32,651 nt of DNA from assembly GCA_902796925.1 (NCBI GenBank), contig CADBQW010000068.1, forward strand, positions 1-32,651, read 5' to 3'. This stretch comes from an uncultured bacterium (lineage in GTDB: Bacteria > Cyanobacteriota > Vampirovibrionia > Gastranaerophilales > Gastranaerophilaceae). Both the position numbers and the translations under genes were made by a program. Under the pieces are notes generated by a model. It searched no databases, was not told the DNA's origin, and worked only from the letters and a program-made list of their open reading frames with translations. Of this stretch, positions 1 through 32,651 are shown piece by piece. How positions within the stretch are numbered: position 1 is the first letter of the stretch; the number at the start of each line of letters is the position of its first letter.

Positions 1-2
1 CA

Positions 3-32
3 AACCCAGACCAAGCTCCGCTTGGTTGGGTT
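3..32. terminator. Hairpin downstream of tRNA-Arg, possible terminator
   Basis: A 13-bp stem with one bulged G (left arm 3-16, right arm 20-32) closes a 3-nt loop. It lies 35 bp beyond the 3' end of the minus-strand tRNA-Arg, where a terminator for the mgtE-LCP-tRNA unit is expected. The window ends before any U-tract could be seen, so termination is an inference; it could also be an intergenic repeat hairpin. Confidence 0.4.
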
Positions 33-67
33 CTCATCCCTTATTTTCTATCCCTTCCATTTTTATA

Positions 68-144
68 TGGTACGCCCGATGGGATTCAAACCCATGACCT
101 TCGCCTTCGGAGGGCGACACTCTATTCAGCTGAGCTACGGGCGC
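68..144 (-). tRNA. tRNA-Arg (anticodon CCG)
   Basis: On the minus strand a complete 77-nt cloverleaf can be folded. The 7-bp acceptor stem has a G-U first pair, and the 4-bp D stem is GCTC/GAGT. The 5-bp anticodon stem TCGCC/GGCGA has loop CTCCGAA, so the anticodon is CCG, reading CGG. The 5-bp T stem ATGGG/CCCAT has loop TTTGAAT, followed by discriminator A and an encoded CCA (positions 70-68). It starts only 6 nt after the stop codon of the upstream LCP gene on the same strand, so it is probably cut out of the mgtE-LCP transcript. Confidence 0.95.
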
Positions 145-150
145 TTCTAT

Positions 151-1503
151 TCAGTTTTTCCCTCCCGTTAATATTATTGTAAAATCACTTTCTGCACAAT
201 AATAATTTACAGGATCATATACAAATTGCATTCCGCCTAGTCCGGAAATTTTTGACTTCAACTTTATGTAATAATCATTTGTAACTTTGTTTGAATGTGC
301 AATAAATTGCGAATGTGTTCTTGTTAAATTCCCGGTGCAGTTTACATCTATACCAATTTCTTTCAATTGATCAATAAGAACTTTCGCTTCTGTACTCCTA
401 CCTGAAGAATACATTACACTCGCTCTGTATTCTTCATCCAAATTAATATTTTGTTTTTCACGATAGATTAATCTGTTTATTGTTTGCTGAGTTTTTTCCG
501 GATCCAAAATCCAATAACTTATATACCCCTTTTCATTTGGCGCTCCGGGTAAAGTTGCTATCTCTATCTTGTCCATATCAATGTGTCTTGCCATTGCCGC
601 ATATTGGGACATTTCATATAATGACATATTTGTTTTTACATATTTCTTTGCTATTGAAACTATATCCGGAATTTTAACAATCGTCTCAGGACTCTTTAAG
701 GTCTTAAGCATACCTCGCATAAACCACTGCTGGCGTTGGGTTCTGCCAATATCACCTAATGCATCATGCCTGAATCTTAGATATTCCACAGCCTGTTGAC
801 CGTTTAAATGTTGATTTCCTTTATCAAAATTTATATGAAGCTTGCCGGCATAATCATTGTAATGCATAGGTTTTTCAACATAAATATCTATTCCGCCCAT
901 CGTGTCAATGATATTTTTTACGGCATTATCATGTACCATAATATATTTATCAACTTTTACCCCAAAAGTGTCTTCAACAGTCTCAACCGTCATATCAATT
1001 CCGCCAATTGCATGTGCAGCATTAATCTTATTAACACCATGCCTATGTGGGAGGTATACCTTACTGTCTCTTGGTATAGATATTGCATTTACTGATTTTG
1101 AACGCGGATCAATATTCAACAGCAAAATTGTATCCGTTCTTGTTCCGCTCCAAGGATTATCCTTGTTCCCATTATCATCAACTCCAAGAAATAAAATATT
1201 CTGTCTCCTCGGACCAAAAGGAAGATTAAATTCTTCTGATTTTTTGTGTGAATTTCCCTTGGTTAACTTTTGAAATACCTTTGTTATCGCAGAATCCTGA
1301 CCAAAATGTTCAGCCAGAAAATTTTCATTATCTGCAAATAAGAATAAAGCTAAAAATACAGTCGTAGCTATAGCAGTTAAAAGTATTATACTTCGCCAAA
1401 ATTGACCCTGTACTTCACGTTCTTTCTGCCTTGAACGCATATAAGATGTCATATCCATCTTGCGTTTGTAATTTTTATTGTAATTTTGTCTATTATCAGC
1501 CAT
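151..1503 (-). CDS. LytR-CpsA-Psr (LCP) family cell-wall ligase with LytR_C domain
   Basis: A 450-residue membrane protein. A basic cytoplasmic N-terminus (1-36) is followed by one transmembrane helix (about 38-57), an extracytoplasmic LCP domain (about 98-275) and a C-terminal LytR_C-type domain (about 350-450). LCP hallmarks are visible: NILFLGVD near 102-109, the RTDT segment (R122, D124), IPRD (R145, D146) and YLRFRHD (R243, R245), the Arg/Asp residues that bind the polyprenyl pyrophosphate in this family. LCP enzymes transfer lipid-linked glycopolymers onto peptidoglycan; they are typical of Gram-positives and Cyanobacteria and not of Proteobacteria. The start ATG has AGGAAG upstream and lies 15 nt after the mgtE stop, so the two are one operon. 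The acceptor polymer cannot be told from sequence. Confidence 0.92.
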   Translation of the reverse strand: MADNRQNYNKNYKRKMDMTSYMRSRQKEREVQGQFWRSIILLTAIATTVFLALFLFADNENFLAEHFGQDSAITKVFQKLTKGNSHKKSEEFNLPFGPRRQNILFLGVDDNGNKDNPWSGTRTDTILLLNIDPRSKSVNAISIPRDSKVYLPHRHGVNKINAAHAIGGIDMTVETVEDTFGVKVDKYIMVHDNAVKNIIDTMGGIDIYVEKPMHYNDYAGKLHINFDKGNQHLNGQQAVEYLRFRHDALGDIGRTQRQQWFMRGMLKTLKSPETIVKIPDIVSIAKKYVKTNMSLYEMSQYAAMARHIDMDKIEIATLPGAPNEKGYISYWILDPEKTQQTINRLIYREKQNINLDEEYRASVMYSSGRSTEAKVLIDQLKEIGIDVNCTGNLTRTHSQFIAHSNKVTNDYYIKLKSKISGLGGMQFVYDPVNYYCAESDFTIILTGGKN

Positions 1504-1518
1504 TATAATCTTCCTATT

Positions 1519-2889
1519 TTAAACAAAGGTTTTTACCAAAAAGGTTGAAACCAGAGTAAAGTATATCGTTAATCCGATGACATCAATTGTTGTTGCAATC
1601 AAAGGTCCCGAAGCTATTGCCGGATCAACATTTATAGCCTTTAAACCAAACGGAGTTAAGGTTCCGATTACCGTTGCCATTGTCATATTTATGGTCATCG
1701 CAACCCCAACAACAACTCCCAGCTCTATATTATGCTGCCAACCAAAAGTAACACCTGCAACAATTAAACCAAATATCGTACCTATTAATAGCCCCACTGC
1801 ACACTCTCTTAATATATGATGAAACGCCGAATTCAAAGTTAATTCACCGGTTGATAAGCCGCGCACCATAAGCGTAATACTTTGAGTACCAATATTTCCG
1901 CCCAATCCTGCCAAAAGCGGCATAAATACCGCAACTAAAGGTAGTGCGGCAACAGTATGGTTAAAGTGGTTTGAAACCTGTACCGCAAGGAATTCTCCTA
2001 TCAGTGTTATAAATAACCAAGGAGTTCTTGCCCTCACTGCGTTAATTAGGTTTCCGGTCAATATTTCATCTTCATCTATTGCCTCTGTCGAAATACCGGA
2101 TGATTGATAAATTTCTTCCGTCGTTTCTTCTTCAAACAAATCGTGAACGTCATCCCAAGTAACCATCCCCTTTAACCTGTTATATAAGTCCACAACAGGT
2201 AAGGCATTATATTGGTATTTCATAAATTCATCAACAATGAAATCATTATAATCGTCAACATGCAGCTTTACAATATCAGTCGTCATAATATCTTCAACTT
2301 TTGCACTAACAGGTGATGTTAGTAATTTTCTCAATGACAAAACTCCAAGAAGATGACTTTGTTTATCAGTTACATAGATATAATAAAGCTCCATATTATC
2401 TTCCTGTGCACGCTGCCTGATCCCATTTAAAACATCCTGTACACTCATACCAACGTTGACTGTAATAACTGCCGGGTTCATCAACCCTCCGGCTGTATCC
2501 TCGTTGTATGCAAGAAGTTCTCTTACTTCTTCTGAAAATTTTTGCGGCAATTTATCAAGGTAAGTTTCACTCTCATCTTCCTCCATATCCCCTAAAACAT
2601 CCGCAGCAGCATCGTGAGGAAGTTTATTGATAATTCTGGATGCAACTTCTTCATCAATGTCCCCCAATAATTCTACCTGCATTTGAGGCGGAAGATACTC
2701 AACTAAATCAGCGGCTTTATCAACATTCAAAACTTTAAAACATTGCAGACGTTCTTCCGGCTTTAGTTCCTGAAAAATATCTGCTAAGTCGGCTACGTGG
2801 TATGAATTCATTTCGTCTCTCAATTGATTGACGCTTTCATCATCCATTATTTCTCTTAATCTGTCTACTATGTTCGCTACATTCAACAT
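1519..2889 (-). CDS. mgtE: Magnesium transporter MgtE
   Basis: 456 residues with the complete MgtE layout. An N-terminal helical superhelix domain (about 20-130) has repeated ELPP-type helices. A CBS-domain pair (about 135-255) includes LLGVLSLRKLL and LKGMVTWDDV. A five-helix membrane pore domain (about 285-456) contains GGNIGTQS, the family signature in the pore region. In this family the cytosolic N and CBS domains bind Mg2+ and close the pore when internal Mg2+ is high, so it is a self-gated Mg2+ channel. It is first gene of the operon mgtE-LCP-tRNA-Arg. I could not recognise an M-box riboswitch in the short AT-rich leader; a weak TATACT (minus strand, 2924-2929) is the only -10 candidate. 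Confidence 0.96.
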   Translation of the reverse strand: MLNVANIVDRLREIMDDESVNQLRDEMNSYHVADLADIFQELKPEERLQCFKVLNVDKAADLVEYLPPQMQVELLGDIDEEVASRIINKLPHDAAADVLGDMEEDESETYLDKLPQKFSEEVRELLAYNEDTAGGLMNPAVITVNVGMSVQDVLNGIRQRAQEDNMELYYIYVTDKQSHLLGVLSLRKLLTSPVSAKVEDIMTTDIVKLHVDDYNDFIVDEFMKYQYNALPVVDLYNRLKGMVTWDDVHDLFEEETTEEIYQSSGISTEAIDEDEILTGNLINAVRARTPWLFITLIGEFLAVQVSNHFNHTVAALPLVAVFMPLLAGLGGNIGTQSITLMVRGLSTGELTLNSAFHHILRECAVGLLIGTIFGLIVAGVTFGWQHNIELGVVVGVAMTINMTMATVIGTLTPFGLKAINVDPAIASGPLIATTIDVIGLTIYFTLVSTFLVKTFV

Positions 2890-3200
2890 TATGAGTTTAG
2901 TTTAACACAAAAATATAAAATATAGTATAAATTTACTGTTTTGTTTTTGTTTAATTAAAATTAAAATAATTAGAATGTTAAGAAAATTTACAATCACAGG
3001 AGTAAAGTTGCTTAAAATGGGGATTTCTAACAGAGTGTAAAATATTGAATGAGTGGCATATTTACAAAAACAATCAAAAATTTAAGCTAAAAAGTGTAGA
3101 AAAAACATTAAAAATCTATTGCATGTAAATATTTTACGAGTATTATAGATTTGTACAAGGGGAACTTGTGCGTATAATAGCCGAATAAAAGAGGAAAATA
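2890..3200. other. Intergenic region between divergent mgtE and infA
   Basis: 311 bp, very AT-rich, without a convincing gene. The right end holds the infA promoter (3151-3178). A second weaker promoter-like pair, TTGCAT (3119-3124) and TATTAT (3141-3146) with a 16-bp spacer, lies just upstream. The left end must hold the mgtE promoter, of which only a TATACT on the minus strand is visible. No RNA gene or riboswitch is recognisable in the middle. Confidence 0.6.
3151..3178 (+). promoter_or_regulatory. Sigma70-type promoter of the infA-rpsI operon
   Basis: TTGTAC (3151-3156), a 16-bp spacer and a perfect TATAAT (3173-3178). This puts the transcription start near 3185, about 16 nt before the infA ATG, leaving room for GAGGAA (3191-3196) and little else. 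The spacer holds an inverted repeat, ACAAG (3155-3159) and CTTGT (3165-3169), that could be an operator. Confidence 0.65.
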
Positions 3201-3416
3201 ATGGCAAAAGACGTAATCGAATTAGAAGGTACTATCATTGAATCAATGCCTAACGCGATGTTCCGTGTAAAGCTTGAAAATGATCACGAAATTCTTGCTC
3301 ATATATCCGGAAAAATCAGAAAGAATTTTATAAGAATTCTTCCGGGAGACAGGGTAAGAGTTGAAATGACGCCTTATGATCTTTCAAAAGGCAGAATTAC
3401 CTTCAGACTAAAATAA
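3201..3416 (+). CDS. infA: Translation initiation factor IF-1
   Basis: 71 residues, the usual IF-1 length, forming a single S1-like OB fold from residue 4 to the end. Family segments include [18 protein letters not shown], the GKIRKN loop, [11 protein letters not shown] and the terminal [11 protein letters not shown]-1 binds the 30S A site and works with IF-2 and IF-3 during initiation. GAGGAA lies 4 nt before the ATG. It opens the operon; the gene upstream is divergent mgtE, so the usual secY-adk-map neighbours are absent here. Confidence 0.97.
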
Positions 3417-3460
3417 ATTAACAAAAATCTCACGAATACACAAACATAAAGGAAAAAACA

Positions 3461-3574
3461 ATGAAAACTAGATCATCAGTAAAACCTATGTGCGACAAGT
3501 GCAAGGTAATCAGAAGAAAAGGCAGAGTTGCCGTAATTTGTGAAAACCCTAAACATAAACAAAGACAAGGGTAA
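3461..3574 (+). CDS. rpmJ: 50S ribosomal protein bL36
   Basis: A 37-codon gene. The protein begins [14 protein letters not shown] and contains the zinc-binding set C11, C14, C27 and H32, so this is the zinc-ribbon (C+) form of bL36. It is the standard gene between infA and rpsM in bacteria. AAAGGAAA lies just upstream of the ATG. Length and the basic composition match the family exactly. Confidence 0.97.
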
Positions 3575-3639
3575 TTGCTAAAAACAGCGATTCGCAAACA
3601 ACAAAAAACAGTAGAACAAAAAAGATAAAGGAAAAACAA

Positions 3640-4011
3640 ATGGCAAGACTATCAGGGGTAGATTTACCTCGCAACAAAAGAATTGAAGTAGCATTGACAT
3701 ACATCTACGGGATTGGACCTGTAAGAAGTAAAAAAATCCTTGCTGCTACAGGTATTTCACCGGATTTAAGAACCGATGATTTAACAGATGAAGATATTAA
3801 AGTTCTAAGAAATGAACTTGCAAATTACAAAATTGAAGGTGACCTCAGACGTGAAGTTTCACTTCATATTAAACGTTTGCAAGAAATTGGTTCATACAGA
3901 GGTATGAGACATAAAAGAAACCTTCCTTGCAGAGGCCAAAGAACTAAAACCAACGCAAGAACCCGTCGTGGCAAAAAAGGTTTAGCAATCACTAAGAAAA
4001 AGACAGCTTAG
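3640..4011 (+). CDS. rpsM: 30S ribosomal protein uS13
   Basis: 123 residues. The N-terminal helical domain starts [20 protein letters not shown] and has the helix-two-turn-helix glycine segment [12 protein letters not shown]. The C-terminal basic tail ([20 protein letters not shown] and onward) contacts 16S rRNA and P-site tRNA in the family. An AAGGAAA ribosome site precedes the ATG. It follows rpmJ by 65 nt and precedes rpsK by a 118-nt spacer that can fold into a long hairpin. Confidence 0.98.
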
Positions 4012-4025
4012 TGATGAGGTAAGGA

Positions 4026-4089
4026 AATAGGCGAATAATTATATTTGGATTTACACAAGAATAAACAAAGCAGATTATATTCACCTATT
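4026..4089 (+). other. Long-range hairpin in the rpsM-rpsK spacer
   Basis: AATAGG (4026-4031) pairs with CCTATT (4084-4089), and GAATA (4033-4037) pairs with TATTC (4078-4082), separated by a single C/A mismatch, giving an 11-bp stem around a 40-nt loop. It lies in an unusually long spacer for a ribosomal operon. It may be a regulatory or RNA-processing structure; no U-tract follows, so it is not a terminator. Confidence 0.4.
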
Positions 4090-4129
4090 CACTTATAAAA
4101 GTAATTAACAAAATATAAAGGATAAAAAA

Positions 4130-4516
4130 ATGGCAAGACCAAGAACAACGAAGAAAAAAGAAAAGAAGAACGTATTACAAGGGATTGTACACATACAATC
4201 TACCTTCAATAATACAATCGTAACTTCTACAGACACACAAGGTAATGCTATTGCTCGGGCAACAGCAGGTGCCAGTGGTTTTAAAGGTGCAAGAAAAGGC
4301 ACCCCATTTGCTGCACAATCAGCAGCAGAAATGGTTGCAAAAAAATCAATAGACCAAGGTATGAAAAAAGTAGAAGTACATATTAAAGGACCAGGTTCAG
4401 GTAGAGAAACTGCAATCAGAGCTATACAAGCTGCAGGGTTAGAAATAACGTTGATTAAAGACGTAACCCCAATTCCTCACAACGGTTGCAGACCACCAAA
4501 GAAACGTAGAGTATAA
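4130..4516 (+). CDS. rpsK: 30S ribosomal protein uS11
   Basis: 128 residues. A short basic N-terminal tail (about 1-17) is followed by the uS11 alpha/beta core, with [20 protein letters not shown], the [20 protein letters not shown] segment and the C-terminal [17 protein letters not shown] that is nearly invariant in bacteria. uS11 lies on the 30S platform by the E site. AAAGGA lies upstream of the ATG. The next gene, rpsD, is 154 nt away behind a structured spacer. Confidence 0.98.
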
Positions 4517-4544
4517 TTTAGAATACAAGAAGATGTAACGATAC

Positions 4545-4665
4545 GAAGATAAATGATTATAAACAATCTTCAATCCGAGCACTTCAACAAAGATAACAAT
4601 CGCGGGGGCTTGCAATAATAGTCCAATTGCAGACCATAGATGCCCCGCAAAAAATAATAAAGGAG
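4545..4665 (+). promoter_or_regulatory. Structured rpsD leader, candidate ribosomal-protein S4 regulatory RNA
   Basis: The 154-nt rpsK-rpsD spacer holds two stem-loops. First, GAAGAT (4545-4550) pairs with ATCTTC (4566-4571). Second, GCGGGG (4602-4607) plus C4609 pairs with G4642 plus CCCCGC (4643-4648), with G4608 bulged; inside it TGCAAT (4611-4616) pairs with ATTGCA (4626-4631) around a 9-nt loop. The GC-rich outer stem stands out in AT-rich DNA and ends just before AGGAG (4661-4665) and the ATG. S4 is a known autoregulator through mRNA leaders in other bacteria, so an S4-binding leader is a reasonable inference, but no U-tract follows and no family match could be tested. Confidence 0.5.
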
Positions 4666-4670
4666 AAAAA

Positions 4671-5273
4671 ATGTCAAAATATACAGGACCAACAAACAAA
4701 TTATTCCGCAATTATGGAGTAAAAGAATTATCTAACAGAAAGTTAACCTCATCGATGCGTCAGACCGCCTCGGGGCAACATGGTGCAGTAAGAAAGAAAC
4801 TTTCAGAATATGCTATTCACTTAAACGAAAAACAAAAAATCAGATTAACCTATCTTGTAAGCGAAAAGCAATTTGCTAAATACTACAAAGAAGCAGCAAG
4901 AAGAAAAGGTGTAACAGGCACTATTCTTTTACAAATATTAGAATCAAGACTTGATAACGTATTATTTAAGGCTGGATTAGGAATAACAAGACGTCAAACA
5001 AGACAGATTGTTAACCATGGTCACGTACTTGTAAACGGTAAAAAAGTTGATATTCCGTCATATCTTGTAAAAGCAGGTGACGTAATAACATTCAAAGCAA
5101 ACAGTGCATCATTCATGAAATCTGTAATGGAAATGATTGATATGGCATGTGCACCGGCTTGGATGACAATAGACAAAGATGCATTGAAGATTACATTCGA
5201 CAGGGTTCCTGAAAGAGAAGAACTTGACCTTGATATAAAGGAACAGTTAGTAATTGAGTACTACTCTAAGTAG
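4671..5273 (+). CDS. rpsD: 30S ribosomal protein uS4
   Basis: 200 residues, the normal uS4 length. N-terminal domain (1-about 90) starts SKYTGPTNKLFRNYG and lacks the zinc-binding cysteines, so it is the C-minus form. The S4 RNA-binding domain (about 91-155) includes LESRLDNVLFKAGLGITRRQ and QIVNHGHVLVNGKKVDIPSY. uS4 nucleates 30S assembly on the 5' domain of 16S rRNA. AGGAG lies 5 nt before the ATG. In cyanobacterial-type clusters rpsD is usually elsewhere; here it sits between rpsK and rpoA, as in many Proteobacteria. Confidence 0.98.
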   Translation: MSKYTGPTNKLFRNYGVKELSNRKLTSSMRQTASGQHGAVRKKLSEYAIHLNEKQKIRLTYLVSEKQFAKYYKEAARRKGVTGTILLQILESRLDNVLFKAGLGITRRQTRQIVNHGHVLVNGKKVDIPSYLVKAGDVITFKANSASFMKSVMEMIDMACAPAWMTIDKDALKITFDRVPEREELDLDIKEQLVIEYYSK

Positions 5274-5312
5274 TGACATAATCGGGTAGCATTTTAACTA
5301 GGAGAATAAACA

Positions 5313-6284
5313 ATGGAATTAAAAATTAAAAACGTTGATACAACAACAAGTTCAGACGGTTCTCAATACGGTAAATTTGTCATCGAACCTTTAGAAAAAG
5401 GTTTCGGTACAACTATCGGAAACTCTCTCAGAAGGGTATTGTTGTCCAGCTTAGAAGGTACGGCTGTTACATCTGTAAGAATCGAAGGAATCACTCACGA
5501 ATATACAGCCATTCCGGGGGTTTTAGAAGATGTTATTGACGTAATACTAAATCTAAAAGGTTTAGTAGTAAGAACTGAAGATAAAGATCCTCAACATTTG
5601 AGAATAGATGTGGATCGCCCGGGACCTGTTTTAGCAAGCGACATACAGCTTCCTGCAGGGGTAAAAGTCGTTAACCCTGACTGGCTTATTTGTACAGTAG
5701 CTGATGGCGGGTCATTCCACGCAGATATTATTGTAGAAACAGGAAAAGGGTATGTACCTCATGATGTACCAAGAGATGCAAGAGGTATTGCTATTGACGT
5801 ATTGCCTATAGATGCAACATTTATGCCAATCAAGAAAGTTAGTTATAACGTAGAAAACACTCGTGTTGGTGATTCTATTGATTTTGATAAGTTAACTCTT
5901 GAAATTTGGTCAAATGGTTCTATTGATGTAACAAATGCATTAAGTTACTCTGCAAATCTTTTGATCGAACATTTTATGCAGATTGCATCAATAACCGGGC
6001 AAACTTCTGTATCTTCACCTGATTTTATAGAAGATGAAGTTCCGGGAGTAGTTGAAAGTACTCCAACAACAATGACAATTGAAGAATTAGAATTATCTGT
6101 CAGAGCATATAATTGCTTAAAAAGGGCAAGCATCAATTCTATGGCTGAATTGTTAAAGAAATCGGAACATGATTTGTTAAATATCAAGAATTTTGGTAAA
6201 AAATCTTCAGATGAAGTTATAGAAAGATTGCATCACTTTGGTTTGGACTTAGCTCCAAATCCGGAAGAAGATGAATTAATATAA
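5313..6284 (+). CDS. rpoA: DNA-directed RNA polymerase subunit alpha
   Basis: 323 residues. The alpha-NTD (about 1-230), which dimerises and docks beta and beta', has FVIEPLEKGFGTTIGNSLRR, the signature of the family. After a short acidic/Ser-Thr linker (about 231-250) comes the alpha-CTD (about 253-312) with IEELELSVRAYNCLKR and NFGKKSSDEVIERL, the double helix-hairpin-helix that binds UP elements and activators. The length matches bacterial alpha. AGGAG lies upstream of the ATG. It sits between rpsD and rplQ in the operon, the near-universal place for rpoA. Confidence 0.98.
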   Translation: MELKIKNVDTTTSSDGSQYGKFVIEPLEKGFGTTIGNSLRRVLLSSLEGTAVTSVRIEGITHEYTAIPGVLEDVIDVILNLKGLVVRTEDKDPQHLRIDVDRPGPVLASDIQLPAGVKVVNPDWLICTVADGGSFHADIIVETGKGYVPHDVPRDARGIAIDVLPIDATFMPIKKVSYNVENTRVGDSIDFDKLTLEIWSNGSIDVTNALSYSANLLIEHFMQIASITGQTSVSSPDFIEDEVPGVVESTPTTMTIEELELSVRAYNCLKRASINSMAELLKKSEHDLLNIKNFGKKSSDEVIERLHHFGLDLAPNPEEDELI

Positions 6285-6322
6285 TAAGATCACAGCAAAA
6301 ATAAAGTAAAGGATAAAGAACA

Positions 6323-6751
6323 ATGAGACATATGTGTAAAAAACATACGCTAGGAAAGGCAAAAGATCAAAGAGATGCCCTTTTGCGTTCTTTAGCGACC
6401 GAGCTTTTTATGCACGGTGAAATCAAAACAACAATGACTCGCGCAAAAGCTCTAAAACCTTTTGCGGAAGCATTGATTTCAAAAGCCAAAAAAGGTGACT
6501 TAAGCTCTATTCGCCAAGTTGCAAAACATATTTACAACAAAGAAACCGGTAAATTTATGGATTTGGCAACAGGTGAGGTATTTGATGCACCACAAGAAGG
6601 CAAAAAACTTGCGCCGCAAACAGTTTTGAGAAAATTGTTTGTAATAATTGGCAAAAAATATGAATCACGTCAAGGCGGATATACAAGAATATTCAGATTA
6701 CCACCTAGACGCGGTGATGCGGCTGAAATGGCACTTATACAATTGGTGTAG
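6323..6751 (+). CDS. rplQ: 50S ribosomal protein bL17 (with an internal insertion)
   Basis: 142 residues, against roughly 116-130 for most bL17. Family features: RDALLRSLATELFMHGEIKT near the N-terminus and the C-terminal block YESRQGGYTRIFRLPPRRGD. The additional length sits in the middle, about residues 72-98 (KETGKFMDLATGEVFDAPQE and following), between the helix QVAKHIYN and LRKLFVIIG. Here E. coli and Bacillus proteins have a shorter loop. bL17 lies near the peptide exit tunnel. An AAAGGAT site precedes the ATG. truA follows 6 nt downstream. Confidence 0.96.
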   Translation: MRHMCKKHTLGKAKDQRDALLRSLATELFMHGEIKTTMTRAKALKPFAEALISKAKKGDLSSIRQVAKHIYNKETGKFMDLATGEVFDAPQEGKKLAPQTVLRKLFVIIGKKYESRQGGYTRIFRLPPRRGDAAEMALIQLV

Positions 6752-6757
6752 TTTCAA

Positions 6758-7528
6758 ATGCGTTATGCTCTAAAAGTTCAGTATATTGGCAAAAATTATG
6801 CAGGAAGCCAAATACAATTAGAGAATGGTAAGCCAATTGGTATTCCTACAATCCAAGAGGAACTGGAAAGAGCAATTTGGACATTGATAGGCGGAAAATC
6901 CGCCAAAGAATATAACCGACAAATTAAGACAGTATTTTCCGGAAGAACTGACAGTGGCGTAAATTCTGTCGGGCAAACGGTTCATTTTGATTTAGCTCAA
7001 ACAATTGTTGCTTCAAAATTTGAGTACAGCCTAAATGAAATCTTACCCGATGATATATCTGTTAGCGACTTAAGATTGGTTGAAAAATCATTCCACGCTC
7101 AAAAATCTGCAAAATGGCGGACTTATGAATTTGAATTTATAAACAGACGTAATAAGAATGCCTTTGACGGAGATATAATGAGAGTGAAATTTCCAATAGA
7201 TGTTGATAGAATAAATGAATCTTTATCATATCTGGTGGGAGAACACGATTTTTCTGCATTCAAAAGTTCCGGAACGCTAAACCCAAGCAAAGTCTGTCTT
7301 ATAGATTACGCCACTTGCAAGAAAGTTGGTGATAGAGTTCTTATCAAAATTAGGGGAACGAGGTTCCTATACAATATGGTAAGAACAATAGTCGGAACAC
7401 TGCTTGAGATTGAAGGGCATAACCTCAAACCGGAACATATGAAGATGGTTTTGGATAGTCTGGATAGATCAAAAGCAGGGCAATGCGTAAGTCCGTACGG
7501 GCTTACATTAATCAATGTTGAATATTGA
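6758..7528 (+). CDS. truA: tRNA pseudouridine(38-40) synthase TruA
   Basis: 256 residues. TruA makes pseudouridine at positions 38-40 in the tRNA anticodon arm. The catalytic motif is SGRTDSGV with D65 as the nucleophile. Other family segments are the N-terminal LKVQYIGKNYAGSQ, a later VGEHDFSAFKSSG, and RFLYNMVRTIVGTL near the C-terminus. The start ATG is 6 nt after the rplQ stop and no Shine-Dalgarno sequence is visible, so translation is probably coupled to rplQ. The order rplQ-truA-rplM-rpsI is that of Cyanobacteria. Confidence 0.97.
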   Translation: MRYALKVQYIGKNYAGSQIQLENGKPIGIPTIQEELERAIWTLIGGKSAKEYNRQIKTVFSGRTDSGVNSVGQTVHFDLAQTIVASKFEYSLNEILPDDISVSDLRLVEKSFHAQKSAKWRTYEFEFINRRNKNAFDGDIMRVKFPIDVDRINESLSYLVGEHDFSAFKSSGTLNPSKVCLIDYATCKKVGDRVLIKIRGTRFLYNMVRTIVGTLLEIEGHNLKPEHMKMVLDSLDRSKAGQCVSPYGLTLINVEY

Positions 7529-7538
7529 TTAATTGTAA
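7503..7538 (+). other. AT-rich hairpin across the truA stop codon
   Basis: TTACA plus TTAATCAAT (7503-7516) pairs with ATTGATTAA, a bulged T, and TGTAA (7524-7538), around a 7-nt loop; the truA stop codon (7526-7528) lies in the right arm. No U-tract follows, so it is not a normal terminator. It may protect or process the mRNA between truA and rplM. Confidence 0.4.
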
Positions 7539-7627
7539 ATAACGGATTGTGAGCTTTGATTATTCATAATTCGGGAATACTAAGTCAATATTTACTAGGA
7601 ACACAAAAGACAAGAAGGAATAAGAAA

Positions 7628-8071
7628 ATGATGAATAAAACATATTCGGCAAAACCTCTTGAAGTTAAAAGAAAATGGTATGTAGTAGATGCTACAGATG
7701 AAATTCTGGGAAGATTAGCTGTGAGAATAGCTAACATTTTGAGAGGAAAAAACAAACCTGAATATACTCCAAACGTTGATACAGGTGATTTCGTTATTGT
7801 AATCAATGCTGACAAGGTTAGAGTAACGGGTAAAAAAGAAACAGATAAAATTTATTACCATCACACCAAATACCCGGGTGGATTAAAGAGTGCAAGTTTT
7901 AAGGAATTAATGGAAAAAGACCCTAGACTTGTAATCGAAAGCGCGGTAAAAGGTATGTTACCTCACAATACTTTGGGTGACACTCAATTTACAAAATTGA
8001 AAGTATATGTAGGAGCTGAACATCCGCATGCAGCTCAAAAACCTATTGTATTAGAAAAGGAGGCTAAATAA
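7628..8071 (+). CDS. rplM: 50S ribosomal protein uL13
   Basis: 147 residues from the ATG at 7628, which has AAGGAA (7615-7620) upstream. The frame is open 72 nt further up (from a TTG at 7556), but that stretch has no uL13 similarity and no ribosome site, so the shorter form is preferred; an ATG at 7631 is a close alternative. Family features: [40 protein letters not shown], a [10 protein letters not shown] segment and [12 protein letters not shown]. uL13 is an early 23S assembly protein. Its stop overlaps the rpsI start (TAATG). Confidence 0.97.
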
Positions 8072-8466
8072 TGGCTGATAAAGAAATTATTGCAACAGGC
8101 AGAAGAAAAACTTCCGTTGCGGTTGTTAAGCTGGTAAAAGGTAAAGGCAGAATCTTTGTTAATGGCAAAACATTAAAAGATTATATTGGAAACAGACCTG
8201 CAGTTGAAATGATGATGTTTAGACCATTAGTTTTGACTGAAAACCAAGAGAAATTTGATGTAAGAGTTAAAACTGTTGGCGGCGGGGTTGTTTCACAATG
8301 CGGAGCTATCAGACATGGTATTTCCCGTGCATTAGTAAAACTTTCTGAAGAAAACAGAAACGTTCTAAGAATTGAAGGCTTGTTAACTCGTGACCCACGC
8401 GTTAAAGAACGTAAAAAATATGGTAGAAAACGTGCAAGAAAACGTTTCCAATTCTCAAAACGTTAA
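8071..8466 (+). CDS. rpsI: 30S ribosomal protein uS9
   Basis: 131 residues. Core: ATGRRKTSVAVVKLVKG, then GGGVVSQCGAIRHGISRALV and LTRDPRVKERKKYGRKRARK, ending in the FQFSKR tail whose terminal Lys-Arg reaches the P-site tRNA in the family. It shares one base with rplM (TAATG) and has a strong AGGAGG (8058-8063) inside the rplM end. It is the last gene of the operon; a strong hairpin terminator follows 24 nt later. Confidence 0.98.
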   Translation: MADKEIIATGRRKTSVAVVKLVKGKGRIFVNGKTLKDYIGNRPAVEMMMFRPLVLTENQEKFDVRVKTVGGGVVSQCGAIRHGISRALVKLSEENRNVLRIEGLLTRDPRVKERKKYGRKRARKRFQFSKR

Positions 8467-8490
8467 TATTTTTCTATCAAAAATATCAAA

Positions 8491-8518
8491 AAATGCCGGC
8501 AAAATTGCCGGCATTTTT
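8491..8518. terminator. Bidirectional intrinsic terminator between rpsI and tmk
   Basis: AAATGCCGGC (8491-8500) pairs with GCCGGCATTT (8507-8516) around AAAATT. TTTTT follows on the plus strand and a run of A precedes it (a U-run on the minus strand). It ends the rpsI operon and, from the other side, the tmk operon. Confidence 0.93.
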
Positions 8519-8536
8519 CTATTTAAATTTAAAAAT

Positions 8537-9148
8537 TTATATATAATTTGCCAATAAATTTAAAATTTCCTGATGAATTTCTTCTACTGTTTTTAAAGCT
8601 GAAATAACTTTTATTCTATCAGGGTCCTCTTTAGCAAGCTCAAGGTAACCTTGTCGCACACGTTTATGGAATTCCATTCCGGCACTTTCCATCCTATCTT
8701 TATTTTTTCCAACCCTAGCCATAGAAGTTTGTACATCAATATCAAATATAAAAGTCAGGTCAGGTTTTAGACCTCCGGTTGCAATATTATTTAGGTCTTT
8801 CAAACGTTGAATATCCAAACCTCTGCCATAACCTTGGTAAGCTATTGTGCTATCTGTATGGCGGTCACATAGAACGATTTTTCCGGCAGATAGGGCTGGT
8901 TTAATAACTTCGTCGATGTTTTGTGCTCGGTCCGCAAGGAATAGGAATTCCTCACATCTATCTGAAACTTTTCCGTTATAGTTCAAAAGAATTTCTCTTA
9001 ATTTTTCACCCAATCCCTTTGCACCCGGTTCACGAGTCAGAATTACTTCGCGTTTATTTTTTTCAAAAAAATCTTTTAATAAGTTAATTTGGGTTGTTTT
9101 TCCGCAACCATCGCAACCTTCAAAAGTTATAAACAGACCTTTTTCCAT
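8537..9148 (-). CDS. tmk: Thymidylate kinase
   Basis: 203 residues. It phosphorylates dTMP to dTDP for DNA synthesis. P-loop EGCDGCGKTT (G11-T18), the dTMP-binding TREPG segment, the DRHTDSTIAYQGYGRGL block (the family DRY/H motif) and a lid-like RVGKNKDRME are all present. The order and length match bacterial TMPK. The Shine-Dalgarno AGGAG overlaps the stop codon of the upstream secreted-protein gene (6-nt gap), so it is translated as part of the operon grpE-hydG-orf-pheT-orf-tmk. It is the last gene before the shared terminator. Confidence 0.97.
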   Translation of the reverse strand: MEKGLFITFEGCDGCGKTTQINLLKDFFEKNKREVILTREPGAKGLGEKLREILLNYNGKVSDRCEEFLFLADRAQNIDEVIKPALSAGKIVLCDRHTDSTIAYQGYGRGLDIQRLKDLNNIATGGLKPDLTFIFDIDVQTSMARVGKNKDRMESAGMEFHKRVRQGYLELAKEDPDRIKVISALKTVEEIHQEILNLLANYI

Positions 9149-9154
9149 ATACTC

Positions 9155-9811
9155 CTACTTTATATCCGGAAAGAAATATCTCACACCGGTATCTGCTCTC
9201 CATCTTATAAAACCTGTTTTTGGGGTTCTGTCCAGGTCTTTTACGCTGACAAGTGCCCAGTTCCCGCTAATAACATTGAGGTTTATTTTTTCCGGGTGAT
9301 TTAACGTTCCAATACTTTGACTATCTTCTTTGGCTGCACTTTTTATAGTGTTTATGAATTCAGGGGCATCTTGAAGCATATATAGGCCATATTTTCTGCC
9401 GTACATATTATAAAAATGTATCCAAGTCATGAATTTGTATGGATCATCCTTTTTAATCCAAGCCATTGCACCGGATTTGTTATCATAAATTACTTGGACC
9501 CATTCTTCTGTTTCATCCATTACCGTCATGAGTGCCAATTCTTTTCTTGGTATAAACACAGCGAACAAATCTTCCTCTTTTGTATTTTCCGGAAAAATTC
9601 CATTCTTGCCTATGATATAAGTCATAACAATATCAGAAGTTTCATTTGGTTCTTTATATAGCGTAACTTTATCGTTAACCTCATAAACACCTAATGAATA
9701 GATGTTTCTGTAATTGATATATCTGGGCAAAACATTATTTACTGCATTTGCGCACAATTGAATGCCAAACAATAATCCGATTAAAAATAACGAAGTAAAC
9801 AATTTTTTCAT
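9155..9811 (-). CDS. Secreted SH3-like protein of unknown function
   Basis: 218 residues from the ATG at 9811. A longer start at 9829 touches the pheT stop, but AAGGAG (9819-9824, minus strand) is 7 nt before the 9811 ATG, so that is preferred. The N-terminus MKKLFTSLFLIGLLFGIQL followed by CANA is a clear signal peptide; the Cys is not in a convincing lipobox. Residues about 35-125 look like an SH3b-type beta barrel (VNDKVTLYKEPNETSDIV, then EEWVQVIYDNKSGAMAWIKK). A second half (about 130-218) with GFIRWRADTGVRYFFPDIK may be another such fold. Function unknown; SH3b domains often bind cell wall. It lies between pheT and tmk. Confidence 0.75.
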   Translation of the reverse strand: MKKLFTSLFLIGLLFGIQLCANAVNNVLPRYINYRNIYSLGVYEVNDKVTLYKEPNETSDIVMTYIIGKNGIFPENTKEEDLFAVFIPRKELALMTVMDETEEWVQVIYDNKSGAMAWIKKDDPYKFMTWIHFYNMYGRKYGLYMLQDAPEFINTIKSAAKEDSQSIGTLNHPEKINLNVISGNWALVSVKDLDRTPKTGFIRWRADTGVRYFFPDIK

Positions 9812-9829
9812 AAAATTTCTCCTTGTCAT

Positions 9830-12304
9830 CTATTCCCTAAACGTAACATCTGTAAAGGTTTTTTGAAGTTTACATCTTATAGAATTCATTTGTTCTTCGA
9901 TAACTTCTTCTGTTAAAGTTGCGTTTTCATCTTGAAGTTTGATTCTGAAAGCAAGACTTTTATAGCCATCTTCAATATTTTCGCCCTGATATACATCGAA
10001 AATTTCCGATCCTTTGAAAATATTTTGTTTAACAGAACCCTTTATCACTTTTTGAATTTCTTCAAAAGAAACTCCGTCAGAAATAACAAAAGCGAGGTCT
10101 CTGCGAACTTCCGGATACTGAGGAAGTTTTTTGAATCTTGGGATTACTTCCTTGACTATTTCGATAATTTCTTCAATATCCAAGGCAAAAAGATATGCGT
10201 TTTGATTCATTTTCATCTTTTCTTTTAGTGTAGGATGAATTTCCCCAACGTAACCTATTGTCAGAGGCTTTTTACCCAAGACAGTAATTGCAGCACTTTT
10301 ATATGGATGAAGCGGAATATCTTTTACGTCTGATTTATCAAACGGAATCCATTTTATACGTTTTTCTACTCCAAGTTCCGCAAATAATTTTTCTAAAATA
10401 CCTTTTGCACTGTAAAAATCTGTAACAGCAGAAGTTTGCCATTTGGAATTCTCAATATCACCGGTCATGATACCCGCAAGAACGCGTCTTTCGTCAACAC
10501 CTGATAATTTTTTATCGGCAGGAGTATAGATTTTATATGTTTTACCAATCTCATAAGACCAGAAAGTTTTTTGTCCGTTGTCAAAATTATATTTCAAGCA
10601 ATTTAGCATGCTGATCGCCATATTTTGACGCAGCATTGAATATTCCTCACTTGCGGAATTGAGAACTTTTACAGCTTTCTCATCTTCACAGTTCATATTA
10701 AATCTGTTTAAAAGAGGTTTGCCTATAAGAGAATTAGTTACTATTTCATTCAATCCTGACTCACGCATTAGTTTATGAATTTTTGAGATGACCTTTTCTT
10801 CCAAGGAAATCTCCGCGGTGACGGATTTCGCAGGAAGTGTTGGTGTAATTTTATCGTAACCGTTTATTCTTGAAATTTCTTCAATAAGATCTATTTCTCT
10901 TGTCACATCCATTGCACGATATGACGGTACAAGGAATTTTGCGGCAGCATCGTTTCCGCCAAGTTTTTCAAATCCCAAATTATTTAAAATTTCGTCACAA
11001 CGGAAAGGTTCAATTTCACAACCCAAAATCCTTTTTAATTGTGAATATCTTAAAGTTATTTCAATAGGTTCCAATTTATTTTTACCTGTTTCAACAACAC
11101 CTTCAACTTTAGCATCTGCAAGTTCAGTTAAAAGTTGCATCGCACGCATTAAAGCCGGTTTAACAGATTCTATATCAATTCCTCGTTCAAACCTAGCGGA
11201 AGCTTCACTTCTGTAACCTGCACTTCTTGAAGATTTACGGATTGCAGAAGGAACAAAATAAGCTGCTTCAAGCGCTATTGCCGTTGAATTCTCATCAATT
11301 TCAGAATTTTCACCTCCGAAAACTCCGCCCAAACAAACCCCTTCTTTTTCTGTAGAAATAAGTATAGAATCATTATTTAAGGTTCTTTCAATCCCATCCA
11401 ATGTCTTGATTGTTTCACCAACCTCAGCCCTTCTCACACAAAGGTAACCGTTTAGTTTATTTAAGTCAAAGGCATGTAAAGGTGTCCCGTATTCAAGGAG
11501 AACATAATTTGTTATATCCACAACATTATTTATAGAACGAATTCCGGAAGCCAAAAGCCTTTTCTTCATCCAATCAGGAGATTGTTTAATCTTGATATCT
11601 TTTAAGATCCCTATTGAATAGTATTTACAAATACTGTCATCTTTTATTTCGACCTTAAATTCATCTGTCGACAAATCTTTTGTTGATACAAGCGGAGAAA
11701 ATTTTAAGGGTCTGTTGAATATTGCGCTTAACTCTCTGGCAACACCAATAACAGACATTTGATCTCCACGGTTCGCAGTCGGAGCAACATTTATTATGAT
11801 ATCTTTTTCGAAGCCCAGAACTTTTTCAACATCTTCTCCCAAACCTACATTAGGAAATATTCTGTTTAAAACAAGAATACCGTCTTCATCCTGGTAGTTT
11901 CTGTCAGAAACCCCCAGTTCATCTGCAGAACAAAGCATTCCATCTGACGGAACCCCTCGTATTACGGCAGGAGTAAGAGTGAATATTTCTCCCGTTTTTC
12001 TGTCAAGAACCTTACTGCCTACAGTGGCATATGGAACAATTTGACCTTCCTTTATATTTTGAGCCCCGCAGACTACTGTTTTCAGGCCGTTACCAAGATT
12101 TATTGAAACAAGATGCAAATGATCAGAATTCGGGTGATTATCAATTTTTTCTATACGTACAGTCTTTATATTCGTAAATTGAGGCTTTACCTCTGTAATT
12201 TCTTCAACCTCCAAACCGCTCATAGTTAGTTCATATGCTATCTCTTGTTCAGTTTTGTCTGATATATCAACAAATTCATTCAACCAGTTTAACGATATTA
12301 ACAT
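9830..12304 (-). CDS. pheT: Phenylalanine--tRNA ligase beta subunit
   Basis: 824 residues, full length. Order of domains: N-terminal segment (MLISLNWLNEFVDI), EMAP/OB tRNA-binding domain (about 40-150), B3/B4 editing domain (about 210-385), B5 domain (about 405-475, with DEILNNLGFEKL), catalytic-like core (about 490-690) and C-terminal anticodon-binding FDX-ACB domain (about 730-824, RFKKLPQYPEVRRDLAFVIS). It pairs with PheS to charge tRNA-Phe. AAGGAAGAT precedes the ATG. No pheS is next to it; pheS and pheT are also separate in many Cyanobacteria. Confidence 0.98.
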   Translation of the reverse strand: MLISLNWLNEFVDISDKTEQEIAYELTMSGLEVEEITEVKPQFTNIKTVRIEKIDNHPNSDHLHLVSINLGNGLKTVVCGAQNIKEGQIVPYATVGSKVLDRKTGEIFTLTPAVIRGVPSDGMLCSADELGVSDRNYQDEDGILVLNRIFPNVGLGEDVEKVLGFEKDIIINVAPTANRGDQMSVIGVARELSAIFNRPLKFSPLVSTKDLSTDEFKVEIKDDSICKYYSIGILKDIKIKQSPDWMKKRLLASGIRSINNVVDITNYVLLEYGTPLHAFDLNKLNGYLCVRRAEVGETIKTLDGIERTLNNDSILISTEKEGVCLGGVFGGENSEIDENSTAIALEAAYFVPSAIRKSSRSAGYRSEASARFERGIDIESVKPALMRAMQLLTELADAKVEGVVETGKNKLEPIEITLRYSQLKRILGCEIEPFRCDEILNNLGFEKLGGNDAAAKFLVPSYRAMDVTREIDLIEEISRINGYDKITPTLPAKSVTAEISLEEKVISKIHKLMRESGLNEIVTNSLIGKPLLNRFNMNCEDEKAVKVLNSASEEYSMLRQNMAISMLNCLKYNFDNGQKTFWSYEIGKTYKIYTPADKKLSGVDERRVLAGIMTGDIENSKWQTSAVTDFYSAKGILEKLFAELGVEKRIKWIPFDKSDVKDIPLHPYKSAAITVLGKKPLTIGYVGEIHPTLKEKMKMNQNAYLFALDIEEIIEIVKEVIPRFKKLPQYPEVRRDLAFVISDGVSFEEIQKVIKGSVKQNIFKGSEIFDVYQGENIEDGYKSLAFRIKLQDENATLTEEVIEEQMNSIRCKLQKTFTDVTFRE

Positions 12305-12334
12305 GTTATCTTCCTTTTTACTTATCTTTCTATA

Positions 12335-12637
12335 TTATACATAAAAATTTTTATTATTTCTTTTTATCTGTTTGTATCTAGCTATAATTTCTTTATATTC
12401 AGGTTTTAATATTTTGAGTTCTTTATTTAAATGCCTGACGGAATTAAGCCAACCCACACCCATACCTCCGAATATAATCGAGAACAAAGAATCTTTATTG
12501 TGGGCTGTTATACCTGCTGCACTAAGCGACACACCCGAAAGAACATAAGAAACATTTCTCAATTCTCGTTTTTGCCTATACATTTTATTAATTAAATTTG
12601 GAACTCTTGATTCCGGAAGATACAATTTTACTGCCAC
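12335..12637 (-). CDS. Small membrane protein of unknown function
   Basis: 100 residues starting at GTG (12637) with AAGGAG (12646-12651, minus strand) 8 nt upstream. A basic N-terminus (1-27) is followed by two hydrophobic stretches (about 30-46 and 51-68), then a basic, Lys-rich helical C-terminus (about 70-98), suggesting a membrane hairpin with both ends in the cytoplasm. It lies 18 nt after hydG and 30 nt before pheT on the same strand, so it is co-transcribed. I recognise no family; the good ribosome site and tight spacing support a real gene. Confidence 0.65.
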   Translation of the reverse strand: MAVKLYLPESRVPNLINKMYRQKRELRNVSYVLSGVSLSAAGITAHNKDSLFSIIFGGMGVGWLNSVRHLNKELKILKPEYKEIIARYKQIKRNNKNFYV

Positions 12638-12655
12638 AATTATTTCTCCTTGTTT

Positions 12656-14077
12656 TTAGAATCTAAAATCGCGTTCACCCTGTTCAATTTTTTTAAGGTA
12701 TTTTTCCAAAGTTTCTCTAAATTTAGGATTGTTTTTAAATGTTTCCAATTCTTTTTCAATTAATTTTTCGCCAACCGTTTTCGTTTCAAAAGAAGCGTAA
12801 TCTTCAAGATATTCCTTTAATGTAATTATTGCATTTGGATGGCAGCAGAATTGAATCTGTTTAGACTTACAAATTTCCATAAATCTTTCGCCAGTCCTGC
12901 CTTCACGGTAACATGCCGTACAAAAACTTGGAAGATATCCTATTTCCATTAACCATTTCATAACTTCGTCTAACGAGCGGTTGTCGGTTACATCAAATTG
13001 TGAAGAATCTTCTTCAGTGTAGTCATTCTCATCATACCCGCCTACTGATGTTTTTGACCCGCCGGATATTTGAGAAATTCCCAGATTTAAGACTCTTGCA
13101 CGAACCTCTTTTGATTCTCTTGTTGAACATATCATGCCGGTATAAGGAACCGCAATTCTTATACAAGCAACTATTTTGCAGAAGGTATCATCATCAATTC
13201 CATTTTCAAATGTAGAAGGGTCTATATCATCTGCTTTTCTAATTCTCGGAACAGATATCGTATGTGGCCCAACACCATGTACTGCCTCTAAATGCTCTGC
13301 ATGCATCAACTGCCCTATGAATTCATACATATAGGTGGAAAGTCCGAAAAGTACCCCTAAACCAACGTCATCTATCCCGCCTTCCATTGCCCTATCCATA
13401 GCCTCTGTGTGATAAGCATAGTTATGTTTAGGTCCTGTCGGGTGAAGCATTTCGTAGCGTTCTTTGTTATATGTTTCCTGGAAAAGAATGTATGTTCCAA
13501 TTCCTGCCTCTTTTAATTTTTTATAATTTTCCACCGTTGTCGCCGCTATATTGACGTTTGCACGGCGAATAGCACCGTTTTTATGCTTAACTGAATAGAT
13601 TGTTTTTAGGCTCTCTAAAATATATTCAATAGGGTTGTTAACAGGATCTTCTCCTGTTTCTATTGCAATACGTTTGTGCCCCATATCCTGCAAAGCTGTT
13701 ACTTCTCGAATAATTTCATCCTGTGTCATTTTTTTTCGCGGAATGTGCTTATTTTGAGCATGATATGGACAATATACACATCCGTTTATACAATAGTTTG
13801 ACAAATATAAAGGTGCAAATAAGACTATTCTGTTCCCATAAAAATCCTGTTTTATTTGCTTTGCAAGCTCATAAATTTCCTGATTTTTTTCTTCAATATC
13901 ACAAGCTAAAAGTACTGCCGCATCACGGTGCGATAACCCTTTCCTCAGTTTTGCTTTTGCGAGAATCTTATCTATCAATTCAAGATTGTGTTTGTTATCT
14001 TGTGCGTATTTTATACTTTCATTAATCTCAATATCATCAATAAATTCTTCAGCTCTCATTGATTTTGGATTATACAT
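12656..14077 (-). CDS. hydG: [FeFe]-hydrogenase maturation radical SAM enzyme HydG
   Basis: 473 residues. HydG cleaves tyrosine to p-cresol and supplies the Fe-CO-CN synthon for the H-cluster of [FeFe]-hydrogenase. The radical SAM CX3CX2C motif is C96, C100, C103 in NYCINGCVYCPYH. The C-terminal CX2CX22C motif for the auxiliary cluster is C386, C389 and C412, in FCTACYREGRTGERFM and then the CCHPNA segment; this separates HydG from ThiH. A likely promoter lies in the grpE-hydG gap. hydA, hydE and hydF are not in the window. Its presence implies H2 metabolism under anaerobic conditions. Confidence 0.97.
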   Translation of the reverse strand: MYNPKSMRAEEFIDDIEINESIKYAQDNKHNLELIDKILAKAKLRKGLSHRDAAVLLACDIEEKNQEIYELAKQIKQDFYGNRIVLFAPLYLSNYCINGCVYCPYHAQNKHIPRKKMTQDEIIREVTALQDMGHKRIAIETGEDPVNNPIEYILESLKTIYSVKHKNGAIRRANVNIAATTVENYKKLKEAGIGTYILFQETYNKERYEMLHPTGPKHNYAYHTEAMDRAMEGGIDDVGLGVLFGLSTYMYEFIGQLMHAEHLEAVHGVGPHTISVPRIRKADDIDPSTFENGIDDDTFCKIVACIRIAVPYTGMICSTRESKEVRARVLNLGISQISGGSKTSVGGYDENDYTEEDSSQFDVTDNRSLDEVMKWLMEIGYLPSFCTACYREGRTGERFMEICKSKQIQFCCHPNAIITLKEYLEDYASFETKTVGEKLIEKELETFKNNPKFRETLEKYLKKIEQGERDFRF

Positions 14078-14108
14078 AAAAACCTCAACTTTCCCATTAT
14101 CTTGCTTT

Positions 14109-14137
14109 ATGATAATACCGGGAAAATCTTATTGCAA
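14109..14137 (-). promoter_or_regulatory. Candidate promoter of hydG
   Basis: On the minus strand TTGCAA (14137-14132), a 17-bp spacer and TATCAT (14114-14109) lie in the 96-bp gap between grpE and hydG. Transcription would start near 14102, about 25 nt before the hydG ATG, with GAGG as ribosome site. It would let hydG and downstream genes be expressed apart from grpE. Confidence 0.45.
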
Positions 14138-14173
14138 GTATTTTTGAAGATTACTTAAGGTTTTGTTTTATAT

Positions 14174-14755
14174 TTAAGAAGCAGATGCAACATTCACCAT
14201 AGATGGGCGCAGAACCTTATCCCCCAATTTGTAACCCTTTCTTAACTCTGCAATTACAGTATTTTCAGGCATTTCATCCGTCGGAGTTTGCATAACAGCT
14301 TCATGGAAATTAGGGTCAAATTCTTCTCCCTCTGCCTTGATCTCCTCTAATCCTAACTTGGATAAAGTATCAGTAACTTGTTTATAAATCAACTTGAAGC
14401 TCTCTTTTATCTGTTCACAATCTGAAATGTTGTCAAAAGATTTAATTCCACGTTCAAAATTGTCCAAAACTTCAATCATTTTTGTTAAAGATGTTTCAGC
14501 ACCATACTTTAAAAGATCTTCTCTTTCTTGAGCTTGGCGTTTTCTGTAATTATCAAAATCCGCCGCGAGTCTTATATACTGTTGATTTAGGACATCGTAT
14601 TTTTTTTGAAGCTCATCATCTTGTTTTGATACCGGAGTTTCTTCTACCGATTCATCTAAGGTTTCTTTTGAAGATTCTTCTTCTGTTTCCTGTATTTTTT
14701 GTTCTTCTAAAGTTTCATTTAAATCACCCTTAAACGGATTATTTTTATTCTTCAT
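14174..14755 (-). CDS. grpE: Nucleotide exchange factor GrpE
   Basis: 193 residues. Residues 1-50 are acidic, Glu/Ser/Thr-rich and probably disordered. A long coiled-coil helix follows (about 45-105, with LNQQYIRLAADFDNYRKRQA, the family signature). The C-terminal beta wing ends in VIAELRKGYKLGDKVLRPSM and V. GrpE makes DnaK release ADP. AAAGGGG precedes the ATG, and a promoter with a perfect TATAAT lies 34 nt upstream. No dnaK, dnaJ or hrcA is adjacent, and no CIRCE-type inverted repeat was seen. Confidence 0.97.
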   Translation of the reverse strand: MKNKNNPFKGDLNETLEEQKIQETEEESSKETLDESVEETPVSKQDDELQKKYDVLNQQYIRLAADFDNYRKRQAQEREDLLKYGAETSLTKMIEVLDNFERGIKSFDNISDCEQIKESFKLIYKQVTDTLSKLGLEEIKAEGEEFDPNFHEAVMQTPTDEMPENTVIAELRKGYKLGDKVLRPSMVNVASAS

Positions 14756-14788
14756 AGTTTCCCCTTTAACTTCTATCTCTATATTCTC

Positions 14789-14816
14789 ATTATAGTTTAA
14801 AATACAAAAATATAAA
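14789..14816 (-). promoter_or_regulatory. Candidate promoter of grpE
   Basis: Minus strand: TTTATA (14816-14811), a 16-bp spacer and TATAAT (14794-14789). Transcription would begin near 14782, about 27 nt before the grpE ATG. The -10 is a consensus match and the -35 is weak. Confidence 0.5.
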
Positions 14817-14863
14817 CAAAATTTTATTTTTTATTAATAATTCAATTCATACGATTGCATGAG

Positions 14864-14891
14864 TTGCAGAAATTCTTTTTTGCGCTACAAT
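14864..14891 (+). promoter_or_regulatory. Candidate promoter of tig
   Basis: TTGCAG (14864-14869), a 16-bp spacer and TACAAT (14886-14891). The start would be near 14898, about 27 nt before the tig ATG at 14925. It makes the upstream in-frame extension of tig non-coding leader. Confidence 0.55.
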
Positions 14892-14924
14892 TATGATAGT
14901 TTAGTTAACTATAAGGGAAAATTT

Positions 14925-16226
14925 ATGAACGCAACTATTGAAAAAGAAAATGAAAATGTAGTAAAAATAGATATCACAATACCTGCTGAAGAAGCCCTTA
15001 AAGCTTATGAATCGGCAGTAAAAAGATTTGCACAATATGTTAACATTGATGGTTTCAGACGTGGCAAAGCTCCAAAAGCTGTTGTTGAAAGACACGTTGG
15101 AGTTGAAAGGATTAAACAAGAAGCAATTGAAAGTTTAATGCCAAAGGCGATGTCTGACGTTATCAGAGAAAACGATTTGGATTTAGTTACTCAACCATAC
15201 ATATCTGATTATACATTTAATGTAGGCGAAGACTTGAAGGTTGTAGCCAAGGCAGAAACAAGACCGGAAGTTACTTTGGGACAATATAAAGATCTTTCGG
15301 TAGAAGTTGAGGAAGATGAAATTCCATCCGATGGAGTTGAAAAATCAATAGAAGCTCTTTTGAAACAAAATTCTACAACTGAAAAAGTAGAAGGAAGACC
15401 TTCTGCAAACACAGATATAGTTGTAATAGATTTTGAAGGAACAGCAAACGGAGAAAAAATTCAAGGCGGTGCCGCAAAGAATTACTCCCTAGACTTAGGT
15501 AATTCAAACTTTATCCCGGGATTTGCCGAACAATTAGTCGGAAAAAATGCCGGTGATGAATTCGATATTGAAGTTAAATTCCCTGAAGAATACCACGATG
15601 AAAAATTAAAAGGTCAACCTGCCACTTTCAAAATTAAAATTCATGAAATCAGAGAAACTAAAATTCCTGAACTAAATGATGAATTTGTTGCCAAAGTTAG
15701 CAAATTTAAAACAGTTGACGAACTAAAAGAAGATATTTCAAAATATTTAGAAGAAAAGAAAAAAGATAACGACAGAATAAATTCTGAAAACAAAGTTTTT
15801 AATAAAATCATGGAATCTGCAAAGGTTGAGATACCTGAATCAATGATTGATCGTGAAGTCGCAACCTTGAAAGAAGAATATATCGAAAGACTAAAATCTC
15901 AAGGCCTTTCTTGGGAAGCCATAACTCAATTGAAAAAGGAAGAAGAAATTATAGCTGCAATGAGAGACGATGCCCAAAACAGAATTAAAAATTCTTTAGT
16001 TCTTGATAAAATTGCAAAGTTGGAAAATATAAAACTTGAACAAAAAGATTTTGAAAACAAATTCCAAGAACTTGCAGCAGCTTACAGAATGCCTATTCCT
16101 GAATTGTTAAAACAATTTGGCGGTAACGCTGCTGTTTTGAATTCAATTTCTCAACAAGCGCTGAATGAAAAGGTTAGAGACTTTTTTATGACCAACAACA
16201 AAGTTGTTTTTGTAAAGAAAAAATAG
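14925..16226 (+). CDS. tig: Trigger factor (ribosome-associated chaperone)
   Basis: 433 residues from the ATG at 14925, preceded by AAGGGAA. The frame is open 66 nt further up, but that part overlaps the likely promoter and lacks similarity. Domains: ribosome-binding N-domain (about 1-115) with the GFRRGKAP motif (43-50), FKBP-type prolyl isomerase domain (about 150-235, with VIDFEGTANGEKIQGG and FIPGFAEQLVG), and a helical C-terminal chaperone domain (about 240-433). It shields nascent chains at the exit tunnel. The order tig-clpP-clpX is conserved in many bacteria, including Cyanobacteria. Confidence 0.98.
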   Translation: MNATIEKENENVVKIDITIPAEEALKAYESAVKRFAQYVNIDGFRRGKAPKAVVERHVGVERIKQEAIESLMPKAMSDVIRENDLDLVTQPYISDYTFNVGEDLKVVAKAETRPEVTLGQYKDLSVEVEEDEIPSDGVEKSIEALLKQNSTTEKVEGRPSANTDIVVIDFEGTANGEKIQGGAAKNYSLDLGNSNFIPGFAEQLVGKNAGDEFDIEVKFPEEYHDEKLKGQPATFKIKIHEIRETKIPELNDEFVAKVSKFKTVDELKEDISKYLEEKKKDNDRINSENKVFNKIMESAKVEIPESMIDREVATLKEEYIERLKSQGLSWEAITQLKKEEEIIAAMRDDAQNRIKNSLVLDKIAKLENIKLEQKDFENKFQELAAAYRMPIPELLKQFGGNAAVLNSISQQALNEKVRDFFMTNNKVVFVKKK

Positions 16227-16230
16227 CCGG

Positions 16231-16258
16231 TTGAAAATTAATAAAAAGGACATATAAT
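16231..16258 (+). promoter_or_regulatory. Strong sigma70-type promoter of clpP-clpX
   Basis: TTGAAA (16231-16236), a 16-bp spacer and a perfect TATAAT (16253-16258), starting 4 nt after the tig stop. Transcription would begin near 16265, giving a 27-nt leader with AAAGGA before the clpP ATG. This separates clpPX control from tig. Confidence 0.7.
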
Positions 16259-16291
16259 ATAAATTAGGTTTATATAAGAAAGGAAAAAAAT

Positions 16292-16882
16292 ATGAGTTTT
16301 GTACCTGTAGTAATTGAACAATCAAGTCGTGGCGAACGTTCTTTTGACATATTTTCAAGATTATTGAGAGAAAGAATTATCTTTCTTGGAACTCAAATTG
16401 ACGATATGGTCGCGAATTTAGTAGTAGCACAATTACTTTTATTAGACAGTGAAAATCCGGAAAAAGATATTATGTTATACATAAATTCTCCTGGCGGTTC
16501 GGTTACTGCCGGACTTGCTATTTATGATACAATGCAACACATCAGGGCAGATGTATCAACTATCTGTCTCGGTCAAGCTGCAAGCATGGGAGCAGTACTT
16601 TTATCTTCAGGTACAAAAGGCAAGCGTCTTGCACTGCCTCACTCAAGAGTTCTTATTCACCAACCTTTGGGTGGAGCTCAGGGTCAAGCAACTGATATCG
16701 AAATTCAAGCGGCTGAAATTTTAAGAATAAAAAAATCTTTGAATGAGATTTTGGCCAATAATTCCGGCCAACCAATTAAAAAAATCGAAAAAGATACAGA
16801 TAGAGACTATATCTTAACCCCGGAAGAAGCCGTTGAATACGGTTTAATAGATAAAGTAATTTCACGTGACAAAATCAAATAG
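16292..16882 (+). CDS. clpP: ATP-dependent Clp protease proteolytic subunit
   Basis: 196 residues, the normal length. The serine protease triad is visible: S98 in [12 protein letters not shown]123 in [14 protein letters not shown], and D172 in [19 protein letters not shown]. The N-terminal [19 protein letters not shown] matches the axial-loop and interface region. ClpP forms two stacked heptamers and degrades proteins unfolded by ClpX. AAAGGA lies upstream; clpX starts 24 nt after its stop, giving a bicistronic clpP-clpX unit. Confidence 0.98.
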
Positions 16883-16906
16883 TAAATTTTATAGGAGAAA
16901 ACCTTA

Positions 16907-18214
16907 ATGCCAAAACATGATGATAGCAGATTAAAATGTTCATTTTGTGGTAAATCTCAGGATCAAGTAAAAAAACTTATTGCAGGACCTGAAGTATATA
17001 TATGTGATGAGTGTGTGGAACTTTGTAATGAAATTCTTGATGAGGAATTTTTTGAAGGAAAAGAAAAAGATGGCTCCGAAAATTCTGACTCATCATCAAT
17101 TGCAGAAAAACCTATTCCAAAACCGCATGAAATAAAAGCATACTTAGATGAGTATATTATTGGTCAAGATGATGCGAAAAAGGTTTTGTCCGTAGCTGTA
17201 TATAATCACTACAAGCGTTTAAGACATAACAAAGGTGAAGGGGCAAAAGACGGTGTTGAGATACAAAAATCAAATATTCTGCTTGTTGGGCCTACGGGTT
17301 CCGGCAAAACTCTTTTGGCTCAAACACTTGCAAAAATGCTTGATGTACCATTTGCAGTTGCAGATGCTACAACATTAACTGAAGCCGGTTACGTTGGTGA
17401 TGATGTAGAAAATATACTTTTAAGATTATATCAAAATGCCGATTACGATTGCAGTAAAGCTGAACGAGGCATTATTTATATCGACGAGATTGATAAAATT
17501 TCAAGAAAAAGTGAAAACACATCAATAACCCGCGATGTTTCAGGAGAAGGCGTACAACAAGCACTTTTGAAAATGATAGAAGGAACTGTTGCCCATGTTC
17601 CACCACAAGGAGGCAGAAAACATCCTCATCAAGAATTCATAGAAATTGATACAAAGAATGTTCTGTTTATTGTAGGCGGCGCATTTGTAGGATTGGAAAA
17701 AATTGTGGAACGCAGGGCCGGTGAAGGTGTTTCCGTAGGCTTCGGTTCGAAAGCTCCCCTTACGCAAGCGGAAAAAGAAGCTAATGCCGCTAAAATGCTA
17801 AAAAAATTACAACCGGATGATTTACTAAAATTTGGTATGATTCCTGAGTTTATAGGTAGGATTCCTGTTTATGCGGTTCTTGATCAATTGAATGAAAAAA
17901 CTTTAAAAATGATCCTCACAGAACCAAAAAATGCGGTATTAAAGCAATATAAAGCATTATTAGATATGGACAATGTGGAATTAGAGTTTGAGCCTGCAGC
18001 TATAGACTTAATTGCACAAGAGGCCATCAAGAGAAAAACAGGAGCCCGCGCATTACGATCTATCGTCGAAGAAATAATGCTTGATATTATGTACGATGCT
18101 CCGAAATCAAGTATAAAAAAACTTACTGTAACCGCTGAAATGGTAGAAAATAGGAACAAGGGTGAAATTATCCATTTGCCGACCGGCGAAAAATCAATGG
18201 AAGCAAGTGCATAA
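16907..18214 (+). CDS. clpX: Clp protease ATP-binding unfoldase ClpX
   Basis: 435 residues. The N-terminal zinc-binding domain has C11, C14, C33 and C36. The AAA+ module has Walker A GPTGSGKT (128-135) and Walker [10 protein letters not shown] (D193, E194). The VGFG segment near residue 275 corresponds to the IGF loop that docks on ClpP. The C-terminal helical domain includes [19 protein letters not shown], with the sensor-2 arginine. It unfolds substrates and feeds them to ClpP. AGGAG precedes the ATG. A strong hairpin terminator follows. Confidence 0.98.
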
Positions 18215-18236
18215 GATAAAATAACTTTTAATATAT

Positions 18237-18268
18237 AAAAAGACCAAATCTTTAGATTTGGTCTTTTT
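18237..18268. terminator. Bidirectional terminator between clpX and the convergent helical-repeat gene
   Basis: A perfect 14-bp stem (18237-18250 with 18255-18268) closes a TTTA loop; the core is GACCAAATC/GATTTGGTC with A-run and T-run flanks, so it can end transcription from both sides. It overlaps the stop codon (18267-18269) of the minus-strand gene. Confidence 0.92.
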
Positions 18269-19178
18269 ACTGTGTTGCAAGAATTTTTGCCAAGATCTCA
18301 GGATTTTTTGCCATTACAATTTTAGCGAATTGCTCTGTATCCATTTGTGTAATTACAATACTTAGCATATCTTTTGGCAGCTTCTCTATCATTTTTATAA
18401 TTTCTTCTTTTTCTACGACATGCATTGCCTTAACAACATCGGGTTGAAATTTATGATCGTTAATTATATTTGTATACGCACTGGGATCAAATTTTTCCAT
18501 CAACCTCTGATTTTCACGAATCATTAGGATAGTAAGGTCTTGTTTGGCAGGAACTTTAAGATTTCTCAATCCATTTTTAAAATCACCGTCATTCAGCTTT
18601 GAGATCTTTTGGAGTAATTCAGATGAAGAAGTATCGGGGGCAATTTCTTCGCCGGTAACACTTTCTAACATTTGATAAAGATATTCTTTCTGAATGAATT
18701 TCATGTTTTCAAGAATTCTTACTTTGTCCGTATTGTCATCGGTTAGAATCTTATCTAACTGTTTTTCCGGCATATAAGAAACAATTTGTTCTTTAGAAAA
18801 TAGCTCCAACACAACATCTACAAGTTGTTCCGGAGGTAATTCTTGTAACAATATCATCAACTGATCTTGAGAAAAGAAAAATAACCCTTGAAGTAAATCC
18901 TCTTTTTCCATCAGTGGTAAATATTCAACCAACTCTCTTTCGTTCATCTGTTTAAGAATTATAAGTTTATTTTCAGGATTTGCCAATTCAAAAAGTTCAA
19001 TAACAAATTTTGTATCACTCAAAACTTTTGTGGCTAATTCAATTGCAGCCTGATTACCTTGGGAAGCTTCAGCCTTTAAAATTTCTTCAGCAGTCATATT
19101 AGAATACTGCATTTGGATTTTTTCAGGCGGAATACCAAGTCGCTGTATTAAATATTCGGTGTCAATTGATAAACCCAT
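18267..19178 (-). CDS. Helical-repeat protein resembling MgtE_N/FliG modules, function unknown
   Basis: 303 residues, predicted fully helical, without signal peptide or membrane segment. From about 65 to 150 it shows successive short amphipathic helices with a Leu-Pro/acidic pattern (LVEYLPLMEKEDLLQGL, LMILLQELPPEQLVDVVLEL, IVSYMPEKQLDKIL), and again at about 240-303 (EIIKMIEKLPKDMLSIVITQ). This pattern recalls the MgtE N-domain and FliG right-handed superhelix. It is the last gene of the ZorA/ZorB-like operon, 94 nt after the 121-residue gene. By analogy with FliG and MotA it might be a cytoplasmic adaptor for that membrane complex; this is inference. GAGGG precedes the ATG. No catalytic motif is visible. 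Confidence 0.72.
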   Translation of the reverse strand: MGLSIDTEYLIQRLGIPPEKIQMQYSNMTAEEILKAEASQGNQAAIELATKVLSDTKFVIELFELANPENKLIILKQMNERELVEYLPLMEKEDLLQGLFFFSQDQLMILLQELPPEQLVDVVLELFSKEQIVSYMPEKQLDKILTDDNTDKVRILENMKFIQKEYLYQMLESVTGEEIAPDTSSSELLQKISKLNDGDFKNGLRNLKVPAKQDLTILMIRENQRLMEKFDPSAYTNIINDHKFQPDVVKAMHVVEKEEIIKMIEKLPKDMLSIVITQMDTEQFAKIVMAKNPEILAKILATQ

Positions 19179-19272
19179 AGATGCCCTCTGATATTACTCT
19201 CAAATATAATAAAAAATTTTTTAGGACTGTTTTTCAGCAAATTTCGTATTATTTACAAAATTTAACATTAAA

Positions 19273-19638
19273 TTATGAATTTTCACTGCCGGATTTTGTA
19301 TCGGCATCTTCTTTTATGACCATCTTTGTTCGATTTAATTTTTTGATTTTCCAAATTTCATTTAAAGTTGGCATAACCAAGGGTTTACACAACCATCTGG
19401 CGGCAAATTTTTCTTCCGGACCAAGACTGCCTTCCATTTTTTCGCCTGTTAAAATGTTAAATTTTGCTTCTGATATAGCAATATTGATCTTTACATGAGG
19501 AGTACTTTCCGAAACATCCATGGTTAGTTTAAGATTGTTAAATCTCTGCCAACCAAATGCCCCCGAATCTTTTGGTAAATCATTGTCAACAATAAATTCT
19601 TTTAAATTTTCTGCCATTTCATTCAGCGACTTTACCAT
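19273..19638 (-). CDS. Conserved-looking small protein in a ZorAB-like operon, function unknown
   Basis: 121 residues, soluble. An N-terminal helical part (1-25) is followed by a beta-rich middle (about 33-75: FNNLKLTMDVSESTPHVKIN, AEFNILTG-like strands) and a helical region (about 76-110: PEEKFAARWLCKPL and onward), ending in a polar tail. I recognise no family. It overlaps the end of the MotB/ZorB-like gene by 20 nt and has AAGGAG before its ATG, so it is translationally coupled and probably works with the membrane motor pair. Confidence 0.7.
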   Translation of the reverse strand: MVKSLNEMAENLKEFIVDNDLPKDSGAFGWQRFNNLKLTMDVSESTPHVKINIAISEAKFNILTGEKMEGSLGPEEKFAARWLCKPLVMPTLNEIWKIKKLNRTKMVIKEDADTKSGSENS

Positions 19639-20371
19639 TCTTAACTCCTTTTTTATTTATTGAAGGTTTTTTACTATTAAACCCTCCGGCTTGTCCGATT
19701 GCATCCATAATATCCCATTTCTTAAGTTTTAGCCTTAATTCTACTCTACGGCTTCTTGCAAAATCTTCTTTCCCGTCAACCAATACCGGTTCAGTAAAAC
19801 TCTTACCTTCTACTATAATAATTTTTATTAGCTGGTCTTTGTATTTTTTGTCGTAATTAGTTTGAAAAACATAATCAGCAACGGAATTTGCCCTCAACAA
19901 GCTCAATTGCATATTACGCAGAAATTGTTTTTCCTTTGAGCTAATCCCTGCAAACATTTGACTGTCTGTATGACCTTGAATCACTATATTTTCAATGTTT
20001 TCACTAATATTTTTATTTGAGAATATTGTATCCAAATATATCGGGATGAGTTTATCTAAATATAATTTACCCTTATTTGATAAAGTATAGCTATTAACCT
20101 CAAACAAATCTAAATCAGAAATTTTCAAATCACCTGTCATTTTGTCAACATCAACTTTGATGTTTTCTTGATTTAATTTTTCTATTAATTCTTTAGAAAC
20201 CTCAATCTGCTGTTTCTTTACCTGCATATCTTGACTTGTGAAACCCGTTATAGCGAGTACAAAAAGGGTTATAAATATAATACATAAACCCAACATCAAA
20301 TCAGCCATGGTTGTCCAAAAGATGTTGTCGGTATTAGTATTATTTTTTTTAGGTTTCAAAAAAAATGCCAT
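19619..20371 (-). CDS. MotB/ZorB-like stator subunit with OmpA-type peptidoglycan-binding domain
   Basis: 250 residues. A short basic N-terminus leads to one transmembrane helix (about 19-42) that begins FWTTMADLMLGL, with D24 at the place of the proton-carrying Asp of MotB and ZorB. A linker (about 45-85) is followed by an OmpA-like domain (about 90-218) with VIQGHTDS, a loop, LSLLRANSVADYVF and the closing FARSRRVELRL, where the SRRVE arginines match the peptidoglycan-binding signature. The ADLM membrane motif and the length fit ZorB-type proteins better than flagellar MotB. It should form a 5:2 proton-driven complex with the product of the gene upstream (29-nt gap). No nuclease or helicase gene of a Zorya defence system is adjacent. 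Confidence 0.8.
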   Translation of the reverse strand: MAFFLKPKKNNTNTDNIFWTTMADLMLGLCIIFITLFVLAITGFTSQDMQVKKQQIEVSKELIEKLNQENIKVDVDKMTGDLKISDLDLFEVNSYTLSNKGKLYLDKLIPIYLDTIFSNKNISENIENIVIQGHTDSQMFAGISSKEKQFLRNMQLSLLRANSVADYVFQTNYDKKYKDQLIKIIIVEGKSFTEPVLVDGKEDFARSRRVELRLKLKKWDIMDAIGQAGGFNSKKPSINKKGVKNGKVAE

Positions 20372-20400
20372 TGAAATTATTATTCCCCATTTTATTGTTT

Positions 20401-21312
20401 TTAAAACAGACTATCCACATCGTCATTTCCGCTTAGGCTAGAAAATCTGTCTTTTAAATTTTTATTCAATTGATTTAATCCGAAAATTAAATTCTCGAGA
20501 TACGGAACTAAATTGGTAGTGATACCGGAATTAAATGCGGTTTTAACATTGTCAGGCATAGCCGTTATCAAGTTTGAAATAGAGTTGTTTTGAATTTTTG
20601 TCTCCTTAATAAGTTCCAATAAAAATTTCTCTGATGTAATATTGTCAAACAAATTGGAAATAGTGTTTTCCAAATTAGACATTGGAATTCGACACAAAAA
20701 ATTGTGAGCAATTCTCTCAAAGATAATAAATATAAGAGACGACCCAACTGCAATAACTGAAACTAAAGCCGCAATCTGCATTGAAGCCATCAGACCGGAC
20801 ATAGAATTAACAGTAGCCTCCTGACTTGATAGATCAACTCTGCCAAAAGCTATTGCTATATTCAAAAAAGTAAACAAAGGACCACAGCCTGTAAGAATAG
20901 TTGCTACCGATTGTAGAAATTTGTTGTTAAATTTGTTGTATACAAGATTATCTTCATTAAAAAAATAGAGTGGATCGACAGTGGTTTGAACTGTCTGAAT
21001 GTTAGAAGATAAATTTTTGTATGTTAAGTCATTATCTTTATTTTTTAACGCAATTGATTCTGAAAAAACCAATGTATTCTTAAAATCAGACCACGTTGAC
21101 ATGACATATGGATTATTACTCATCCACTCATCTATCTCTTTGAACCTGAAACTCAAATCATTTTTGTTAAAGTTTAACAAAAACATATTTATTAATTTTA
21201 TATTTCCGGAAACTTTTAGATAATTTTTTGCACAATACAACACCGAAAGTATAAAAAAGCAAACCACTATCATAATTGGTACATCATGTATTAATTTATA
21301 AATTATACTCAT
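20401..21312 (-). CDS. MotA/TolQ/ExbB-family, ZorA-like stator subunit
   Basis: 303 residues with three membrane helices: about 11-28, 134-156 and 177-198. Between helix 1 and 2 is a cytoplasmic region containing DPLYFFNEDNLVYNKFNNKF. The second helix has SVATILTGCGPLFTFLNIAI, which matches the Gly-rich pore segment of the MotA/ExbB family and especially the ZorA-type version. A short cytoplasmic C-terminal tail (about 200-303) follows, much shorter than the several-hundred-residue tail of canonical ZorA. AGGAAGG-rich ribosome site and a good promoter lie upstream. First gene of a four-gene operon. Function of the complex is unknown; a proton- or sodium-driven motor is inferred from family. 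Confidence 0.78.
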   Translation of the reverse strand: MSIIYKLIHDVPIMIVVCFFILSVLYCAKNYLKVSGNIKLINMFLLNFNKNDLSFRFKEIDEWMSNNPYVMSTWSDFKNTLVFSESIALKNKDNDLTYKNLSSNIQTVQTTVDPLYFFNEDNLVYNKFNNKFLQSVATILTGCGPLFTFLNIAIAFGRVDLSSQEATVNSMSGLMASMQIAALVSVIAVGSSLIFIIFERIAHNFLCRIPMSNLENTISNLFDNITSEKFLLELIKETKIQNNSISNLITAMPDNVKTAFNSGITTNLVPYLENLIFGLNQLNKNLKDRFSSLSGNDDVDSLF

Positions 21313-21333
21313 ACTCCCACCTTCCTATCTGAA

Positions 21334-21362
21334 ATTTTACCATATTATCATAAATAATGCAA
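21334..21362 (-). promoter_or_regulatory. Promoter of the ZorA/ZorB-like operon
   Basis: Minus strand: TTGCAT (21362-21357), a 17-bp spacer and TAAAAT (21339-21334). The start would be near 21327, about 15 nt before the ATG at 21312. An ATCTGA half-site (21327-21332) lies at the start point; the same hexamer makes up the palindrome in front of the neighbouring HTH gene. Confidence 0.55.
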
Positions 21363-21480
21363 AACTTTCATATTGAGGATGGAAAAATATACAAAAGCTC
21401 GAAAGAACAACCCGCTTTATTCTAATATTACGAAATGTAACGATTTTAATGAGATGTAATTCTTTTTGATAAATATTTTT

Positions 21481-22044
21481 CTATATTTTATCTTTATTTA
21501 CTTTTTGGGCACACTCTAACATTGCATCAATTAGGGTTGAATTTCCATAAATATCCATTCCGTTCAAGCTTAAAACTTGTTTTATTCTTTCTGACCAGAT
21601 ATTAAATATTTCATCTTTTGACATCCCCAGTATTTGTCCAATCATATTAAGTTGTTTATAATCTATAGGGAGAGGGAGAGCTCCTCTGAGGATATCAACC
21701 ATTTCTAATCTTTTATTACGAGGGAATGCCTTTAGAAAGTTTACTGTTGACATTTTTTTTGATTTGAGAATACCCTTTATCATTTCTACATTTTTATCAA
21801 TAAGGATTGGTTCTTGCGGAATTTTGTATTCTTCAAAATTTTCCGGTTTTACCTCCATGACAGTGGCTATTCTTTCAAGGGTAACGGTTCTCGTTGAAAA
21901 CGGCATAGCATTATCTATCAAATTGTAAACATAAGAAAGAGTTACCCCTATCATTTGCGCAAAATCTTTTTTATGTAATCCATTTCTTTCTAAAAATTGT
22001 TCAACCATTTGTGAACTTGTAGTTTTTATAATTTGTTTTGCCAT
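21481..22044 (-). CDS. XRE-type transcriptional regulator with two helix-turn-helix regions
   Basis: 187 residues. The first Cro/CI-type HTH (about 10-65) has KKDFAQMIGVTLSYVYNLID and TLERIATVMEVKPENFEEY. A second, weaker HTH-like unit (about 84-150) has LNMIGQILGMSKDEIFNIW. No sensor domain is visible. GAGGAT precedes the ATG. A perfect inverted repeat ATCTGA-CT-TCAGAT (22061-22074) lies 17 nt upstream and could be its own operator. It is divergent from pth and lies 168 bp upstream of the ZorA-like gene on the same strand, so it may control that operon. Confidence 0.8.
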   Translation of the reverse strand: MAKQIIKTTSSQMVEQFLERNGLHKKDFAQMIGVTLSYVYNLIDNAMPFSTRTVTLERIATVMEVKPENFEEYKIPQEPILIDKNVEMIKGILKSKKMSTVNFLKAFPRNKRLEMVDILRGALPLPIDYKQLNMIGQILGMSKDEIFNIWSERIKQVLSLNGMDIYGNSTLIDAMLECAQKVNKDKI

Positions 22045-22060
22045 AGTTTTATCCTCATTT

Positions 22061-22074
22061 ATCTGACTTCAGAT
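22061..22074. promoter_or_regulatory. Palindrome, candidate operator of the HTH regulator
   Basis: ATCTGA, CT, TCAGAT is a perfect 6-bp inverted repeat with a 2-bp centre, 17 bp before the HTH gene start and in the divergent region with pth. A single ATCTGA half-site recurs at 21327-21332 in the promoter of the ZorA-like operon. The regulatory role is an inference from position. Confidence 0.4.
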
Positions 22075-22173
22075 TTAAATTACAATTTATTTATCTTTTT
22101 GTTAAGCGAAAGAAGGATTATATGTATTGGTAATATTTATTTAGGTTAAAATAATAAATATAAGGAAAATGAA

Positions 22174-22731
22174 ATGAAACTAATTGTCGGACTGGGAAAC
22201 ATTGGTGACAAATATGTCTTTACTCGCCATAATATAGGGTTTATGGCAGCAGATATGATTGCCATAGAAAACGGGGCTCAGTTTAAAGAAGAAAAGAAAT
22301 TCAAATGTTTCCTGACTCGTTTTAAAAATAATAATGAGGATATAATTCTTATTAAACCAACTACATATATGAATCTTTCGGGGGAATCGGTTATTGCCGT
22401 TATGAACTATTACAAAATCGATCCGAAAGATGTTATTATAATTTATGATGATTTAAGCTTGCCGCTAGGTAAAATGAGAATAAGAGTTAATGGTTCCTCC
22501 GGCGGGCATAATGGCGTCAAATCAATTATAAAACATCTTAACAGTGAAGATTTTCCAAGGCTAAAACTCGGTATAGGTCCGCAGCCGGGGATTCCTTCTG
22601 AAACTTTTGTTTTACAAAACTTCTCAAAAGAACAATTAACAGAAGTTAAGAGTATAATAAAAAAAGCAGCCGAGGCTGTAATTTTTTATTTTGATAATGG
22701 AATAGAAAAGACCCAGAACAAGTTTAATTAA
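22174..22731 (+). CDS. pth: Peptidyl-tRNA hydrolase
   Basis: 185 residues. It frees tRNAs from peptidyl-tRNA that falls off stalled ribosomes. All active-site positions of the bacterial family can be placed: N9 in VGLGN, H19 in TRHNIGF, N67 in TTYMNLSG, D92 in IYDDLSLPLG and N113 in SSGGHNGVKS. Length is usual. AAGGAAAATGAA precedes the ATG at 22174. The TPR gene follows after 16 nt, so the two are probably co-transcribed. Confidence 0.97.
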   Translation: MKLIVGLGNIGDKYVFTRHNIGFMAADMIAIENGAQFKEEKKFKCFLTRFKNNNEDIILIKPTTYMNLSGESVIAVMNYYKIDPKDVIIIYDDLSLPLGKMRIRVNGSSGGHNGVKSIIKHLNSEDFPRLKLGIGPQPGIPSETFVLQNFSKEQLTEVKSIIKKAAEAVIFYFDNGIEKTQNKFN

Positions 22732-22747
22732 TAATAAGGAGTATAAT

Positions 22748-24148
22748 ATGAGCGTGAGACAAGCAGAAATATTTGAAGAACAAGAAGAATATCAAAAGGC
22801 CTACGAGGAATATTTGAATGCATATAGCAGCAATCCAAAAGACTTAAATGTCCTTGAAAGATTGGGGCATAATGCTCTTTTACTTGGCAAAAAAGAGGAT
22901 GCCGCAAAGTTTTATAATGAAATGCTTCAACTTGATGCAACAAATGTCATGGTTTACGAAGAACTAATGAATATTTATATTCAAACAGACAAATATAAAT
23001 ATTATATTTGTCGTGGAAATCTGCATTCAGTACAGCAGCAATATGAACACGCCATAAATGATTACAAAAAAGCATTGAATCATACTCAAGAAGACGGGGA
23101 TATAATGAATACGCGTTTTGTTCTTGCAACATTGTATGAGCAACGCGGCGAAAATCTTAAAGCTATTGATGAATATTTAAAACTTTTAAATTATGAAAAC
23201 GTTGACGAGGTGGTATATGTAAAACTTGCTAATGTATATATGAAAGATTCTATGATACCTTCTGCTATTGAAACTCTTGAACGAGCAATTTCAAAAGGGC
23301 ATAATTCCGATAATATTAAAGAAAATTTGGCCAATCTATATATAAAAGAAGGCTTAAACGACAAGGCATTAGAAATTACAAACAACGAACTCACCGAAAT
23401 AAAATGTCTCTTGGGATTGGAGAGGTTTAATGATGCCAAATCAAAATTAGATGAATTATCCGATAAATATTCCCAAAACCCTACATATTTATCCCTTGCT
23501 GCGGAATATTATTTTGCAACCGGTGACTTTGATAAGGCTCTTGAATATGTTGATAAGTTTGATAATATTCAACAAAATTCTCCTTTAACCTACCAAATGA
23601 GGGCGTTAATTTATGAAAGTAAGGATGATTCTTATCGGGCACACGTTAATTGGGCAAAATACAATATTCTCAGAGGGAATAAAGATATTGCAATAAATGA
23701 ATACCTTAATGCTTATCAAGTTAAAAATGATGATGCAACTATGATTTCTTCATTGGCAACGTTACTTGAAGACAGCGGAGACAAAAATCACGCAATGGAA
23801 ATGTATGAACGCCTCGTTCAACTTGACGATACAGATAAAATTGCGTTACAAAAATTGGCCGAATTCAGGGAAAGCATAGGGGATTATAAAACTCAAGCTG
23901 ATTATCTGGAAAAGCTCGTTGAAATTGATAAAAGAAATTTTCAGTTGATATTGAAATTGGCACAATTATATGAACGCCTAAAAAATAAACCGGATGCCGT
24001 TGCTTATTATAAAAAATACCTTTCTATTGCGCCAATTAATGAAGAAACTGAGAAAATCAAAATAAAACTTGATACCTTAGAAAATACCGCGATGGAAGAA
24101 GATGAGGGATTGGTTGGAGCCATTATGAAAATTTTCTCAAAAAGATAG
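22748..24148 (+). CDS. Tetratricopeptide-repeat protein
   Basis: 466 residues of helical pairs with the TPR pattern over nearly the whole length, at least ten repeats. Clear ones start near 5 (EEYQKAYEEYLNAYSSNP), 40 (LGKKEDAAKFYNEMLQLD), 95 (QYEHAINDYKKAL), 255 (TGDFDKALEYVDKF), 350 (GDKNHAMEMYERLVQLDD) and 420 (NKPDAVAYYKKYLSIAP). It ends in an acidic stretch and a short amphipathic helix (LVGAIMKIFSKR), which might touch a membrane. No signal peptide, so cytoplasmic. It is a protein-interaction scaffold of unknown partner. AAGGAG precedes the ATG; it follows pth by 16 nt. Confidence 0.88.
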   Translation: MSVRQAEIFEEQEEYQKAYEEYLNAYSSNPKDLNVLERLGHNALLLGKKEDAAKFYNEMLQLDATNVMVYEELMNIYIQTDKYKYYICRGNLHSVQQQYEHAINDYKKALNHTQEDGDIMNTRFVLATLYEQRGENLKAIDEYLKLLNYENVDEVVYVKLANVYMKDSMIPSAIETLERAISKGHNSDNIKENLANLYIKEGLNDKALEITNNELTEIKCLLGLERFNDAKSKLDELSDKYSQNPTYLSLAAEYYFATGDFDKALEYVDKFDNIQQNSPLTYQMRALIYESKDDSYRAHVNWAKYNILRGNKDIAINEYLNAYQVKNDDATMISSLATLLEDSGDKNHAMEMYERLVQLDDTDKIALQKLAEFRESIGDYKTQADYLEKLVEIDKRNFQLILKLAQLYERLKNKPDAVAYYKKYLSIAPINEETEKIKIKLDTLENTAMEEDEGLVGAIMKIFSKR

Positions 24149-24170
24149 CTTAATGATAATTAACATTAGC

Positions 24171-24199
24171 TTTACATTGGTTAAATCTTAACATATACT
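24171..24199 (+). promoter_or_regulatory. Promoter of rimP-nusA
   Basis: TTTACA (24171-24176), a 17-bp spacer and TATACT (24194-24199), 22 nt after the TPR stop. Transcription would begin near 24206, upstream of the hairpin terminator at 24224-24254, so the leader of rimP is about 90 nt and contains that terminator. Confidence 0.65.
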
Positions 24200-24223
24200 A
24201 ATCATATAGCAGTATTGCTTACG

Positions 24224-24254
24224 AAAAAAGAACGGGTTTCCTCGTTCTTTTTTT
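24224..24254 (+). terminator. Intrinsic terminator, probable attenuator in the rimP-nusA leader
   Basis: AAAAAAGAACG (24224-24234) pairs with CGTTCTTTTTT (24243-24253) around an 8-nt loop, with a seven-T tract (24248-24254). It ends transcripts from pth-TPR, but as it lies between the rimP promoter and rimP it would also attenuate the nusA operon. In Bacillus subtilis NusA limits its own synthesis by stimulating termination in the leader of its operon, the same layout. Confidence 0.8.
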
Positions 24255-24296
24255 CAGTAATAACCTATGTGTAAACAAAAACAGGAGGTGTAATTT

Positions 24297-24779
24297 ATGA
24301 AACAAGATATAAACAGACATGAAGTTATAGCAAATATTACCCCTGTTATTGAAAATACAGCTATGCGTTTTGGATATATTCCGATTGAGATAGAGTTTGT
24401 CAAAGAGAATCATCGTTGGTTTTTGAGAATATTTTTGTATTCCAAAGATAAAGATGTTACTCTTGACGATTGTGAAAAGGTAACCAGAAGTCTGGAAGAT
24501 TTTCTGGATGAACTTATTCCGGTCAAGTATTATCTTGAGGTTTCATCTCCCGGTTTGGAACGTAAGTTCAAATCTGATAAAGAGTTTTTAATATTCAAAG
24601 GCCGCCGGATTAGTTTAAAACTGAACGAACCCCTGGAAGGTGAAACAGAAAAAATATTTAAAGGTGAAATTCTGGATTGGGATGATAATGAAGGACTAAC
24701 TTTTTTCCGATTTGACGACGGAGTGGAATTGAAGATTCCAAAAGAAAATATCAGATCGGCAAAACTTTATATTGATTGA
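24297..24779 (+). CDS. rimP: Ribosome maturation factor RimP
   Basis: 160 residues. N-terminal alpha/beta domain (about 1-85) has LEDFLDELIPVKYYLEVSSP followed by GLERKF, the signature of the family; the C-terminal SH3-like domain (about 88-158) has FKGRRISLKLNEPLEG and ends in the typical AKLYID. RimP helps 30S maturation. A strong AGGAGGTG precedes the ATG. rimP is followed by nusA, the standard order in many bacteria; the rimP stop lies 25 nt before the nusA ATG. Confidence 0.96.
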   Translation: MKQDINRHEVIANITPVIENTAMRFGYIPIEIEFVKENHRWFLRIFLYSKDKDVTLDDCEKVTRSLEDFLDELIPVKYYLEVSSPGLERKFKSDKEFLIFKGRRISLKLNEPLEGETEKIFKGEILDWDDNEGLTFFRFDDGVELKIPKENIRSAKLYID

Positions 24780-24804
24780 TGATAATAAAGAAAGGGAACA
24801 TAAA

Positions 24805-26043
24805 ATGATTAAAATTGGAACAGCATTATTTGAAGCATGCGAAGAACTTGAAAGAGAAAGAGGAATTCCTAAAGAGGTAGTTATTGAATCTTTGAGAGAT
24901 GCAATGGTTGCCGCATACAAAAAACATATGCACATTAAAGATGCAGATAACATTACCGCAATAATGGATGAACAAGCCGGTGAAATAGGCGTTTTTGCAA
25001 CAAAACAAGTAGTTGATTCCGTTGAAAACGAAGAACTTGAAATTTCAATCGGACAAGCCTCAGAAATAGCTGATGGCGTTGAAGTTGGAGATGAATTACA
25101 GGTTGAAGTTACTCCTGAACAATTTGGTCGTATTGCAGCACAGTCTGCAAAACAAGTTATCACCCAAAGAATAAAAGAAGCAGAAAGAAATATGGTTCTA
25201 AATGAATTTTTAGATAAAAAAGGAACATTGACAACCGGTATTATTCAGAGAGTAGAACGTGGAAATGTTATTGTAAACATCGGCAAAACTGATGCAATAA
25301 TGCCTTCCCGCGAACAAATACCGGGAGAATACTACAAACCGGGCAACAGAATAAGAGTATTCGTTCTGAACGTTAAAGAAACAAACAGATTACCACAAGT
25401 AATTGTTTCCCACGCTCACGCCGAAATTGTCAGAGAATTATTTGAACTTGAAGTCCCTGAAATCGAAGACGGAATTGTTGAAATAAAATCTATTTCCCGT
25501 GAAGCAGGATACAGAACAAAAATAGCTGTCTGGTCAAATGATCCTGAAGTTGATTCTGTTGGAGCATGTATAGGACCTCGTGGCAGCCGTATTCAGACTA
25601 TCGTTACGGAATTAAAAAACGAAAAAATAGATATTGTAAGATATTCCGAAGACCCTGTTGAATATATCGTTAATGCCTTGTCTCCGGCAAGAGTAGTCTC
25701 AGTTGATATTATGGCAGATGATGAACTTGCACACGAAGCAATGGTTGTTGTTCCGGATGATCAATTGTCACTTGCCATAGGCAGAGAAGGTCAAAACGTA
25801 AGACTCGCTCACAAACTTACAGGTTGGAAAATTGACATAAAATCTGTTTCTCAAATGGAAAAAGCAGAAGCTGAAAATATTCAAAATTATTCGCAAGAAG
25901 AACCTCAAGAGGATTACGAAGATATAGAATCCGATGAACTGACTGAAGAAATCGCAGAAGAAATGAATCAACAAGAACTTGATGAAGAAGATATTCCTGT
26001 CGAAGAACCGATTGATGATTCAGTTGAAAATGAAGAAATATAA
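24805..26043 (+). CDS. nusA: Transcription termination/antitermination factor NusA
   Basis: 412 residues from the ATG at 24805, which has AAGGG 8 nt upstream. The frame is open to a TTG at 24772 overlapping rimP, but that has no ribosome site. Domains: RNA-polymerase-binding N-domain (1-about 120), S1 domain (about 130-195, TGIIQRVERGNVIVNIGKTD), KH1 (about 215-285, with VGACIGPRGSRIQTI) and KH2 (about 290-350, with LAIGREGQNVRLAHKLTGW). The C-terminus (about 362-412) is a very acidic tail in place of the AR domains of E. coli. It binds the RNA polymerase flap and promotes pausing and hairpin termination. A terminator follows. Confidence 0.97.
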   Translation: MIKIGTALFEACEELERERGIPKEVVIESLRDAMVAAYKKHMHIKDADNITAIMDEQAGEIGVFATKQVVDSVENEELEISIGQASEIADGVEVGDELQVEVTPEQFGRIAAQSAKQVITQRIKEAERNMVLNEFLDKKGTLTTGIIQRVERGNVIVNIGKTDAIMPSREQIPGEYYKPGNRIRVFVLNVKETNRLPQVIVSHAHAEIVRELFELEVPEIEDGIVEIKSISREAGYRTKIAVWSNDPEVDSVGACIGPRGSRIQTIVTELKNEKIDIVRYSEDPVEYIVNALSPARVVSVDIMADDELAHEAMVVVPDDQLSLAIGREGQNVRLAHKLTGWKIDIKSVSQMEKAEAENIQNYSQEEPQEDYEDIESDELTEEIAEEMNQQELDEEDIPVEEPIDDSVENEEI

Positions 26044-26062
26044 ATATTCTTTCTATATATTG

Positions 26063-26091
26063 AAAGCCGGATTATGCAATCCGGCTTTTTT
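26063..26091 (+). terminator. Intrinsic terminator after nusA
   Basis: AAAGCCGGATT (26063-26073) pairs with AATCCGGCTTT (26078-26088) around ATGC, followed by T to 26091. It closes rimP-nusA. Read from the minus strand the U-tract is poor (TTTCAATA), so it is a weaker terminator for the convergent fliR. Confidence 0.92.
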
Positions 26092-26113
26092 ATCGAAAAA
26101 TTTCTGTTCAAAA

Positions 26114-26899
26114 TTATATTATATTTGCAAAAGATAAAAAATATTGGTTTATAACATTGATAATCATTGGCATAATCCATATAAGTATTGCGGCGCCAAG
26201 TACAGGTTTAAACAAAAAACTCAATTGAAAAACATTTACCTGCGGAGCGGTTTTAGAAATTACACCAAGAATAATATCTTGTCCTAACGTTGCAAGCAAA
26301 ATTGGAGAGGCTACCTGGAGCCCCATATACAAAACATTTGAAGTTATTTTAACAAGATAATCCAGATTTATAATTTGTTCCAAAGGCAAAGTTACTGCTC
26401 CGAGAGGAAAAATTTCTATACTCTTGACAAATGCGTTAAACATCCAATATATTCCGCCAATTTCTATAAAAATTAAAACGCCGATTACCGAAAATAAATT
26501 TTGCATTATAGAAACTTGAGTTGATGTCGAAGGATCTAACACCATCGCAGAAGAAAGTCCCATCTGCATATTTATCATATCAGCCCCGGCATCAACAGCA
26601 AGGAGAATAACCCTTGCAATAAAACCTATTATCGCCCCAACAACATAATTTAACAGCAGTGACAATACAAATGAACTTTCTATAATTTTTACATCTGCAT
26701 GAATTAACGGTGTAATAGCAATAGTTAAGAGAAGCGCAAGGGAAAGTTTAACCATACCGGGAATATCTTTTCTGCTAAACACCGGTGCAGCCCGCATAAA
26801 TCCAAGTAAACGAACAAATATGAATGTTCCGGCCGCAAGATTTACGCTGAACATGGGAAAAAGTTTTGCCATTTCATTTAACATTGACTGCAAATCCAT
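26114..26899 (-). CDS. fliR: Flagellar export gate protein FliR
   Basis: 261 residues, the usual FliR length, with about six hydrophobic segments. FliR hallmarks: AAGTFIFVRLLGFMRAAPVF near the N-terminus, then VDAGADMINMQMGLSSAMVL followed by DPSTSTQ, a pattern in all FliR/SctT proteins. FliR joins FliP and FliQ in the export gate of the flagellar type III system. GGAGG lies 7 nt before the ATG. Its ATG overlaps the stop of a 43-codon ORF (TGATG). It is the last gene of the block; flhB and flhA, often next to fliR, are not here. Confidence 0.96.
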   Translation of the reverse strand: MDLQSMLNEMAKLFPMFSVNLAAGTFIFVRLLGFMRAAPVFSRKDIPGMVKLSLALLLTIAITPLIHADVKIIESSFVLSLLLNYVVGAIIGFIARVILLAVDAGADMINMQMGLSSAMVLDPSTSTQVSIMQNLFSVIGVLIFIEIGGIYWMFNAFVKSIEIFPLGAVTLPLEQIINLDYLVKITSNVLYMGLQVASPILLATLGQDIILGVISKTAPQVNVFQLSFLFKPVLGAAILIWIMPMIINVINQYFLSFANII

Positions 26900-27030
26900 C
26901 AGCGAACCTCCAAATTTAAGAAAAAGGCTAAGTCTTCCCGCCTGAAAAGCAGATGGGTTGACTTAACCGTCATATCAAACTCAACGGGGTTTGCTATAAA
27001 AATTTTATTTTCAAACTTTTTATCTACCAT
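26899..27030 (-). CDS. 43-residue small ORF between fliQ and fliR
   Basis: ATG at 27030, 5 nt after the fliQ stop; its TGA shares bases with the fliR ATG (TGATG). The peptide begins MVDKKFENKIFIANPVEFDM and ends LAFFLNLEVR; it is polar with an amphipathic C-terminal half, no membrane helix. The exact fit into the gap, the stop-start overlap, and a fliR ribosome site inside its last codons argue for real, coupled translation. Its own Shine-Dalgarno is weak (GGGGC, within the fliQ end). I recognise no homologue. An alternative is that this is just an open leader that couples fliQ and fliR. Confidence 0.6.
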   Translation of the reverse strand: MVDKKFENKIFIANPVEFDMTVKSTHLLFRREDLAFFLNLEVR

Positions 27031-27035
27031 CAATT

Positions 27036-27524
27036 CTATTGCCCCATAATTGTTTTACGTTCAACAAAATCAGGTTGTGGAGTTGGGGTTCCTCTATTAG
27101 GAAGATATTGAATACGTTCTTTGCCGTCAAGATATGGAACTTTGTTAGGATGTTTCATTATATAATTTATAGAATCTATATTTTTGAATTGATCTTTCAT
27201 TTCCCCTTCAAATGGTGTTGTATACTTGTAATAATCGGAAGGTAGAACGTATGAATCATTTTTTGAGATAAAATTAAATGCTATCACCATGCCTTCATTA
27301 AAAAATCCTCTCAAAAGATTTATAAATCCCATTCCTCCAATTACTATAATCAAGAAAACTCCAAGGATTTTTGGTGCGGCGGCAATAGTCTGTTCTTGTA
27401 CCTGTGTCACAGCTTGCAAAATCCCAATTACAAGTCCTATACCTGCTGCCACAAGTACACAAGGCATAGATATTGCAAGCATTATTAAAAATCCTCTCGC
27501 TAAATATTCAACTAAAGCTTCCAT
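27036..27524 (-). CDS. fliQ: Flagellar export gate protein FliQ with a long C-terminal extension
   Basis: 162 residues against about 89 for ordinary FliQ. Residues 1-88 are a normal FliQ with two membrane helices and the family core GLVIGILQAVTQVQEQTIAA followed by APKILGVFL. Residues 89-162 are an added hydrophilic, Tyr/Pro-rich tail (YVLPSDYYKYTTPFEG; PNRGTPTPQPDFVERK) with no recognised domain. FliQ takes four copies in the export gate, so the tail would be displayed four times. AGAGGT precedes the ATG, 15 nt after the fliP stop. The stop is followed after 5 nt by the 43-codon ORF. Confidence 0.93.
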   Translation of the reverse strand: MEALVEYLARGFLIMLAISMPCVLVAAGIGLVIGILQAVTQVQEQTIAAAPKILGVFLIIVIGGMGFINLLRGFFNEGMVIAFNFISKNDSYVLPSDYYKYTTPFEGEMKDQFKNIDSINYIMKHPNKVPYLDGKERIQYLPNRGTPTPQPDFVERKTIMGQ

Positions 27525-27539
27525 ATTTAAACCTCTTTT

Positions 27540-28181
27540 TTAGTTATAACTTGAAACCAATCCTTGTACTATCAGCGCCCAACCATCTACGGCAATAAAT
27601 ATTAGAAGTTTGAAAGGCAATGAAATAATCGTAGGAGATAACATAAACATACCCAAAGCAAGCAAAATATTTGCAACAACAAGATCAAGTACAATAAATG
27701 GTACGAAAATAATAAATCCTATTTCGAAAGCCGTTTTAAGTTCACTCACAATAAATGCCGGTGCGACTTCCCAGACTGTAATTTCCTCCGGACTGGTCGG
27801 CGGAGTTTTATGCACAAGCTCTACAAAAAATTGTAAATCACTTTCTCTCGTCTGTTTCATCATAAACTCTTTTAACGGTTTAGAGCCTTCTTCCAGAGCA
27901 AGTACGATGTTTTGATTCTTCTGATACGGAACGGAGCCCATATCATACATTTTTTGAAATGTACCGCCCATTGTGTAAAATGTAAGGATCATTGATAATC
28001 CAATGATTACTATTGAAGGCGGAACTTGCTGTGTTCCCATAGCAGTTTTCAGCATAGAAAATACGATAACAAACCTTAAAAAGCTAGTCATACAGCAAAA
28101 TACCAACGGTAACAATGAAAATACCGTCATTAATATCAACATCTGTAGAATTGGATTTAAATCTTTTACTATAGCATCCAT
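27540..28181 (-). CDS. fliP: Flagellar export gate protein FliP
   Basis: 213 residues with four membrane helices and a large soluble insert between helices 2 and 3. Signature: LPLVFCCMTSFLRFVIVFSM followed by LKTAMGTQQVPP; in the insert KPLKEFMMKQTRESDLQFFV, typical of flagellar FliP; then PAFIVSELKTAFEIGFIIFV. The N-terminus lacks the cleaved signal peptide found in enterobacterial FliP. Five copies form the gate with FliQ and FliR. AAGGAAT precedes the ATG; fliO lies 15 nt upstream. Confidence 0.97.
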   Translation of the reverse strand: MDAIVKDLNPILQMLILMTVFSLLPLVFCCMTSFLRFVIVFSMLKTAMGTQQVPPSIVIIGLSMILTFYTMGGTFQKMYDMGSVPYQKNQNIVLALEEGSKPLKEFMMKQTRESDLQFFVELVHKTPPTSPEEITVWEVAPAFIVSELKTAFEIGFIIFVPFIVLDLVVANILLALGMFMLSPTIISLPFKLLIFIAVDGWALIVQGLVSSYN

Positions 28182-28196
28182 TATATTTTTATTCCT

Positions 28197-28586
28197 TTAT
28201 TTTTGTAAATCCAGTTTTTTTGCAAACTTTCTAATAGCAGCATTCGTTTTTTCTGAATCAATTACGCTCCGTATCTTTGGAAGATCTTCTGTATTACCGG
28301 GTGTATAAAAATCACTCTCACTATATGAACTATTTTTATTTTCCAGTCTTGACAAAAGTGTTGTTCTATCTGAATCTGAAGCTATTAAAAATTTTTCATT
28401 ACCGGCACGAACAACAAAAAGCTGTTTTCTTGGTGCAAGATTCAGGGCATCTTCAATTTTAAGGAAATTCGTTTTTGACGAAACCTGAGTATTTATGGCG
28501 AATTTTTTATATACAAACAAGGCAAGAAAAATTAATCCTACCATTGCAATTGTGTATACGATAAAATTTGCAAAATATGCTCCCAT
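28197..28586 (-). CDS. fliO: FliO-like flagellar assembly protein
   Basis: 129 residues. One transmembrane helix (about 8-27: IVYTIAMVGLIFLALFVY) followed by a cytoplasmic domain (about 42-75) with IEDALNLAPRKQLFVVRAG and EKFLIASDSD, the short conserved core of FliO. FliO chaperones assembly of the FliP-FliR complex. FliO is specific to flagella and absent from injectisomes, so this block is flagellar. It starts 3 nt after the stop of the SpoA-domain gene (its ribosome site GAGG lies inside that gene), and fliP follows 15 nt later. Confidence 0.82.
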   Translation of the reverse strand: MGAYFANFIVYTIAMVGLIFLALFVYKKFAINTQVSSKTNFLKIEDALNLAPRKQLFVVRAGNEKFLIASDSDRTTLLSRLENKNSSYSESDFYTPGNTEDLPKIRSVIDSEKTNAAIRKFAKKLDLQK

Positions 28587-28589
28587 TTT

Positions 28590-29792
28590 TTATATATCCT
28601 CATCTTCAAGTTCAAAGTCGCTGTAGTCAAAATCATCTTCGTCATCTTCAGATTGTTCTTGTTTGTCAGAAGAATCATCTTCTTGATTGTCATATTCTTC
28701 CTCATATTCATCTTCCGGAATATCTTTATCATATTCAGATTCTTCTTCTACTTTTGTATCTTGCGGTGTATTTTTATTCGAATCACCTTCGGCCAAGACC
28801 TCTTTTATTTTGACCCCGTATCTGTCATTTATAATTACGAGCTCTCCTTTTGCAATAGGTTTATTTTCTACGCTAAGAGTTACTTGATTGTCATAAATTG
28901 AAGTTAAATCCACAACTGTTCCGGACTCAATTGACTTTAACTCTCCCAATGTTATTTTGACAGATTCAAATTTTGCATCAATTTCAACTTCTATACTATC
29001 CCAAAGGTTTACATTATCCGCACCCATGTTATAAGCCTCCTTATTATTATCAAATGGCATTACCAAACCCATATTAGGTTTTACATTTACTATATTTTCC
29101 CAATCATTGTAGTTTATCTCAAACTTATTCAAATCACTATTTTCAAAGACAACGATATCATCATTTTCAATATTTTTTAAATCGTACAGTGAGAATTTTG
29201 TTGAACCAACTTTTATGGTTACATTTATCATACTGTTTGCGAAGGAATCAGAATAATCCCGTTGACCTTCCGAAATTGTATTATTGAGTGTCAAAAGAAC
29301 CTGAGGTATTGTTACAATAAATTTCCCGCATTCACCGGAAGTATCATCTTTTATAAGGAAAGTTAGGTTAATTACATCAAAATTTGTTCTTGTAACCGTC
29401 GGAGGTGGAGAAGTTAAAACTTTTGAAAATGCATTATACAAAAAGTCATTATAAGAAGTTATTACTTTTGCCTCCAAAGTACTCATCTTATCAAAATTGA
29501 ATTTTCGATTAACTCTCCCCAGTGCAAAATCAAGAATTATACTCACAGCTTTGTCTGATAACCTAAAAAAGATATCAAACAATTCTGTGATTTTTACCTT
29601 CGTCACGAAGTATGATTTTTTATCCATAAGGGGATTACTATTTTTACTTATCCCTAACAATACAACACTCAAACCCTCCGAAAAGAATTCCTTTGTTGCC
29701 TCATTTATAGGCACAAGAAAACTGTTCGAAAGTTTTTCGTAATTCTGACATAGATATGTGTAGTCTTTCTGATTAGTTATTTCAGATTTCAT
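28590..29792 (-). CDS. Flagellar C-ring protein with two SpoA (FliM/FliN-type) domains and an acidic tail
   Basis: 400 residues. The N-terminal half (about 20-175) has the look of a FliM/FliY/SctQ middle domain (KMSTLEAKVITSYNDFLYNA; GECGKFIVTIPQVLL). Two SpoA domains follow: about 186-240 (INVTIKVGSTKFSLYDLKNI) and about 264-332 (IEVEIDAKFESVKITLGELK then the IAKGELVIINDRYGVKI end). Residues 348-400 form an Asp/Glu-rich tail. Tandem SpoA in one protein is the design of injectisome SctQ; flagella usually split it into FliM and FliN. No N-terminal CheY-binding EIDALL-type motif is visible. First gene of the fliO-fliP-fliQ-orf43-fliR operon; ribosome site weak (GGGA). Confidence 0.82.
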   Translation of the reverse strand: MKSEITNQKDYTYLCQNYEKLSNSFLVPINEATKEFFSEGLSVVLLGISKNSNPLMDKKSYFVTKVKITELFDIFFRLSDKAVSIILDFALGRVNRKFNFDKMSTLEAKVITSYNDFLYNAFSKVLTSPPPTVTRTNFDVINLTFLIKDDTSGECGKFIVTIPQVLLTLNNTISEGQRDYSDSFANSMINVTIKVGSTKFSLYDLKNIENDDIVVFENSDLNKFEINYNDWENIVNVKPNMGLVMPFDNNKEAYNMGADNVNLWDSIEVEIDAKFESVKITLGELKSIESGTVVDLTSIYDNQVTLSVENKPIAKGELVIINDRYGVKIKEVLAEGDSNKNTPQDTKVEEESEYDKDIPEDEYEEEYDNQEDDSSDKQEQSEDDEDDFDYSDFELEDEDI

Positions 29793-29995
29793 ACTTTTTA
29801 TCCCGCAAGTTTGATATGAGTATTCCCCATGCTTACACTAATCTATTAATGATAAAAGTTCATCAATCAATAGTTTGATTTTTTAAAAAAGTTTTTTGTA
29901 AATCAATCCATTGGTTTATTTAAAATTAGATAATGGGATGGATTCCTTTTTTCATAACTTATTTTATATTATGTGTGTAAAAGATTGGGGAAAAA

Positions 29996-30637
29996 TTGAG
30001 AAAGCTAATTTTTAAATTTACATTAATTTTAACAATAATCTTTAATGCCGGATTTTCTTATGCGGCAGATAATACTTTGAATACTGTTCTTCTGGAAAAG
30101 ACTGATTCTGTATATAATATTGTCTTAAGAACTGACTTCCAAGCTAAGATTAACAAAAAGATAAAATCAGATAACACACTTGATATAACGTTAAAAAACA
30201 TAACTTCAAGTGCCACGGTACCTATTTTATACAGAAATGTACCTTCTGACAGTAGTATAATTTTATCTGATAACGGCAGAGGGGAAGTTAAGCTTCATAT
30301 ACAATCGAATGGAATTTCCAAATCGAATGTGATTTTTGAGACTCCAAATTCATCTCCGGTAGTAGTTAACGATAGCTACAATTTTTCCATGATACTTGCG
30401 GGTATTGGAGCTCTAATTGCTCTATGTTTGGCAAATAACATTACTGCAAAAAAATCTAATCAAGCTATTAACTTTGATATTAATATCAAAGACAGGGAGA
30501 TGAGACTCCTTCGTAAATATAGAGAAGAACTAACGACGATACCTTCTATTAACTATAATATGAAAAACTGTGGTTATCCACGTAAAAAACTTGATGCAAA
30601 AAACATCGCTGAAACAAGATATATTCAAAAAGTTTAA
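29996..30637 (+). CDS. Exported, membrane-anchored protein with an AMIN-like domain
   Basis: 213 residues starting at TTG (29996) with GGGG upstream; no ATG in frame fits. A signal peptide (MRKLIFKFTLILTIIFNAGF, then SYA before AD) is clear. Residues about 28-115 are beta-rich (SVYNIVLRTDFQAKINKKIK; TLDITLKNITSSATVPILYR) and resemble an AMIN-type peptidoglycan-binding domain; the match is weak and by eye. A second hydrophobic helix (about 128-147: FSMILAGIGALIALCLANNI) anchors it, leaving a basic cytoplasmic tail (148-213). It is divergent from the flagellar operon across a 203-bp gap and may be related to it; that is inference. Confidence 0.65.
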   Translation: MRKLIFKFTLILTIIFNAGFSYAADNTLNTVLLEKTDSVYNIVLRTDFQAKINKKIKSDNTLDITLKNITSSATVPILYRNVPSDSSIILSDNGRGEVKLHIQSNGISKSNVIFETPNSSPVVVNDSYNFSMILAGIGALIALCLANNITAKKSNQAINFDINIKDREMRLLRKYREELTTIPSINYNMKNCGYPRKKLDAKNIAETRYIQKV

Positions 30638-30661
30638 TATCAATAACCTCAAAAATAATCT

Positions 30662-31792
30662 CTAATTATTAAAGTAACTATTTACAATCTGCTCAATCAA
30701 CAGGGCAGATTTTCCATTTCCATAAGGGTTTTGTACTCTTAATCTTGTTTCTGATTTAGGTTTAGATAATATTTCCGATGATAAACTTACAATTTTATCG
30801 TAATCTGCACCAACGAGCTTTGAAACTCCTGCATCTATCCCTTCTTGTCGTTCAGTCTCATATCGCATTACAAATGTCGGGCAACCAAAAGAAGGCGCCT
30901 CCTCCTGAATTCCGCCGGAATCAGTTAGGATAAGTTTCGCATTTTTCATTAAATATACCAAATTCGGATAATCCAAAGGTTCCAATAATTTTATATTTTC
31001 ATACTTATTTAATTCATTATAAATTTTATCTTTTACATTAGGATTTGGATGAACAGGGATTACAAATGTATGCGAACTAAATTTTTCCGCGAGTTTAGAA
31101 ATTGCCTTTATAATTCTATCTAAACGTTCACCATGATTCTCCCTGCGATGAGCAGTTATCAATACTAGTTCATCGTTTATAATGATACCTTTATTCCGAT
31201 AATATTCTTTTGCTCGGCTTAAGGTTTCATCTGAAAGACAGAAAAGCGCATCTATTACAGTATTTCCTGTTACAAAAATTTTATCCTCAGAAACATTTTC
31301 TTTAAGAAGGGCTTGCCTGTTAACTTCTGTCGGAGCAAAATTCAACGCCGTAACACGCGATGTCATCTGACGCATAACTTCTTCCGGAAACGGTTCAAAA
31401 ATATCATATGAGCGAAGTCCGGCTTCAACGTGAAATACTGGTATTTTTCTGTAAAAACTTGTTAAAGCCCCGCATAAAACCGTCATAGTATCACCTTGTA
31501 CTATTGTTGCATCAATCTCAAATTTATCAAATACTTTGTCGAGTTCTTTTAATACTCTCGATTGTATTTCTGCAAGTGACTGATTTGGCCTCATACAATC
31601 CAAGTTGATATCAGCCTTAAGATCAAAATACGAAAGTGTTTGATTAGACAATTCTTTTTGTTGTTCGGTATTACAAACAATTACATTATATTTTTCCGGA
31701 TATTTTTTTAATTCAATTATTACCGGAGCCAATTTTATAACTTCCGGCCGTGTACCCAAAACAACAAGTATATTTTTTGCCTTTTTGTTCAT
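30662..31792 (-). CDS. wecB: UDP-N-acetylglucosamine 2-epimerase (non-hydrolysing)
   Basis: 376 residues from the ATG at 31792; an ATG at 31798 is equally possible and a TTG at 31828 keeps the frame open. Neither ATG has a clear Shine-Dalgarno sequence. The enzyme interconverts UDP-GlcNAc and UDP-ManNAc for surface polysaccharide. Motifs: ILVVLGTRPEVIKLAPVI, QGDTMTVLCGAL, FHVEAGLRSYD, TAHRRENHGERLDRI and TDSGGIQEEAPSFG followed by CPTFVMRYETERQEG, all typical of this GT-B-like epimerase. The product may feed teichoic-acid-like or capsular polymers, perhaps those attached by the LCP enzyme at the other end of the window. Confidence 0.96.
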   Translation of the reverse strand: MNKKAKNILVVLGTRPEVIKLAPVIIELKKYPEKYNVIVCNTEQQKELSNQTLSYFDLKADINLDCMRPNQSLAEIQSRVLKELDKVFDKFEIDATIVQGDTMTVLCGALTSFYRKIPVFHVEAGLRSYDIFEPFPEEVMRQMTSRVTALNFAPTEVNRQALLKENVSEDKIFVTGNTVIDALFCLSDETLSRAKEYYRNKGIIINDELVLITAHRRENHGERLDRIIKAISKLAEKFSSHTFVIPVHPNPNVKDKIYNELNKYENIKLLEPLDYPNLVYLMKNAKLILTDSGGIQEEAPSFGCPTFVMRYETERQEGIDAGVSKLVGADYDKIVSLSSEILSKPKSETRLRVQNPYGNGKSALLIEQIVNSYFNN

Positions 31793-31852
31793 AACCATGA
31801 CTTTATAATAAAAATATATTTTATGCAATTGTTTTTATGGCAAGTGAATAAA

Positions 31853-31880
31853 TTTATAAGGTTTTGGGGACAATGCTCAA
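31853..31880 (-). promoter_or_regulatory. Candidate promoter of the UDP-GlcNAc 2-epimerase gene
   Basis: Minus strand: TTGAGC (31880-31875), a 16-bp spacer and TATAAA (31858-31853). Transcription would start near 31846, about 50 nt before the ATG pair at 31798/31792. It lies between the tandem hairpins that follow the PilZ gene and the epimerase gene. Confidence 0.5.
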
Positions 31881-31927
31881 TTTTTATTAAAGTAGTCTGC
31901 TTAATCTCTAATTTAGCCTATACGGAG

Positions 31928-31974
31928 ACGGAATAGGGATAGATTCCCTATTCCGTTACAACCCCTTTTGGGGC
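31928..31974. terminator. Tandem hairpins after the PilZ-domain gene
   Basis: A perfect 12-bp stem (31928-31939 with 31945-31956, loop of 5 nt) lies next to a short CCCC-TTTT-GGGG hairpin (31962-31973). On the minus strand they directly follow the PilZ gene stop, so they probably end its transcript, although no long U-tract follows. They could also be a copy of a palindromic intergenic repeat. Confidence 0.5.
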
Positions 31975-31994
31975 TCCAATTTTCAAATCAGTAT

Positions 31995-32651
31995 TTATTT
32001 TCCTAAATACGCAATGTTTAACAAGCCGTCTTTCTTGGTTATCGGACTAGGATTTGCAACTATCTTTGTTGTATCTCCGTATTCTGCTACCTTATCACTG
32101 GAATCATCTAACATACTTAAGTATAAAATTTTCTTTGCAGTAACTTCATCCAAATCGACAAATTGACCACCTGCTCTGTTATTTGTTTTTGACACAATTT
32201 TTACATTTGTATCTACATTAACATCACCATATGTCAACTTTATAGGTACGATGTCTCCAACTTTTACATTTCCATCGTGAGACAATGATACTCCGCTTCT
32301 TGATATGTCAACTATACCCTTAATGTCACCTGAAGATTGGAATGAAACATTGTTAGGATTACCGGCAACATCAAACCTCATAGCCTGACGCTTATCAATA
32401 GCATCTATACGATCACTTACAACACGTTGTTTAAAATTCAAACGAACATCATTGGTATTGATAGAAGGTATAGTTGGTTGTGTCGGAGTTGTATCCGTTG
32501 GTGTTGTATCCGTTGGTGTTGTATCCGTTGGAGTTGTATCCGTTGGAGTTGTATCCGTCGGAGTTGTATCCGTCGGAGTTGTATCCGTTGGAGTTGTATC
32601 CGTCGGAGTTGTATCCGTTGGAGTTGTATCCGTCGGAGTTGTATCCGTCGG
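31995..32651 (-). CDS. PilZ-domain protein with a Thr/Pro/Asp tandem-repeat region (5' part outside the window)
   Basis: At least 218 codons. The minimal frame starting at TTG (32441) is not the true start: upstream codons stay open and in frame to the window edge, through a run of 15-bp repeats coding for PTDTT-type pentapeptides, then a linker (PTIPSINTNDVR). The C-terminal part is a PilZ domain: RQAMRFDV supplies the RxxxR motif and DISRSGVSL the D/NxSxxG motif, which bind cyclic-di-GMP in the family. The repeat run is hydrophilic and looks like a flexible spacer joining PilZ to an unseen N-terminal domain. c-di-GMP control of motility or envelope is inferred from family and from flagellar genes nearby. 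Confidence 0.85.
   Translation of the reverse strand, partial: PTDTTPTDTTPTDTTPTDTTPTDTTPTDTTPTDTTPTDTTPTDTTPTDTTPTDTTPTQPTIPSINTNDVRLNFKQRVVSDRIDAIDKRQAMRFDVAGNPNNVSFQSSGDIKGIVDISRSGVSLSHDGNVKVGDIVPIKLTYGDVNVDTNVKIVSKTNNRAGGQFVDLDEVTAKKILYLSMLDDSSDKVAEYGDTTKIVANPSPITKKDGLLNIAYLGK
32476..32651. repeat. 15-bp tandem repeat (coding minisatellite)
   Basis: Ten full copies of GTATCCGT(T/C)GG(A/T)GTT (32491-32640), a degenerate copy before (32476-32490) and a partial copy at the window end (32641-32651). The unit is a multiple of three and reads PTDTT on the minus strand within the PilZ gene. Copies differ at the third codon positions only (T/C and A/T), so the peptide repeat is exact while the DNA has drifted. 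The array continues beyond the window. Confidence 0.97.

Follow-up and report, generated by a model that had tools for sequence, protein, structure and literature searches.

A tail-less ZorA/ZorB-type motor pair with a probable non-defence envelope function in a Gastranaerophilales-like family

The window analysed here (32,651 bp) is one entire contig of a draft genome that comprises 1.57 Mb in 123 contigs. Four ORFs are present on its minus strand, with the lengths of 303, 250, 121 and 303 aa that a sequence-only reading of this DNA had given: zorA' (20401..21312), zorB' (19619..20371), an ORF for a 121-aa DUF4160-like protein (19273..19638) and a gene for a 303-aa MgtE_N-type helical repeat protein (18267..19178). 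The zorA' and zorB' genes are separated by 29 nt, and the 250-aa zorB' ORF overlaps the 121-aa ORF by 20 nt (19619-19638). The latter lies 94 nt from the MgtE_N-type gene, and the tight order proposed for all four genes is thus limited to the first three. The protein features that had been read from the sequence were confirmed. ZorA' contains three hydrophobic segments (residues 7-25, 136-154 and 180-198), in agreement with the three helices assigned to it. ZorB' contains a single one, which starts at the proposed membrane aspartate D24, a residue that is invariant in 29 homologs, and its C-terminus matches Pfam OmpA (5e-8). The fourth protein, described as a helical-repeat protein, matches Pfam MgtE_N in three stretches (2.4e-8). 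The zorA'/zorB' pair is well beyond chance, since dozens of genomes contain homologs that are 33-76% identical. Upstream of the pair, positions 21481-22044 encode a Cro/C1-type HTH protein apparently composed of two HTH-like halves; this gene is not kept beside the pair in close relatives.

The family to which the motor pair belongs was delineated with profiles, predicted structure and phylogeny. ZorA' matched the N-terminal part of the PADLOC ZorA1 model (5e-18), and ZorB' matched PADLOC ZorB1 (6e-52), a match from which a single-gene defence annotation of 19619-20371 could mislabel a core motor as Zorya. The NCBIfam models ZorA_2 (8e-17; 61.4 bits against a curated cut-off of 100) and ZorB1 (63.2 bits against a curated cut-off of 400) also matched the respective proteins, and Pfam MotA_ExbB did not match ZorA'. 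When a profile of 28 ZorA' homologs was compared with PDB sequences, the significant matches were to ZorA only (7e-28), and no MotA, TolQ or ExbB chain appeared up to E = 10. The corresponding ZorB' profile matched type II ZorB (8vvi, 3.5e-25), type I ZorB (8qyd, 2e-19) and MotB (1e-8). A Foldseek search with the predicted ZorA' monomer (mean pLDDT 75) gave ZorA for all of the top six matches (best 3.5e-10), followed by TolQ at 0.07. In a tree that took in MotA, TolQ-like, ZorA1 and ZorA2 sequences of the same class, the short ZorA' proteins grouped in a single clade (100/100), which a split supported at 98/96 places with the Zorya sequences; the tree has long branches, and it does not resolve the order inside the Zorya side. 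Because profiles, PDB sequences, fold and tree all point the same way, we assign the pair, as judged from these comparisons, to the 5:2 motors of the ZorA/ZorB branch and not to MotAB, ExbBD or TolQR. The ZorA/ZorB-type identity that had been suggested is thereby upheld, and setting a flagellar MotAB or ExbBD placement against it by profile led to the Zorya placement.

Residues expected at the core of such a motor are intact. The presumed ion-site residues, D24 of ZorB' and T148 and S185 of ZorA', are invariant in the family, and T148 and S185 are the counterparts of T147 and S184 in the ZorA chain of 8qyd, as counted in the profile alignment. A Ser/Thr ring around the aspartate has been reported for both ZorAB and MotAB (PMC11890865). 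Among 29 ZorB' homologs, positions H134, T135, L156, R160 and R208/R209 show little or no variation, and by motif they would correspond to ZorB residues that are required for peptidoglycan binding (PMC11890865). In the profile, homology to true type I ZorA extends to about position 293 of 301; long ZorA proteins run ∼250-440 residues beyond that point, and full-length members of the short clade measure 292-309 aa. Homology to long ZorA thus stops near residue 290, which bears out the earlier remark that the long ZorA tail is missing. The short proteins end instead in a variable linker, predicted with low confidence, and a conserved C-terminus, which reads DDVDSLF in the window and DxVD[DE]LF as the family motif. 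When 1183 neighbourhood ORFs with a minimum length of 100 aa were screened for this D-x-V-D-[DE]-L-F end, 90 carried it, every one of them matching zorA' in size. A conserved end behind a variable linker would be typical of a docking peptide. The motif is reminiscent of the ends by which CheZ and FliM bind CheY; within four regions around the flagellar fliP of relatives, a comparable motif was found at no ORF start.

Comparison with Zorya systems shows both how close the pair stands to them and where it departs. Zorya type I (PDB 8qyd, 8vvn) shares with it the three-TM ZorA head, the ion-site Thr/Ser, a ZorB aspartate of the D24 type and the OmpA anchor, and provides the best profile and fold match, with homology to about residue 290 of ZorA. 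Its ZorA, however, is 540-730 aa long and carries a cytoplasmic tail, whereas ZorA' has 303 aa and no tail; it includes ZorC and ZorD, both of which the short pair lacks; it is a cassette, whereas the pair appears to be a vertically inherited core element; and the DxVD[DE]LF end is unique to ZorA'. In addition, two acidic residues of type I were mutated as a calcium site in 8qyh, and the position aligned with one of the two, E89, is mostly Asn in ZorA'. Type II is the source of the ZorB that the ZorB' profile scores best (8vvi, 3.5e-25), but a ZorE-type gene was not seen beside zorA'/zorB'. A type II-like locus of the same order (L238) consists of a 400-aa ZorA, ZorB and a 274-aa third gene; this ZorA is devoid of the long TM1-TM2 segment but keeps the long tail.

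Genuine type I loci occur in the same class, in which a long ZorA (542-733 aa) and ZorB are accompanied by ZorC, an EH_Signature protein, and ZorD, an SNF2 helicase; Pfam confirms them in L231 and L236, and L232 and L233 show the same gene layout. One genome (G044) contains a complete long type I locus together with the short pair, and in another (G277) a short ZorA occurs alongside one of 588 aa. EH_Signature was detected in only one of 59 genomes, G044, where it lies beside the separate long ZorA. This detection indicates that the search would have seen ZorC elsewhere; the profile search did not find EH_Signature in the window's own genome. Neither ZorC/ZorD nor ZorE or ZorF/ZorG was found beside the pair in the neighbourhoods examined, ZorD, ZorE, ZorF and ZorG being judged from those neighbourhoods. 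This agrees with the earlier view that the known effectors do not accompany the pair. Our literature search found no open-access paper covering both Zorya and Gastranaerophilales.

The sequence-only reading had further proposed that the two neighbouring genes replace the known effectors, which was not borne out. The MgtE_N-type protein was found in 51 of 59 genomes, whether the motor was present or not, and elsewhere its gene either lies on a different contig or is separated from the motor by 8 kb or more. Its candidacy as a FliG-like rotor partner was rejected, since the gene is unlinked elsewhere and FliG is missing from the matches of its profile to PDB. The 303-aa protein is a chance neighbour outside the system. 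Of 31 homologs of the 121-aa protein, 6 gave weak Pfam DUF4160 matches (best 5e-4), and the family is often duplicated. It is linked to the pair in 72 of 81 close loci, which represent a sub-lineage; among 28 motor-bearing family genomes it lies near the pair in 12, elsewhere in 5, and is absent from 11. A confident small fold was predicted for the 121-aa protein, and its model gave no significant fold match in PDB. Being DUF4160-like, loosely linked and without such a match, it was discarded as a replacement effector; it is a dispensable neighbour and not an obligate partner. Of the two genes expected to travel with the pair, therefore, the 303-aa gene does not do so elsewhere and the 121-aa gene does so in part, within one sub-lineage. 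The gene order in close relatives is zorA'-zorB'-DUF711/PFL-121-aa family, with the DUF711/PFL gene directly after zorB' in 70 of 81 close loci; L065, L066, L079 and most of L112-L191 show this gene between zorB' and the 121-aa family. No DUF711 gene was detectable in the window's own genome, which excludes DUF711/PFL as an obligate partner, although the gene order had made it a candidate for a fixed one. The same absence would explain why the 121-aa ORF abuts and overlaps zorB' here.

The pair itself is distributed like a core element. In a sample of 59 genomes the short ZorA' was present in 28 of 36 genomes of the family and, outside it, in 2 of 23. When the family was sampled evenly, it was present in 70 of 97 genomes and in 29 of 41 genera, with one mixed genus, and a phylum sample gave 136 matches within the family against two weak, longer ones outside it. 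Twelve of the 41 genera do not have the pair, and it is therefore not essential to the family. The zorB' gene adjoins zorA' in all 29 loci in which the B gene was readable, the thirtieth ending at a contig edge, and in 81 of 81 close loci, although these are not mutually independent, the 80 loci from the genome collection all being close relatives. In 70 family genomes zorA' is open and of near-constant length. The flanking genes are ordinary and change, e.g. uvrC-like and hemW-like genes. Pairwise ZorA' distances correlate with the distances of the MgtE_N-type protein, whose gene is unlinked (Spearman 0.80, 0/2000 permutations), and in the tree of that protein the genomes lacking zorA' group together. 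Together with the distribution by genus, these comparisons strongly indicate that zorA' has been inherited vertically, after an ancient gain or with ancient losses, and is not part of a mobile defence cassette. Close copies (61-76% identity) also occur in records titled Clostridiaceae (L112), Fusobacterium sp. CAG:439 (L124) and Brachyspira sp. (L185), which are probably mislabelled Gastranaerophilales contigs.

Other 5:2 motors resemble the pair in part. MotAB likewise has a B subunit with an OmpA domain and a membrane aspartate, but MotA has four TM helices where ZorA' has three, and the MotA profile does not match ZorA'. TolQR/ExbBD has a three-TM A subunit, and the same 5:2 architecture would be expected; here, however, the B subunit bears an OmpA-type peptidoglycan domain, the profile match is not significant, and the Foldseek E value is about 0.07 as against 1e-10 for ZorA. 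The own genome also contains a separate set made up of one ExbB gene, two for ExbD and one TonB-like gene, ExbD and TonB having been identified by eye, and the ExbBD/TonB role is thus already filled. A further motor-type operon, one that differs from Zorya as well as from the short pair, was observed in L237 (5150-8283), encoding a 506-aa MotA/ExbB-like protein, a 219-aa OmpA-type B subunit and a 310-aa protein. With regard to flagellar genes, positions 26114-29792 of the window encode FliR, FliQ, FliP, FliO and a two-SPOA (FliM/FliN-type) protein, and the own genome has neither MotA nor a second FliP. Almost every genome of the order has FliP of this short type (a FliP was found in 58 of 59), and a longer type accompanies extra MotA-type genes; this makes two FliP lineages, one of them apparently independent of motility.

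These flagellar genes in the window and the lack of MotA in the same genome might suggest that the pair is the flagellar stator of the lineage. We consider this very unlikely. Flagellar FliP together with MotA was found in 15 of 36 family genomes, and zorA' is present in 12 of these 15 and in 16 of the 21 others. Since its distribution shows no association with FliP/MotA, the pair is independent of flagella and is not a flagellar stator, and the tree and the profiles exclude MotA as well. A motor for surface motility or pili, gliding-like or coupled to type IV pili, is less easily dismissed but still improbable. Gliding in other phyla is powered by ion-driven 5:2 motors. The own genome encodes a CheY-like single-domain protein next to a PilB/GspE-like ATPase gene (identified by eye), and type IV pilus genes are present in a relative (PMC5877343). 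Against this, gliding or pilus genes were not recognised beside the pair in the neighbourhoods examined. That the locus is the decaying remnant of a Zorya system, as the missing tail and effectors could be taken to mean, is hardly credible, since the 70 family copies are open and of near-constant length and the ion-site, anchor and C-terminal residues are conserved.

The earlier reading had left the choice between a new Zorya-like defence variant and a housekeeping motor, and the evidence favours the latter. In a defence variant, the tail-less motor would sense envelope damage during infection and act through remote effectors or ion leakage. All of the closest relatives are indeed Zorya proteins, the PADLOC ZorB1 match is strong, the peptidoglycan-binding residues are retained, the DUF4160-like neighbour of one sub-lineage could be a toxin-antitoxin-like gene, and the core distribution is compatible with a fixed immune function whose effectors are at another place. 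However, in the Zorya systems tested, the ZorA tail and every component are required for defence (PMC11890865), and ZorAB alone is insufficient (PMC8565338). Moreover, the pair is not patchy inside genera and seems to be inherited vertically, its own genome has no ZorC, no effector-like neighbour was seen in the neighbourhoods examined, and in G044 the short pair coexists with a complete, separate Zorya I. We therefore regard a defence variant as possible but unlikely. Given these requirements of Zorya defence, we favour, with a probability of roughly 0.6, a tail-less 5:2 motor of the ZorAB branch that has a core, non-defence envelope function in this Gastranaerophilales-like family.

In such a motor, five ZorA' subunits would encircle two ZorB' helices, and the OmpA domain of ZorB' would anchor it to the peptidoglycan. 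Ions crossing the site formed by ZorB' D24 and ZorA' T148-S185 would turn the ZorA' pentamer around ZorB'. The output would then pass not through a long tail but through a short C-terminal stub carrying five copies of the DxVD[DE]LF end, which may dock a soluble protein whose gene lies elsewhere in the genome, a response regulator being one candidate. For this more specific proposal, a housekeeping branch of a defence-motor family in which a tail-less ZorAB, fixed and vertical in one family, rotates a soluble partner via its C-terminal peptide, we judge the chances to be evenly balanced.

Zorya motors have so far been regarded as defence machines whose tail relays a signal to DNA-acting effectors. 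A fixed branch devoid of tail and effectors would be a natural separation of the motor from its immune output, and it carries the warning that defence finders can call such pairs Zorya parts. If the proposal is correct, tail-less ZorAB would be either a non-immune ancestor of the Zorya motors or a domesticated descendant of them, and the branch offers a way to ask in which direction evolution went, from housekeeping motors to defence motors or the reverse. For the family studied here, the results suggest that this type of motor also does an ordinary job in the envelope.

Follow-up and report, generated by a model that had tools for sequence, protein, structure and literature searches.

Is the hairpin in the leader of rimP-nusA an attenuator through which NusA limits its own operon? 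The question is raised by a 32,651-nt stretch of DNA from an uncultured gut bacterium of the Gastranaerophilaceae, phylum Cyanobacteriota (hereafter the window), in which a first-pass annotation had described a promoter and an intrinsic terminator ahead of the two genes. This order of promoter, terminator and rimP-nusA proved real: the 91-nt leader folds with a dG of -26.0, whereas its shuffled versions average -13.3 (z -4.4; none of 200 shuffles as good), the segment 24207-24254 folds with -17.1 (z -5.0), and the arrangement is kept among relatives. The promoter and the 42-nt distance from terminator to rimP were also found as described. The promoter alone is not significant, with 57 promoter-like sites in the region compared with 48.4 ± 6.4 in shuffles. 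The coordinates of the features are collected in Table 1.

Table 1. Promoter, hairpins and genes of the rimP-nusA locus, numbered from the first nucleotide of the window.
Feature	Position	Strand	Description and basis
Sigma-70-type promoter	24171..24199	+	-35 TTTACA, 17-nt spacer, -10 TATACT; 10/12 consensus positions
Predicted start site of leader	near 24205-24207	+	From promoter position
5' mini-hairpin	24208..24219	+	AGCA-GUAU-UGCU with conserved CAGUAUUG; fold and covariation
Leader intrinsic terminator	24223..24254	+	Folding, covariation
Terminator A-tract	24224-24229	+	Part of leader terminator
Terminator core stem-loop	24230-24247	+	GAACGGG-UUUC-CUCGUUC; folding
Terminator U-run	24248-24254	+	7 U; part of leader terminator
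Shine-Dalgarno of rimP	24283..24289	+	AGGAGGT; sequence
rimP	24297..24779	+	Pfam RimP_N and C-terminal SH3 domain
nusA	24805..26043	+	Pfam NusA_N, S1, KH_5
Strong terminator 3' of nusA	26062..26091	+	dG -16.7, z -5.5

The terminator 3' of nusA closes a two-gene rimP-nusA unit. In the leader terminator of the window the core stem is weak (-6.9 kcal/mol), and the U-run is good. Its loop had been given as 8 nt, but folding yields 4 nt because two further pairs (G.U and G-C) close it. The smaller hairpin upstream of it had been overlooked. A simple terminator scan did not list the leader hairpin, probably because A-U pairing prolongs the stem to take in the U-run. Within its own genome the exact hairpin pattern is confined to a single place, where, being palindromic, it reads on either strand; this led us to reject a repeated genomic terminator.

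For comparison, 80 named relatives were retrieved with a NusA query, and further genomes were added. Among the 114 loci, 11 on the reverse strand were left out of the leader set; identical leaders were merged to give 83, L075 and L084 were without the core, and 80 distinct leaders were counted. The order of features was assessed with one gene caller and a single definition of terminator and promoter for all regions. In 68 of 69 rimP leaders a terminator is preceded by a promoter at a distance of 3-60 nt; elsewhere in these loci, 15 of 417 intergenic regions show this arrangement. The promoter-hairpin-gene order looked for in relatives was thus indeed kept. Eight of those 15 are themselves rimP leaders, whose GTG or TTG start was missed by the caller, and a ninth is L075, where an ORF has been inserted into the rimP leader; reassigning these nine misfiled leaders by position reduces the background to 6/408. 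The leaders of relatives read -35 TTTAC(A/T), -10 TATAAT, usually GACAGTATTGTC or GCAGTATTGC, then AAAAAGAACGGG-loop-CCCGTTCTTTTT and rimP. The terminator stem is conserved in sequence as AGAACGGG-loop-CCCGUUCU. A promoter matching at least 10 of 12 positions lies upstream of the hairpin in all 80 distinct leaders, and the distance from terminator to rimP ranges from 15 to 175 nt (median 33).

Two loci carry insertions. In L075 (640-1290) a GIY-YIG ORF and repeats lie between the leader terminator and rimP. L186 (G045 C16:51900-55000) carries the rimP leader twice in tandem, at a spacing of about 827 bp. The interval holds two small ORFs on the opposite strand, one of which weakly resembles a CopG antitoxin, and an ORF for a 23S rRNA intervening-sequence protein lies between rimP and nusA.

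The pairing of both hairpins was analyzed in two alignments, A1 (51 rows) and A3 (28 rows), consisting of hand-chosen carriers of the mini-hairpin. When the two-hairpin structure was imposed on the 28 leaders, 97.1% of cells were paired, and two-sided changes were found at 6 of 16 pairs, in 20 cells; shuffles gave 1.3 pairs and 3.9 cells, and slid alignments at most 3 and at most 5. With RNAalifold on the 51 leaders, both hairpins emerged unprompted. In these carriers, to which the covariation of the mini-hairpin applies, one of its pairs is A-U in 31 leaders, G-C in 17 and G-U in 3; its loop sequence is nearly invariant. The mini-hairpin is present in 60 of the 80 leaders and absent from 20. 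Non-Watson-Crick cells in the core stem of the 80 leaders are G.U (7), T.C (5) and C.C (1), with no A.C, and the third core pair changes from G-C to G.U in 7 of the 51 leaders. This bias towards G.U without A.C fits selection on the RNA of the transcribed strand. The feature is above chance because of the order conserved in 68 of 69 leaders together with the two-sided compensatory changes in both stems. Judged from the sequences, the promoter-terminator-gene order is kept, and RNA pairing and stem sequence are under selection.

The earlier remark that no competing antiterminator is evident also held. RNAalifold gives the two hairpins only, and in 15/80 leaders 12-17 nt separate the -10 box from the start of the hairpin motif; an upstream antiterminator is impossible in these, because next to no RNA precedes the hairpin. 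In 34/80 leaders, 30 nt or fewer remain between the U-run and rimP, which places the mRNA start upstream of the hairpin, and a promoter with a start after the U-run is found in 2/80. Many relatives thus have space for neither an antiterminator nor a later promoter.

Terminator strength was compared between 77 leader terminators and 211 that follow genes at these loci. Suboptimal hairpins and a distally interrupted U-run characterize the NusA-dependent terminators of B. subtilis, according to excerpts of PMC8060035. Both traits were found here, with a modest but significant shift. Leader terminators are slightly weaker than the others (median core dG -10.4 vs -11.3 kcal/mol, p 2e-5) and poorer in U at positions 6-9 (1.78 vs 2.28 of 4, p 1.7e-6), with T at position 6 in 51/80, at position 7 in 34/80 and at position 8 in 25/80. 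The first-pass description of the terminator as weak therefore stands as to direction, in hairpin stability and in distal U, but the difference is small. A weak, NusA-dependent terminator is modestly supported by these comparisons.

To define the reach of the leader, a covariance model was built from 28 leaders and applied with a threshold of E 0.01, at which 157 of 288 family genomes matched. The strong matches, judged by eye, are mostly single and adjoin nusA or contig ends. One representative each of 30 other genera of the family, most of which the model had missed or matched weakly, was located via NusA, and a terminator was found within 160 nt of rimP in 26 of them; changed stems are frequent, e.g. 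GAAACGG...CCGTTTC. In the remaining four (L128, L134, L135 and L136) no U-run follows the leader hairpin, which suggests a change of mechanism, and CAGTATTG is kept in L128 and L135 although the terminator is absent. Two of these four carry a GTAGTTTC...GGAACTAC hairpin.

A terminator precedes rimP or nusA in 26/30 representatives of other families of the order and class (4/30 without), and again in 26/30 from the rest of the phylum (4/30 without). The base rate is 150 of 417 intergenic regions of up to 350 nt at the family loci, and some of the counted terminators resemble chance (L165, L168, L193, L201, L209 and L211). In 20 of the 30 rest-of-phylum representatives the stem, judged by eye, has GTGGG...CC(C)(A/G)C. 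At six class loci no rimP was found ahead of nusA, and five of them (L174, L175, L177, L178 and L180; not L181) nevertheless have the terminator, which points to NusA rather than RimP; the terminator is thus linked to nusA even there. Stem sequences vary by family (GAAACGG, GAGAGTGGG, GAAGTGGG or unrelated stems), so that no single NusA recognition motif is common to all.

Other arrangements were seen in two groups. In some Cyanobacteriia (L198, L203, L214), CTTCTTGGAA lies upstream of GAAGTGGG in the rimP leaders, and ACTTC could pair with GAAGT to form a possible antiterminator. In another family of the class (L168, L169), the leader hairpins read GTAGACT...AGTCTAC and have little or no U-run.

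Rho was not detected above the cut-off in any of 48 genomes of the family or in 3 genomes of another family of the class; it was present in 12 of 117 genomes of the phylum sample. Because Rho was undetected in the 48 family genomes, the bulk of termination in the family probably falls to intrinsic terminators and NusA.

We conclude that the leader is probably a transcription attenuator of the rimP-leader type, in which NusA likely raises the efficiency of the stop and so limits its own operon. RNA polymerase would start near 24206 and transcribe the hairpin and then the U-run within about 50 nt. Termination there would be partial, with some polymerases stopping at the leader terminator and others continuing into rimP-nusA. 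No alternative fold would be involved; most likely NusA would make the stop more efficient, so that the operon would be shut when NusA is abundant and open when it is scarce. Feedback with NusA as the sensor would best explain the observations, and stimulation of two cyanobacterial intrinsic terminators by NusA in vitro is reported in excerpts of PMC13289151.

The attenuator may be real but respond to something else: NusG, RimP, nucleotide supply or an RNA-binding protein reading the stem or CAGUAUUG could be the sensor, or the leader could be a fixed dampener. We consider this unlikely, but its probability is appreciable. The stem is conserved in sequence beyond what pairing requires, which suggests a reader, and NusA-stimulated termination alone does not explain the mini-hairpin; NusG too favours terminators with distal U-run interruptions (PMC8060035, in excerpts). 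RimP, however, is disfavoured by the terminators that stay with nusA at the five class loci where rimP was not found, and NusA is the factor for which feedback on the same operon is documented, in B. subtilis (review PMC12288461, in excerpts). The motif AGAAC was considered as the reason for the conserved AGAACGGG but not adopted, as other families use different stems. We take AGAAC to be the NusA KH-domain motif known from work on M. tuberculosis boxC. It gave no match in a literature search as worded, and for E. coli boxC pairing is reported to matter more than sequence (PMC10250234, in excerpts). Termination of the upstream TPR gene, with rimP starting after the hairpin, is very unlikely to be the only role of the hairpin. 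That gene is on the same strand, with its end 75 nt upstream of the hairpin, and an A-tract together with a U-run is what a bidirectional terminator could have. Every one of the 80 leaders, however, has a strong promoter immediately ahead of the hairpin, a promoter with a start after the U-run is found in 2, at most 30 nt remain before rimP in 34, and in L099 the hairpin is present although the upstream ORF (309 aa) is on the opposite strand.

The palindrome could also be read as DNA, as an operator for a repressor acting just after the start site, since the arms of AGAACGGG-N4-CCCGTTCT are conserved and form an almost perfect inverted repeat. Departures from pairing, however, favour G.U on the transcribed strand and never include A.C in the core; together with the conserved U-run, and with the hairpin and U-run kept by families with different stems, they make this reading barely credible. 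Nor is it at all likely that the leader mainly yields a short stable RNA (about 50 nt) acting in trans, or that its hairpins chiefly protect the 5' end of the mRNA. The mini-hairpin is a few nucleotides from the predicted start with its loop nearly invariant, and the survival of CAGTATTG without a terminator in two genera would suit such a role, but the strong model matches adjoin nusA or contig ends, and GRCAGTATTGYC was not enriched elsewhere over a reversed control in 117 genomes. A leader peptide was considered and rejected. Possible start codons precede the hairpin in 70/80 leaders, mostly a TTG inside CAGTATTG; the frame from TTG or GTG of CAGTATTG is split 23/22/15 and closes ahead of or inside the hairpin in 13 of 60 leaders, so a peptide is unlikely because the reading frame is not kept across leaders.

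Alongside NusA-stimulated termination, the mini-hairpin may contribute to the function of the attenuator. Tentatively, with its near-invariant CAGUAUUG it could be a second sensor that sets the efficiency of the terminator, bound by NusA or another factor on leaving the polymerase; it might also work alone, because two genera keep it without the terminator. We regard this as possible, though doubtful. A genome-wide regulon search with the mini-hairpin pattern gave no enrichment. If the second-sensor reading were true, Gastranaerophilales would own a two-part nusA thermostat in a Rho-less lineage. If the feedback were true, the level of termination throughout the cell would be set by the NusA loop. 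The terminators found across the phylum, with their changing stems, form a natural series for asking what NusA reads in terminators, and the mini-hairpin adds a testable element to a leader first described 15 years ago.

The gene context of Rfam RF01770 (rimP) is the same as here. None of 21 relatives, the own genome included, scored above its cut-off of 47 bits, the window leader was unmatched in Rfam up to E 1, and ten tested loci were also without a match. A search of titles and abstracts found no publication on the leader in cyanobacteria or Gastranaerophilales. Autoregulation of the B. subtilis nusA leader was reportedly described originally by Mondal in 2016. The first-pass annotation had drawn on this case, and the excerpted text of a review (PMC12288461) does state that B. 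subtilis NusA autoregulates by stimulating intrinsic termination in the nusA leader. The two systems share a leader terminator in the same operon and distal U-run interruptions; dependence on NusA is demonstrated in B. subtilis, whereas here we infer it. At S. agalactiae rimP-nusA, as excerpted from PMC4448216, transcription stops at an intrinsic terminator 31 nt downstream of the start, and NusA feedback is proposed. That leader resembles those described here without the mini-hairpin; its termination was seen by RNA-seq, whereas in the present lineage it is predicted from sequence.

The closest counterpart is the rimP-leader of Naville and Gautheret (2010), which PMC2965389 presents as more ubiquitous than any other attenuator and as occurring in most of the species examined; NusA is proposed there as the factor. 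A first extension of the feedback loop to a distant phylum, as the first-pass annotation had it, can thus not be claimed, since the rimP-leader was already described as ubiquitous in 2010. Like the present leader, it is a 5' UTR terminator of rimP-nusA with a U-run and no antiterminator. It also has GGG(...)CCC at the top of the stem and lies 4-130 nt from the gene, two features common to the leaders here. GGG N2-8 C(C/T)C occurs in 66 of 77 leaders, and 4 of 211 other terminators contain GGG N2-8 CCC, the stricter form with which they were scored; the looser pattern is needed for the window, as its 3' arm reads CUC. The window's spacing to rimP falls within the 4-130 nt range. The conserved stem is longer here (AGAACGGG), and the unit consists of rimP-nusA only. 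The account in PMC2965389 does not report a larger conserved element, whereas here a covarying 5' hairpin precedes the terminator. The earlier reading of the locus is thus sound and mostly known; what is added is the phylum-wide series and, new in 60 of 80 leaders of a lineage without detectable Rho, the covarying 5' hairpin with CAGUAUUG.
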